Shown here in pieces: positions 1-64,000 of a stretch of DNA of 64,000 nucleotides. The stretch is from Aphelidium insulamus (lineage: Eukaryota > Aphelidiomycota > Aphelidea > Aphelidiaceae), in the NCBI GenBank assembly GCA_036784855.1, contig JAZDSV010000021.1:154001-218000 (forward strand). The letters are read 5' to 3'. A program made the position numbers and the translations under genes. The notes beneath the pieces are model-generated. The model made no database searches. It was given only the letters and a program-made list of their open reading frames with translations, and had not been told where the DNA came from. Each line of letters opens with the position of its first letter. The first letter of the stretch is position 1.

Positions 1-115
1 TCGTGCAAAAAGCAGGCAAACAAGGACGACTGGAACAAGTTTGTAGTCACCGAGCAAACATGTCCATGGTGCGGCTCAGCGCAATCGCCAAACTTTTCCT
101 CCTGAGACAATCTGG

Positions 116-1778
116 CTATATTTCAACACTTTTGCTATATGATGATATTAAACCACCGCGGGTTGCGCAGACGATAGTGTTGCCAGCCTCTTTCATGCAA
201 TAAACCGGCTCTTGATCCTGAATAGTGAATTCGGTGGTCAGATTGACTTGCGCGTCCGCAGTGCTGACCACGCGGAACATTGAACCGTCCATGGATGAGA
301 CGACCAGTTCGGCGGCCGAACAAGCGTTCAGTGAGCTGCGCAAGGACACGCCGCTTATTGCTGCACTATTTCTCGAAAACGAACAGATATCCTGGCTGCA
401 GATCCAGTTATAATATCCAGATCATACTATCCATGATATAAACGAACCTTAACTGGCGCATATCACGCAGAAATACGGCACCGTCACTAGAACCAGCCGC
501 CATTAGGAAACCATTCCATGACATACAGGTAAGAGCAGCGGCGCTCAGCGTCGATGACTCGGCGGTCTGGCACAGTTGTAGACGTGGCACTATTTTTACA
601 GGTCACCTAGATCACATACCACACTTGCGGAGCGCAGATCGGCCAGCCTCAGACGCCCATCACCACAAGCGAGAGCCAACGAATTGCTGATAATTTCATC
701 CGCCTCACCATCCGCTGATGGAAGACAAATCTGAGACACTGCTGCACAGCCACTGATCACCGCCACAGTCTGCCCGCTCTCGCAACTCCACTGCCGCACA
801 CTTTTATCACGCGATGATGCTGCATAGTGAGAATATATGCATTGTATAAGCAATTTTGCACGCACACAAAACCTGTCGACCTCGTCGGATAATCGCCGTG
901 CTAGTAATGGCTACATAAGGAGTAAGCACCGGCACAAAAAGTATGAAATCAAGCATTTACAAGAATCTCACCGCCAGTGTGTCCCTTCATCACGCGCGGA
1001 CATTGTCCGTCCAGTCCCCAGACACGCAGCTGCATGTCGGTGGCACCCGTGAGCAGCACCTGACCACTGGGAAAGAATTGTGACGTGGTCACATCCCCGA
1101 CGTGCCCCTCCAATTGGCCCTGTCGTGAATTACACCAAGCATCTCTCAAACACTTGGCAGCTTACCATCAGATGACCGCCAGCGCGATCCCAGATGCCAA
1201 GTGCACCGTCGTCAGCACCGGCAACTACAAGTTCTTCACGCGGCGATATTCCCACGCAGTTGACCTGCTGGTTGAGGGACATTCACCTGTATGCAGGGCA
1301 CACACATTTCGTTGCCACTGAATGTGAGAGTCGGCAGCCTGCACCGAGACAGCAGCTTGCGACTCTCCGTCAGCTGTCTTGCCACTAGTGCCCACACTCA
1401 ACATCGGAGGCCGCGAGGGGTCCGACGGGTATTGCAGCCGGCATTCTACGCCGCCATGTCCGCGTGCAGCAACCCTGCCCGTCGAGGGATCCAGCGAGAG
1501 TTCCGTCCTCCCATGCACACTACTCCCCCGCAGGCCATCTTCATCGCGGCGGCATTTAGTCAGGTTGTATTGTTTATCAATGCCATACCCCCATCGCCAT
1601 CGCCACCGCCACCCACGTAGCGCGACACCCAAAATGACGACGAGCTGGGACCAGCGCCACCATCATCCACTCTGCCATGTGCTGTACAACCGTCACGGTA
1701 ATCCGAGACCACGGCCGGCCAGTCGGGCTGCACCTGCCACCGGTCCACGATCTGGTGGCGCGATTCTTGAACGGTCAT
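116..1778 (-). CDS. PAAF1: PAAF1/Rpn14-like WD40 proteasomal ATPase-associated factor
   Basis: Multi-exon WD40 protein on the minus strand. The first exon begins MTVQESRHQIVDRW at 1778; the last ends in SYSKSVEI followed by TAG at 116-118. Recognisable blades include GHVGDVTTSQFFPSGQ with LRVWGLDG (about 950-1110), a preceding repeat ending ALGIWDRAGG, and a SSRDKSVRQW repeat near 800. A clear intron separates the GGHLM exon from the GQLEGHV exon (GTAAGC...ACAG). The order of repeats and the C-terminal DQEPVYCMKEAGNTIVCATR block match the PAAF1 family, known as a chaperone that binds proteasomal ATPases during assembly of the 19S particle. The N-terminal exon junctions between 1270 and 1650 are uncertain. 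A different WD40 protein is possible but less likely. Confidence 0.75.
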
Positions 1779-2041
1779 TGGCAATGTGTATTGTATGTAT
1801 GTATTGTCAAGAGACAAGTGTGTCAAGGGACTGGCCAGTGCACAAATGTATCGTTGTGTTAAATAATTAATATGCAACAGTGAAGGACAACATCTCGCGG
1901 GTGCGCCAAGGACTGCTTAAATGCACACATGTATGATATGATGTTAATATATGCAGCACGGCAGCCCTTGTCCAGCGATTATCCTATGTCTATATATCTA
2001 TGTCTATGGATAACCTAGTCCTGTATGTCACCAATGTAGCT

Positions 2042-3314
2042 TCACCGCGCCTCACGTCGGCGCAAATGCTCCGCATACCGCTCAATAAAGTGTTCCTGCA
2101 CGCATAAATAAGTTTGTTATATATACATATACATATATTACTCCACATGGAACACCACACTCACCTGAGCGTCTGTCTCGATGGCCTTGGGGCTGCGTCG
2201 AATGCGCACAAACTTGATGGCATCAGCGGCCGAGGTGCAGAAGCCGCGTTTGAGCAGCCAGCAGCACGCAACCAGCCCCGCACGCCCGATACCTTACCGC
2301 TGTGCATTAGCATCGCATGTAATCATAGTATGTATTATCGCAGTGTATAAAGTATAGTATAAACATAGTCACACCGTATGTACATAGTAATCATGGGCAC
2401 TCACCGCCACGACAGTGACACAAAACATTCTGGCCGCTCTGGATGGCGCGGTCCAGCGGTTCCAGTACGTGCTGCTCAAAATGGGCAATTGTGTCGGGTG
2501 CGTCACCTTCCACGACAGGGTAGCGCAGCACCTCCACGCCATGCTGACTGGCGGCGTCGGCATACTCGCCGTACGGGGCGCCCAGAAAACTCAGTTCCGC
2601 GTCGCCCAGCAGACTGTGACCGTGTTAGTATGGGCGTATATAGGTTTGCACTCACTTGACCACCAGCCGCACGTCCAGCTTGGCCAGCCGCTCAAAGTCC
2701 ATCGCCAGGTCACTGTCACGCGCGTGTGAGATACATACAGACATGTGCACATGCGCATGCGCCACAGATCTTCGTACCGGTTCACGGGGGGGACGCGTCC
2801 GTGTGACACCGTGCCCGTCCAGCCGCACCTTCTTGCCGGGACACGAGCTGAGCGCCAGATTGGCGCGCAGTGTTCCCTGTGCTGAAGTGTTACCGCCACC
2901 GCTCGGCGCCAGCAGTGCAGCCATGTCTAGTAGGGCGCGCTCCTGATCCCGGATCACCGGGTCCATATCGAGCAGCTGTTGCTGTGCGTCCGCCACCACC
3001 GCCACCTCGGCATCGAATCCATTCTCTTCAAACTGCGGTGCCGCTGTCACCGCCCCGTCATCCTCACTGTTATTCGGCGCCACTGCCGTCGTGTTGGTGG
3101 TGGTGCAGTCTCCGTCCGCAATGTTGGCCGCCACTGTCAGTATCTGGCTGGACTGGCATCGTTGTTTCGTGTCGGCCACGTGCTTGCCGTCATTTACAAT
3201 GTCCGTGGGTACGATCCACGACACGGCCAGCGGGTGCGTCTGGCTGGTCTTGAGCACGGACTTTAGTGTGCGCGGCAGCGCCGTGATGTCGGCGGGCTTT
3301 TGTATGGTGTGCAT
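2042..3314 (-). CDS. Dual-specificity / tyrosine-type protein phosphatase
   Basis: Four or five exons read on the minus strand. It starts at ATG 3314 with MHTIQKPADITALPRTLK and continues with a low-complexity acidic region. After introns comes the catalytic part: LGDAELSFLGAPYGEY (about 2560-2615), then NVLCHC in one exon joined to RGGIGRAGL in the next, together giving the Cys-phosphatase loop HCxxGxGRxG. An exon with a SPKAIETDAQ segment follows, and a last short exon EHFIERYAEHLRRREAR ends in TGA at 2042-2044. The loop Cys and Arg are present, so it should be active. The N-terminal HPLAVSWI block resembles fungal phosphatases of the CDKN3/PTP-like group. Its substrate cannot be told from sequence. 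A further small intron may lie near 2720-2790, where the frame runs through a low-complexity patch. Confidence 0.72.
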
Positions 3315-3971
3315 CTATGTATCGCGCGTATGTTCTATATGGGCGTGCGTGGTGAGCCCCGGCTACGATCTGACTCGGTAGCCAGGCACCTCACACATGT
3401 TTGTCATGTGTGACGGGTACACTGCACAGGAGCGCCTAAATAAGAGAGAATGGAAATGTCTTCACGTTGACGAATTCATCGCGACACTGAATAGACGCGA
3501 GGAACAGATATAGTGAAAGCCAAGATATCGCTCTGTGACGGCCCGAAAGCAAAAAGCGCGCACAGGAATAGTACTCGCGCCTCTTGCGACAGATGTCACA
3601 TTATATACACGTCTACATACAAAGTATATACGTATAGTGCACGGCTCACAGTGATGGTACGTTCACAATGAGCAGCGCAAAAGGCAATAGAGTGTCGGCC
3701 GTCCGACAGGGAAACGCATGCACTCGGAAGGGATGCACGCAACCCGTCGGACTGCCGCGCATATATATATGCTTCACTCTGGCATTCACGGTAAACAACT
3801 CCGTCACGGGCAGTGCAGTGAAGCGTAAGACGGAGTTGAACAATAAGGAACGCGTGTGTACAATAGAGAGGAGCGTGCTAAGGTTGCGTGCTTCCCCTTT
3901 ATAGTTGCTTGGGTCAGGGTTGGTTGCGGTTGCCTGAGGTGAAGGTTACGGCAACCTGTTTCAATTGCAGC
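3315..3971. other. Divergent intergenic region, phosphatase / GDSL esterase
   Basis: This 657-bp stretch lies between two divergently transcribed genes and should hold both promoters. Short open frames exist on both strands (for example 3668-3904) but none shows a recognisable domain, splice pattern or codon bias, so no gene is called. Confidence 0.5.
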
Positions 3972-4912
3972 ATGAAGCAAATTGTGCTCTTTGGCGACAG
4001 CCTCACACAGGCACGGCGCGTTACACACACACACACACATACTACACGTCCTCATTACATATATAAATGGATAGAGGGGATTCGAGGTGGAGTCGCGTGG
4101 TTGGGCGGCTCAGCTTGCCGATGCGTACCTTCGCCGGGCAGACATTATAAATCGCGGCTACTCGGGTACGGTGCGTCCATTATAGATGTGATGTACAATC
4201 AATTACCAACACCGCGCAGGATACAATACCGAGTGGTGTCGGCACGTACTGCCCCAAATTCTTCCCTCCACAATGGGCCAGGTGATGCTGTTTGTCTTGT
4301 TCCTCGGAGCCAACGACGCGGTACTGCCCCAAGCGAACCCACGTCAGCATGTCCCACTGGATCGATACAAGGACAACATATGCCATATGGTGGAATATGT
4401 GCGCGCCACACACCCAAACACAAAGTAGGTTTTATCAATGTAGATGTGGCAACTATCTGATAATAATATTTTTTAGAATATTACTCGTGACCCCACCGGC
4501 AGTCTATCCGCCACCGTGGGCAAAGCACTGCCAGGAGAAGAAAAGACCACTGGACCGCGATGTGCAGACCACTAAATCATATGCCGTAGCCGTTCGGAGT
4601 CTGGGCACGGAGCTGAGTGTCCCGGTGGCCGATGTGTACGCCGCGATGGAGAATTTTGTGCAGCAATCACCAGGACGCGACACATGTCAGCAGCAGCCGT
4701 TCGGCACTGCGGTCCAACTGTGCACAGATGATGACTGGAAGCCGGTCGAGTCACTTCTCTGTGACGGTCTTCACTTTAGCGCGGCCGGCAACAACTTGAT
4801 GTTTGAAACGCTAAATGCCGCGATACTCACTCACTATCCCGACATCTCCAGCGAGGCCATCAGACCCAACGTATGCCGCCGTGCCGTGCCAAGTGAGCTA
4901 CACACTAATTGA
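3972..4912 (+). CDS. IAH1: GDSL esterase/lipase, isoamyl acetate hydrolase (IAH1) type
   Basis: Starts MKQIVLFGDSLTQ at 3972, which contains the GDSL nucleophile block. After an intron carrying a CA repeat (about 4010-4087) the frame gives SRGWAAQLADAYLRRADII and NRGYSG (block II). A later exon carries LFVLFLGANDAV (block III, GxND) at about 4287-4320. The intron at 4426-4474 (GTAGGT...TTTTAG) joins to ILLVTPPAVYPPPW. The last exon has LLCDGLHFSAAGN (block V, DxxH, about 4765) and stops at 4912. All four SGNH blocks are therefore present. Members of this family hydrolyse small esters such as acetate esters. The exon between 4175 and 4280 is the least certain part. It is divergent from the phosphatase and followed 244 bp later by the secreted-protein cluster. 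Confidence 0.85.
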
Positions 4913-5155
4913 CTGAGCAGTTTCCCTGGCACGACCAGGTTAATGGCGACGATCTGGCGGGGTCGATCGTGCCGTGAGATAATGGGCGCCGATTCAATCT
5001 CGAGCCAATCATGCGCCGCCATGTGCGATCTGGCCGCCGCGATCGCGCAGACATAAATACCGCGCTTATGCATGCACCGTGACAGCACAATTCTCTATCT
5101 CTATCTCGCTGATATCAACCTGCTCAACTTTCTGTGCATTCCGTAGTAAGTGATT

Positions 5156-5857
5156 ATGGCGCGTATATCTATTGCTCTGGCAGCTGTGCTCTGTTCCGCG
5201 AGTGTTTTGAGTGTTACCCGCGCCGAGGACAGCGCACCGTGCAACAACTCCACGGCTGCGCCACCTCCCTACGGCGGTGGCGGTGGCGATTACACTTCTC
5301 CGCCATCAGCTGACCCCAGCTACGGCGCCGACATTCCCCCGGATCCCGCTACCTTGGCGCAAGTAGTGCGCAATGCCACGTTGTATGAGGCGGCAAGCTA
5401 CGGCGGCATCCGTCACTTTATCAGCGGCAAGTCGGGCGACTGTATTGGCCTGGAGCAGACCGCGGACGGTACCGGAGTGACGATGGGCTCCATCAAGTAT
5501 GTGTCGGAGGCGTACGCGGACCCCGTGGAGCGTCCCGATGTGGCGCTCCCCGACGACCAGACACTCGACTACAAGCTCGCCTTTTACTCCGAGTACGGAT
5601 GCGCGGGTGATCTATTGTCGCAGGTGGTGGGCAATAGCGCAGACACGTGCGTGCCCGACGATCCCAACTGCGGACTTCGGCCGCTGTCGGTGCACATTGA
5701 GGATATTGAGTCGGGTCAGTTGGGCGGTATTCCAGCAGACCCTTCCGATCCCAACGCGGAAGAGCCGCAGTCCGTATACAGCGCATCCACCCGCTCCTCG
5801 AGCAGCAGCGGTGTCGCGCTATGCTTTGCCTTGGTCGTTTCTCTGTTCATGGCGTAA
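5156..5857 (+). CDS. Secreted GPI-anchored-type protein A (Cys/PLSV family)
   Basis: Single exon, 233 residues, ATG at 5156. Signal peptide (ARISIALAAVLCSASVLS) is followed by a Pro/Gly/Tyr-rich linker (residues about 30-60). A globular domain of about 120 residues has four cysteines: SGKSGDC, YGCAGD, DTC and NCGLRPLSV. The C-terminus is Ser-rich and ends in a hydrophobic stretch (GVALCFALVVSLFMA), as expected for a GPI-anchor signal. The same design recurs at 6266, 8417 and 12253, so this is a local paralogous family. I recognise no named family. The FYSEYGCAGD motif loosely resembles a beta/gamma-crystallin or killer-toxin-like Greek-key motif, which is only a suggestion. Confidence 0.8.
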   Translation: MARISIALAAVLCSASVLSVTRAEDSAPCNNSTAAPPPYGGGGGDYTSPPSADPSYGADIPPDPATLAQVVRNATLYEAASYGGIRHFISGKSGDCIGLEQTADGTGVTMGSIKYVSEAYADPVERPDVALPDDQTLDYKLAFYSEYGCAGDLLSQVVGNSADTCVPDDPNCGLRPLSVHIEDIESGQLGGIPADPSDPNAEEPQSVYSASTRSSSSSGVALCFALVVSLFMA

Positions 5858-6148
5858 AGCCCTATGCACAACTTGTAATGTAAATATAATATCTTGTGGA
5901 AATATATTTATTCCATATATATTTATATATATATATATATATATCACGCATGAATACATAGACAGCGCGCACTCTCGGCGGCTGACGGCACGGTAGTACA
6001 GAGCAGCCAACCATCACACCACATGAAACACGCAGCCTGTACGACGTGACAGCGCTGAAACGCTTGTGACACCGTAAGCGCCATCAGATTGGCCGAGAGC
6101 TTGCGTTACATCGGCGCTGGTGTAACAAAGTGTTTCAGCTCTGTCGGC

Positions 6149-6155
6149 TATAAAA
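6149..6155 (+). promoter_or_regulatory. TATA box of secreted protein B, with TGAAAC elements upstream
   Basis: GGCTATAAAAG lies 111-117 bp before the ATG at 6266. TGAAAC/GTTTCA elements are seen upstream at 6024, 6056 and 6131. The same layout recurs before genes C, D and E. Confidence 0.65.
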
Positions 6156-6265
6156 GCGGCCTCGGCGGCAACGGCAGCGAGCACACTCAAGCAACAGCAG
6201 TACTACTATTACCACAGTATCACTTACTCGCACACACACACACACACACTAAAGCAACTTCCACA

Positions 6266-7210
6266 ATGATGAACAAGATTGCTATTGCCTTCGCGCTGGC
6301 CTCTCTCTACGCCATGCCCACCACTGTTCGCGCCGTTCCGGCACCTCAAGACTGTGATGGCGATGGCCCCATTGATGGTGCTACTTCGGGATACGGCGGC
6401 GATATAGTCGATCCCGCGACAGGAGGTACTGGTTACGGCGGCGACGTGGTCGATCCCGCAACAGGAGGTTCTGGTTACGGTAATGACACAGTCGACCCTG
6501 CCACAGCCGGCGGTTACGGTGGCGACCAGGTGAACGGCACCGAGACTGGTGGAGGTTACGGTGGCGACGTAGTCGATCCCGCAGTAGACCCGAACTGCCC
6601 CGAAACGCAAGCTGCTACCGGTGGTTACGGCGGTGACGTGACTGGAGCCGCGACTACCCCCCTGTACGTGCAGCTCTTCTCTGCCCAGAGCACTGACGGC
6701 ACCACTCTGTCTGGCACCAGCCAATTCATTTCCGGCGCCATGGGTGACTGTGTGGCGTTGACAGCGAACTCGGACGGAAGTGCCCCGGATGTGGGCGCGG
6801 CGATCTATGTCACAGGCGAGGGTCAAGACTTCTCCGTCAGCCCGGACGCAAAGGTGCCTGACGACCAGGCCAACTCCAACACCTTGTCATTCTTCAGCGA
6901 TGCAAGCTGCGGCGGAGACCTGATCACCACTATCAATGGCAACACCTTGAACATCTGCGTAGGCACTGACGGTACTTGCGGCGTGAAGCCGTTGTCGGTC
7001 AAGTTTGGCAACACCACAACCGGCACCGAGGCCACGGGCGAGACTGGCGCTGGAGGTGATGGCAGCGGTGATGGTAGCGGAGATGGCAGCGGCAGCGGAG
7101 ATGGCAGCGGTAGCGGTGATGTCACTGGACAGGAGGCCAGCGGCGCTTCGGCTGTCCAGACCGGCGCCACATTCCTGCTCAGCGCTGTGGCCGCCTATGT
7201 GTTTGCCTAA
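6266..7210 (+). CDS. Secreted GPI-anchored-type protein B with YGGD repeats
   Basis: Single exon, 314 residues. I chose ATG 6266 because it follows the TATA box and a CA-rich leader, and it gives a signal peptide (MMNKIAIAFALASLYAMPTT). Residues about 40-130 hold five or six imperfect repeats of the type GYGGDVVDPATGG. The globular domain follows, with SGAMGDC, FFSDASCGGD and ICVGTDGTCGVKPLSV, keeping the four family cysteines. A GDGSGDGSG linker and a hydrophobic tail (TFLLSAVAAYVFA) end the protein, as for a GPI anchor. It is the longest linker form of the family. A cell-wall or zoospore/cyst-surface role is plausible but unproven. Confidence 0.85.
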   Translation: MMNKIAIAFALASLYAMPTTVRAVPAPQDCDGDGPIDGATSGYGGDIVDPATGGTGYGGDVVDPATGGSGYGNDTVDPATAGGYGGDQVNGTETGGGYGGDVVDPAVDPNCPETQAATGGYGGDVTGAATTPLYVQLFSAQSTDGTTLSGTSQFISGAMGDCVALTANSDGSAPDVGAAIYVTGEGQDFSVSPDAKVPDDQANSNTLSFFSDASCGGDLITTINGNTLNICVGTDGTCGVKPLSVKFGNTTTGTEATGETGAGGDGSGDGSGDGSGSGDGSGSGDVTGQEASGASAVQTGATFLLSAVAAYVFA

Positions 7211-8314
7211 AGCACTGCAACCAACATTCCACACCAATTCACAGAATAATACACACACATTAGTGCATCCACAGAACTTTTACATAAATACTACTTCTCT
7301 CCACTCCTGTTTATCGCTGTAGCATATTATAAACACTGTACGTGTCGATTAAATATTGCGTCCCGTCCTGCTGCTCTCCACGACGTTATGCTTAGGTTTG
7401 ACGATCTTATGTAATGATATGGTAGCCACTACGCCTGTTGGATCCAACGACGGAGGCACGGGTCACTAGACGCCGCTGATGAAGGTGTCGTTGAGCTCAT
7501 GGCAAGACACTGTAGGCCCTCTATACACTTAGCAAACTGTGAATATAATCTTTCAAACTCATGGAAGGATCTCATGCTTCATACCTGAAATGTGGGCATT
7601 CGGTCATTGGATATAAGGCACCATATTTTATCTGTTGCGACTGTGACTGTGCAACCACTACGCCGCGGTATTATCTTTACATGTTACCGTTGCGTCGAAT
7701 AACATATGCATCCAGTGCAACCGTTTGGCGTTTCATGTGTTTAGGTGTTTAATGTGCGACTGAAACGGTGTTTTATGCTCAGTGAAACCGTGGTGCATTG
7801 CAATGATTAACTGAGCGTGTCCAGCACCAGGCGCAAATTACTGCCGTCTTCGTGAATAAAATTAAACTTTATCGTTTAAACATATATTATCATGCCATAT
7901 TCTAATTACTGTCGTCTTCGTGAATAAAATATAATAATAGGTACTATAAACCTACAATAATAATGCATGACTGCCTTCCATCGAGTACGCCGTAGCTTGT
8001 CTCATGAGGCCATAAGTTATTAACCTTGCCTCTGTACACTCAGCAGCTGCTGACATTGCGAGATCGCCATCTGACGGTGAGAGAATGAATAATTTGTTAG
8101 ATAGAGCATACTAGTATATTTCAACATATATAAGTGACATTATCAGCGTCAAAATTTGGGCGTTTCATGTATTTAGGGAGTTTAGATGCGTCTGAAACCA
8201 CACTGAAACGGTGCTTGTTTTATGTCATAGTGAAACCGTGGCGCGGTGCAGTGATTGGCTGAGAGTGTCCAGCACCAGGCGAAAACTACAACATTGTGTT
8301 TCGCATTTTTTGGC
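7211..8314. other. Long intergenic stretch with a decayed promoter copy
   Basis: About 1.1 kb without a supportable gene. Positions 7721-7870 resemble the promoter of secreted gene C at 8152-8300: both carry GTTTCATG, a pair or triple of TGAAAC, and GTGTCCAGCACCAGGCG. A second short direct repeat (CGTCTTCGTGAATAAAAT) occurs near 7845 and 7911. A 63-codon open frame at 7561 has no recognisable content. Confidence 0.6.
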
Positions 8315-8321
8315 TATAAAA
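8315..8321 (+). promoter_or_regulatory. TATA box of secreted protein C, with four TGAAAC/GTTTCA elements
   Basis: GGCTATAAAAGG starts 102 bp before the ATG at 8417. Elements at 8162 (GTTTCA), 8193, 8204 and 8231 (TGAAAC) lie within 155 bp upstream of it. Confidence 0.65.
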
Positions 8322-8416
8322 GGCGCGCTTTTGTGCACAAGTCCGATGCATTCCTTACTTTGTGTAACTACTCACTTATAACCGTTTGCACTTTACGAAA
8401 ACTAATCTACGCGACA

Positions 8417-9160
8417 ATGAACACTGTATCAATTGCACTGGCTATCGTGTCACTATATGCAATGCCAAGCGCGACTTACGCCGATTCAGGCTGCGAAGGG
8501 GAAGCTGTGCCCCCTCCTGCAGTTAATCCCGGCACTGGAGGTGGTGATTACGGCGGCAATTCTTCAGGTGGTGGATATGGTGACAACGGTGGCACAACTG
8601 GAACTTTTGAGGGACAAGCGGTCAACATTCAGGCATTCTCCAAACCGAATTCTTCCGAGGGCAGCCGATTCATCTCTGCAAATGTTGGCACGTGCACCAA
8701 GCTGCAAACGGCTGATGACGGCACCGCCCTCGACATGGGTGGTCTGGTGTACGTCAATGCGCCAAATGCGGACTCTGTGGCCGACCCGAGTGTCATTGCA
8801 AAGGATGATCCGAATTCCCACCCAGTCTTTACTTTGTACGCGAGTAGCGATTGTTCCGGTGATCCCATCACCGTCGTTCATGGCAGCGATCCTGATATCT
8901 GCCTTAACGGGCCGGATGATTGCGGTGTAAAACCCTTGTCAGGCAAGGTGTCGATCGTCATGTTGGACACCGAAGGTACCGAAGTGGCCACGGAAAACAA
9001 TAAGCCGGACGTCAATGCTGCAACTACCAACAACGCAGCTGATAACGGCGGCGATGGCCAAGTGACAGCGGAATCAGTGGAGGCAAACTCCGCCTCTTCA
9101 ATTTGTGGTGCGGGTGTGGCAGTTGTGCTCAGCGCGCTTGCCACACTTGTATTTGCGTGA
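8417..9160 (+). CDS. Secreted GPI-anchored-type protein C
   Basis: Single exon, 247 residues, ATG at 8417, which is 102 bp after the TATA box. Signal peptide MNTVSIALAIVSLYAMPSA is very close to that of protein B. A short Gly/Tyr linker (GGGDYGGNSSGGGYGD) leads into the family domain with ISANVGTC, LYASSDCSGD and ICLNGPDDCGVKPLSG, again four cysteines. The C-terminus is hydrophobic (GVAVVLSALATLVFA) after a polar Asn/Ala-rich stretch, consistent with GPI anchoring. Its function is unknown. Similarity to B across signal peptide, domain and promoter suggests a recent tandem duplication. Confidence 0.83.
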   Translation: MNTVSIALAIVSLYAMPSATYADSGCEGEAVPPPAVNPGTGGGDYGGNSSGGGYGDNGGTTGTFEGQAVNIQAFSKPNSSEGSRFISANVGTCTKLQTADDGTALDMGGLVYVNAPNADSVADPSVIAKDDPNSHPVFTLYASSDCSGDPITVVHGSDPDICLNGPDDCGVKPLSGKVSIVMLDTEGTEVATENNKPDVNAATTNNAADNGGDGQVTAESVEANSASSICGAGVAVVLSALATLVFA

Positions 9161-9361
9161 AGGCTCAATGGATAAGCAAAAAAATGACTCGCAGACACAC
9201 ATTAATTGAAATGAATAACCAGGCATTAGTTGAAATACCTTGCTATATACATACTGAGATTATTTCGAATTTCACAGCGTACATATACGCACTATTGTGA
9301 CAAGCAAAGGAGATTGGTGATGCAACCGTTTATGCATGGTGTTTTGCCAATTACACCGCCG

Positions 9362-10809
9362 CTAACAGCACAATCGCGCCGAGTATTGCCGGAACCGCGC
9401 CGAGAGCAGCCAGCCCACGCCCATTCCAAGCACAAGTGCCAGAAACATGCCCACATTAAATGTCATGGCAATGAGCATGAGTGCATACGACCAAGTCACC
9501 TCTAGCATGTGCAGCAGTGTGCGCACAAGCTCTATCGACAGCTGGAACGGGTGGTGTCGCACGGCGCTGTGGAACTGGGCGCACAGGGCCTCCCATGCCG
9601 ACTGGTCGTCGGGCTCCACATTGGCAGCGGAGAGGGGAAATGACGCGGGACAGCGTTGTGCAATGAAAATGGTCTCGGATCCGTCAGATGATGACGAACC
9701 GCCGCCGATTAGCGGTGTGCGATCGTCGCAGCAAGATGATTTGCCGGCCGAGTGCTCAGCGATGGCGGTGCTCGGTGGCAAAGTGCGACGCGGCCGGGAC
9801 CAGAACGACTCGAGCATGAAGCGCACAGTTTGGAATATTTCAAACGTCAGTCCGAGGAGAAATATGGCGACAAGTGTGAGCCAGTAGCCGGTGGTGGAGC
9901 GCGGTACCCACTCTTTGAAGAGGACATAGTCGAGCATTCCAGTGTGAAAGTACATTCGCATAATTGGAGCCGCGGTTGCCAACGGTGCCGCGCCACACAT
10001 GTCCTTGAATTCCTCGCCAAACGGCGTTAGACTGCTGCCTGCACATGCGCTTGAGATTATATATATATATATATGTATATATATAGATATATATATGCAA
10101 TGATGTAACACTTTCACGTACCTGTGCCGCACAGAGCCACCACTGGCGCACACTGAGCCATATCGGGCATGGAGCGGCACATGTCGGTGAGCATGCCGAG
10201 CGGATCACACCCCTGCCACGAGTTGCCGTCCACACCGCCACGGCAGCTATCACACTCTTCCATGCGATGCGAGCTGCAGATGGACTTGAGCGACTCTTTG
10301 AGCGACATGGTGGACGGAATCCGCGGCGCCATTGGGTACTGCAGACACTCCGAGTTCACTGGCATAGCTGAAATGCACGTTGCGTTATAGCGCGCACATC
10401 CCGGCATGTTCATGTCGCCGACGCAGATGTCCGCGAGGAGCGAGAGCGGATGGCAGAAACCGTCAGTCGTGGCGCCGGTATTGGTGCAGCGAGCACGCAA
10501 GCTGCACCCCGGCATTACAAGTGATGTGCCGCACATGGTGTCCAGGTCTGCCGCTGCCTGGTCAATGGGGTAGGCATCGGTGCCACGTAGCGGCAACACA
10601 TTGTCGGATAGGCTGTCAGCGCGCGCGACGATCAGAACGCCGGTATGGACAATACTATGTGTACTATACTAGTAGCAGCCATTAACGCACCTGTGCACAG
10701 TAGCATGTTGATCAGTGGTACGGGCAGTCGGGGAAGCAGCAGCGCCATGGCTGGCAGCAGCGACCGCCACCGACGCCAGCTGGGCCGCCAGCGCTGTAGC
10801 AATCAGCAT
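9362..10809 (-). CDS. Ctr-family copper transporter with a Cys-rich extracellular domain
   Basis: Three exons. The start at 10809 gives a signal peptide (MLIATALAAQLASVAVAAA). The intron at about 10620-10690 joins HS to LSDNVLPLRGTD. A Cys-rich domain of about 150 residues follows (10114-10620) and holds two similar blocks, CHPLSLLADICVGDMNMPGC and CDPLGMLTDMCRSMPDMAQC. After an AT-rich intron comes a Ctr domain: MRMYFHTGMLDYVLFKEW, TM1 (GYWLTLVAIFLLGLTFEIF), a long cytosolic loop, then TM2 with the MxxxM motif (MLIAMTFNVGMF) and TM3 with GxxxG (GMGVGWLL). Ctr proteins import Cu(I) as trimers. The long loop and N-domain make this larger than yeast Ctr1. It lies in the middle of the secreted-protein cluster on the opposite strand. 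Confidence 0.85.
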
Positions 10810-11252
10810 TGTATTGCAGTGCGCTGCTAGCCAATCGGTGCCGCGAAGTTCCACTGATCGCGCGTTGTTATTTAACACTGGCAGGCGGCCACTTGGACAG
10901 CTGACATGCAAGAAGGCCTTAATGGTGGTGGATACTACATATGTAGACATAGAATAAATGTAGCTTCCACGAGAGGAAGTGTTCCTCTCTGTAACATGCA
11001 CATACAACATTCGCTTTTTAACAAGAGATACATCTGTATCGAATTGCATGCAATGGTACATATGAAATAGATTGCACTCTCAGTATAAGTCGGCAGGTTG
11101 ATAAGCGCGAGAATCTGCGTAAATAAGAAAAGTTCAACTAAATATATATATACATATATATATATACATATGACCTTGTAGTATTTAACTTGTCGTGGAA
11201 GCAAATTAAATGGAGCCATAACAGAAACACAGCATCTCTAATATCTCTCATG
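10810..11252. other. Intergenic, AT-rich, upstream of the Ctr gene
   Basis: 443 bp between the 5' end of the Ctr gene and the 3' end of the oligoribonuclease, both on the minus strand. It contains TA-rich runs near 11140-11170. I see no gene in it. Confidence 0.5.
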
Positions 11253-11852
11253 TCACTTTTGTGGACGCGCCGTTGGTTGAAATATGTGTGCACGGTAGTA
11301 GGCCAGCTCCCGAATGCTCTCGTGAATGTCGTCGATGGCGCGGTGTGCAAGCTTCTTGCACGGAGCGCGCTGAAACGCCGCCGGGTACCAGTGTCGGCAC
11401 AGTTCCTTCACAGTGCTCACGTCCACTATGCGGTAGTGCAGGTGCTCCACGATACAAGGTGCAGCCACCGCCAGAAATGCACGGTCGGCGTGCACTGAAT
11501 TGCCGGCCAGACAGGCGCTGCGTGGCTCTGGGCACCACTCCAATATAAAGTCATACAGTGCGGCGAATGCCTCTTCCGCGGTGCAAGTGGAAGCAAGCAC
11601 CTGAGCCGTGAGCCCCGACTCGCCGTGATGCCGAACACACCACTCATTCATGCTTGCAAGCACGTGGGCATCGCGGTGGATAACGCGATGGAACTCGGGT
11701 TTGCCGGCACCGGATGCTGTGGATGGTGCCGTCAGCGGCCGCAGGAATGGGTCGGTAATCACGCATGCGATCTCCAGTATGCAGTCCCTGGCCGGGTCCA
11801 GCCCGGTCATCTCCAAGTCCAGCCAGACCAGCGCGTTGGTGCCGCTTGCCAT
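11253..11852 (-). CDS. REXO2: Oligoribonuclease (REXO2/REX2/Orn), DEDDh exonuclease
   Basis: Single exon, 199 residues. The active-site motifs are in order: LVWLDLEMTGLD (Exo I, Asp and Glu), ILEIACVITD, GNSVHADRAFL (Exo II Asp) and HRAIDDIHESIREL (Exo III His and Asp). Length is close to the usual 180-240. Orn enzymes degrade 2-5 nt RNA to mononucleotides and in eukaryotes are often mitochondrial. No obvious targeting sequence is seen at MASGTNALVW, so either a cytosolic form or an upstream start/exon is possible. It is divergent from secreted gene D. Confidence 0.92.
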   Translation of the reverse strand: MASGTNALVWLDLEMTGLDPARDCILEIACVITDPFLRPLTAPSTASGAGKPEFHRVIHRDAHVLASMNEWCVRHHGESGLTAQVLASTCTAEEAFAALYDFILEWCPEPRSACLAGNSVHADRAFLAVAAPCIVEHLHYRIVDVSTVKELCRHWYPAAFQRAPCKKLAHRAIDDIHESIRELAYYRAHIFQPTARPQK

Positions 11853-12252
11853 CTATAAGTGTTTATCCTTGCACTCAACTGCAGCCAATCACAGCACGTG
11901 GAATGAACGGTGGAATGCACCGAGGTGGTAAAATCACGGCTTAAACAGCAACGTCAATTCCAGCAGCACTGCCAACAGATGGCCTTTATAGTATATCGGT
12001 GAGTACTGATACAGCACAAAGACTCTCATAACCGCATAAAGCGCACAATGTAGCATTATCGTTGATGTTCATGGAAGGATGAAACGCTCGGTAGCACAAG
12101 GCAATTTCACGCCGACGAATCAGTGCCGCCCAGACGGTTACACAGAATTTCGGCTATAAAGAGCGCGCATGTCGCGCTTCTACGCGCACACTACATATCG
12201 CCACATTACATAGACGACGCACATATCGCCACTTCAAACTCTTACCAACAAC
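11853..12252. other. Divergent promoter region, oligoribonuclease / secreted protein D
   Basis: 400 bp. It contains a TATA box (CGGCTATAAAGAGCG) with TATAAA at 12155-12160, 98 bp before the ATG of gene D, and a TGAAAC element at 12080. No gene is seen. Confidence 0.55.
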
Positions 12253-13371
12253 ATGAAGTCCACCTCTGCAATGCTCATGATCGCGGCCGCGCTGGCCACC
12301 ATGTCTGCCGCTGTTCCACAAGGATACGAAGCTCCGCCGACGGAGCCGTGCCCAGACGGTGAAGTGCCGCCCGAAAATGTCGCGCCGACGGATGAGGTGC
12401 CGCCCGTGGACGGTGCCACCGATGGCGGCTACGGCAATGAAACAGTCGACGCCGGCGCCACCAACGGAACCGACTATGGTTCACAGCCGCCCGTCGATGC
12501 CGCCACTGCTGGCTCATACGGCGCACCACCGCCACCACCGTGCAATGAGACCACCACGGGCAACTGCCCGGCCGGCGTGACTTATTCGGCCGCATTGTAC
12601 CAGCAGCGCTGGTTCGCCGGACAGCACGCGTGGGTGGACGGCACCGACGGAGAGTGCCGCGGCCTGGAGGGCGTGCCACTCGGCTCCATCAAGGTGCTGT
12701 CGGCCGCGGGCGGTGACGTTGTGACCGGCGAGGCCACCGACGAATTCGCCCAGGGTGTCAAGCTCACTTTCTACCCAGAGTACGCGTGTGCCGGCGAGCC
12801 GCTCTACGAATTCGACGGCACCGTCATCGACACCGACATGCCCACCGGCAACGCGCTGTCCGTTAAGCTGTCGTGCAACGGCCAGGGATCCGGTGTGCCG
12901 GCCGCCAAGCCGGTCAGCGAACGATTCAGCGCCACGCTCTACGAGGACCGCAACGAAGCGGGCAACAAGCACTGGGTCGACGGTGTCATTGGCGAGTGCC
13001 GCGGTCTGAGTGGCGTGCCCGTCGGGTCCCTCCAGTTTGTGGACACGCCAGGCGGCAGCAACCCAGTGGGCGACGACGTGGCCAAGCAGGTGGGACTGGT
13101 GTTCTACAGCGATGTGGACTGCGGCGGCAAGGAGCTGTCCTACACCAATGCGGCCAAGGTGGACAATGCGTGCGACGCGGCGGACGGTGCCTGCAGCCTG
13201 GCCCCGCTGTCGGTGGCATTCGTGGACCCGGCCACCATTGGCGCGGCGGCGCAGACCGCGCTCGGCGGCTCTGTCACGCAGCAGTCTGAATCGTCGTCGG
13301 CCTCGGAACTGGTGGTCAAGTCGGGCGTGGCCATGCTGGCGGCCGCGGTCTCCTCGCTGCTCTTTGCCTGA
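12253..13371 (+). CDS. Secreted GPI-anchored-type protein D with two family domains
   Basis: Single exon, 372 residues. Signal peptide MKSTSAMLMIAAALATMSAA is followed by a Pro/Gly/Tyr linker with GGYGNETVD and DYGSQPPVD units. The four-Cys family domain is present twice in tandem. Domain 1 (about residues 115-210) has ALYQQRWFAGQHAWVDG, DGECRGLEGVPLGSIK and FYPEYACAGE. Domain 2 (about 225-325) has TLYEDRNEAGNKHWVDG, IGECRGLSGVPVGSLQ, FYSDVDCGGK and ACDAADGACSLAPLSV. Domain 1 lacks the two distal cysteines kept in domain 2. The hydrophobic end (GVAMLAAAVSSLLFA) fits a GPI signal. The internal duplication is specific to this member. Confidence 0.86.
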   Translation: MKSTSAMLMIAAALATMSAAVPQGYEAPPTEPCPDGEVPPENVAPTDEVPPVDGATDGGYGNETVDAGATNGTDYGSQPPVDAATAGSYGAPPPPPCNETTTGNCPAGVTYSAALYQQRWFAGQHAWVDGTDGECRGLEGVPLGSIKVLSAAGGDVVTGEATDEFAQGVKLTFYPEYACAGEPLYEFDGTVIDTDMPTGNALSVKLSCNGQGSGVPAAKPVSERFSATLYEDRNEAGNKHWVDGVIGECRGLSGVPVGSLQFVDTPGGSNPVGDDVAKQVGLVFYSDVDCGGKELSYTNAAKVDNACDAADGACSLAPLSVAFVDPATIGAAAQTALGGSVTQQSESSSASELVVKSGVAMLAAAVSSLLFA

Positions 13372-14054
13372 GCCTGAACACCAACTGCCCGCCCATCGCA
13401 CATGCGCATACATTAATCGGTTTTCGTAATAGAGGCACATCATCACATTCATTCAAATTTTGAGTGCCATCAGCAATCTGCTGTTGAGTAGCTGCAATAC
13501 TCTGTTCAATTACTTAAAAACTTTGTAGAGCTACGAGATAACAGCAGCCACATCAGCATTTACTTTGTCACCGTTGCAGCACATATAGCTTTTAGGGCAA
13601 CGACGGTTGGATTGATAATGCACAATGGCCACATACAGTACTACAATAAAAGATAGTGTACAATAAAGATAGAGCATATATATATATATATATATATAGA
13701 TAGAGAGAGAGAGAGAGAGTAAGATAGGTTATATATTATGCGCCAATATCAGAAGATGTACATTGAAGAATGCATGGGTGAAGACGGGTTCGAGTTTGTG
13801 TGAATATAGCATGGCAGCTCAGGAGCCTTTCATCAATGTCATACATACTACATACTTACTCCTGCTCGCGCGTAACCAGCTGTCCAGGTCAACAGCTGGT
13901 AACAACTGCCAAGACAGCCTGGTAACATGGCCTTCGGCCTGAATGCATTGCAGTGAAACACAACTTGATTGGGCGCCGGTGTTTCAGGTAACGAGACGGC
14001 GTTTCACGCGTTTCATGTTGGCTGTGCAACGTTACACCGGCGATTTGGCTGCGC
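13372..14054. other. Intergenic with (TA)n/(GA)n and an inverted repeat
   Basis: About 680 bp without a gene. It holds a TA run followed by a GA run near 13675-13722, and an inverted repeat at 13872-13903 (GTAACCAGCTGT, 8-nt spacer, ACAGCTGGTAAC; 11 of 12 pairs). TGAAAC/GTTTCA elements at 13954, 13980, 14001 and 14010 belong to the promoter of gene E. Confidence 0.55.
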
Positions 14055-14061
14055 TATAAAA
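14055..14061 (+). promoter_or_regulatory. TATA box of secreted protein E
   Basis: GCGCTATAAAAGCC starts 108 bp before the ATG at 14163, preceded by four TGAAAC/GTTTCA elements within about 100 bp. Confidence 0.65.
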
Positions 14062-14162
14062 GCCGCAATTCACGGCAGTACTTCTCTTCATTGTTGTATT
14101 GCATTTGATTGCAACTGCTACCCAGACACTCTCGCTCACTTATCAATAACACACAAATAAGC

Positions 14163-14702
14163 ATGAAGTCTACGTCCGGTATCGCACTGTTGCTCCTGAG
14201 TACCATATACAGCATCCAGATTAGCGGTGTTATGGCCGAGGATACTGGTGCTGAACAGCAGCCTTGTGATGGTCAAGTGGACGGTGCAACTGTTCCACCC
14301 GATGGTGGAAACTACGGTGGGGACGTGAACGGCGAGCAGGCCTGTGCTCCCGATGATGTTCTCTGCCAGCAGAACGATGTCCCCGGCGGTGAGTACGGTG
14401 GGAACGTGAACGGTACGCAGCCTTGCGCGCCCGATGATGTTCTGTGCCAGGAGAACGATGTACCTGCCGCTCCAGCTACTGCTCCGTGCCCGGATGAACC
14501 CACTACTACTGAGCCTGGCACTGTTGATCCGATCGCGGAAGACGACTGTCACGGTGATGCGCCTGCACTGCCACCGTGCAGTGGAGACTACGGTGGTGGT
14601 TCCATGGCCGGAGCCTCCACCTCCACATCTGATGCAGGGTATCTGTCGGTTTCTGGCGCTGTCACAGCACTGGTGGCCGGTGTCTCCTCACTGCTGGTGT
14701 GA
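14163..14702 (+). CDS. Secreted GPI-anchored-type protein E, repeat-only member
   Basis: Single exon, 179 residues. The signal peptide (STSGIALLLLSTIYSIQISG) starts with the same MKST as protein D. Two 27-residue repeats follow, each with YGG(D/N)VNG, then a CAPDDVLCQ core and NDVP (coding DNA about 14311-14472). The rest is Thr/Pro/Asp-rich. The C-terminus is hydrophobic (GAVTALVAGVSSLLV). The four-Cys PLSV domain is missing, so only the signal peptide, the repeat/linker type and the tail relate it to A-D. Promoter architecture also matches. It may be a structural wall protein; function is unknown. Confidence 0.8.
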   Translation: MKSTSGIALLLLSTIYSIQISGVMAEDTGAEQQPCDGQVDGATVPPDGGNYGGDVNGEQACAPDDVLCQQNDVPGGEYGGNVNGTQPCAPDDVLCQENDVPAAPATAPCPDEPTTTEPGTVDPIAEDDCHGDAPALPPCSGDYGGGSMAGASTSTSDAGYLSVSGAVTALVAGVSSLLV

Positions 14703-14921
14703 GATCGTCACTTGATATCCCCTGGCTGCATAGCAAATCTCTTCATCAATACATTCGCACATTATTCAACATTCATTAGATCTTATTAAATAATAATTAT
14801 GTGCATCAAATGGCATTAATGTAGATATTGCTATAATGTACATACATATGCTGCCAAAGCCGTCAATGTTGTGATGATAACGTACAAGCAATATTTATCG
14901 CTGGTGTGATTCACCGTTGCT

Positions 14922-14954
<33 letters not shown>

Positions 14955-15030
14955 CACCCAAGCACACACAACACAAGGACACACACAGACAGACACAGCA
15001 GAAACAGCTCGCTTCCTGGTTGCTCCATTA
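14703..15030. repeat. Intergenic with a (CA)n microsatellite
   Basis: 328 bp. A CA dinucleotide run with CACAA variants covers about 14924-14998. No gene or other signal is seen. Confidence 0.6.
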
Positions 15031-15822
15031 ATGCGCACCGGCTTCACCGTGTCGTGGTCGTCTGGCCACACACACGCGTCGTCCACGTCGAGCATCCGGT
15101 CCTTTGACTGGACGCTCGCCGCGAACGACGTGGACGTTGTAGCGCCCTCCCACGTTCGTGCCGTGCTCTATGAGCAACTATTCTCGCTGACTGTGGTGCT
15201 GCAGTTTGTGGTCGAGGGTCTCCGTCACACAGACAACATCAAGCGTACCGGGCGTCGATTCCGTCGAGTCCGCAAGCACCGCGGCAAACGCTCATCTTCC
15301 CGCGTTAACAATGAACACGATCAGGCACTACAGCTTGACATGCCCATGCATGTTGTACCAGTGGATTTGATTTCTACTTGCACCGACACTGGGGAGGACA
15401 TTGCACCCGAGTTGGAAAGTGTTTCCTGTGCCTTGGCAGAGTTGCACATTGTTCCCTCGGTTAACATTGTTCCACCGGCGTCCACTTTCGACCCTTATTC
15501 CTCGGTGGTGTCAGCCGCGAAGCATATCGAGGATCCAATTCCCATTTGCACTTCGTACAGTGTCAGCGACATCAACATTAGGGCGAAAATGTCTTTTCGG
15601 CCCACTAATCGTTTGGCACCTTATCGTCCTGGTCGTCTGCACAGGATTGTGCTGCAGCCGTGCGTCGATGCATTGCGGTGCGTCAACCCAATTTTATTTT
15701 CAAACTCATACTTTGTAGGACTTCGAAGAGTCCCACTTGTCATAAATTCGATTTTCAACTTCCATCAAATTATTTCTGTACTTCAAAGTAGGTTCTATAT
15801 CTTGCCAGTAGACCTCAGCTAA
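15031..15822 (+). CDS. Unknown protein, possibly two exons
   Basis: Open frame from ATG 15031 of up to 263 codons. It is rich in Arg/Lys near residues 70-90 (RRFRRVRKHRGKR), has a Pro/Ser/Ile-rich middle, and a basic MSFRPTNRLAPYRPGRL segment. An intron at about 15676-15718 (GTGCGT...TTGTAG) is possible and would replace the last 45 codons by a shorter end near 15790. I recognise no domain. The basic patch could be a nuclear localisation signal. It sits just upstream of TrpE on the same strand. It could also be an untranslated leader region, so confidence is modest. Confidence 0.4.
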   Translation: MRTGFTVSWSSGHTHASSTSSIRSFDWTLAANDVDVVAPSHVRAVLYEQLFSLTVVLQFVVEGLRHTDNIKRTGRRFRRVRKHRGKRSSSRVNNEHDQALQLDMPMHVVPVDLISTCTDTGEDIAPELESVSCALAELHIVPSVNIVPPASTFDPYSSVVSAAKHIEDPIPICTSYSVSDINIRAKMSFRPTNRLAPYRPGRLHRIVLQPCVDALRCVNPILFSNSYFVGLRRVPLVINSIFNFHQIISVLQSRFYILPVDLS

Positions 15823-15873
15823 TGTACCGCAGAAAATCTCTGATATCGCTCAACAACTTAAATCTAATCAACA

Positions 15874-17634
15874 ATGACTGCAAGGTTGTCGATGACGTTC
15901 TATGAGTTGCACTATATTTACACTTTGCTATCTAGTTTGCCGGCTCGTCCGTCTATTGAGGAATTAAGCAAGATTGTGTCGGCGTTCAAGCCGTCCGGTC
16001 CCGCCATTGTCCCGGTATACGTCGAGATCTCGGCCGATTTGCTCACACCCGTTTCTGCGTTCCTTAAGCTGTCCGAGGGGCAGCGGCACAGCTTTCTGTT
16101 CGAGTCGGTGGAAGGCGGGGCCAAAATTGGTCGCTACTCATTTCTCGGTGCTGGTACGTGGACTGTCTATGTCCACCAGTGGTCAACTTATGTCGATAGG
16201 ACCCAACGAAATTGTTAAAACAGGCGATGGGTTCGACGTTGGTGGCGACCCGCTCCTATTCCTGGAACCAAAGCTGGGCGCTGTTCAATACATTCCAGTG
16301 GACGGCGTGCCAACGTTCACCGGTACGGGATATGTTTTTTACAACTTGTTTTAAATTTCGCGATAGGTGGCGCCGTGGGTTACGTCTCGTACGATTGCAT
16401 CAAGTACTTTGAGCCGAGAACTGAGCGGGAGCTGTTGGATGTTCTGCACATTCCAGAAGCCATGTTTATGTTCTTTGACCAAGTTGTGGTGTTTGACCAT
16501 CTCCACCACCTGGTCAAGATTGTGGGCCACTGCTCATGTGCGCCAGGTCAAGGGCCGTCTCACGCCAATTACCAACAAGTTGTGGCCAAGCTGGTTGCAA
16601 CAATGAACTTGCTCTCCGTGCCCACCATTCCCTTGCCAAACCAGCCTGCGATAACGCAGGTGAATTTGGAGGAGCGCTCCAACACTGGCCAGCAGGGTTA
16701 CGAAGAGTTTGTTCACAGACTTAAGCACCACATCTCCATCGGTGACATTATCCAAGCGGTGCCGTCGCAGCGAATTTCGCGGCCCTCGACGGTCCATCCC
16801 TTCAACATCTATCGCGAACTGCGCAGCCTGAACCCATCGCCGTACATGTACTATGTCGACATGGGAGACTTTCAGATTGTGGGCGCATCACCCGAGATGA
16901 TGTGCAAGGTGGAAAACTCTGTGGTTACCACGCATCCGATTGCCGGAACGCGCAAACGTGGTCGCACCGCTGCCGAGGATGATGCACTTGCTGCCGAGCT
17001 GCTGGCCGACGAAAAGGAGCGCGCAGAGCACGTCATGCTTGTCGATCTGGGCCGCAATGATGTGAATCGTGTGTCGCAGTCAAACACGGTCAAGGTGGAC
17101 TCGCTGATGAAGATTGAACGGTAATCTTATAGTATTAATGCTATCTCCATTGATATTTACCCAAATGACAGATATAGCCACGTGATGCACATTGTGAGCC
17201 ATGTTTCTGGACGGCTGAGACCCGAGTGCACTCCATTCGATGCATTCCGCAGCATATTTCCCGCTGGAACCGTATCTGGTGCGCCAAAGATCCGAGCGAT
17301 TGAGCTAGTTTCCGAGTGCGAGAAAGAGAAGCGTGGCGTTTATGCGGGCGCTGTCGGGTACTTTGCATATTCGGGTGCCATTGACACTGCGATCGCCATT
17401 CGCACCATGGTGGTCAAGGATGGCATGGTGCATCTTCAGGCGGGCGCTGGCATTGTCAAAGATTCTGTTCCCGAGTCAGAGTACCTGGAAACTGTGGCCA
17501 AACTGCGCTCCAACATGACTGCCATCTCACGAGCAGAAGAACGATACTTATCAACTAACAATATCATCAACAACAACACCTTTAATACTACTTCAACGAA
17601 ACCTCAAACCGAACATACCGCCACCCAGAAATGA
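15874..17634 (+). CDS. TRPE: Anthranilate synthase component I (TrpE)
   Basis: Four exons: 15874-16153, 16200-16322, 16367-17120 and 17172-17634. Together these make an uninterrupted 539-residue frame with introns of 46, 44 and 51 nt. Conserved blocks: FLFESVEGG and GRYSFLGA near the N-terminus (LLES-type Trp-binding region), [56 protein letters not shown] and [18 protein letters not shown]. It makes anthranilate from chorismate using ammonia passed from TrpG. The last about 30 residues are Asn/Thr-rich. Its TGA (17632-17634) overlaps the next ATG (17631-17633) as ATGA. No GT dinucleotide lies between about 17495 and 17630, so splicing cannot bypass this stop nearby. Confidence 0.93.
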
Positions 17635-19106
17635 CTACAGTACTAATCGACAATTACGACAGCTTCACCTGGAACGTCTACCAGTATCTGGTGGAGCTGG
17701 GCGCCACAGTCACCGTGTTTCGCAACGACAAGGTTACCTGTGCCGAGATCGAAGCACTGACACCACGAAACATTGTCATATCACCCGGACCGGGGCATCC
17801 GCGTTCGGCCGCAGTGTCCAATGATGTCATCCGCTCGTTCGCCGGGCGCGTGCCCATCCTTGGCGTCTGCTTGGGTGAACAGTGCATATTTGAGATCTAT
17901 GGCGGCTCCGTGACGCCCATTGACTGTGCTGTGCATGGGAAGACATCGCCCATTAGACATGATGGCCGCGGCATTTTCAAAAATGTACCGCAACACATTC
18001 AAGTTACTCGGTATCACTCACTGGCCGGTGATCCCGCTACGCTGCCTTCTGTGCTAGAGGTGTCGGCACGCACGGCGGACGGAATAATAATGGCCGTCCG
18101 TCACCGCGAATTCATTGTTGAAGGCGTCCAGTTCCATCCGGAATCGGTCGTCAGCGAGTGCGGAATGAAGTTATTTGCCAATTTCCTCAAGTATGAGGGA
18201 GGTCGCTGGGCAGGCATTTCCGAGGAACGAACAAGTCAGAGTACCGCTGCCACAGTTAATGAAACGATACTGGAGCGTATATATGCGCACCGCAAACAGG
18301 CAATTGCAGATAAGCAAGCCATGCCCGGACAGAGTCTTTCGCACTTGACGTCATACCTATCGATGGGTATTGCGCCGCCTGCCATAGACTTTTACGCCCG
18401 CTTGTCTGCCGATCGGCCACAAATTGCAGTGATCGGCGAGGTGAAACGTGCCTCGCCGTCCAAGGGTACTATTGATGCCGGTGCGAATGCTGCTTCACTG
18501 GCGCTGCAGTACTGTCGAGGTGGCGCATCGGCCATCTCGATCCTGACGGAACCGCATTGGTTCCACGGAAGCACAGATGACATGCGGATGGCTAGGCTGG
18601 CACTGGAAAGCGAGCCGAACCGCCCGGCGATACTCTGCAAAGACTTCATCTTTAGCCAGTATCAGATCGCAGAGGCCCGCTTGAACGGTGCAGACTCTGT
18701 CCTGCTTATTGTGGCGATGCTGAAAGAGGAGCCGCCACTGTTGAATGATTTGCTGGCCTACTCGCGATCTCTCGGCATGGAACCTTTGGTCGAGGTAGCT
18801 AATGAGGCCGAGATGCATAATGCCTTGAATTTGGGCGCACGAATCATTGGCGTGAACAATAGGAACTTGCACGACTTTTCAGTCGACATGTCCAATACGA
18901 AACGACTGTCTACGCTAATCAACAATCAATCCATATTGCTGTTGGCGCTTAGTGGAATCACATCTCGCGCCGACGTGGTCGAGTATGAAAAGTGCGGCGC
19001 GGTAGCCGTGCTTGTTGGAGAATCTCTGATGCGCTCGCCTGACAAGGGCAACTTTATTCGCACTTTAATTGGAACACCCACTGGACAAGCGGCAGGACAA
19101 TGCTGA
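17631..19106 (+). CDS. TRPG-TRPC: TrpG-TrpC fusion: glutamine amidotransferase + indole-3-glycerol-phosphate synthase
   Basis: Single exon, 491 residues. The N-terminal half is the anthranilate synthase amidotransferase: [26 protein letters not shown] with nucleophile Cys80, and GVQFHPESV with His169 and Glu171. The C-terminal half is [41 protein letters not shown] and LALSGI. Fungi usually carry TrpG, TrpC and TrpF on one trifunctional chain; here the frame stops (TGA 19104-19106) exactly where TrpF starts. The TrpF ATG at 19100 overlaps this stop (ATGCTGA), one frame back. There is no GT donor between about 19016 and 19125, so an intron cannot join the two frames here. Confidence 0.93.
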
Positions 19107-19869
19107 TCAAAATCTGCGGCGTGACAAACGCTGCCGACGCCGTGGCTGCCGCTCAGCTCGGCGCCGATCTCATCGGTCTGATTATGGTGCCAAATTCGCC
19201 GCGCTTCGTGCCAGAGTCCACCGCCGCATTAATTATCTCAGAGGTCTGACATTATTATTTTTAAGTTTATCAACGATAAAATTGGTATAGTTGAACAAGG
19301 TGTTTCCCCGTCCCCAGGCCGCCACCCTCGCAAAGACTGACTCGGCGATATTTGGTGAGCGGTTGCGACACAGACAGCGCACCCATCCCCTCGTGGTTGG
19401 CGTATTCCAGAATGAAGATGTGGAGCACGTGCAGCGCGTAGCCGACAACCTCCAGCTGGATCTGGTGCAACTGCATGGCGCAGAATCACCCGATTATTGC
19501 CGCGCTATTCGCCAGCCCGTCATCAAGGCTATTGGCATATCACCCGGTGACACTGTTCAGGACACAATGCGGCAGATTGAATTGATGCAGGAGTGCGCTA
19601 GTGTTCTGCTGCTGGACACCAAGGCCACGGATGGAAGCGGCGGTCTTGGCCGCACATTTGACTGGCAGATTGCCGCCGACATTGCCGCCTGCAACATTCC
19701 ATTCCTGCTTGCCGGCGGACTGGCACCCGATAATGTCGGCAATGCCATCACCAAGGTCAGACCGCTCGGCGTGGATGTTTCCAGTGGCACCGAGTCACCG
19801 CAAAAGGGCATCAAGGACCACGCAAAATTGGCAGCATTTATCACCAATGCCACCAAGGCAATACAGTAA
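19100..19869 (+). CDS. TRPF: Phosphoribosylanthranilate isomerase (TrpF)
   Basis: Two exons, 19100-19243 and 19291-19869, with a 47-nt intron (GTCTGA...TATAG; an alternative acceptor is at 19317), giving about 240 residues. It starts [14 protein letters not shown] (KICG motif) and continues LGADLIGLIMVPNSPRFV, LVQLHGAESPDYCR, LLLDTKATDGSGGLGRTFDW, FLLAGGLAPDNV and GVDVSSGTESPQKGIKD. All conserved TrpF motifs are present. It catalyses the Amadori rearrangement of phosphoribosylanthranilate, the step before IGPS. It overlaps the TrpG-TrpC gene by 7 nt and ends only 14 bp before the convergent reductase gene. Confidence 0.93.
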
Positions 19870-19883
19870 CACTGTTACTATGA

Positions 19884-20917
19884 TTACAGCGCACCAAGTG
19901 TGCACAGGTCGCCGTTGCCGTATATGTGCACCGTGCTTGTGGTGGGGCAACTGTCTTCGGGGCGCAGGCGCAGAAACTTGTGCACATCCACCGCTGCGTT
20001 GGCATCCAGGACTGCCCGCTTCTTGACGTCCAGCTCTGCGCCGTCAGTGCCGCTCTGGAATGCCACTGCAGCCTTAATAATTATATATACATCAGTTGTG
20101 TATAATATTAACGAAACCTGCACTTGCCATGGCACGAGCAACTTCGGCGACGTGAACCCCGGCTGACGTCGGCGCCATCCACTTGACCGCGTGTACCAGC
20201 GGTTCAAGCAGTGCTTCCACGGGACGCCGACCGGGCCGTCCCAACAGCATTCCCGGCCGGAGAATGTTTACGGTATCGAAGCCAAGCCGCACCACGTCCT
20301 CCTCCAGCCGGCCCTTTGTCTGCGGGTAGAGGAGCCAGGAGCGCGCATCACTGTTCATGGATGTGACCAGGTGAAAGTGTTGCTGATGTTGTTGCGCGCC
20401 TACGCAGTGCCGGCGAAAGTACTGCGCCCACTTGATCGCGAACCCGTAGTCGATGCGGACAAACTCGGCCTGACAACGAAGTCCGGGTCAGCAAGAGCAG
20501 AGTGAACATTGTCATGTCTGTACTTGCCGCAGAGCCGGCAGCCGACCGGGTGGTGCCGTGACAGCAAAAGAAGTGGCTGGCACAGTGTGAACAGGTGCAA
20601 TGCGGATACGTACCACACCATACCCTACCTGCAGGACGCAATGGCATCGTCGACGGGAAGCGACTCGTCCGGCTTCTCAAAGTCGGCAATGACTGCCACG
20701 CGCTGCAACCATGGTTAGCATCGCAGTGAGTGCCTCACGCACACGCCATACTTGCCACTTTGCGTGTCACGGCATCTCCGCCGGCCATCAGCTCCGACAA
20801 GCTGTCGGGCCGGCGCACCAATGCCACTATCGAGACGACGTGCGGGCATGCCACCAGCTGGCGCATCAGATGCTGCCCCACCGCACCCGTGGCGCCCATG
20901 ACAATGCACCGGGCCAT
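19884..20917 (-). CDS. TIP30/Fmp52-like NAD(P)-binding short-chain reductase
   Basis: Starts at ATG 20917 with MARCIVMGATGAVGQHL, a Rossmann GATGAVG dinucleotide-binding loop. Middle exons read VAVIADFEKPDESLP (about 20660) and SARSWLLYP-type sequence NSDARSWLLYPQTKG (about 20340), where Tyr and Lys form the YxxxK catalytic pair. NILRPGMLLGRPGRRP and ALLEPL then follow. The final exon after an intron at about 20070-20125 adds a C-terminal segment ending HIYGNGDLCTLGAL. The layout is that of HTATIP2/TIP30 and yeast Fmp52. The exact substrate is unknown in most members. At least three introns are implied by frame changes; exact borders near 20500-20600 are uncertain. Confidence 0.8.
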
Positions 20918-21064
20918 TCCCGATGCTGTGCAGTGTGTAAATACTATCAGACTGCAGTTTATCTGATTTATACATATATGATTTATATATATATGAACTT
21001 CAAGCCAGCCATAAAAATACGTTGATGTCGATTCTACGGCGGCATCTGCCCGCGGGGAAAGTAG

Positions 21065-22199
21065 AAAACCGATAATTTTTTCGTGACCTTCAAACTTCTG
21101 GGCTGCAGTCCGATGAAGTACAGTTCTGCCGCGGTGATCCTTTTTTTCAAGATCGGCACCACTGGCGACAAGCAGCTACACAGTTGCTAGGTGTCCATTT
21201 TCTGCCGCCAACATCAGCGCTGTGCTTCCGTCAGTTGGGTTTTGCACATTTACTACATCGGGATCGGCATCGAGTATTGCTGCAACTGAATTGGAGGAAC
21301 CCGACGATGAAGCAAGGTGTAAATATTCCACCAACTTCTCTCGCTGCAATAGTAGAAAGGCGCGGCCTACTTTGGCTGCACGTTCGAGCTGATTCGCAAC
21401 CATAATTTCACTCCAAGACAGATTCATAACATCTTTTGGGAGCAAAGAATCCGCCAGTACCTTGGCCACTACACCTCGCCGGTGGTCCACAGCTTTCTTG
21501 AGCAATTTTATAATTGTCCCACGTTGCTTTGGCGACATCGGCTTTGGTGTACTTGAGATAAAACCAATGATGGGCCAAAGCGCGCCATATTCCGCAGAGA
21601 GCTCCAAAGACCGATCTGTTGCTGGGAACAATAAGCCGTGATTAAGCATCAAACGAATAATGGGATGGTACGTTTCCCTCTTGTTAAAAAGCCAGATGTA
21701 ATCTGCTGGCATATACGTGATACCTTCAAACGCGATTTCCTTTTCTTTCTGACTGGCATCGAGGTGAAAAATAGAGGCTACCAAGGATGTGAAACCCAAA
21801 TCCATTGCAATATGCAACACGGACCCTTCTTTATGCACGGGCTCGTCAAGAAGAAATTTGAACCGCTCAAGCATATAAAAGGCACACTCGGAATTTCCTT
21901 CTCGAAGCGCGCCATAAAGAATTGATTTAAGTAGGGTCGGGATTAAAGAAGACATATTTCAGACTATCCTTGATCATATCGCACGAGCTGAACGCCAAAA
22001 CTTTGTCGATGATAGCGGAACTATCCATCAGCTGACGATCAAAAACATCTCGATCAACCTCAGAAGTGGGCAACGTGTGGGGCGTCCTCGCAAGCTCTAC
22101 AGCCGAAAGTGCGGCAAGAGAGAGCACATGATTATTGCCCAAGGCCATCACGCCCACAGTGGCAAATAAATTGAGAAGCGCGGTGCTGGCAAGAATCAT
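21065..22199 (-). pseudogene. Ankyrin-repeat gene copy 1, broken
   Basis: This is a paralogue of the intact gene at 29969-31852. The N-terminus MILASTALLNLFATVGVMAL and the FSSCDMIKDSLK block align with the intact copy, but the frame ends after FNPDP at 21927. Homology resumes in another frame (LREGNSECAFYMLERF). Near 21167-21178 an in-frame TAG (after ENGHLATV) replaces the Glu codon of the intact copy. Homologous sequence (LLVASGADLEKKDHRGRT) continues beyond it. One indel and one nonsense change therefore separate it from a working gene, and the 3' part is missing. It is divergent to the intact DIS3L2. Confidence 0.82.
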
Positions 22200-22489
22200 T
22201 TTGAGTCACAGTGAAATGATGCGAAGCGCGCAGCGATCGCCTGTATCTCGCCACGGCTGATTGGCTGTGAGCGTAAACGATCGCCGCCATTTGATTGATT
22301 AAACGATTGCCTTTGCAATCATTTGTGAGCAGGTCACATATTATCAGTAAATGTGTGCGGGATATAAGCTGACTTTAAGACTGATTATATGCATATCAAT
22401 GCATATTCAAGTAATTCAGTTGCATATTCAACTTGCAGATTAAATCACAGTCAGTCTGATTTCACAGCCGTGAACCAAGTCTATGCACC

Positions 22490-23042
22490 ATGGCACGGCA
22501 TCAATAATGGACACAAATTCTAGCAAACTACATATGTAGTCGGGCGATAATAGAGACGATTCCTCTCTGAAAGCATTCATCAGACTTCAAGTGTTGATTT
22601 AACAGCACATCAACAATGCAAAGCAGCCAACATACAGCATCAATAATGGACACAAATTCTAGCAAACTACATATGTATTTGGGCGATAATAAGATGATTC
22701 CTCTCTGAAAGCAGTCATCAGACTTCAAGTGTTGATTTAACAGCACATCAACAATGCAAAGCAGCCAACATACAGCATCAATAATGGACACAAATTCTAG
22801 CAAACTATATATGTATTTGGGCGATAATAAGATGATTCCTCTCTGAAAGCAGTCATCAGACTACGAGTGTTTATTTAACAGCACATCAACAATGCAAAGC
22901 AGCCAACATACAGCATCAATAATGGACACAAATTCTAGCAAACTATATATGTATTTGGGCGATAATAGAGACGATTCCTCTTTGAAAGCAGTCATCAGAC
23001 TTCAAGTGTTTATTTAACAGCACATCAACAATGCAAAGCAGC
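22490..23042 (+). repeat. 138-bp tandem repeat, four copies, running into the DIS3L2 start codon
   Basis: The unit recurs at 138-139 bp spacing: the marker CAATGCAAAGCAGC begins at 22614, 22752, 22890 and 23029. Copies differ at few positions (for example CATCAGACTTCAAGTGT against CTACGAGTGT). Each unit contains an ATG in the same context as the DIS3L2 start, and the last unit merges into that gene's first codons (MQSS). The remaining 22200-22490 is the upstream region shared with the intact ankyrin copy. Confidence 0.88.
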
Positions 23043-26000
23043 GAAACAGCGCGCGGACGAGGACGCGGACGTGGCCGGGGTCGTGGGCAGCCCTGGCGTG
23101 GCCCTACGCACGGTGGACACGGTGCTGTGACACATGCTTCAGGTGATGGTGCTGGCCCCGGTGCCACGTTAGACTTTGCCAATGGTTACGAGGCGGCGAG
23201 TCGCGGTGGCCGGGGTCGGGGTCGAGGTCGCGGCGCTGTACATGTATGTATGCCATGTTCTGCCGTAACTTCCGTGACTACATACTGACCATGATGTACA
23301 GCCGCACCATAACTTCCAGGCAATGCCGCCGCCACCATCGCTCTATTCTGGTGGTGGGAAGCGACAACCGCGCCGGCCTTCTGCCGACAATGGCCATGCA
23401 GCCACTTCACAGGTCTTTCTGCCCCGAATGGCAATGTCGCCAGCGCATCGAGTGGCGGTCGAGCTTGTATTTCCTTGGCTGGAAGATTTGGCCCTGACTG
23501 ACCGGGACTTGACGGCGGAGGAACTCGCCGACGTTGGCCAGCAGGCGGAGTCGGCTCCAGCCACCACATGTCGGTCACACAGCGGCGACGGCATACAGCG
23601 GCCGGCAGTGACTACTACAAGTAGCCGGCCTAAACAGCATACTGACAAGAAGGAGCCGCCTTCGTGGCGCCAGGGACCGCGTCGAGAGCAGCCGGTCACC
23701 AGACCCAGCCGCCAGCGACCCGGACAGCGCGTATGGTACGATGATCACTGGAGTGCGCAGCAGGTACGACAAGCTCTGCAAACCAGTGCTGCAACCGTGG
23801 CACACGGATCGCTCCGCATGGCCAAGAACCGGCGCCTGGCGTTCGTGACTGTGGACGGGTTCGCACGTGACATTGTCATTGTGGGCAGTCGGGACAGGAA
23901 CCGCGCGCTGCATGGCGACCAGGTCGTGGTCAAGGTAGTTGGTGAGCTGCCGTACGGGCAGCTGGCCGATGAGCGGTGTGGCAGTGACCTGGTGGCCGCC
24001 AAGCTAAAAGACACGCCAAACACATTCAGCTTCCTGGACAATAGTGCAATTGGCAAGGACCCGGTGTCATTAGAGAAGCTGGAGACTGACGGCAATATTT
24101 CCGAGGACAATAACCTTAGTCTCCCAGCCGTGGATGGTGCGATGATCGTGGCCGATATGGACGACCTGGAAGACGATGATGACAATGAAGTGCGACCCAT
24201 TGGAATGGTGGTTGCTATTCCGCAGCGGCGTCCGGGCACTACTTATGCTGGCCGTGTAATGCCGTCGTTCTGGCGACCGGGAATGTCCGATGATGAGTTC
24301 AAGGAGTTGTTGCCAGCTAATGGTGATGTGGATGACGATCTTGGCGCTGGCAGCAGCGATAGTGATGTGGAAATTCTGGACGCTAAGAGTCCAGTCAGCA
24401 ATGCAGTTGAAATTGAGACTTTCAACGTGCCTGAATTATCAACTTCTGTTAGCGTTGCCGAAAATGGAACTGTTGGAAATGCGGTAGAAACAAATCTCGC
24501 TCCAGCATCGGAGACGTCAACAATCCTAAAACACCCTACCCCAAAAGTTAAAGCTCAACCGGCAACAAGTAAAAAGCTCAAGGACGCAAAAAAGATGCCC
24601 AAGAACGTATATTTCCGACCACATGACAGCCGGGCACCGCTTCTACTGGTTGCGCGCAGTGATCTGCCGGAAGACTTGGACGAGAAGTACGAGGAAAAAT
24701 ATAGTGACAAGATATTTCTGGTGTCCATGCAGCGATGGCCCACCACATCCATGGTCCCGTACGGCACTCTGGACCGTCTTGTTGGCCAGGCCGGCGAGAT
24801 TGCCGCCGAGACAGAGGCCATCTTGGAGGAGAACTGCGTGCGGACTGAGCCTTTCAGCGCAGAAATAGTCAACTCCCTGCCCACCGAGCGGCCATGGACT
24901 ATTCCCGCGGAGGAGGTGGCTCGGCGCAAAGATCTGCGCCACACTCGAATATTCACAATTGACCCGGAAACTGCGCGAGATTTGGACGATGCAGTGTCGT
25001 GTCGTCGCCTTCCCGATGGCAACCTGCTTGTCGGCGTGCACATTGCCGACGTAAGCCACTTTGTGCGGCCTCGCACTGCGCTGGACCGCGAGGCGCAACA
25101 ACGATCCACCACCACGTACCTGGTGCAAAAGGCAGTGCCGATGCTGCCGTCTGTCCTCTGCGAAGACCTGTGCAGTCTGAATCCGGGCGTGGACCGGCTG
25201 GCGTTCAGCGTGGAGTGGACAATGTCGGCGGATGATGCGCGGGTGCTGGACACGTGGTTTGGCCGCACGGTGATCCGGTCGTGTGTCAAGATGAGCTACG
25301 AGAATGCTCAGGCGCTCATTGACGGCCGCGAGTGGGACGATGCGGTGGGTCGGCCGCTCTGCGACGGCACTCTGGGCACCGTACACACCACCGATCAAGT
25401 CATTGAAGATGTCAAGACCTTTCACCGGCTCTCGCAGATCATGCGCAAGCGTAAGCATATATTTACCGTTAAAGTTTCAACAAAATTACCTTTGCCATAG
25501 GCCGCTTTGACTCTGGGGCGCTCACCATCAACCAGCCCAAGCTTGCATTCCGATTGAATGCGGACGGCCAGCCGTCGCAGTGTCAAGTGTACGAAATCAA
25601 GGACAGTAACAAGCTCATTGAGGAGTTTATGCTGCTTGCCAACATGTCGGTGGCGGAGAAGATTAGCGAGCACTTTCCTGGAGACGCGCTACTCCGCTGT
25701 CACCCTCCGCCCACCACAAAGCCCATGAAGGCTTTCATGGAGTACACTGCGCGAATGGGCTTTCAGCTGGATGGGTAAGAAATGTTACTGTTCATTACGA
25801 ATACTAATATCTGTGAATCAGGGCATCGGCAGGAGCACTGCAACGCTCCATTCAAGCTGTGCCGGGAGATGAAGCACGGCAGATTCTCCAACTGCTGGCC
25901 ATCAAGCCAATGAAGCGCGCACAATACTTTTGCACCGGCCAGTTCGAGGAGACAACAGGCAAGTGGGCACACTATGCACTCAATGTGGCCAAGTACACGC

Positions 26001-26767
26001 ACTTTACGTCACCGATTCGACGGTACGCGGACGTGCTAGTGCACCGCGTGTTGCAAGCCTGTCTCGACCGCTCCACTAAGCCGATACTGCGCCGCGCCGA
26101 CATGGTCAAATTCGCCGCGCACTGCAATCTGAAGAAGGAGGATGCACGCGCCGCGCAGGACTCGAGCGCAAAGCTGTTTCTGTGCGTGTACCTGCTACAG
26201 CTGCAGGAGCAGCTAGGTGACGGCAGTGTCATTGTGGTGGACGGCGTGGTGATGGATGTGGCGGAGCGTAGTGTGGATGTGTACATTGGACGGTACGCAC
26301 TGGACCGCCGTGTGATGCTGGCGGATAGTGGAGTAGTTGCCGCACACATTCCCACCAAGCGCACGCATCTGACACTCGAGTGGCCGGAACAGTGCCCAGC
26401 GGAGATGCCACCGCTGGCCCGTGACAAGTCGAGTGAAGAAGCAGAGGCAGCTGCTGATGACCACCTGGATGGCGCCCAAGTCGCCGAACGGGACGCCGAT
26501 GGATGCCGCATAGTGCGGTTCAGAGGCACAAGTCAAGATGGAGGCAAGGCGGCACCCACCAAGTCGCAGACTGTGCGCATGCAGATGCACGTCAAGCTGC
26601 GACTATGTGTCCAGCGCCGCTCTCCGATGGACGTCAAGGCCTATCTGTTGCATCCAGACTGTGCAGTGCCAATTACACCGCAGCAGGCACTAGTCGGCGC
26701 GCAAACCGAGGATCAGCCCGTCATTGTCTGCGATGCCGGCGACATGGACACTGTTTTGGTGGATTAG
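23031..26767 (+). CDS. DIS3L2: DIS3L2/RNase II-type 3'-5' exoribonuclease
   Basis: Four exons: 23031-23243, 23302-25450, 25501-25774 and 25822-26767; all junctions keep frame and give 1193 residues. The N-terminus is RG-rich (GRGRGRGRGRG twice within 70 residues). Cold-shock domains follow (RLAFVTVDGFARDIVIVG, NRALHGDQVVVKV), with a long acidic insert (about residues 340-500). The RNB domain begins RIFTIDPETARDLDDAV (about 620-640) with the catalytic Asp cluster and continues HIADVSHFV, NPGVDRLAFSVEW and HFTSPIRRYADVLVHR. No PIN domain is present, which fits DIS3L2/Ssd1 rather than DIS3. DIS3L2 degrades uridylated RNA in the cytoplasm. The start codon lies in the last unit of the 138-bp repeat. 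Confidence 0.92.
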
Positions 26768-27128
26768 TCCAATGTGTCCATATATCCTCCATATCCATAC
26801 AATAAAGTAACGTGAGTGTGTCACAGTTTGTTACTTTGCCCATTTGTTATTTTATAATCGCAGCCTCTGTCTCTTTAATCTCTCTGTTTCTTTCTCTCTC
26901 TGTTTCTCTTTTGTCTGTTTCTCTCTCTGTCTGTCTCTGTCGCTCAATGTCTTTTACTATCTCTTTTGTCTCTCTCAATGTCTGTTTCTCTCTCTGTTTC
27001 TTTCTCACTCTCTCTGTCTCTCTCTTTTGTCTGTCTCTCTCTCTTTTGTCTGTCTCTCTCTCTGTTTGTCTGTCTCTCTTTGTCTCTAACTGTCAATTAA
27101 CTATAATCAATACCATATATTCTCTGCT
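26768..27128. repeat. Intergenic polypyrimidine (TCTCTG/TTTCTC)n repeat
   Basis: 361 bp between the convergent 3' ends of DIS3L2 and SF3B4. Most of 26865-27090 is a degenerate T/C-rich simple repeat with interspersed G. A possible polyadenylation signal AATAAA lies near 26801 for DIS3L2. Confidence 0.7.
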
Positions 27129-27993
27129 TTACTGCTGTTGCATAAATGGCGGCAGCGTTGGTTGCTGCTGCGGGGGAGGCGGCATGTAGCCAGGCATTAC
27201 TGGCATGGCTACGGCGGCGGCAGGTGGCGGCATGTAGGGCGGTGCACCAGCAGGCGGCATACCCATTATCGGCGGCATGCTGCCCGGCGGTCCCTGAGTG
27301 TTCATTGCAGCCAGCTGCTTCTGCCGCAGCTCCATGTCCATCTTCTTGGCCTGCGCGGCCAGCAACCGTTCCGCCGCCGACCCGTGCCGCTCGCCCAGCC
27401 CGTCCTTCTTGAACGCGTACGATACCTGGATCTGGCGGTTGCACAGGAACTGCCCATTCATGCCCTCGATGGCGGCGTCGGCAGCCTCGAACGTGCCGTA
27501 CTTTATGAATGCAAATCCCTTGGACATGCCGGTGTCGGGGTCGCGGCCCACCTTGGGCGTGGATATCAGTACGCCGAACGCGGAGAACGTGTCCTGCAGC
27601 ATCTGCTCGTCGGCCTCGGGCGCCAGGTTGCCCACAAAGATGGACGCACCCACGTCCATGTTCTTCTTGTCGGCGGCGGCCTTGTTGACGCGCAGCGGCC
27701 GTCCGTGCAGCTTGATCATGTTCATGATGCGCACGGCATAGTCGGCGTCCTCCTCCGACATGAACTCGACAAAGCCAAAGCCTGCGAGTATGCGCACGTG
27801 AGCCAAAGAGTAGGCATACACACACACAGAGAGACAGACCTTGGTGCGTCTGACTGACGCGGTCCTTGGGTATGAATACATTGACCACGGGGCCCACCTG
27901 GACAAACAGCTCCCACAGCAGCGGTTCTTGCACGCGCTCATCCAGATTGCCCGCGTAGATTGTGGCGTCTTGGTTGCGCTGCGGTTGCGCCAT
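27129..27993 (-). CDS. SF3B4: Splicing factor 3b subunit 4 (SF3B4/SAP49/Hsh49)
   Basis: Two exons. The start at 27993 gives [23 protein letters not shown]1 has TIYAGNL (RNP2) and GFGFVEF (RNP1), split by an intron at about 27780-27843 (GTCTGT...TCGCAG). RRM2 has [12 protein letters not shown] and [14 protein letters not shown]. The linker [22 protein letters not shown] is typical of SF3B4. The C-terminus is Pro/Met/Ala-rich and ends in PPFMQQQ. SF3B4 is part of the U2 snRNP SF3b complex and contacts pre-mRNA near the branch site. All expected domains are present. It is convergent with DIS3L2. Confidence 0.95.
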
Positions 27994-28315
27994 TTGCTGC
28001 GTGATTGAGTTGGGTTGCTGTCTTTGCGGTCTGTGTATGAATGTATGTGGACGCTTCAGAGCTGTATTGTGCTTCCTGTGCACATCTGTCTAACTACACC
28101 TGTCTAACTACACAGAGTGCTGGTAGCATTTACTTCTTACAGCGGTATAATGCAGTTAGGATTGCAGTCCATATACTTTAGTATACAGATCATCCATCAT
28201 CATACTTTTAGCACTCTATGCCGTATTGCATAACTCCAAAGCAACCACAAGTTATCCACACGCTGACACGACTCAAAGCAGCGTGTATTGCGTGCGCATG
28301 CACAATGGTAGTGGC
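27994..28315. other. Intergenic between SF3B4 and RPN9
   Basis: 322 bp upstream of SF3B4 and downstream of RPN9 (both minus strand). I see no gene or clear motif. Confidence 0.5.
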
Positions 28316-29798
28316 CTATTTAACAAACAGCTCCGGTGCCACAGACTCCATCACCTGGCCAATGTGGAACACCTTGCTCTTCCATGCCGACAGACGCTCC
28401 CGCATCCCGTCAATCTGCGGTTTGTCCAGCACGCGTGGCTGCACCCAGTCCACCTGTACCACCTGTTCCACTTGGTCGATTGTGCCGCGGATCAGTCCCA
28501 GTGACAGCGCCTTCATAATCAGATGCTCGACCTTGACAAAATCAGATCTATAGTTTAAAACTATTAAAATCTTATAATACCTCATCGGCTGGCAGACGAG
28601 TCTCCTGACCCACTACGGCCAGTGCAATGCGCCTGTTGTCACCTGGCCGCTTAAAGACCAGTTCCACCAGCGCCATCAAGCACAGCTTTTGTCGCAAAAA
28701 GTTGGCATTCACTTGCAGCAGTGGCTATCGATGGCTTTTAAGCATACAGCAAGTGCAATAATATGGCAACAAACCAGCTTGCTAAACTGCAGTGACAAGA
28801 CGTCAAACTTTGCAATTTCACCCGCATTGAAGGTGGTGACCATGTTGGCCATCCACTCGTGCTGTGTGCCCTTGAGTGACCCGAGAATGGGGTGCATGAG
28901 CTAGCATAGTTAGTTCAATGTCCACCACCATCTCTTAATCGTACCAGCTCGCCAAAGTTGTAGATGCTGTCGCCGAGCAGCGCAGCAATACACAGGTCGT
29001 AGGCACGTTCGGTGCGCTCAGTCTGTGACAGAGCCTGCACATCCACGCACGCCAGAAACAGCAGTGCATTCTTGTAGAACGACGCATAGTGCGCTTTTGC
29101 CTGGCAGCATTGTGAGTAACACAACATAGATATAACCAACTATGGCACACACCTTGTCGTAGTCGGCCGAGACACGGAAAAAGGCCGCGTGAACCACTGG
29201 GTCAATGGCGGTCATGGAGTCCAGCTGCGTCTCGCATTCGTCAATAATGACGCGGGTGCCAGCCATGTCATTGGCGACCAGTTTGTAGTGCGCAGTCTCC
29301 ATGCGTGCCAACACATGCGCCTCCTTACTTCCCTCGGCCTCCACTTTGGCCGCGGTCTTTTCCAAGAATGCAATGGCAGTATTGGTGTCTGCACAGAGCC
29401 ATTGGACTCTCTGTACGTATCTATAACTGCTGGCACGGTACATACCGGCGATCTGGCGGGCGGTGAGCAGCATCAGCTGCACAAACTCGGACGGGTTGAT
29501 ACGGCTCTCCCAGTGCACAATGAACTGCTCATAGAGCGCCAGGAGCAGCGGCTGAGCGGCCGGCTGCACCGAGAACTGCTTGAGCAGCAGTGTCAGTTGG
29601 TGCCAGAGCCTGCGAGAGTGAGTGAGTGATCGAGCATGTAGCGCATATCTTGGCGCACAGGCGCACATACTTGCGGCCATACAAGTCCTCAAACTGGGCA
29701 AAGTAGTCGTGCAGGGAGGCTGGGGCCTTGGTACGCACGGCCTTGAGCGCCTCGGCCACGTCCACTTCCATGTGCTGCTGCTGCTGTTGTTGCTGCAT
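28316..29798 (-). CDS. PSMD13: 26S proteasome regulatory subunit Rpn9/PSMD13
   Basis: Several exons. The start at 29798 gives a Gln-rich MQQQQQQQHMEVDVAEAL, then SLHDYFAQFEDLYGRK. Later exons carry LWHQLTLLLKQF, INPSEFVQLMLLTARQI, AFLEKTAAKVE, ETQLDSM, AAFFRVSADYDKV, FYKNALLFLACVDVQALS and ALLGDSIYNFGEL. The C-terminal PCI part reads IMKALSLGLIRGTIDQVEQV, then WVQPRVL, ending TAG at 28316. The match runs over the whole Rpn9 length. Rpn9 is a lid scaffold subunit. At least five introns of 45-75 nt are implied. The PAAF1-like proteasome chaperone is at the other end of the window, not adjacent. Confidence 0.9.
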
Positions 29799-29968
29799 TC
29801 CCTTTTTGCGGTTGATTAAACTAGAATACTAGAATTGAATGTATTTAAAGCGCAGAACATATTGAATTGCTAACCATGCGAAAAATGCGAGGACGAGGGC
29901 CTCCCACGCACCCTTGGTGTTCCTGACATACGATCTGAAGTGTTTACAGTGGCAAGTGATTTTTTTCA

Positions 29969-31852
29969 TTAATATATCAGGTTTGACTTCCCAGGAAGGT
30001 GAAATCTGCCATCGCTCACGATATGTTTGGCAAGCGTGATAAGCTGCGGGCTGGGTGGGACTTGTTGCAGACTATTCGAGAGCCAGTACTTTAGCTCACT
30101 CATTCGCTCGGCACACCTATTTGCCTCGTAGAAGTCACCACCAAAGTCAGGGATCTTATCAGCAGACCAACATGCCCAATACCATATAGAATAGCGATGA
30201 TTTGCCGTAAACGGAATGTCCTGAACTTCTGCCAGTGACACCAGCAGCAACCATCGACCTTCTTTAACGGCTTGATCGATAATACTATCCTCCACAGGTG
30301 TATAGTATCCATCTTGACGGTTATAGCAGAGGGAAATATCGGCATTTCTTTGCAGGAGAAACTCGGCAAATTCCAGATGCTTACTCATAATGGCCAAACA
30401 GAGTACCGTTGATGATGGTTTCGCTATAAAATCTATCGGAGTTGCAAATTCGATGAGCGACTGCACCAATTTCTTGAACTGATGATCTGATGCGACATGA
30501 AGTGGAGACAAGTGTTCATTATTCATGCTGAAATCTAGTTGCACATCATCGTTCCGTGCCCCATAGCTCAACAACAGCCTGGCAGTGTCAACTCGATTAT
30601 CTCTGGCAGCGTTTAGCAAAGTATGATCACCTATCATCCATTTTTCTGCGTTTCGGCTAATAATTGCTGGTCTCAAAATCTTTTCCAAATCGTAAGAGAC
30701 CCGTAAATCTGATCGCCAATTAGCCAAACTTGCATCGAAAAGAGCTACACTGGCACCACTTGCAAGCAAGCAAGAAACAGTATGAATTGCTGAATCACCA
30801 CCAGACACCACAGCACGGTAAAGTGCAGTCTTGCCGCTGTCATCTTTCAAATCCACCTGAGCCCCGCGATCGATAAGCAGCTCAGTAACTTCAAGGTGAC
30901 CATTCTCTGAGGCCAGCATTAACGCAGAGCTGCCGTCGTTTTTTTCATTTACCAAATCTTGATCAGCATCAAGTAAAGCCACAACTGAATCGTATGATCC
31001 AGAGAGCGATGCAAAGTGCAAGCATTCTACTAATTCTTGGCGCTCTAAGACTACAAAAGAGTGTCCATTATCGAGCTTCCGCTCCAGTTGTCCCGCAATC
31101 GCAAGTTTAGGCCAAGATAGAGACTTCAAACTAGCCGGATGCAATACATCAGCCAGCACCTTAGCCACAGCACCACGCTTGTTCTGCAAAGCGAGCTTAA
31201 GTAAGTTCATCACTTTTGAACGATCGTTTTGCCACAATAATTTCGGGAAGCTTGAGACAAATTGTTTAATGGGTTGAACGGCTCCGAATGACGCGCTCAA
31301 TTCCAATAAGCCAGGATTGACTTTTGCCAAGTAAGGTGCCTTACGATCAAGCAGCAACTCAACAATATGGTCAAGCTTCCAAAGTAGGGCATAATCCAAC
31401 GGGAATAGACCAGTGCGTAAATGAACCAGTTCCAGTTGCATCGGGTCCATTTCAATAATTGCAGCAACCACCGCTGTTGCTCCACCACTAATCGCAGAGT
31501 TAATCGCAAAAAATCCTTGCTCGTTTGGTTCGTTACGTAAGAACTCGAAGCGTCGAAGCATGGCTATTGCGCACTCCGAGTTTCCTTCATTCAACGCGAT
31601 GCGAAAAATTAAATTCAGCTCCACTTTGTGTGGTTCGGGATCGAAATCAACCATTTTGAGACTCTCCTTGATCATGTCGCACGAGCTGTATGACAAAATT
31701 TCGCCAATTGCGTCTGGTCCATTAGCCAATTGCAAGCCGCCGCTAAGCTCTAGTGAAGGATTGGTCACCAACATCGGCACTTCGCCATTACCGGAGGCCA
31801 TCGCGCCCACATTAGCGAAAGGAATAAGAAGCGCAGCGCCGACAAGAATCAT
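29969..31852 (-). CDS. Ankyrin-repeat protein with N-terminal signal-like segment (intact copy 2)
   Basis: Single exon, 627 residues. MILVGAALLIPFANVGAMAS looks like a signal peptide. A conserved SYSSCDMIKESLKM block follows. From residue about 90 there are ankyrin-like helices, clearest at DGSSALMLASENGHLEVTEL and DDSGKTALYRAVVSGGDSA (about residues 305-360), and again LSPLHVASDHQFKKLV. No enzymatic domain is visible. Secreted or membrane-associated ankyrin proteins occur as lineage-specific families in early-diverging fungi; an effector role is only a guess. A broken paralogue lies at 21065-22199 in the same orientation, and both have the same upstream sequence (GAGTCA.AGTGAAATGATG). Confidence 0.8.
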   Translation of the reverse strand: MILVGAALLIPFANVGAMASGNGEVPMLVTNPSLELSGGLQLANGPDAIGEILSYSSCDMIKESLKMVDFDPEPHKVELNLIFRIALNEGNSECAIAMLRRFEFLRNEPNEQGFFAINSAISGGATAVVAAIIEMDPMQLELVHLRTGLFPLDYALLWKLDHIVELLLDRKAPYLAKVNPGLLELSASFGAVQPIKQFVSSFPKLLWQNDRSKVMNLLKLALQNKRGAVAKVLADVLHPASLKSLSWPKLAIAGQLERKLDNGHSFVVLERQELVECLHFASLSGSYDSVVALLDADQDLVNEKNDGSSALMLASENGHLEVTELLIDRGAQVDLKDDSGKTALYRAVVSGGDSAIHTVSCLLASGASVALFDASLANWRSDLRVSYDLEKILRPAIISRNAEKWMIGDHTLLNAARDNRVDTARLLLSYGARNDDVQLDFSMNNEHLSPLHVASDHQFKKLVQSLIEFATPIDFIAKPSSTVLCLAIMSKHLEFAEFLLQRNADISLCYNRQDGYYTPVEDSIIDQAVKEGRWLLLVSLAEVQDIPFTANHRYSIWYWACWSADKIPDFGGDFYEANRCAERMSELKYWLSNSLQQVPPSPQLITLAKHIVSDGRFHLPGKSNLIY

Positions 31853-33011
31853 TTTGAGTCAAAGTGAAATGATGAGTACAGTGAGCGGCTGATTGGCTAT
31901 GATAACCTCGCCGCCATTTGATTGGTTGATGAGATATTCGGGTCGGTGCGTGAAAGGTGAGCATTTATATGTAGTGACTGTGAGGCGAAATAGAAAGTCA
32001 CTGCTGTTCGCGGTATGTCGTCTCCGTTTCATGGCGAAGATGCAGTGGCTGAAGAGGAACTATGGCCGCGAGGGCAACAACTTCAATGCAAAGCAGCGAA
32101 GCCCGCGCGGACCGCTGTACATCGTTATGAAAGTCGCAGCAGTACATTGCACAGGCACAGCGCCATGACCTCACCAAGGCCCCGGGCTTCGTCGAAACCA
32201 CCCGCAATGGCTACATGGACATTGTTGTCGGAAAGCCTGCACGGTTGTCGCTTCCCGCGTAGAGCGCGTGATGGACGAGGCCGATATTGACAAATAGAAG
32301 ACAATGATGATAATGAAATGCGACAACGCGCTATTAGTATTTCTGCGCGATAGCAGCAGCTTCGAAGAGAAAACGGCGAGATACAAGTAAAGGAGAGGCA
32401 GGGTTTGAATCCCTTGGAGTCATTTGTCGACTGGAGTCCCTCTTCCTAGTACCTGGGTAATAGTCTCAGGCGTTTATGATCAAGACGTGCCGATTCTGAC
32501 CCGTTGGCGTATGGGGGTCAGACGGTGTTGAGAGGGCACACAGAGACGTTGGTGAACTTCCATCAAACTGGCTCTCACCGAGAAGCCTTACCGGAGTCCA
32601 AACATCAGTTTTGTCGGGGAAGCCCACACGCGGTTAAGGAAAAGCGATGTACCGAATCAGGGTGCCGGCGGTCAAGAAAATCCTACTTGGACATGGACAT
32701 CACGTCAATCAGCGAAATCATTGTGCGAAAACAAGATGTGCGCAATACCATTCTGTGATTAAGAGCTCCAGGATCAATAAACGTTAAATGCACAAAAAAA
32801 AACAAGTACAGAAGCGATCTAAAATACTTCCTGGTATGTTGTGACCCTGAATTGGTGGATAATCGATTATTATGGGAATCTACTGCACAGACTGACAATA
32901 GCAACGATGTGAACTATGCACATAAGCTTCGTTAATCAATCAATCAATCAATCAAGGATCAATTACTTGCCATACACACATAGTAGGCACACGTAATCTA
33001 CCACGCAGAAA
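31853..33011. other. Intergenic: ankyrin promoter, DIS3L2 relic, possible retroelement end
   Basis: 1.16 kb between the ankyrin gene (-) and PRM1 (+). 31853-31960 resembles the region upstream of the broken ankyrin copy. 32086-32350 is a DIS3L2 relic (listed separately). 32380-32800 has no open frame of note but contains GGTTTGAATCC at about 32404 (similar to a tRNA B box) and an A9 run near 32795. An (AATC)n run lies at 32933-32955. Confidence 0.5.
32086..32350 (+). pseudogene. Relic of a second DIS3L2 gene (5' part)
   Basis: CAATGCAAAGCAGCGAA here matches the start of DIS3L2 at 23031 and is followed by a similar GC-rich stretch. Further on, TTCGTCGAAACC...GACATTGTTGTCGG parallels the DIS3L2 segment near 23845-23885. 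GAGGCCGATATTGAC...GATGATAATGAAATGCG parallels the segment near 24150-24195. Large deletions and stops leave no coding capacity. Its position next to the intact ankyrin gene mirrors the ankyrin-DIS3L2 pair at 21-27 kb. Confidence 0.75.
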
Positions 33012-35047
33012 ATGCTGCCAAAGCATCCGTTTCCGCGCAGACGGGGTGATCTGTCACGCGCACATCTGTCACACATTACGCTGGCACTGTTGTTCACAAT
33101 GTGGCAACTGTATCACACTGGTCAGATAATCGAGCGCCAGATCCACCAGCTGAAAACAGACATTGGCGCGTCATGCACCGAACTGGAGTCGACCACTAAT
33201 CAAATATTGCTGGTGCCGCAGATGATGGTCAATCGCACAGCGCAGTCCACGCTCCTCATGGTACAGTCCACGGTCAATAAGACCCTCGAAATGCTGGGAC
33301 AGACGATTCGCCTGGTGGGACAAGCCGTTCAATTTCTCGTCGAGTCGTATCGGTGCAGTAACTGACTGCTATGCATATATATATATACTGATGGTTACAT
33401 ATTATAGGTCCGTGCTGCGGTGCATGGTGCAATCGGTGGTGGACACGTTTATCGACATGCTGAATGAAGTGTCCAAGTTCATACTGGATGATCTGGAGGA
33501 GGCCGGACTGCTGGTCACCGGCGCCGTGAACAAGGCGACCGGTGGCATAGCCGACGGTCTGAACAAGGCGCTGAACACGCTGGACTTTATGCACGCGTTC
33601 CCCGCCTCCAACATACAGATCCCCATGGTGGATATGCCGCGGTTCAGTGAGCACGCGCGTGAGCAAGCCCAGCAACTCAATGTGCCCACGCTCCGTCAGT
33701 TGATTGACGAGGGCGATGACTAGTACGTACTCTAACTGTGTAATGAACCGTTATAGTGCATGTATACACTAGCTATGTCTACTATAATTGTACACTATGA
33801 GAATCTATGTAACCTACAATGACAGCATCCAAAAGCCATTTGAGGACCTGGCGCGGCAAGTGGAGACTGGCGGACAGGCCGGATTGAATGTGCTGGATGC
33901 CTCGGTGTTTGAAGCGGCATTCGCGTCCATACCAGCCGTGCATTTTTGCGACACCATCCGGCTGGCGGTGGTGGACGAGATGGCCGACTACTACCACACG
34001 GCGCTCACTGTTTGCATGTGCATCATGGTCGCGGCACTGTTGGGAGTGGTGGCACTTCAGTGGCTGCTGGTGGTCAAGTGCCACGTGGTGCAGGACATGC
34101 TGGTGTCGCGACACTTGTCTCACGATGGCGCCGGTGCCAGCGGTGTCGGCGTGGATGCGAGCGCAAAGCTGATGGCGCAGCATCTGGCACACACGCTGCG
34201 CCACCCGCTGAGAGCAGAACTGTCGCGGTCGGTGGCCACTATGCTTGGCTACACGGTGCAGAGCGGGCGGCTGGTGGCACGGCAGCGGTGTCGCTGGTTC
34301 GTCGAGTACTGCGCGCACCCTCCCAGCGCACTGTGCATTCTGGTGGGCGCGCTAGGGGTGGCAGTGTGTCTGGTGCAGCAGCGCGTGTCGCAACAGCTGT
34401 GCGACGTGTACCTGCCGCGCCTGCAGTCCGAGGTGTCGGCGCAGACCGAGTCGGCCGTGCAGCTGATGGACATGCAGGTGACCAACTTTAACGAGGCCGT
34501 AATCGCGCGTGTCAACGCCGCCGTGGCCAGCGTGGAGCAGGCGGTGAACAGCGGCGCGTTCCAGCCCATCGACGACGCCAACCGCTCCATAAATGACACG
34601 CTGAACAGAGTGGTGGACCAGGCGGTGGACTATGTGCAGCACACCATGAAGCTGCAGCTGTTGACGCCGTTCATGAAAAAGGCCTCGGAATGCTTCATCA
34701 CCAACCGCGTGACCAAAGTGGCCAACGTGGTCGAAATGCTGGCCTCGTTCCGGTTGGCGTTCCCGCCGCTGGACACGAGCTTTCTGCAGTCCTCGTTGAG
34801 GGAGCTGAACGGCACGCTTCGTACGGCACAGGCCAACCTGTTTGGCGGCGATGTTCCAGTGTCCGCGGCGGCAAATGAGACAACCATGCGCCACGTTGGC
34901 GGCAAGGTGGGCGATCTGGTCGCAGCGTGGAACTGGCACATTGACCAGCAACTAACAGTCATGCTGTGGACCCTGCTGTTTGGCCTGGCTGTGGTGGTGC
35001 AGGGTTGCGCGGCGCTGCTCTACATGTCAATGTCCAGGTCTCAGTAA
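33012..35047 (+). CDS. PRM1: PRM1-type plasma-membrane fusion protein
   Basis: Three exons, 33012-33352, 33408-33722 and 33826-35047, give 625 residues in one frame; introns are 55 and 103 nt. TM1 lies in RAHLSHITLALLFTMWQLYH, followed by CTELESTTNQILLVPQMMVN, which matches the Prm1 N-terminal pattern. Other membrane segments: ALTVCMCIMVAALLGVVALQ (about residue 290), ALCILVGALGVAVCLV (about 400) and LTVMLWTLLFGLAVVVQGCA near the end. Many N-glycosylation sequons lie in the loops. Prm1 acts at cell-cell contact during mating in ascomycetes and is characteristic of Fungi. Its presence supports a fungal source and a sexual or fusion stage. No TGAAACA pheromone-type element is seen directly upstream. 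Confidence 0.8.
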
Positions 35048-35176
35048 CTCTTTGGTCAATTATGTGCGCCGGCAAATTGTACATATATGTATTGTGCATA
35101 TACTCGGTGTATATTGTAAGTACTTGTGCGTAGTCAATGTGCCATAAGCCTCGTGCAACCGCTGACATTAGCCATC

Positions 35177-38135
35177 TCAGCGGTCCTTTTTTCGTTTGCG
35201 TTTTTCTTCATCGTTACTTCCGCTCGGCCGTTGCTTCTTTTTGACAACTGCTGTGTGTACGTCTCCGCCCAAAGTCGTTACAGCGCCACTGACGGCAGCA
35301 GCATCAGCCAGCTTACGCTCCTCCTCCAGGAACTGAAGACCATCAGGAGTGGTGATGTAGCCGATAGAGGCTGCGCGTTTCACGGAATAAGGTGCTACCA
35401 ACCTATCATCTTTTGACACCGATTTCGTAGCTAGCACTGGGTCCATGAACGCAGTGGACAGTCGGCGCAGCGCTGCCATTACTCCAGATTTTTGATCCTT
35501 TAGGAACGGGTAAGTCGTTTGATTCAAGCCGCGCATAAAGAGGCGTGGAACAGTTGCTTCAAACGCCGAACTCGGGAATATTCTACGCGTGGCAGATTTT
35601 TGCTTGACGCCCAGTTGCATGTAGATGAATATCGAAGGCTTAATCTCCGGCGAATGATACAGCTTTGTGAAAAAGTCGTTGATGCTTGGCTCCGTAATGT
35701 CGCTCAATCCGGTGCCCGAAGACAGGTTCTTGACTTGTACTGCGATCACACTGAAGTCGGCATCATCGGGGCCAGTACGCACAGGAATCAGCAAGTCCAC
35801 CGTGGACTGATTTAGTTTGCAAAACACGGCTGCAAACCCGCAGTAAAATTCGCGAATAATTTCAATCGTTGGCGTGTACGTGACGCGTAAGTGAAATGGG
35901 TAAAATTTACTCTCCATCCTTTGATTGTTTCAGCGCTCAAACCACTGGCGTAGACCGCATCCAGCAGCACTTTGCCTCCGAAAGCCATTAGATAGTCAGT
36001 GAGTGGAATAGAGGATGAGTAGAAAAAATTTGCTTGGTCTGAGTCCCACTTTGTGGCCGAGTCTCGCGCCATGATAAGTAGCACTCGTGCAATCAATTCA
36101 CCGCGATAACCAGCCTCTACCGCTCCGAGTATCGCATCGTGGCACAGCTGGTCCAACACACCAAGCCAATCCAGACTGATATTATTACTCGTAAGCGCAA
36201 TCTCATCGTGCATTATCATTGCCGCCGCCTCTGACAGTATGGGCTCTGAGGCATGACCTACGATCATGTGCGAACGATCTGGTGCCATGTACATCAGGTA
36301 TGCCGCATGGCTGCGCACAACGTCAAACGAACGCTGGTCTCGCTCCTGCACGAAAAAACAAAGCCGCACTGATGCCAATGTCAGGCGGTTATTCCGCGCG
36401 AAATCCACGTCTCTTTTCGGTATCAGTTTGCTCTTTGCCAGCTCGATCGCATATCTGGTATTACCCGTAGTGGTTTCGCCTGCGTCTGCTTCGGCATATA
36501 CACGCCAGAGATATCGCCCAATGTAAACCATGTTCCTCAGAACGTGAGGCAAAGCATCTGGCGGTGACAGTCTGGGGGGCCACGGGAATCCAAAGCTGTA
36601 AAATGGCTGAAACAGCTTAGTGCCAACGCCCAATCGCATTGATGAGTCATACGACGCATCGGGAACAAAGTTTGATAGACTACCATAAGTATCCAGCAGC
36701 ACAAAGACGACAGGGCACTCTACAGGGATGAACTGCATTGCGTAGCGTAGCGCCTTGAAGAAAGAAAAAACTTTTTTCTCCCGGCCACGCACCGAGAAGG
36801 GCTTCAGCAACGAAGCTGCTTCGTCAATAACTACCAGATATGGCGATCGCTGCAATATGTATTGTCAGCGTTGGAGAGAGAAAATCTAGCATCATACATT
36901 GGTGATATCGCGACTTTGACTGTTTTTGAGTTTCTCCCAAACATGCACCAACCGTGTTGCAGCGTTGCTCAACGGGGTATCATGTAATTCAATAGCTTGT
37001 TCCAGAACCGGGTGGATACCCTTGCGTTTAAAAGACGGACTGTAAACTTTTTTCATCTGCTTATCCCATATCGCGCACAGCGTATCACTAAAATTTTTAC
37101 CAATTCGACAAGTAACGTGATCGGAGATCACTTGCCAGTCGATAAACTCCTGCAAGCCATGAAAAAAGTTCATAAAATTAGATGATAAAGCACCTCCGGC
37201 GTCACTTCGCCAAGCTTGCCACGCAGAAGAATGAGAAACGAGGCGATGAAACAGAGATAGTAGGTTACCAAGGCACTTTTTGAGGTATCGTTGCCAGTTA
37301 ATGATTCAAGATTACCTTCTGGTGGCAGCATCTTGTCTGCCATTGCTGATCTGTACGGCACAGAAAACACATCGATGCGCCTCAAGTTCACATAGAGCGA
37401 GTATTGAGATTTGGCATATTCAACCATGGCCCGGCTCTTTCCGACCCCGCTACTCTGAAATGCGACAACATACGGCGCCAGATATTCTGTTGGAGTCCAA
37501 TGATTCGATACGTATGAAACGTGAGCGTTAAAATCATCCAAACCGCTAACTGAGCCATTGTACGGTGCTTCGAATTGTGCAGCAAACGGCTGAAGTGTTT
37601 TGATGTCGAAATTTTCGCGCTCTTCAAAGAAGTGAGACTGCAATATCGATTTGATAGCGTCAGTGTCGTCGCCTGCTGCCGCACATGCTGCACCGATCTC
37701 GAAAGCCTGCGAAAATTTGTTTTCATAATTCGGCAGTTGTTCGAATTCGTCTCCAAAGTATTGCACCATCAGCGCATGGACCCGCGACCAAGCCTCCATT
37801 TTAGCTTTCATTTTGGCCATATCTCGGTCATACTCCGTTAATGCCTGTCGTCCTTTTCCCTTCGAAGTATCAGGCGGTGTAGCTGGCAAATTACTTTACA
37901 GTTTCAGTCAAAGAGCGGCCAAAAACCTACCAGTTGGCGCAACGGAAGCCATCAGTCCTCCTTCTCCGGGAACGGCAGTAATCCCAGATGTACCAGCCCC
38001 ATGGCTCGAAGACGGGGACCGCGCACTATCACTACTGCCGCTCTGAGACATGTATGCAGCACTGCGAACTACTGCCCTGCGACTGCTTTCATGGCGATGA
38101 TATTCTGACGCGGATTTTCTCGCCTTTGACGTCAT
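35177..38135 (-). CDS. Crinkler/RHS-like P-loop NTPase with PD-(D/E)xK nuclease end; one frame break
   Basis: Exon 1 is 37931-38135 (Ser-rich MTSKARKSASEYHRH). A 48-nt intron leads to exon 2, then a 45-nt intron (GTGCTT...TTGCAG, about 37138-37182) and a third intron near 36856-36900. The NTPase has FQSSGVGKSRAMVEYAK (Walker A variant, about 37440) and SPYLVVIDEAASLL (Walker B, about 36830). The last 230 codons (35177-35917) contain LNQSTVDLLIPV and VIAVQVKNLSS, fitting a D...(E/Q)xK nuclease core, and end in KRKRKKDR, a likely nuclear signal. These features match Crinkler-RHS type effectors known in chytrids and oomycetes. Near 35920 the frame changes by one base without a good intron, so the gene may be damaged. 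No signal peptide is seen. Confidence 0.72.
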
Positions 38136-38980
38136 CGCAGATAGGTTTTTTTTTCGGCGGAGATCGATGTTTTATTTAAGTAGCATGCGGGGTGCAACCT
38201 AAATATGAATTAAATACCTTAACCTTAGATACCTTAGATTATTATATTAGGCTTTCGAGGCCAAGGTCGAGATCAAGTTAATATCAAAAACGGTGTTATA
38301 TCTTGAAAATTACTTGATCAACTCGAAAAACTATGCGTTATGACCGCCAACGAGCTACAGATGCCGAAGGCATCTATATTTTGTCGGCTTCAACTTGAAA
38401 CTTGAAACTTAGAAATATGCCGAATTTCCTGTGCAGGTATGGTATACGGGCCCAAATTCTGTTGTTTTTGCGTCCAAAGCAATGCAATCTTGATAGAAAT
38501 GACATCGCAAAATCGATTTGAGAGTGTCAGTGTCATTGCCTGCATCAGTACATGCTGTATCGATCTCGAGAGCCTGCGGAAATTAGTTCGTCAATTTGTT
38601 CGTCAAGTTGACGCGACGAGACCTGGCATTCCCTGCATATCTGACGGAGCTGGAAGCAATCGGGCCACGGTCGCGTTTTGCAGTAGTCCCCACAGTGTCA
38701 CCAGCTTCAGTGCGGACGGAGTACGACGCCGCATTATTAGTACTCCCGCTCTGAGACATCACTTTGAACGGCACAATGCTGTTTTAAACCGCACATTTGA
38801 CGATAGCCTTAACCGAGGACTACTCAGGCGGCTGAGCCAAGGCGTTCAGCTCAGTGTATTACAGATATACATACGGTGTCGGAAGCTACGTATCATACCT
38901 CATTGCACGATGCAAGAAGTGCAAGTGCAGATGAAGCTGAATGAATATTTTACAGTGCGTAAGAAGTGCGTAAGAATCAC
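38136..38980. other. Intergenic with a decayed Crinkler/RHS copy
   Basis: 845 bp. 38490-38775 is a relic of the neighbouring Crinkler-like gene (listed separately). 38180-38440 is AT-rich and without recognisable content. Confidence 0.55.
38490..38775 (-). pseudogene. Relic of a second Crinkler/RHS-like gene, 5' part
   Basis: On the plus strand, GATTTGAGAGTGTCAGTGTC...ATCGATCTCGAGAGCCTGCG near 38515-38580 matches GATTTGATAGCGTCAGTGTC...ACCGATCTCGAAAGCCTGCG at 37649-37710. The downstream part, ending ACTCCCGCTCTGAGACAT (about 38742-38760), matches the exon 1 region ACTGCCGCTCTGAGACAT at about 38034-38052. Order and orientation agree, so this is a tandem-duplicated, decayed copy. It keeps no coding capacity. 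Confidence 0.75.
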
Positions 38981-39721
38981 ATGATGGACAGTGGCATGAA
39001 CGAAGATCTGCTGGCCATTGGCAACGTTACGCCGTGTTCCGCCGACAGCTGCAATGCAGATGTGATGCAGTCACACCTCTCGGCCGTGTCCACCGCCGCA
39101 ACAGAGTTCCACGTCCAGGTGGTGCACGACCCGCAGCAATGCGGCGGCAAGGTGTGGGAGGCCGCGGCGGTGCTGTCGCGGTACCTGCAGTGGCGCGTGG
39201 CGCTGGACCCGCGCGCGTTCCGCGGCCAGACCGTGCTGGAGATCGGTGCTGGCACTGGGGTGGTGGGTCTGGCACTGGCCAGAGCGGCCGGGGTGTGCAG
39301 TGTTGTCAGTGGCTGTGCGCACGATGACACACGGGGTGGTGAGCAGGACGGTATTGGGCAGCTTATCCTGACCGACTTGCCGATGCTGTGCCCGCTGCTG
39401 GAGGCCAATATTGCTGCGAATGGATTCCACGCCGAGTGCATGGCCGGCACTGTCAGGGCACAGCCGCTTCCGTGGGGCGAGCCTGTGCGCGATCACTTGA
39501 AGCTTGCCGAGTGCCGCGTGGACCTCATACTGATATCGGACTGCGTGTACCTGGAGTCGTGCTTTGAGCCGCTGCTGGACACCATGCGTCAGTTGATCAC
39601 CGCTGACTCAACGGTGTGCTACATGAGCTACAAGAGGCGGCGCCGTGCAGACAAGCGGTTCTTTCGCTCGCTGCACAAGTACTTTTCCGTGCGCAGTGTG
39701 CGTGTTGCATATAAAACTTAA
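38981..39721 (+). CDS. METTL21/EFM6-like protein-lysine methyltransferase
   Basis: Single exon, 246 residues from ATG 38981. GKVWEAAAVLSRYLQW is the family W-x(2)-A motif. TVLEIGAGTGVVGLALARAA is SAM-binding motif I, QLILTDLPMLCPLLEANI motif II, and LILISDCVYLESCFEPLL the post-II motif with DxxY. The end, MSYKRRRRADKRFFRSL, is typical of the fungal Efm6 / METTL21 group, which methylates lysines of elongation factor eEF1A or chaperones. Assignment to EFM6 specifically is by the YKxRRxADKRFF block and is tentative. Confidence 0.82.
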   Translation: MMDSGMNEDLLAIGNVTPCSADSCNADVMQSHLSAVSTAATEFHVQVVHDPQQCGGKVWEAAAVLSRYLQWRVALDPRAFRGQTVLEIGAGTGVVGLALARAAGVCSVVSGCAHDDTRGGEQDGIGQLILTDLPMLCPLLEANIAANGFHAECMAGTVRAQPLPWGEPVRDHLKLAECRVDLILISDCVYLESCFEPLLDTMRQLITADSTVCYMSYKRRRRADKRFFRSLHKYFSVRSVRVAYKT

Positions 39722-40198
39722 TATGTCTATATATATATATATATATATGCTACTCTATAGGCACTACCACTTCATATTATATGCAGGTGGTGGAGGATCC
39801 AGCACATGCAGTTTACAGCAGGCAAAGACTGTTTTTGTACGAGATACGCATAAAGTAGATACATACAATATACATATGCAGTGTGTATGTGGCCACTATG
39901 GAAGCCAGGCCATCGATTTACCGCGATTTGTGCAACCTGAACGGAAAGCGCACAAATGAAACGTTGCGACCCGCGCTGATTCGCGATTTGGCCGCGCTGA
40001 AACAGCAACGTTGCACAGCGCGTTTCGGGTTTGGCGTTGCGAGCACAATTACGCGCTTGCCATTCTCTTCCCGCCAACGACGCTAATTGCAGCGTTCTAC
40101 AGTTTATCTTATTTCTAATATCGAAGTTGTATACCTTCATCTTCACAGCTATCCAGCCACATCCATCCACATCCATCCACATTCACCACTCGACATCT
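39722..40198. promoter_or_regulatory. Intergenic / Myb gene leader with TGAAAC elements
   Basis: 477 bp. It contains a TA run near 39729-39749, TGAAAC elements at 39957 and 39998, and a repeated ATCCATCCAC-type leader (about 40155-40185) just before the Myb start. No gene is seen. Confidence 0.5.
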
Positions 40199-41839
40199 AT
40201 GAACACGTACAGCAACAATAGCGGGGTCAATCTGCACTTTCCGTGTGCTTTGGGCGGCAGCACGACCGATTTGGAGCAGATGCAGACTATCTACCAGAAT
40301 AATGCCATGCCGGACAACAGTTCGTTCTCTCCCTCCGCGGCCATGGGCAGCTACACGGACTTGAGCCAGGCGGCGTTAAAACGCAAAAACAGTCTCTCCA
40401 CCGATCTGCTCTCCTACAAGTTGAACTCCACTTGTCTCGCACCCGTTCTGCCTCGCTGCGATGAGCACCAGGCCTCCCCACAACAGCCGTACTTCGCCGC
40501 CAAAAATGCGTTCATGATGCCATCCTACGCCATGGCCAGCGAGAGTACAGGCAATCTGGCCGCTCCAAATTCTCCAGCCCTAAAGTTCAATGGCTCCGTC
40601 AGCGATCTATTGAACTTTTCCGAGGCTACCGACAGTCAGGGCGCAGTGACGCCAGTGTCATCGCGGTGGCCGTATGCGTCCCGTCCACAGCACCAGGTGA
40701 ACAGTAGCAGCCAGTTCAGCCCGACCGTATCCAGCGCGGACATGCCGCCGCCAAGTCTGACCGGTTCCACCAACTCGATGGTGCGGTCCACCATGTCGTT
40801 GAGTTCATCGCACACGGCCACCCCGTACTCCTTCTCCTACTCGTCGATGAACCACTCGTCGACATCGTCGCTCTCCAAACGGAAGCGTCAGACTGACCAC
40901 CACCACAACGATCTAGACATGTTGGCCATGCCCTCGCCGCCGCAGAGTGTGCGGGGTTCGCGTGGCGCCTTCACCACTGGACACGGCAACGTGAACATTA
41001 ACACTGCGTCATCCTCTGACTGGAGTGCCGACGAGGATTCGGCACTGATCGCCGCCGCAGAGCGCTGTGGCGGCCAGTGGGATCGCGTGGCCGCCGAAAC
41101 ACTGCCCCATCGAACCATGAACGAGTGCATCGATCGGTGGTGTCGGTTGCAGACCTCGTCGCCGGGCACACAGCTATCGGCAGGTAGCCCTGCCACACCG
41201 CGCCGCCCAAACTACAGCAGCATCAGCATCAGCGATCGGAATGTTAACAGGGACAACATTGGCAACAGCAGCGCGAGCAGTCTACTCCTCGGCATGGCCA
41301 TCTCGTCCAAGCGCCGCAAATCCGCTTGGACCCATGAGGAGGACAAGCTGCTGACGGAGGCGTACGAACGCTTTCCGAAACAGTGGGCACGCATCGCGGC
41401 CATGATGCCCGGTCGCACCAACCACCAGGTGAAGCAGCGCTGGTGCTACGTGCTGGACGCCAACATACGCAACGGGCCGTGGACGGGCCGGGAGGACGAC
41501 CTGCTGCGGCTGGGCTACGCGCAGTTCCAGAACCAGTGGGCCAAGATCGCGTCGCTGATCCCCGGCCGCACCAACATCCAGTGCCGCAACCGGTGGAAGG
41601 ACGTGCTGAACCCCGACATCAAGCACGGGCCGTGGACCAAGGCGGAGGACGAGCAGCTGGACGCCGAGTACTTGAAGTACGGCAATCGGTGGGCGGTTAT
41701 TGCGGGCGCGATGAGCGGAAGGACGGGGCTGCAGTGCCGTGACCGTTTCATGCGTCGGCACGGTGACCGGCGGTCGCGCACAGCTTCAGCCGGCGACACG
41801 ATCTCGCAGTCTGGCGAGTCGACGGCGTCGCTCACCTAG
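40199..41839 (+). CDS. Myb-like transcription factor with four SANT/Myb repeats
   Basis: Single exon, 546 residues from ATG 40199. The first 270 residues are Ser/Asn/Pro-rich and disordered. A divergent first Myb repeat, DWSADEDSALIAAAERCGG...RTMNECIDRWCRL, lies at about 275-325. Three canonical repeats follow (about 365-525): SAWTHEEDKLLTEAYERF, GPWTGREDDLLRLGYAQF and GPWTKAEDEQLDAEYLKY. Each ends in a helix with RTNxQxxxRW or the like. The spaced tryptophans are kept. Three or four repeats suggest DNA binding as in c-Myb or SNAPc190-type proteins. No activation domain can be named. The TGAAAC elements upstream resemble those in the secreted-gene promoters. Confidence 0.87.
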   Translation: MNTYSNNSGVNLHFPCALGGSTTDLEQMQTIYQNNAMPDNSSFSPSAAMGSYTDLSQAALKRKNSLSTDLLSYKLNSTCLAPVLPRCDEHQASPQQPYFAAKNAFMMPSYAMASESTGNLAAPNSPALKFNGSVSDLLNFSEATDSQGAVTPVSSRWPYASRPQHQVNSSSQFSPTVSSADMPPPSLTGSTNSMVRSTMSLSSSHTATPYSFSYSSMNHSSTSSLSKRKRQTDHHHNDLDMLAMPSPPQSVRGSRGAFTTGHGNVNINTASSSDWSADEDSALIAAAERCGGQWDRVAAETLPHRTMNECIDRWCRLQTSSPGTQLSAGSPATPRRPNYSSISISDRNVNRDNIGNSSASSLLLGMAISSKRRKSAWTHEEDKLLTEAYERFPKQWARIAAMMPGRTNHQVKQRWCYVLDANIRNGPWTGREDDLLRLGYAQFQNQWAKIASLIPGRTNIQCRNRWKDVLNPDIKHGPWTKAEDEQLDAEYLKYGNRWAVIAGAMSGRTGLQCRDRFMRRHGDRRSRTASAGDTISQSGESTASLT

Positions 41840-42025
41840 TAGTTGAACGTGTTTATTCTGGCATAAACGACTGTTTTGTGTCTTTGTGTCTGTGCCTGAG
41901 CGAATTTCCGTCAGTCCCGCCAGCCAATCAGCGTCGTGCAAATTAGTATTTAGCCGCCTGAATTGAGCCGCGGCACCGGTAATTTCACACATTTGTCACC
42001 ATCACTTCATTTCACCATCTTCAAC

Positions 42026-42394
42026 ATGCAAACACGTCACAAACACTCGGAATTGGTTCGACAAATTGTGAGCGAAGTGCCGCACAAGGTGATGCCGTAC
42101 TTCATTCGAAGCAATCCGTACAATGTGGCGTGGGCTTACAAAGTGTCACCACACGGTCAAGATTTGGACACAGTGCTGCGCGCCGTGTACACTGCAATGA
42201 CCAAGCGCGTGCAACCTCGCTGCAAGTATGCCATATATTGCGGTGCTGCTAATAATGATGGAAAGTCTGGCAAGTCGGCTGGTGGTGTGGCTAGTCGACG
42301 ACTTGCGTTTGGCAAACCATACACCGTTGACGACAAGATGCAATGGGAAAATCCTGCCACAATTGAAAATTTGTGGCCAGCACCAAGGCTCTGA
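42026..42394 (+). CDS. Small protein of unknown function (122 aa)
   Basis: Single open frame from ATG 42026, 122 residues, no intron needed. The composition is ordinary globular: LVRQIVSEVPHKVMPYFIRS, VAWAYKVSP, LDTVLRAVYTAM and a C-terminal MQWENPATIENLWPAPRL. A basic Lys/Arg-Gly patch lies around residue 80 (GKSGKSAGGVASRR). No signal peptide or membrane segment. I do not recognise it. It lies 187 bp downstream of the Myb gene on the same strand; the intergenic region holds CCAATCAG. Confidence 0.5.
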   Translation: MQTRHKHSELVRQIVSEVPHKVMPYFIRSNPYNVAWAYKVSPHGQDLDTVLRAVYTAMTKRVQPRCKYAIYCGAANNDGKSGKSAGGVASRRLAFGKPYTVDDKMQWENPATIENLWPAPRL

Positions 42395-42589
42395 TTGCGA
42401 ATAGCGAATGGAACATGGAACACGCCGTCTTCTTTCTTCGTGGTTTCAATTATGCCGAGCGTTGGGATTGATGGATGATGCTTCAATGTTCTGTGCTCTG
42501 CACAAGTATACACTTACAAATATAATATTAATTATAACATAAAATCCTGGCGCTACATTTATATTTCTGGATGCAGGACAATGTTACAG

Positions 42590-44140
42590 CTACCGGTTGC
42601 CGCTGGATGGGAAGGAGGATGGTTGTCCCCAGGAGGTTAGTGAGGGCCGACGGGCCGACTGAGAGTTGCTGCCATTATTCACGTAGCGCACACTGTCCCC
42701 ACCCAGAAGGGATGAAGTGGGTCCCGTGCCACTTCCATTTCCATTGCTGCTGAGGAGAAGTGAGCCAGATGGCTGTTGCTGCTGTTGTTGTTGTCTTGCT
42801 GAAGGTTGATGCGATGGTGGCTGGTCATTCTCTAGTGGGGCGCTGGCGGGAGACACTCGGTTCTCGAGCATGTTGTAGTAGAGTATGAACTCCTTATTGA
42901 CTCGACACCAGCCGACAATATCCCAAAATGTGTACACGCCCTTTTCGAAATCATCGGCCCGCTGATACATGGCCTCAGGCGCGTTGGGATCTTTTGTCAG
43001 CCAAGTCTTTAATTCCTTGTGGTACCTCCAGCTCCGTTGAAATCTACAGCATACATGGAATTGAGGAACGAGCATACTTGTCGCGCACAGTGAACTTACA
43101 GCTCAGCGGCGGCCTTGTCTTGCAGCTCGTCTTTCGGCATGGTGTAGAATATGTAGAACAGAGTCTCATCTGATAGCGATGCCAACCGCGGCATTGTGGT
43201 GGCAGTCTGCGGCACCGAGTAGCAGCTGTAGCTGGCTGTCGGTGCACTACTATCCATAGGTTGCTCGGCCCACGGCGATAAAAAGAGTTCGTGCAAGGTG
43301 CTTCACATGGCATAAGTACTGTGATGTAAGGATGGATACTCAACGACATACTCGGCAGAATTCAGATTAAGACCGAGCGTTGTCAGATCGCAGCCAAGTG
43401 CCAGCGTATTGACGTCTTGGTCCGTCATCCTGATTACGCCCAGTAGACCCATCAAGCCAAACCGATTCATTTCAGCGTCGGCAACAGCAGCGTTTTCATC
43501 TCCAGCGGGCTAAGGGTATAATGTCAGCCATAATGGGATGTGTCTACATATAGCAACTTACAGCTGCGTTTGAGCCGGATGCTTGCCGGGAGTCTATGTG
43601 AGTTAACTCATGTGTAAAGCAGTTAATTGCCTACACACCAGTCGGTGCTCCCCGTCCAACCGTTCGCGTCGCGGCACTCAGCACAGGAAACTCATCTTTC
43701 CTGGATATAGTCTGACCGAAGGGTGACGCGTTGCCGCTTTGCTGCTGGCCGGCAGACGCGGCGAACCCCGCACCTGGTCGTTGTGGTATCGGATATGCGG
43801 CTTGGCCAGGCGCTGAGACGGGCTGTTGCTGCTGCTGCTGCCTGCCAGACCCGGGACTGTTGAGCATGGCTGAGAGTGAGGAGCGTTGTTGCTGTGTGTG
43901 CATGAGTGAGTGCTGCTGAGCGGATGAATCGCCGCCACCGCCACCGCCCATAAGAGCCGGAAAGTCATTCATAGTGAATGGAGCGGTGTTGCCAGCGGAC
44001 TGCCCTGTGCCGCCGTTTGCAGGTGCCGTAAAGCCTACACACACAGTAAGACACATGACGAAGAGTAGATGGGGTGCGCGCCCGGAAATGCACACAGAGG
44101 TGCACTTGCCTGCGTTGAGGGCGGCCGCGTATTGCTGCAT
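42590..44140 (-). CDS. NOT2: CCR4-NOT subunit NOT2 (CNOT2)
   Basis: Several exons. The N-terminal exon (44140 down) is Gln/Gly/Ser-rich and contains TMNDFPALMGG and KDEFPVLSA, two NDFPxL motifs typical of NOT2. Next comes LALGCDLTTLGLNLNSAEY (about 43370-43415). SYSCYSVPQTATT with LSDETLFYIFYTMPKDELQ (about 43100-43250) and WRYHKELKTWLTKDPNAPE with KGVYTFWDIVGW and EFILYYNMLENR (42870-43030) form the C-terminal NOT box. A Gln-rich tail follows, ending TAG at 42590. NOT2 links NOT1 and NOT3/5 in the deadenylase complex. An additional upstream exon cannot be excluded. Confidence 0.9.
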
Positions 44141-45041
44141 TGGGCGCCGATTGGAATAGTTGCTGAGAGTTTAATATTGTTCACATGATGAAGACTTTCA
44201 GCTTTATACTCACATATACACTCAACATGGAATTGTATATTTATATCTTATATATGAGTGTGGGTGGGTGGGTAAATACAAATGCAAGATACGGCACGGC
44301 AGCAAAAGTAACCTTAGTGGCGAGCGTTGTAGCAGCATTGCAGAACCTTTTTCCAACATTCACGGCGCCGTTCACTAATGTGGTTTGGTATATATATATA
44401 CTATGTTCCTTAAGCTTTAATTATCTGGTCAGACGCCATTCTAACCAAGGTGAACTGAGTTAATTATCGCTGAAGTAAATATCATATAATATTGGTATTT
44501 ATAACTCTAATGCATCACATAAAATATTCAGTCTCATTATATACCACAAGAAACTGTTATTAGAAGAGCCGAGTCCATAAATGACCATTTACGCGACCAA
44601 TTGCAGAGAGCAATACCAATTTAGTAGCGTAGCGCATGCTAAGTATTGTATGCACGCACTTATATACGATTAGAAAAGGCATCATGGAATACCGCAAGGG
44701 TGTAAGCACATTGTTGGATGCGCAGAATAAATGGGATACATACATACCAGCATATTCATACTAGCTCAAGTATTATCAATATATAAACAATCACAGTGGC
44801 TTAATAAGCACTTTAAGCGCCACATTTATAGTAGCCAAAGGAATTCTCACGCACACTGCGCACACCTGCAGCAAGTCGAGACGCGGAGAGTCGCGAGCAC
44901 ATAGACACACACACTCTCTCTGTAAACGCGTTCATATACACACTTGCAGGCAGCGAGGCCAACAAACAACAACAACCAGCGCGCCCACTTGGACGGACCA
45001 CACACGCACACACTTACGCTAACAACCACGCACCACCCAAC
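44141..45041. other. Divergent intergenic region, NOT2 / VPS10
   Basis: About 900 bp. An open frame at 44185-44463 encodes hydrophobic stretches but no recognisable domain, and is judged chance. AT-rich sequence fills 44460-44800, and a CA-rich leader precedes the VPS10 ATG. Promoters of both genes must lie here. Confidence 0.5.
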
Positions 45042-48000
45042 ATGTCGGCGCTAAAGTGGCGGTCCATCTGGACACCGCGATCATCGCTGGCAGCTTTGGG
45101 CCTGGTGGCCGGGCTTCTGTTGTGCGGACTGGCCGGTGCGCAAAACATTCGCAAGTATGACCAGCAGTTCAACAGCCTGCCGACCCGCTTCTTCTTCTTC
45201 AAGGACAGCGAGGTGAGCCGCCCTCTCACCGCTGCACCACTGCGTACTATATATACTCACGGCCTGCGCAGATTGTGCTGCTGCACGAACACTTGACCGA
45301 TGACGTGTGGCGCTCGCCGGATGGTGGCCAGTCGTGGAGCAAGGCCGCCATTCCCGCCGCCACCGCCAAGGCCATCATTCAACACCCATTTTCACCCAAG
45401 CAGGTCAGTATGTGTACTTATGTGTGGTGTTTCTATGTGTGGTTTCTGTGTGTGTCCCTCTCTCTCTCTCTTTCTGTGCTGTGTGTCTCTCTCTGCAATA
45501 ATGACCTTCCATAGGCATTTGCCATCAGTGACGGAACGACACACTACCGCACCGACGATGCCGGTGCTTCGTGGACCACGTTCACGACGCCCATCAAACC
45601 GGCGGCTGCCAATGTCGGCACGCTTTCGTTTCACGCCAGACAGGCCGGCTACTTGCTGTTCATGGGCAATTCCTGCACGGTCAAGCCGTCCGGGTGCTTC
45701 AACACCATTTTCTACTCCAAGGACTCGGGTGTCACGTGGACCCCCATCAACACCTATGTGTCGCAGTGTTTCTGGGCTGCGTCCACCGCGCCGATGAAGG
45801 TGCAGAGTGACGAGGCTATCTTCTGTACCGAGTGGCCCTACAAGACTGCGGATCAGCGCAGCAAGATCACCTCCAACTTGAATCTGGCCTACACGGACAA
45901 CTACTTTGCCTCCAAGCGTATTGTTCCGTTTGCTGGCGGTCAGACCCGCGGCGTCGTGGGCTTTGGCTCCGTTGACAAGTTTTTCGTGGCTGCTGTGGTG
46001 CGTTATATACTACTATATATATGTATATAATGCTGCATATTACATTATTATTTCTTATATCTGACATTGAGTAGAAGCCACAAATGGTAACAGACACCCA
46101 GCGACAAGATCTGGACTTGTACGTGTCGGTTGACGGGTACAACTTTGTGCTGGCCCAGTTCCCGCTGGGCGCAAACTTGCGCGAGAACGCCTACACCGTG
46201 CTCGAGTCCTCCAACGCCGGCCTGGTGCTCGACATTGACGACAGCAGCAACCAGGGCTACGGCAAGGAGGTGGGCACGCTGTACTTTTCAAACAGCAACG
46301 GCACGTACTTCACCCGTTCGCTGGGCAACACGAATCGCAATTCATTCGGCAACGTTGATTTCGAAAAGGTTCAGGGCGTCGAGGGCATCGTTCTAGTGAA
46401 TATTGTCTCGAATCCGGACCAGCTGGCCTCACCCGGCACAGTGAAGGAGCTGGAGTCGCGCATCTCCTTCAATGACGGTGGCTCGTGGGGTTTTATCCCG
46501 CCTCCCGACACAGACGTGGACGGCAAGCCGTTTGACTGCGCGGCCGGCGGAGTGGCAGTGCCGAATGAAAAGTGCGCGCTGCACCTGCACTCCATCAGCT
46601 CGCAGACCAACTCTGGCTACACATTCTCTTCCAAGGGCGCGCCGGGCATTCTGATCGGCGTGGGCAACGTGGGCGACTATTTAATGGCCTATGACGAGTG
46701 CAACACGTTCGTCAGCACCGACGGCGGCATAAAGTGGCGCATGGCGCTGCGAGGCGCGCACAAGTACGAACTGGGCGACATGGGCGGCCTCATTGTGGCC
46801 GTGCCAGACAATGTCAACACCGACACGGTAAAGTACTCGGCCGATTTCGGCAAGACCTGGAGCGACTACAAGCTTGGAATGACTGTCAAGGCCAAGTCAC
46901 TCACAACCGACCCCGCGTCCACCACGTCGCGCTTCATGCTGGTGACGTCGGTGCAGTTCGGCGCCACCTTCAACTACCACATCTACCAGCTGGACTTTAC
47001 CTCCTACTTCTCGCGCACCTGCGACTGGAACGCCAACAATCCCACGCAGAGCGCAGACTTTGAGATTTGGACCGCGCGTGCCATCAACTACGATCTGGAG
47101 TGTTTGTTGGGGCACACACAGCAGTTTTTCCGCCGCAAACAGTCGTCATTGTGTCGCGTGGGCAGAGATTTTACGCAGATGGCTGTGCTGAAGGGGAATT
47201 GTCCGTGCGAGCGCGAGAATTTCGAGTGTGACTTCAATTATGTCATCAGCCCGACAGATCCGAAACAGTGCGTGCCCGCCGTAGCGGAGAGCGACAAGGT
47301 GATTCCCGAGTGCACGGCCATCGGGTCGACGTACATGGCCAGTAGCGGGTACCGCAAGGTGCCCGGTGACACGTGCGAAGGCGGCACCATGCTCGACCGT
47401 CCTGTGCAGCGCAGCTGCCAGGCCAGCAACATTCCGTCCACGTTCAATGTCCGCAAATCGGTGACCACATTCAAGTACCACGTCGCCGCCCACTACTATA
47501 TGGCCAACAGCTCTGTACGTGACTTGTTTTTCTGTATACTTAACTGATCTGTAATAATAAGGTACTGTTGCTACGAGATGTGCACGGATCGCTGTGGCGC
47601 AGTGAAGACGAGGGCGGCGTGATCTCGTTGGTGGCGCTGCCGGGCAAGGGGAACTCGGGTGAGGCGTTCCAGGTGATTGCCGTGCGCCTGCACGATCACG
47701 TCGCAAGCCGCGTGTTTGTCTTCAACTCGGACAACACTGTCTACTACTCGGCCGACTTTGCCAAGACGTGGAACCAGGTTGTGATGCCGGTGCAGCCCAA
47801 CGGACTCGGCCTGGACCTTCTCGACTTTCACCCCACACAGCCAGACTGGCTCCTGTTTGTGGGCAGCACGCCGTGCCCCAACTGCTACTCTTCCGCCTTC
47901 TACTCTAGCAACAATGGTCTGACGTGGGATGCGCCGTTCGACACCTACGTGAACAAGTGCGTGTTTGCGCAGGACACCAACTTTGTCAACGTGGAGACGG

Positions 48001-51000
48001 ACGCGATATTCTGCACGGCGTACCGTGAAAAGTCCGGCAGCCAGGACTCGTGGGCCGGCGCCTCCACTACCTCCACTGGCAACGTGATGTCCCTCTTCAA
48101 GTACAAGAAGTTTGGCAAGAACAATGTGCCGCGCAAACTGGCCGACAAAGTTGTCCAGTTCTACGTCTTTGAGAACTACATGGCCGTGGCGGTGAGTGTA
48201 GTGTTATCTACAGTGTTGCAAGTACTAAATAATCTTTGTCTAGGTGGAGAACCAGCGCATGGTGGACCTGCTGATCTCGCTGGATGGCGTGACTCTTACA
48301 CCGGCCCGCTTCCCGCCCAACATGGATTTGCGCAAGAATGCATTCACGGTGCTGCAGTCCACTACCGGCTCCGTGTTCCTGGACGTGTTCCAGAACACTG
48401 CGTACGGCAAGGAGTACGGCATGCTATTCACCTCGAACGCCAACGGCACATTCTACAGCGCATCCATAGTCAACACGAACCGCAATGCGGGCGGCCTGGT
48501 GGACTTTGAGAAGATGCAGTCCATTGACGGCGTCATCATGGTCAACCAGGTGATGAATGTCACGGAGCTCATCTACTCGGCGGCCAAGAAGATCGTCACG
48601 CGCATCTCGTTCAATGATGGTGGCACGTATGGTCGCATTAGCGCCCCTGCAGGCACCGCTTGCCAGGCGGCTGTGGGTGCAACTGGTCCCACGGCCGGTT
48701 GCTTCCTCAATTTGCACAGCCGCACCGACACGCCGTCCACTGGCCCCATATACTCTGTGAAATCCGCGCCGGGCATGATGATGGGTGTGGGCAATGTGGG
48801 GCCGTACCTGCTGGACTACACGGAGGGCGACACGTTTCTGACGCGGGACGCTGGCAAGACCTGGGCCAAGGTGCGGGACGGCGCGCACCGCTTCGAGTTT
48901 GGCGACTACGGCTCGCTGATGGTGCTGGTGGACGACGAGGTGGCAACGGATCATGTGCTGTACTCTTCTGACGACGGCGGCACGTGGCAGACGTACACAT
49001 TCTACGACCAGCCGGTGCGTGTGGCCGAGCTCACCATCGAGCCGTCGTCGGGCAGCAAAAAGTTTCTCCTGCTGGGCACGGTGGTGGCGCAGACAACTTC
49101 CACGTCTGGCCTGTCCACATTCATCTCGGGCATATCCAGCGCGCTGGCCAGTCTGATGGGCGGCTCGAGCGGTGGCCAGTCCTCGATGCTGGAGGTGGCG
49201 GTGCAGCTGGACTTTACCGGCCTGCTGCAGACACAGTGCGACCTGCGCGAGGACGGCACCGGCGACATGGAACAGTGGTCGCCGTCCAACAACTCGACCT
49301 TCAAGTGCGTGCTTGGGCGGCAGACGCGCTACTGGCGCCGCAAGACCGGCCGGCGCTGCTACGTGGGCCGCGATCTGTCGGCTAAATCCGTGGTGCAGAC
49401 GTGCGAGTGCACTGCCGAGGATTTTGAGTGCGACGTGGGCTACTTCCGCAACTTCAAGGAGGAGTGCGTGCTGATGGGCGGCCGTGACCCACTGGAGCCG
49501 GCCGGATGCGCCGCCGGCACAAAATACATGGGCAGCAGCGGGTACCGCCGCCTCAGCAAGACAACGTGCCAGGGCGGCGTGAATCTGGAGACGCAGGTGG
49601 AGCGCGTGTGTGCCGGACCGCAGGCCACCCCGCCGCCACCGCCACCGCCCGGCACCGATATCCCGGTGGGCGGCAACCAGAACTCTGCGGCTGTGCGCGT
49701 GTTTGACAGCCCGCTCGACACCGTGCTCTACCTGATCAACTCCACTTCGGTGGTCGCGCGCGCCAAGAACAACCGCGTCTGGCGCAGTCTGGACTCTGGA
49801 CGCGGCTGGGATCAGATCACGCTGATCAACACCACCACCGTTGTGCTGCAGAACCCCTACTTCCCGGAGCGGGTGTACTTTTTGTCGCCGTGGAAGCGCC
49901 ACATGGTCACCAAGGACAGGGGACTCACGTTTGGCGAGTTTGTCACTCCCGATGCCGCAAACACTCTGGGCGCGCCGATTCTCGAGTTCCACGCCGAGGA
50001 AGCGGACTGGATGATCTTTACGGGGGACGATGGGTGCGCCACGTTTGGCGACTGTCACACCACCGCCTACTGGACCAAGGATGGCGGCGCGTCGTGGACC
50101 GTGCTCACCACGTACGTGCGCGACTGTGAGTGGGGCCGCGACTCGCTGTTCAAGGAGGCACAGCGCTCGCTGGTGCTCTGCAGCGGCTATGCCGACAAAT
50201 CGGGCAGCATGCGCTCCAAGACGGACCCCCTGCACCTCTACCGCTCCGACGATCTGTTTGCCACGCAGCAGCTGCTGTTTGAGAACATTGTCGGCTTTGC
50301 GGTGTCGGAGTCGTTCATGGTGGTGGCGGCCGTGGGACGCGCCTACCAGGACATGCACCTGCACGTCAGCGTTGATGGAAAAAAGTTTGCCGAGGCCGTG
50401 TTCCCGCCCAATGTCCAGGTGCAGCGCAATGGGTACACCGTGCTCGAATCCGGCACCGGCACCATCATGCTGGACGTGCTGGCCAACTCTGTGCCCGGCC
50501 ACCAGTGGGGCTCGCTGTTCATCTCGAACGGCAACGGGACCTTTTACACGGCGTCGCTGCCCAACACGAACCGCAACGACGCCGGCTTTGTCGATTTCGA
50601 GAAGCTGGTCGGCATTGAGGGCGCCGCCGTGATGAACCAGGTGGTCAACACCAACGAGGCGGCCATCGGGGCGGACAAGCGCGTGCGCACCGTGATCACC
50701 TACAACAATGGCGGTCGCTGGACGGACCTGAGTGCGCCGGTCACCGACGTGGATGGCAACGTGTACCCGTGCGCCGCGACGCCAGACAAGTGCCACCTGC
50801 ACCTCCACCTCTACACGGAGAAGGCGGCCATACGGAATGAGCTGAGTGACTCCGGCGCCACCGGGATGATGATCGGTATCGGGAATGTGGGCGAGTCGCT
50901 GGACACCATCGACCGCGGCAATGTGTACATCACGCGCGATGCCGGCGTCACCTGGCACGAGGCTGTCCGCGGCCAACACCTGTTTGAGTATGGCGACCAT

Positions 51001-51978
51001 GGCGGTGAGTGTCTAATTGTATGATAATATTGTCGATGGACATGAAATTCATCAACTGCAGGCATTATCGTGCTGGCCAAGGCGCAGACGCCCGTGGACA
51101 GCATTCTGTACTCGCTCGATTTCGGCAACACGTTCGTGCCGTATCCTCTCGGCACCTCTGGCCGCATAATTCCCGAGCGCTTCATCACCGAGCCAGACTC
51201 GACGTCACTGCGCTTCCTCCTGCTCGGCCGCGACGAGAAGAACCGGAACCAGGCGGTGTCGGTGGCAATGGACTTCCAGGCACAGCTAAAGACACCATGC
51301 AACAACAACACCCAGTCGCCGGCAGACAGCGATTTCGAGCTGTGGCAACAGACCGCGGGACAGGCGGAAAAGTGCGTGCTGGGCCACATTAGCCGGTATT
51401 ACCGTCGCAAGGCTGACCGGCTCTGCGCCATCGGTGACATGTACGCCGCGCCGCCAGTCATCATGGAGACGTGCCAGTGTGCCGCGCAGGATTTCGAATG
51501 CTCTCCCGGGTACCTGCGCGACGAGGCCAGCGGTGAATGCAAGCTGATGCCTGGCTATGCCGAGTCCAACACGTGGGGCGAGTGCAAGAACGGGGTGTCG
51601 GCCCTGAGCGGCGCCTACCGCAAGATATCAAAGACGACGTGCAGCGGGGGAATGGCGCTGGATGTGGTGCAGACTCGGCGCTGCGGCTCCAGCTCCACCT
51701 CGCTGATACTGACGCTGGTACTGGTGCCGTGCGCGCTTGCTCTGGCCGGCGCTGCGGGATTCTTGTACATGAAGAAGCGGTCGGGCGGACATGTGCGTCT
51801 GGGTGACAGTGATGAGCCGTGGTTCCAGACGGGCGGCATCAAGGACACGCTGAGCAAGTATGTGCCGACCCGTGTCACCGAGTGGTTCAGCAGCTTTCGC
51901 CGACCAGCAGTGGTGCAGTACGCACCCGTCTCTGGCGTGGAGGAGACTAGCGACGTGCTGATGGACGACTACTCGTAG
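45042..51978 (+). CDS. VPS10: Vps10/sortilin-type sorting receptor with three luminal modules
   Basis: Seven exons: 45042-45212, 45272-45403, 45515-45997, 46075-47514, 47562-48191, 48244-51004 and 51062-51978. All junctions keep frame and give 2177 residues. Signal peptide SLAALGLVAGLLLCGLAG. Three Vps10 propeller plus 10CC modules follow (about residues 40-740, 745-1430 and 1435-2075). Each has Asp-box repeats (SPDGGQSW, SKDSGVTW, SDDGGTW) and a Cys module (CPCERENFECD, CECTAEDFECD, CQCAAQDFECS). One TM helix (TSLILTLVLVPCALALAGA, about 2085) precedes a 65-residue cytosolic tail with DSDEPW and acidic DDYS. Vps10 sorts soluble vacuolar hydrolases from Golgi to endosome. Yeast Vps10 has two modules; three is unusual. 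Confidence 0.95.
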
Positions 51979-52061
51979 ACACGGACCAGAGAGTAGGTGT
52001 GTGTGTGCCGGCGTGGAGGAAATAAATACTTCACCTATAAAATGTATGCCGTCTATGTATT

Positions 52062-52172
52062 CTATGTGAGTGCAGGCTCAAAGCCGATGTTTGACCTGGC
52101 TCGAAGCCGCTCGAGAACCCATCGCATTCCATTCCGACTCTATTGTAAGGTTATACATTAGAGCTGCATAGA

Positions 52173-52208
<36 letters not shown>

Positions 52209-52923
52209 TATGCACATGCCTGCGTCAAACTCTGTCCAAAGCGGTGCAAGCCAAACGCTTCAATGCGCGTGGCCAGGCCCCAGCCAAAGTTTGACACAAA
52301 CCTTGCCTCGGCCACCACCTCTGTCCTGCCAATGCGTAGTGTAAGCAGGCCATATACACAATATATGTAATATCTTACCACGTATTGTTATCGGCGTGCC
52401 GGGCCAGTGTCTGCGTCTCCTCCACGCACAGCACACCGCGATGGCTCAGATTACGGGTACGCGTGGTCATCACTTGGCGCACCGGGTCCACCGCCGACTC
52501 TTCCATCACAAACGCGTCAGATGAACCCAGAAGCTGGACGATGTGAATTGTGGGTACCCACGGAGAGTACATTGGGTACATCATATGCTTGAGCGCCGTA
52601 CCCTCGGGTACGCACGACACACACGTATAGCAACAACACACATACAGCCCAACGTACCGACCGACCCCACTTGGGGATGACGCCACGCTTGAGAAAGACG
52701 CGGGTAGTGTGCAGTACACCATCGCGTACACACCGCTCCCACACGTCGCTGGCCAGTACGTGTCGGCTAAATGGATTCGGGTACTTGTTCCAGTGCGCCA
52801 GCGTCACCTCTGCCCACGGATATCTGCATGTGCACACATACCAGGTTAAAGGGGGTGGTGTAGACGTGCGCAGGGCAAGACAGCGACGCACTCGTAGTGG
52901 AATGTGTGCTTGAAGAATTTCAT
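52062..52923 (-). CDS. PRELI/MSF1 domain phospholipid-transfer protein (Ups/PRELID family)
   Basis: The start at 52923 gives MKFFKHTFHYE, then an intron (GTGCGT...TGCAG) to YPWAEVTLAHWNKYPNPFSR and VLASDVWERCVRDGVLHTTR. Later exons read KHMMYPMYSPWVP with DAFVMEESAVDPVRQVM, TRTRNLSHRGVLCVEET, then EVVAEARFVSNFGWGLATRI with EAFGLHRF. After a TA-rich intron the end is MRWVLERLRARSN, stop TAG at 52062-52064. The pattern is that of Ups1/2/3 and PRELID proteins, which shuttle phosphatidic acid or phosphatidylserine between mitochondrial membranes with Mdm35. Which lipid this member carries cannot be told. Confidence 0.88.
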
Positions 52924-53072
52924 CTGTGTGTGCTGATTGCTGCTTACTCACAGCCTGTTGGCAATATTAATTGTACATATAGTCTACATATACTATTACT
53001 ATACTATTACTATTGTAAATTATGTTTTGCAGCTTCCTCATTGAAAAAATCTTGAATTGAATCTCTTTATTG

Positions 53073-54745
53073 CTATGCATCGCCCGCGGTTACTGTTGGT
53101 GGGCGCTGCAGGTCAAACAGTTCATCCAGGGCGGCATAGTTGATTTTCTTTGATATCTTTGGCGCCATCTTCTTTTGTATAATCTGTTTGGTGGTCTCCA
53201 CGGGGTTGGATGATGCGTGTGCGATACGTCTCGATGACTGTGATTTGCGTGGCCGTTTGCTGGCAGCTGCTTTGCTGCTCTCATCCTTGGTCTCATTCTG
53301 TTCGGCCAGGCGGCGCTTGGCTGCATTACAGTCAGTATACACATTTCTACAGTGTGTGTATAGATACTTGCCTTCCTGGGCAGCAAGCCAGTCCTGGTTA
53401 AAGTCTTCCCAGACCTGCGTCTTGGTGCCAATCTCTTCGTCGTCGAGCATGAATTGCTCCAGCTCCTTGTCGTCAATGTCGCTCCACTCGGCCGGGTCCT
53501 CCTTCACCGGCGTCTCTGTCCACACTCGGGCAGCCGCGCGCAAGTCTTCGTCCTTCAGGGCCGCTTGCATTTCGCTCTCAATTGAGCATGCAGATGACGA
53601 TAGAGCGGTCGATACTGCTTGGATGGCATCAGCAGCGCTGTCTGATATTGATGACTGTGATGACTGTGATGATGATGCTGGACCGTCTGATGACGACGAC
53701 TGACAGTTTTCGGCGGTAATAATTTGTTGGCCTTGCTGAACTATTCTGTGTTTTTTGGGGCGGCGGAAAGAGGGCGGATTTGCCTCGTGTGAGAGATCAG
53801 TGTTGCGAAACTCTTCGATCGTGAGTTCGGCAGACTCGGTGTCGGCAAACTCGTTCAAGCGCTTGCGCAGCGTCACATCACAGATCTTTACAACGCGTAT
53901 AATTTCCTCTTGGGTGCGCTGGAAGCCGTGCATACGGGCCGCGATCAGCAGGCATGCGCCGCATATGCCACTCGGTCGGCGACCATAGTGGATCCAGTCG
54001 CGCTTCATGCGCTGCACCAGCCGCAGTGCATCCGTGGTCACCAGCTGTGTCTTGGACTCGAACTGGAGCTGTGCGGCAAACCGCGACAGATACAGCGATG
54101 GGTCGATCAGTGGCAGCTGGATTTTCAGCACGCGCAGCAGCTTCAAAAAAGTGGCGCCCAGCACGAAAACATTGGTATGCAAGGCGTCCGTGAAGTCAAT
54201 GAGCATGTGCACCGTCTTCTCTTGCCGGCACACCACGTACAGACACGCGGCAATGACGTGGCCCTGTTTGCGGCCCTGTGTGAAATTGTTGGCCAGTGCC
54301 AGTTTGTAGCACTGGACGGCGCGATCAATGTGATACTCGCTCAGGCCTTTCAGGGCCAATGCTACTTCCTGGAATCGTCGTCGCGCATTTGCCACGGTCT
54401 CCTCGCGCGACTGACCAGTGTTCAGACGGCGGTTACGCAGTCCCAGTGACCTTATACCGGCTAAACATATTGTCAATAAGTTCTTGTGCATTTACATAAT
54501 CGCCTACGTACACCGCTCTGCCGACACGAATTGGCCGACCATGCGCGATGCACCGTCGGCGCCCTCAATGAAGGCCACTTCGGATGAAATAGAATTCTCT
54601 TCCAGCACCTGTGACATACGGGTGAGCCGCTCACTTGTCCAGCAGGCAATGCCCAGCCACTTACCGTGCCGCACACGGTGCAGTACGACGAGCCGGAACC
54701 GCTGTCATATTCCACGGCAGCACCGGGGCAGTTTGGGCAAGGCAT
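53073..54745 (-). CDS. BRF1: TFIIIB subunit BRF1
   Basis: The start at 54745 gives the zinc ribbon MPCPNC...YCTVCGT (CxxC...CxxC). An intron follows, then VLEENSISSEVAFIEG with GASRMVGQFV. The main exon holds two cyclin folds: AVQCYKLALANNFTQGRK with VIAACLYVVCRQE, and LVQRMKRDWIHYGRRPSG with ICGACLLIAARMHGF. ICDVTLRKRLNEFADT and LTIEEFR continue to an acidic Ser-rich linker. The Brf1 homology block WSDIDDKELEQFMLDDEE is followed by an intron and a basic C-terminus with INYAALDELFDL. BRF1 recruits RNA polymerase III with TBP and BDP1. All domains are present in order. Confidence 0.93.
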
Positions 54746-55028
54746 CCGGGTGGTGGGTGTGCGGTGTAAAAAAAAGATTGCCGTCAGAGTGCCGCAGCCA
54801 AGTCTCGATCGCGCGCACGCCGGCTGTCGGCTGAATTGGCAGAGTGTGATTTGCGAGTGGGCCAAGCGCGCGAATCACGGAATCGCTTCTCTGATAAAAT
54901 GCTCGCAGGTTAAGGTTAAGGGCGGGTCGCTATGTATGAGCGGAGAACCCTTTGGCAACAATTGACTAGATGAAAACTACATGGCGTATATATATTATTG
55001 CGCCCATTGACTACGCCGTTTTGCATAA

Positions 55029-56712
55029 CTACTTGTGCTTTTGCCACGCCTTAACTTGACATGGACGGCCGCAGTACCACTCGTTGCGACAACGGCTGCA
55101 CCTCTGCACGGCAACTTGGCCGCATGAGCCACACCGAGGCTTGTCGGGAATAACATCCTCCAGTATATCGTAATCGTACACGGACGACATTCTATAGCTC
55201 AGTTAGTGGAATACTTTTTCGATACATAGCTTTGCATACGTGTTAATTAATCTCTCCCTGTTCTCCTTCGAGTCAGCCAGGACCGTTGCAAGCTGCCTCT
55301 CGGCAACATCTTTCCAGTTCTTGCCCGCAATGATGTCATCTCTCATATCCGTTACCTACATGTATCAGATCTTGTAATATAACAATACCATGTGGTATTT
55401 ACAAGTTCAATTTTGCAGCTCGAAGAAACAGACGACAGCTCGGTCTTGGTTTGCATCATACTAAGCTGTTCTAGCACGCGGAATAATTGGGTCAACATTG
55501 GTATTTGGTCCATCTTTTTGTCAGTAAGAAATGCGCGGATCTAGTGGATAAGGATGTTGGACTAAAAAAAAAATTCGGTCCTAGTGATAATTACCTTCAA
55601 AACTGTTTGCTGTCGCTGAGTGGTATACTCATAGCTTCGCTGGCACTCGGTATCGACCAGCAAATTGTACAGAGCGATCCAAATCTACCAATTATGTAAA
55701 CACACTAACGGCCTTGCCACAAGTCAAACGCACCTGTCCCTCGGTCTGACTAATTAGATCCTCACTACCACTCGGTATCGCGCTCCATGTGCCAGCGATG
55801 TACTCCATCCACTGTCCTGTTTTAGCTTCTCGCGCACGCCAGACCGCCTTCTCCAGCTGAACGCACAGCTGACAGATTATGTCATGCTTGACTAGGATGC
55901 GCTGTCGAACACACAGTGCCACATCCGTGATGCTATCCGTCAAGTAGCGCAGACAGGCGAGTGATTGAATTGCAGTGGAGAATTCCAGGTCAGCACACTG
56001 TTCGCGCAAGCGATCACTCGGCGACTGGTTCAAAAGGTCGTTCAACATCTTTTCCCGTGGAACCTTGTCCAGTTGAAGCGTCGGCGGTGCATGGAGCCCT
56101 TGCTGCCAAAAAATCAAAGTTATGCCATATGTATATATGTGGCCCATACCAGAGAGTTGAGGTAGATCGAGTTTACGCTGCGTCAGTCAACCAGGTCATG
56201 GCATTGTCACCCAGCTGCGAGACCAGATCCCGCATTATGCTTTGCAGCAGTTGCAACGCCGTCTGCTCTCCATACGCCATCATGTACGCGTTGTTTACAT
56301 TGGTGTCGGTGATGCGGGTGGTCGAGCTGCTGTTGCTGCCGCTGCTGCCGGCAGACGGCGCCAACATGTGCGGCACCAGCACGAACTGGCGCCACGCCTC
56401 GCTGACCAGCATCTCATGCAGCAGCACTACGGCCGGCCTCTCGCCATCGCAAGTGTCGGTGCCGAGCGCAGCCTCCGTGACATAGCAACTCTCGTTCCTG
56501 GCGGCGTGCTGGTGTGCCTGGTGTCCGAGACGTGTCAGTGTCGCAACGTGCTGCATCCAGCTGGTGGCATGAGTGTGCAATGTGGTGTGGGCCGCACATG
56601 TGTCTGCATACCGGGAGCTGCCCAGGTCCTCAATTGGCAGGCGCTTCAGGCTCACCACGGCGCGCGTCACATCGTCCAGCGACAGACAGGCGGTGGAAGC
56701 GGTGGCGGCCAT
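55029..56712 (-). CDS. ZMYND10: ZMYND10, dynein-arm assembly factor with MYND zinc finger
   Basis: The first exon (56712 down) has LKRLPIEDLGSSRYADTCA and VVLLHEMLVSEAWRQFVL, as in the ZMYND10 N-terminus. The second (about 55733-56105) has LEFSTAIQSLACLRYLTDSI and EKAVWRAREAKTGQWMEYI with TEGQVRL. The third (about 55240-55360) has AGKNWKDVAERQLATVL. The last exon begins near 55190 and carries the MYND finger CGSCGQVAVQRCSRCRNEWY followed by CGRPCQVKAWQKHK and a stop at 55029-55031. This arrangement matches human ZMYND10 along its length. ZMYND10 works in cytoplasmic pre-assembly of axonemal dynein arms, so the organism should make motile cilia. Exon borders between 55360 and 55730 are uncertain. 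Confidence 0.85.
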
Positions 56713-56737
56713 TGAATACTGTTAACCCACAATTTAT

Positions 56738-57238
56738 TTAATATTGATATTTATAAGCATTGTATGCGTTGACGACTTCAATGACGGTGTACCACAACAC
56801 TCCGTTAGACGCCACGAAAACCATAAAATGATAACAAGTTTCTTCTAACACTTGAGATGGCAGCAGTGCTGGGCGAGGTACCATCATTCGGAGACGTGCT
56901 TGCAACATGCGTAGCCGCTGCACCGCAGTAGATGCAGTGGGAGTGTCGGCAACTTGTAACTGCCCGTCACCGTGGTTGGGCGCCGCCGTGCCATCGATGA
57001 TATGATTATCATCAGTACTGTGAGAATCGGCGTCCACCGCTGAAGGTGCCGATGGAACAACACTCATTGGCGCCGGGCATGGCGCGTCAATCGCGTCAAA
57101 ATGTGGCAGCTGTGCCTCCAGATCGTTATCAGAATGGGCAGGAGACGGTACCAGTACTTCTCCTCCCACTGGAACCGCATGCCCCACATGCAGCGCTGCA
57201 ATGCAGCAAGCAATTACCATCGATGCAATTAAGTTCAT
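56738..57238 (-). CDS. Secreted protein of unknown function (166 aa)
   Basis: Single exon. MNLIASMVIACCIAALHVGHA is a clear signal peptide. The middle is acidic and Pro/Ser/Asp-rich (residues 25-100), followed by an Arg/Leu helix (AVQRLRMLQARLRMMVP). The C-terminus has a hydrophobic stretch (CYHFMVFVASNGVLWYTVIE) and an aromatic YNAYKYQY end. It could be a small membrane-anchored or secreted peptide precursor. I recognise no family. It lies 25 bp downstream of the ZMYND10 start region on the same strand, with the next unknown secreted gene 175 bp further. Confidence 0.55.
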   Translation of the reverse strand: MNLIASMVIACCIAALHVGHAVPVGGEVLVPSPAHSDNDLEAQLPHFDAIDAPCPAPMSVVPSAPSAVDADSHSTDDNHIIDGTAAPNHGDGQLQVADTPTASTAVQRLRMLQARLRMMVPRPALLPSQVLEETCYHFMVFVASNGVLWYTVIEVVNAYNAYKYQY

Positions 57239-57413
57239 TTTCTTGGCAGATATGGAAAAGCACGTGATGATCTCCTAATGGCCTCCTGGACATTACAATC
57301 AGTCGCCAACACTGCATTAAATTTTACTATATTGTTTGTTTGAACAAAGGATCATCATCGCATCAGGAGCAACATCCATCTCAACATCATCACCAGAATA
57401 TATAACCAACCAA

Positions 57414-58238
57414 CTATGAAGCAAACAGAGTTTTGGCATACGCCTGCAGAAATGGGCGCGTGTCCCCGCCGCGATACGCCGCCACTTGCGCGGCGAGTGT
57501 GTACGAATCAGGCACCTTGTCATAGCGGAGACGGTAGAGCTTTGTAATGTACTCACCTACTGCATGCGGATTGTAGAGCCCTTTTGCGCGGCACTTGCTG
57601 GGCAGATTCTTCCAGTAGCTGGCGGTGGAGCGGTACATGTGAATCAGGTCCACCACGCTGATGTCTCCATTGCGCAACTTGAGCAGCAGGTCGCAGTCAG
57701 TGCCGGCAGCAGGTACTGCAGCGGCAGTGCAATTACTCGTTGTCGTATTGAGTCCAAGCACATGCATTTTCACGTCCTTCAACACACCCCAGAACAGCTT
57801 GTCTGACTGGCCGTACAGAGATAAGATATTGCTGGCAACAGTCTTCAAGTCAGCGGCGGCTTGTTGAATCTTCTTGAGCGTGGCCGCATCGGGGTTCTTG
57901 CTGGTCAGCGAGCGAAAAATGGCGGTGCACGCCACGCCAAAACTGCCACCACGATCATTGTACTCTTTGCTGCATGTCTCGGTGATTGTCTCGTTCAATC
58001 CAAACTTGGTGCGGCCACCCCACTGGCAGGAGGGGTCCTTTTGCGGCAGCGGTTTCGAATACGGTTCAAAGAAACTGACCTGCTGGCCCGTAAGCATAAC
58101 GTAGCCAAAGTGCATGACCTCGGCATCGGTGGCCTTGCGACCCAGCATCACGCGAAACGACTCGTGGATGGGGCCGCCATAGAATGTGTACTTGCCATCG
58201 GTTACGGGGTTAATCGCTGACACTACAGCGGCGCACAT
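57414..58238 (-). CDS. Predicted secreted protein of unknown function (about 274 aa)
   Basis: Open frame to 57414 with stop TAG region after KTLFAS. The first in-frame ATG is at 58238 (MCAAVVSAINPVTDG). The hydrophobic codons just before it (LAVVLTAM) suggest that the signal peptide begins in an upstream exon. The mature part has TFYGGPIHESFRVMLGRKAT, VSFFEPYSKPLPQKDPSCQW, six or more cysteines and several N-glycosylation sites (NETIT, NTTTSN). It looks like an extracellular globular domain. I do not recognise the family. Confidence 0.6.
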   Translation of the reverse strand: MCAAVVSAINPVTDGKYTFYGGPIHESFRVMLGRKATDAEVMHFGYVMLTGQQVSFFEPYSKPLPQKDPSCQWGGRTKFGLNETITETCSKEYNDRGGSFGVACTAIFRSLTSKNPDAATLKKIQQAAADLKTVASNILSLYGQSDKLFWGVLKDVKMHVLGLNTTTSNCTAAAVPAAGTDCDLLLKLRNGDISVVDLIHMYRSTASYWKNLPSKCRAKGLYNPHAVGEYITKLYRLRYDKVPDSYTLAAQVAAYRGGDTRPFLQAYAKTLFAS

Positions 58239-58916
58239 GGCCGTCAACACCACTGCCAGCTCATTTCAATCTAATGTGTTCTTGTGGGTGATACGAAGTC
58301 ACGTGATTGACGGATTCTACGTTGGATCAGATGAGTGAACCCGCGAGAGAAACCAGTGCGACTGGGGCAAAGTGATGTTGGACAAATAAAACACTTTTAT
58401 ACGCATGAATAATGTTCAAATTATTGTTCATTATAACGGCAACATTCTCGCTTGCTGTCGTCCATGCGAGTGACTCTGTTACGCTGACTGGCAAACATCA
58501 TTGAACGGCTGGCTGTTGACATACATACACTCACGATATTCGAGGCTATCTGTGGCAGAAAATGGAGCGTAAAACGAAATATTAGATACTCGAGTCTCCA
58601 GCTGGACTCTGCTGCAGTACAAAGCTGCAGGCGCAGCAGCTGCGCAAGCTGGCGATGTAGCACATTCCCGACTAGAGAGACTTTCTTTTTTGGGATTAAA
58701 GCTTTCACATTAAAGTGAGTCAATTCCGCGCCGCGCGGCCAGTGCCAACAGCCGTCTCATGCGCCACAACGAAATAGAGTCGCCGCCACGGTTTCATGAC
58801 GCCGGGATGCCGTAGAAGCGCCAGTAGAGTGACATGTACGAAATTTAACCTTGGCCTGTTCTCATTGCTCCGGGTGCGTCTGCCGCTGGAGGCCGGCAAA
58901 CATCACAACGGCAAAA
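58239..58916. other. Intergenic region, possibly holding a small unassigned gene
   Basis: About 680 bp. On the minus strand near 58760 a short frame starts MRRLLALAARRGIDSL, which looks like a mitochondrial presequence, and a 100-codon frame lies at 58421-58723. I could not join them into a convincing gene, so none is called. Confidence 0.35.
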
Positions 58917-59169
58917 ATGGCGGCGGCAGCGGAGAAGTTACCACCATACAAAGTGCGTACAACAACATAAAAGACAGGATTTGTTGCCGTTGCCGTGAAG
59001 CAAGGTGTTTCTTGTACGGGAGGGATCGATAGTGCGGCCCCAGGCTTTACTGCGGCGGGCAACAAATGGATCAAGCAGGCGTGCCGAGCCAAGCTGCGGC
59101 CTACACCGCGAAGTGCTGCAGTGGTCAAACCCTGGCCATGTAGCGCTAAATAAAGAATATTTTGCGTAA
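58917..59169 (+). CDS. Small two-exon protein of unknown function (66 aa)
   Basis: Exon 1 58917-58952 (MAAAAEKLPPYK), intron 58953-59004 (GTGCGT...CAAG, 52 nt), exon 2 59005-59169 (VFLVREGSIVRPQALLRRAT...LNKEYFA). The frame is open throughout and intron length fits the window. A shorter intron would give another frame, so the model is uncertain. Basic residues suggest a mitochondrial or ribosome-associated peptide, but this is a guess. AATAAA overlaps the 3' end at about 59149. It lies directly before MSH1 on the same strand. Confidence 0.4.
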
Positions 59170-59201
59170 AGCTAACGAGTGCACATAAGTCTATTGCTGG
59201 A

Positions 59202-62200
59202 TTGTTGTTGCGGCGGCGGGCCGTGCGGCGGCGTTGGTGGCCAGTGCGGCGACGCGCTCTGAGCACCGCTGCTGCCGGCTCTGTCGCCTGCTGGAACCAC
59301 TCCTACGGGAAAGTTTGCAACGCGCTCACCACAATACTATTACATGGGCGTGGCAGGATACTGCACAACATGTGCTGGCAGCATGAGCAGATCGGGGACC
59401 AGGCAGCGCGATACACGCGCGCCACCTGGGGCTACATGGCGCGCGCGGGGAGACTTTTACGAATTCTACTTTGAGCAGGCGCGTGTGGCCTCGCACCACC
59501 TCGCCATGCGTATTGCCGTGCGACACTTGAAGCACAGCAGTAGCAGCGCCGGTGGCGGCGGTGACGCGATTCAGTTCTGCGGGTTCCCCAGCAGTCGTGT
59601 GCTGGACCATGTGCGCACATTGCTGACGGCCGGGCTCTCGGTGGCCAAACTGGAGCAGTATGAGCGGCGGCAGGCCAACGGGCAGACGGTCATGACGCGC
59701 CACGTGGACCGCATATTCACGCCTGGTACTCTAATTGAAGATGAGCTGCTGCAGACGTCAACTGGTGCTGCCGGTGGTGGTGGTGGCAATGATATTGATA
59801 AGGCGGCGCCATACACGTCTGGCGTGATGGCTGTGCGGTGCATTGAAACCTGTGCCGTCACCATCTCCACTGCTGGCCTAGGGTGGTCGCACATTGACCT
59901 GTGTTCCGGAGAGTTTCTCGTCGACACGTGCACCGGCTGGGGAAGACGTCGCTGGCTGCGCGGACCGACGCACAGAGCCGAGACCATGTGTACAAGCACA
60001 TTCTCCCCAGCGCTATGCCGTATGCTGCACTTTCCGCTGTCGAAATGTTGCTGGCCTACATCACAAAGACGCACACGTACAATTTGCCATTGCTGTCTCT
60101 GCCGCGCACGCACTCCCGCGATCGAATGTTGATGGACTTTGAGACACAGCAGTCGCTCGAGCTGGTTCGGCCGTGGCGCTCCTCCTCGTCCTGTACGTCC
60201 ACATCTAGTTTTATTGTATTTGCTGCTCACCCGAGCAGCACGGACAAGTCTGCTGAGCGTTTTGGATGGCACCAGCACTTCGCTGGGGCGCCAGGCACTC
60301 AGAGCGCGGATAAGTACGCACCATTATATTAGTATTATTATAATGCACCATGAATTGATGTTACAGGAGCACCATTCACGCGCGTGGAAACAATTAAACG
60401 GCACCAGGACTTGGTGGCGTTTTTTAGATCGCGCCCGGCAGCACTTCGACAAGCAAAAGACATTATGCGCACACAGTGCCGGATTGATATTCTGCGCAAC
60501 TTTCAAAAGCTGCGACTCAGTGGCGGAGGACTGTGGCATTTCGGGGCCATACATCAGTTTCTTGATGGGTGCCGTAAACTGTCTGCTGCGCTGTCGCCTG
60601 TGTCAGGCAGCTCAGACGAGGATTCAGTGGACCACAAGTTCCATGAATCGTTCCAGCAACTTTTTCCATCGGGGCTGTCGGTACCCGCCGATGCTATCGA
60701 CCTGCTGGAAAGTATTCTGCCGCCAGATTTTCTAGCGGGAGATCTGCTGCTAGCCGAGTTGCCAAAGCAACTGGACCGCCCCGGCATGATGCCCGTACAC
60801 ATCCACTCTGATCTGGAGACGATGCAGAGCCGTTTCGATTCCATGGAGGAGCGGACGGAAGCGGCTTGTGGAGCGGCTGCGCTCCAAGTACTTTTCCGAC
60901 TGCGGTGACGTGCTGCTGGAGTACCGCCGCCCACTGGGTGCGTACATTGAGGTGGCTGCGCCTGCCCAGTTCTTCTCGAAGCCGCCCACCGAGTGGTCCG
61001 AGTCGACGGAGCTTCAGCACTTGCAAACGCTGGCCTCCTCCGTCCGCGGTCCGCCCATGAGTCAAGGCATGAGCACCACAAATGGTCATCTGTCTGGAAT
61101 TGAAAATAATCTCGAAGCGCCCACTGCGACTGCGACCAAGCCCGCCAAAGCCAAACGAGTCTCATTTCGCAAAGTGCGATTCCGGCACGCCGAATGGACT
61201 CGGCTGCAGAGCGAACAGGCCGACTGCCACTCCGAGTTCATGCAGATTGAGCGCGAGGCATTCAAGCGCCTGTCACAACTGATGTTCGCCCACTACGACA
61301 CCGTGGCGATGCTGGCGCGAGTAGTGGGCGAGCTGGACGTTGCTGCTGGGCTCGCAATGGTTTCCATGCGGCATCGCGACGACCTCCTGCTGGCTGATGA
61401 TGGCGGCGACGAACCTCGACTGGAAGATGATGATAGTTTCTGGATCCGCCCAAACGTCGTGGATGAGCCCGTGCTCTCGATTCGAAATGGACGACATCCC
61501 GTGCTTGAGAAGGCGCTGTTTGCGAGGGCACGTACCTGCACCGGGAACGATTGCACACTGTCGTCGATGACGCCGCCATCTGGCAAAAGCCATGGCGACA
61601 CTGATGGACCGAAACCCTCGGCTTGCATAGTCACAGGACCGAATATGGGCGGGAAGAGCACTTATCTGCGCCAGAATGCACTGCTAATAATCATGGCTCA
61701 AATCGGCGCCTTTATTCCGGCAGATGCGGCAACCGTTGGCATTGTAGATCAGGTGTTTTCCCGGGTTGGCTCCTCCGACGATCTGGCCAATGATCAGTCG
61801 TCGTTCATGGTGGAAATGTCGGAGTCTGGTATGTCCATTGTTTATAATCAAAACAATTGGTCAGTATTATAATCAATTTTGGTAGCCAGGATACTTAAGG
61901 CGTCAACTCGACGCTCGTTTGTCATTATGGACGAGGTGGGAAGGGGCACCGGATCGCTGGACGGCTCAAGTCTGGCCTGGGCAATACTGCAACATTTGCA
62001 CAATACCGTGCAGTGCCGCACACTGTTTGCCACACACTTTCACGAGATCACGGATAGGGCGCTCGAGTGCAGCAGCATGCATCGTCTGCACATGTTGCGC
62101 ACCCTCATCCTGCTCAAGGGACAATTCAACGGCGACAACTATGATGGCGCTGCATCCCACACACAGGACGGCAGCATGTGGCAAGACGAGATTGTATTTA

Positions 62201-62380
62201 CGCACAAGGTTGTCCCCGGCGTGCAGCGGACCTCCTTTGGTATCCACGTAGCCAAACTGGCCGGTATGTCCCTGAATACATGTGTATCTTTTTATAAACC
62301 TACATATTGCAGGTATGCCAGAATCGGTTTTGCAAGAAGCATCACGAGTGTACAGACAAACATATGTTGCCTCAAAATAG
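59202..62380 (+). CDS. MSH1: Mitochondrial MutS homologue MSH1, with three frame breaks
   Basis: The 5' frame encodes an Arg-rich presequence-like stretch ([19 protein letters not shown]) without an [23 protein letters not shown] is the mismatch-binding domain in the MSH1 form, then [16 protein letters not shown]. Introns at about 60193-60238 and 60315-60366 are well defined. The ATPase has [19 protein letters not shown] (Walker A, about 61635), [20 protein letters not shown] (Walker B) and [10 protein letters not shown]. Two more introns lie near 61829-61887 and 62262-62312; stop TAG at 62378. Frame breaks at about 59452 (GGGG run), 59940 (GGGG run) and 60866 have no usable intron. Either the gene is decaying or the assembly has single-base errors. 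Confidence 0.8.
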
Positions 62381-62403
62381 AGTTGTAGTGTCATGTCAAA
62401 TTT

Positions 62404-62486
62404 ATATTTGGTGGTTATATGCTGTGGTTATATGCTTTGGTTATATGCTTTGGTTATATGCTTTGGTTATATGCTGTGGTTATATG
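62404..62486 (+). repeat. 13-bp minisatellite (TGGTTATATGCTK)n
   Basis: Six near-perfect 13-bp units, TGGTTATATGCTG or TGGTTATATGCTT, directly after the MSH1 stop codon. The next gene starts about 90 bp further. Confidence 0.85.
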
Positions 62487-62573
62487 CGGAGTATAGCATC
62501 GCTGAAGAAGTAAATAGAATAACATGCACTCCAAGCGGCGTAATAGCAGTAAGTGTCTGCACATTGATTAAAT

Positions 62574-64000
62574 ATGGACACGCGACCACGCGGGGAGTGG
62601 ACACTGGAAGACGACGCGCGCCTGCTGGAGCGTCTCATTGCCGAGGATGAAAAGAGGCGACAAGAGGCCAGCAAGGCGGCAGAAGCACAGGAGGCTCAAC
62701 GCCAGCGCATCAAGGAGGCTACGGTGCGGTGCGGGAATGCTTTCGATCGTCTCGCGCTGGCCAGCCGACGCCAATTCATCGCCACACCTGTTGCCGTCCC
62801 TACAGTGAGTACTCGAATTTCACCGCATTTTGTAGCTGTTGACCGTAATATCTGCAGGCAAAGACATCAAGGAGAAGGGATCTGCAGAAGAAGGTACCCC
62901 AACGACCCAAAGACCGGGATCCGGCTCGCCCCATGCCGCGCAACCGAGCAGAGCTTATAAAGACCGTGTCCACCATCATCAATGCGACAAAGCTGGCACG
63001 TATATACATTTATATCATTGTATTTTAAATTATATCGGTGCAGCCAGAGGTCCGTCCACTTCCACCATTGTATGGTCAGCCAAACTACACAGCTGGAGTC
63101 TGGCAGGCAGTCAGTGCGCCGTCTCCGTACTTGGATACCTCCCGCGGACCTGATAGCAATTCTGCCGTTGACGGCGCGCAGCCGAGCGCTGAAGTCCCGT
63201 TGAATACGTCCACGGCGGCAACCGACGCCACCAGACGAGCAGCCTCACAGCGCGGCTTAAGTATCCACGAGGATGTCCAACTCCACGAGGATGACTTTGA
63301 TGACGATGACGAAGAGGTCGACGACTTGTTTGCCGGCTTGCTCCCAGATGTGGACGACAGAATAGCGCAATTCAAACCTGCTGCCGATAGCACACCAGCC
63401 GTCGAGGAGGCGCGCATAAACAATAACAATACAGGAAAGGAACGTGGCGGCACGGTACTGAGCCAGCAGTCCAGTGTCGAGTCAACTGGCACATCACAGC
63501 GCCATCGGCCCGTGGGAGGTGTGCCCATATTCACCGACAACATGGCGTTGGAAGACCAGATTCGTGACCGGGCAAATTCGTGGCGCTCCCTGCGGTCTGC
63601 TACGCGGCCATTCGGCAGCTCTACAATTGACAATGATATTCTGCCCCCAGTTGCCGAAGCAGCGGTTGCAAATGAGGATGTTATTCAAAGAGCACCGGTG
63701 AATGAGGGTGCTGCAAATGCTGATCCGGTTTCAACCGCGGAATTTGCGAGAATTCTTCCATCGGTAGGCCAGTCTGTCAGCAGCCAGAAAGCACGAATGG
63801 CGCTCTTTGATGATGATGATGACGATGACGATGATGTGGACGATGCCACGGACAACCGCGGAGACACAAGGGCCGGGGCTGCGACGAGCATTGATGTCAC
63901 TGCCAAACAGACCATTGATCAAGTCAACATTGTTATTCCGCCGATAAGCTCTCTACAGCGACGACAAGATCCGACGAAACAGCTCACATCCTCTTCCAAC
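62574..64000 (+). CDS. WASHC2: WASH complex subunit 2 (WASHC2/FAM21)-like, 5' part, cut by window end
   Basis: ATG 62574 gives GEWTLEDDARLLERLI and IKEATVRCGNAFDRLALASR with QFI, matching the FAM21 head (W-S/T-L-x-x-D-A-x-L-L and the later NxFNDF/SNTQFI region). The intron 62803-62858 (GTGAGT...TGCAG) leads to a basic exon ending STIINATKLA. A second intron (GTATAT...CAGCCAG, about 62998-63048) leads to VRPLPPLYGQPNY, like the FAM21 RPLPxLxG block. The rest is long, acidic and disordered, with DDDFDDDDEEVDDLFAGL-type and ARMALFDDDDDDDD motifs typical of the FAM21 tail. FAM21 scaffolds WASH on endosomes and binds retromer. It fits functionally with Vps10 sorting, though the genes are 10 kb apart. 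Confidence 0.72.

Follow-up and report, generated by a model that had tools for sequence, protein, structure and literature searches.

TrpE and TrpG adjoin in bacterial trp operons with a stop-start overlap, and in Saccharomyces cerevisiae TrpGC and TrpF are unlinked genes. Mycoviral stop/restart sites in victoriviruses and hypoviruses have overlapping stop and start codons, and reinitiation at overlapping sites can be inefficient (<5% in hypoviruses; PMC5972666). For victoriviruses, a pseudoknot is predicted upstream of the restart site. IGG6-mediated re-initiation has been described in fungi (PMC10352335); where the stop separating two frames lacked IGG, the first protein alone was made. PMC11952965 describes 80S reinitiation in selected yeast strains, declining with spacer length, and a second cistron that is untranslated in ordinary yeast. 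The two accounts of reinitiation are precedents for restart in fungi, whereas the single product and the untranslated cistron count against its being easy. For polycistronic transcripts of Plicaturopsis crispa, the mean inter-ORF distance is 364 nt (PMC4503453).

Here we analyse a locus of an early-branching fungus in which TrpE, TrpG-TrpC (TrpGC) and TrpF lie head-to-tail on the + strand, from 15874 to 19869 of the window (the whole 64,000-nt stretch of DNA that was analysed), with stop and start codons overlapping at both joins. An earlier note had reported these overlaps, at ATGA and ATGCTGA, and had placed both downstream frames at -1 relative to the upstream frame. Coordinates, codons and frames were all verified on the sequence; the observation is confirmed, and its interpretation is partly supported.

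Gene models and relatives of the trp locus

Table 1. Coordinates of the trp genes, their junctions and the convergent neighbour, numbered from the first letter of the window
Feature	Position	Strand	Description
TrpE	15874..17634	+	anthranilate synthase component I; 539 aa from ATG 15874, spliced translation
TrpE inferred exons	15874-16153, 16200-16322, 16367-17120, 17172-17634	+	
TrpE inferred introns	16154-16199, 16323-16366, 17121-17171	+	
TrpE-frame tail	17542..17630	+	leader-like, predicted unstructured
Junction 1, ATGA	17631..17634	+	TrpGC ATG (17631) overlaps TrpE TGA (17632-17634)
TrpG-TrpC	17631..19106	+	glutamine amidotransferase + indole-3-glycerol-phosphate synthase; 491 aa, intron-free
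C-F linker	19035..19108	+	74 nt, end of TrpC motif VGESLMR to Lys codon of TrpF motif KICG
Junction 2, ATGCTGA	19100..19106	+	TrpF ATG (19100) overlaps TrpGC TGA (19104-19106)
TrpF	19100..19869	+	phosphoribosylanthranilate isomerase; 231 aa; inferred exons 19100-19243, 19318-19869
Convergent neighbour	19884..20475	-	HIM1-like match (PF08732) in 20095-20475; last exon 19884-20093 inferred from coding stretch

TrpE scored 547.9 bits against TIGR00564 trpE_most (cut-off 517.7), and the TrpG part of TrpGC scored 223.3 bits against TIGR00566 trpG_papA (cut-off 121.05). The best TrpC model gave the TrpC part 251.8 bits, slightly under its cut-off of 260. TrpF reached 201.4 bits with its best NCBIfam match, under the cut-off of 215, and exceeded the Pfam cut-off for PRAI; its single inferred intron, 19244-19317, is a choice among 12 donor/acceptor pairs that leave the frame open. 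Within the 18-Mb assembly, TrpE was the sole match found to Chorismate_bind, TrpGC to IGPS and TrpF to PRAI. Since each was found in single copy, TrpF should come from the present locus if the cell makes tryptophan.

Among the matches listed, the best named matches of TrpGC are fungal throughout all 120, and those of TrpE are fungal down to P0152, the first named bacterium being P0153. The bacterial and archaeal genomes searched yielded 6 loci, with best-segment identity of 39-53%, none of them informative. TrpGC of the window adjoins chytrid-type rows in the GC tree, which included no bacterial rows; in the TrpE tree, the window protein and P0123 are unplaced at the midpoint root. On the named best matches, TrpE and TrpGC are not closest to bacterial proteins, as they would be in a bacterial trp operon acquired by transfer.

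The earlier note had also taken TrpE to be unlinked in fungi. This fails for chytrid-type fungi, 12 of 19 of which carry TrpE and TrpGC(F) on one contig, as against 0 of 11 other fungi (linkage here meaning a common contig only, irrespective of order or spacing). TrpE near TrpGCF is not odd for chytrid-type fungi, and its proximity here was probably inherited, given how many of those fungi have both genes on one contig.

Routes to the downstream frames and the TrpE/TrpGC junction

Neither splicing nor leaky scanning nor -1 frameshifting of the classical kind is a likely route to the downstream frames, because the junctions offer no plausible intron, no XXXYYYZ site (Y = A/T) in the preceding 300 nt and many upstream AUGs. 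No GT donor starts in 17495-17639 or in 19015-19120; the earlier claim that no GT lies near the junctions holds for 17495-17630, whereas 19016-19125 contains one, at 19121, inside TrpF. Frame-joining GT or GC...AG pairs of 36-400 nt number 136 at junction 1 and 89 at junction 2. None of those listed forms a plausible fusing intron, which supports the earlier argument against fusion by splicing: judged by eye, GT donors, which lie at or before 17494 and 19014, would delete conserved TrpE or TrpC sequence, and the GC donors nearest the junctions are unlike GCAAGT or (17533, 19092) have acceptors that delete the TrpG or TrpF start.

Programmed -1 ribosomal frameshifting, which would yield a TrpGC-TrpF (or TrpE-TrpGC) fusion, would suit two downstream frames that are both -1 and an F domain (PF00697) that is fused in 105 of the 120 TrpGC homologues among the matches listed. 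However, a search for XXXYYYZ heptamers over the final 300 nt of the TrpE and TrpGC frames found no in-frame site where Y is A or T, and the one relaxed match, TTTGGGC at 18830, lies 274 nt before the TrpGC stop. We consider frameshifting highly unlikely. It is extremely unlikely that ribosomes reach TrpGC and TrpF through leaky scanning or through an internal ribosome entry site. PMC11892635 favours leaky scanning for the bicistrons of green algae, but the algal cases are AUG-depleted, whereas here the start of TrpGC comes after 28 AUGs in the TrpE message and that of TrpF after 29 in TrpGC, the start codon of the upstream gene being counted each time.

Taken alone, the overlap at junction 1 is weak evidence. 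The ATGA is half built in, because 68 of the 120 TrpGC homologues among the matches listed have a Met-Thr N-terminus. Of 20,000 base shuffles of the 89-nt TrpE tail, 27% closed the TrpE frame no more than 6 nt from the observed stop, and 1.4% did so for each of the other two frames. With closure this frequent, the overlap is by itself not improbable, given the frame.

At junction 1, TrpE and TrpGC look like neighbouring genes that abut, with a leader-like, A+C-rich stretch ahead of TrpGC. A+C makes up 78% of the 60 nt preceding TrpGC, above comparable 60-nt windows at 30 predicted gene starts (53% +/- 9) and 71 CDS ends (46% +/- 9) and above TrpE's own upstream 60 nt (65%). The closest AUG is 116 nt upstream, the segment 17541-17640 folds at 0 kcal/mol, and the TrpE-frame coding signal weakens beyond ~17529. 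These features argue for separate capped mRNAs, with TrpGC transcribed from internal promoters within the TrpE tail and TrpF from others within TrpC, the overlaps reflecting compact-genome packing. The spacing of just 14 nt between the TrpF stop and that of the convergent HIM1-like neighbour points the same way. Ahead of TrpF, however, there is no leader-like stretch (57% A+C, TrpC coding until ~19082, closest AUG 71 nt upstream), and a TrpF promoter would need to sit within conserved TrpC sequence. Separate mRNAs are possible, if doubtful.

Abutting cellular genes look rare in the 264 kb sampled (200 kb in addition to the window, together 1.5% of the assembly), which we scanned for coding ORFs with a stop-start distance of -15..+12 nt; pervasive gene overlap was ruled out on this sample. 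The scan returned 17 rows, 14 with some frame-joining GT-AG alternative and 3 without, namely TrpE/TrpGC and the short pairs L014 and L015 (raw scan rows). TrpGC/TrpF is among the 14, its alternative using a weak donor, GTGCGG, and removing conserved TrpC sequence. Translations of six other loci were read by eye, and three resemble single intron-interrupted genes, which we take to be CobW-like, P2X-like and ribosomal-protein-S23-like. L019, L021 and L025 each have a frame-joining intron candidate; the long pair L024 resembles a Gag/Pol-type retroelement.

The TrpGC/TrpF junction

Junction 2 is more interesting than junction 1, since its relatives include a fused GC-F protein and its linker keeps fused-gene length. 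The frame breaks at 19100-19106, leaving G, C and F outside a single open frame. The C-F linker is not a multiple of 3 nt, and its length is comparable to fused TrpGCF linkers: 21 aa in the fused protein P0101, and 21-45 aa (median 31) in the 58 of 120 listed rows where both motifs were found. Two relatives of the same clade, P0001 and P0006, end 19 and 17 aa past the LMR motif. Both proteins might, however, end where a frame reads on into an intron. TrpF has A at -3, which carries little weight because a purine occupies that position in just 14 of the 30 predicted starts.

In the GC tree, TrpGC of the window and P0001 are sister to P0101 (support 100/96), and in the F tree TrpF of the window is sister to the F domain of the fused P0101 (97/81), which is flagged as a long branch. 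GC and F of the window thus appear to share ancestry with this fused relative. The F-tree pair joins a gammaproteobacterial row and several unnamed ones (86/82), apart from other fungal F rows; because of this placement and the long branch, F may have had a separate history, or P0101 may have been fused separately.

An assembly or sequencing indel at junction 2, the gene being an ordinary fused TrpGCF abutted by TrpE, would fit the linker length, and, as the TrpF frame stays open over the 19 codons before its ATG, a base-count error within ~31 nt would suffice. However, that stretch has no homopolymer >3, P0001 and P0006, from other sources, likewise end shortly past TrpC, and the break leaves an ATG directly ahead of the KICG motif. 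We regard an indel as quite unlikely. Junction 2 looks like fission of a fused gene, with a trifunctional gene apparently split without a spacer; the earlier treatment of both junctions as one phenomenon does not survive the contrast with junction 1.

The explanation we favour, which we judge evenly poised between right and wrong, is that of a tight array with inherited TrpE linkage, a GC-F split by frame change, and TrpF produced via putative termination-reinitiation on a dicistronic GC-F message. Trees and linker length suggest that a trifunctional TrpGCF gene was split in this lineage when its C-F linker underwent a net -1 change of frame, with no spacer left. TrpF would then most likely be made from the TrpGC message, by ribosomes that end at the UGA of AUGCUGA and restart on the AUG 4 nt upstream. 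Eukaryotic reinitiation following a 491-codon frame is usually poor, which counts against this explanation. So does the folding of six 100-nt segments around the junctions, examined for an upstream structured element of the mycovirus and calicivirus type: nothing unusual was seen (z -1.01 to +0.84; nested folds only, pseudoknots being outside the tool's model). TrpGC might be reached by restart from TrpE or through its own mRNA 5' end in the A+C-rich TrpE tail, which we rate about equal.

The stop and restart codons overlap at both junctions, as expected of a termination-reinitiation polycistron. A three-cistron nuclear trp operon, with one capped mRNA from 15874 to 19869 and coupled termination-reinitiation at AUGA and at AUGCUGA, the second arising from frameshift fission, would be consistent with this, and is unlikely though worth keeping in view. 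Reinitiation versus internal promoters, as the earlier note had put it, is a sound framing of the alternatives, and one mRNA is indistinguishable from several from DNA alone. The further suggestion that coupling suits a 1:1 TrpE-TrpG complex is a weak argument, because reinitiation as inefficient as the <5% given for hypoviruses in PMC5972666 would not yield equal amounts.

The locus looks like a fused enzyme caught mid-split without a spacer, in which case ordinary scanning would not be what supplies one biosynthetic step. Should the TrpGC message indeed yield TrpF, this would be a cellular, non-viral instance of stop-restart translation in fungi, and would show how a newly split gene can work from the outset. 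The trp locus is a natural test of whether fungal ribosomes can restart within one message at its second gene, with a clean growth phenotype (tryptophan prototrophy). Among the titles listed for chytrid trp clusters, fission of TRP1 and fungal cistrons that overlap, none concerned such a locus, which does not prove absence.

Comparison with known systems

The fungal trifunctional TrpGCF (TRP1-type) has the same domains, order and linker length as the present locus, but here the frames of GC and F differ, and the stop codon of the one overlaps the start codon of the other. TrpGC and TrpF are split in budding yeasts and Kickxellales as they are here, with GC-only proteins in Lipomyces, Ogataea and Linderina and F-only proteins in Coemansia and Kickxella; unlike the split genes of S. 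cerevisiae, however, TrpGC and TrpF overlap at this locus. TrpE/TrpG adjacency with a stop-start overlap is common to bacterial trp operons and the present locus, which differs in its introns, its fungal best named matches, its TrpG-TrpC fusion, and the location of TrpD-family and tryptophan synthase alpha matches on contigs other than its own. Mycoviral stop/restart sites resemble the locus in having the overlap in a fungal setting, but are viral. Fungal polycistronic transcripts (Agaricomycetes; Glarea IGG1/IGG6) likewise involve same-strand adjacent genes, possibly on one mRNA, whereas the cistrons described here overlap.

Layout of the trp frames and the apparent rarity of such junctions

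The stop codon of TrpE overlaps the start codon of the TrpG-TrpC frame (TrpGC) as ATGA, and the TrpGC stop overlaps the TrpF start as ATGCTGA; both overlaps described in the earlier note are thus confirmed, in coordinates and in codons. The TrpF intron is our choice from 12 open donor/acceptor pairs. The TrpE protein scored above the curated cut-off of its NCBIfam TrpE model. The TrpGC protein matched the trpG_papA subfamily above the cut-off and TrpC models slightly below theirs (NCBIfam), and the TrpF protein matched NCBIfam TrpF models below their cut-offs and the Pfam PRAI family well above its own. Family searches of the 18-Mb assembly (169 contigs) placed Chorismate_bind, IGPS and PRAI in one gene each, all at this locus, and put matches to Glycos_transf_3 (the TrpD family) and to tryptophan synthase alpha on other contigs.

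Features at the trp locus and at two other loci of the assembly (window positions unless a locus is named)
Feature	Position	Strand	Structure
TrpE	ATG 15874 to TGA 17632-17634	+	three short introns, inferred
Candidate in-frame intron near TrpE start, by eye	15884-15934 (~51 nt)		GTTGTC...CTAG; would take out 17 residues that look unlike TrpE N-termini
TrpG-TrpC	ATG 17631 to TGA 19104-19106	+	single frame without intron
TrpF	ATG 19100 to 19869	+	two exons, one intron inferred
Stop codons of TrpF and convergent HIM1-like neighbour	19867-19886		separated by 14 nt
Retroelement-like locus L024, contig C2	L024:1477-6047	+	two long frames overlapping as ATGTTGA (3561-3567)
Presumed P2X-type receptor-like protein, locus L029	L029:~856-1617	-	intron-interrupted

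We scanned 264 kb (the window, with two further contigs contributing 100 kb each), using hexamers, for coding ORFs with stop and start within -15 to +12 nt, and obtained 17 rows. GT-AG alternatives joining the frames were present in 14, including TrpGC/TrpF, where the donor is weak and the intron would delete the TrpC motif VGESLMR; the remaining three were TrpE/TrpGC and two short candidate pairs (loci L014 and L015). The other long pair, L024, which from translated motifs we take to be a Gag/Pol-type LTR retroelement-like locus, shows the stop-start arrangement seen at TrpGC/TrpF. On this sample of 1.5% of the assembly, cellular genes that abut thus seem unusual in this genome.

As the earlier note had claimed, GT donors are absent around both junctions, with no GT starting in 17495-17639 or 19015-19120. 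The donors of the frame-joining GT-AG pairs listed lie further upstream, and by their coordinates such introns would delete conserved sequence. Splicing thus offers no plausible fusion of the three frames. The last 300 nt of the TrpE and TrpGC frames contain no in-frame XXXYYYZ heptamer (Y = A or T). Leaky scanning is inferred for green algae in PMC11892635; given 28 AUGs before the TrpGC start in the TrpE message and 29 before the TrpF start within TrpGC (each count including the upstream gene's own start), leaky scanning of that kind is not plausible here.

TrpE and TrpGC as neighbours

The earlier note took TrpE to be normally unlinked in fungi. We paired by hand 120 listed matches each for TrpGC and TrpE, scoring a shared contig, irrespective of order, strand or spacing, where both rows name contigs of identical size. 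Among the matches listed, 19 species that we take to be chytrid-type had both TrpE and TrpGC(F) rows, and 12 of these had both on one contig: Phlyctochytrium arcticum, Fimicolochytrium, Hyaloraphidium, Polychytrium, Gaertneriomyces JEL0708, Gonapodya prolifera, Polyrhizophydium, Blyttiomyces helicus (5,652 bases), Entophlyctis (37,454), Dinochytrium (65,402), Gonapodya JEL0774 (81,972) and Irineochytrium (28,838). Some of the seven misses (Powellomyces, Geranomyces variabilis, Zopfochytrium, Physocladia, Cladochytrium tenue and two Batrachochytrium species) pair different assemblies or short contigs. In contrast, and with the same caution, no shared contig was found among the matches listed for 11 other fungi (Basidiobolus ranarum, Calcarisporiella, Geosiphon, Paraglomus, Ambispora leptoticha, Radiomyces, Dichotomocladium, Apophysomyces, Cunninghamella echinulata, Mortierella NVP85 and Actinomortierella wolfii). 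The pattern suggests that proximity of TrpE to TrpGCF, the fused trifunctional gene of fungi, is an old chytrid-type arrangement, apparently an old cluster, rather than something particular to this genome.

The TrpE-frame coding signal wanes beyond ~17529, and the 60 nt preceding the TrpGC start are 78% A+C (65% before TrpE; 53% +/- 9 at 30 predicted gene starts; 46% +/- 9 at 71 CDS ends). Predicted folding of 17541-17640 is 0 kcal/mol, and the nearest upstream AUG is 116 nt away. The TrpE tail, by hand count 46 aa past the ET of the C-terminal motif, falls inside the spread of the chytrid-type relatives listed. When the bases of the 89-nt tail are shuffled, 27% of trials close the TrpE frame no more than 6 nt from the observed stop. 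Since 68 of the 120 homologues listed start with Met-Thr, ATGA comes free. This junction can thus be read as two long-adjacent genes with a leader packed into the 3′ end of TrpE. Restart and a 5′ end of its own are, in our judgement, about equally likely routes to TrpGC expression.

TrpGC/TrpF: proposed gene fission and restart

The earlier interpretation was right that a plausible splice fusion is absent, but the two junctions need separate explanations, and TrpGC/TrpF is the more informative. Coding signal extends to ~19082 for TrpC and from 19100 for TrpF, with 74 nt from VGESLMR to the Lys of the TrpF motif KICG. Among the 120 homologues listed, 58 showed both motifs; their linkers span 21-45 aa (median 31), and that of P0101, the nearest fused relative, 21 aa. 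In the TrpGC tree, the window pairs with P0001 (GC only, 66% identity; 100/93), P0101 stands next to them (100/96), P0006 (GC only) joins next (92/80), and the group lies beside chytrid-type rows. Beyond LMR, P0001 ends after 19 aa and P0006 after 17 aa, which suggests that they share the split; an intron could instead end those frames. On the simplest reading, the ancestral state would be a single fused gene, later split through a net frame change in the C-F linker. The TrpF tree pairs the window with the F domain of P0101 (97/81). What counts against so simple a fission is that this pair is joined at 86/82 by rows that are unnamed or, in one case, gammaproteobacterial, and stands apart from the other fungal F rows, and that P0101 is a flagged long branch.

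After fission, TrpF would be expressed from the TrpGC message via restart at AUGCUGA. Counting against this, restart following long frames is usually inefficient, and folding prediction, confined to nested structures, found no unusual one at either junction. According to two studies, moreover, ordinary yeast leaves a second cistron untranslated (PMC11952965), and no second product arises when only a stop separates the frames (PMC10352335). Precedents for restart are found in fungal IGG6-mediated re-initiation (PMC10352335), in 80S reinitiation in selected yeast strains, which declines with spacer length (PMC11952965), in the overlapping stop-start sites of mycoviruses (PMC5972666), and in coupled termination-reinitiation reported for human mRNAs with overlapping frames (PMC3923131).
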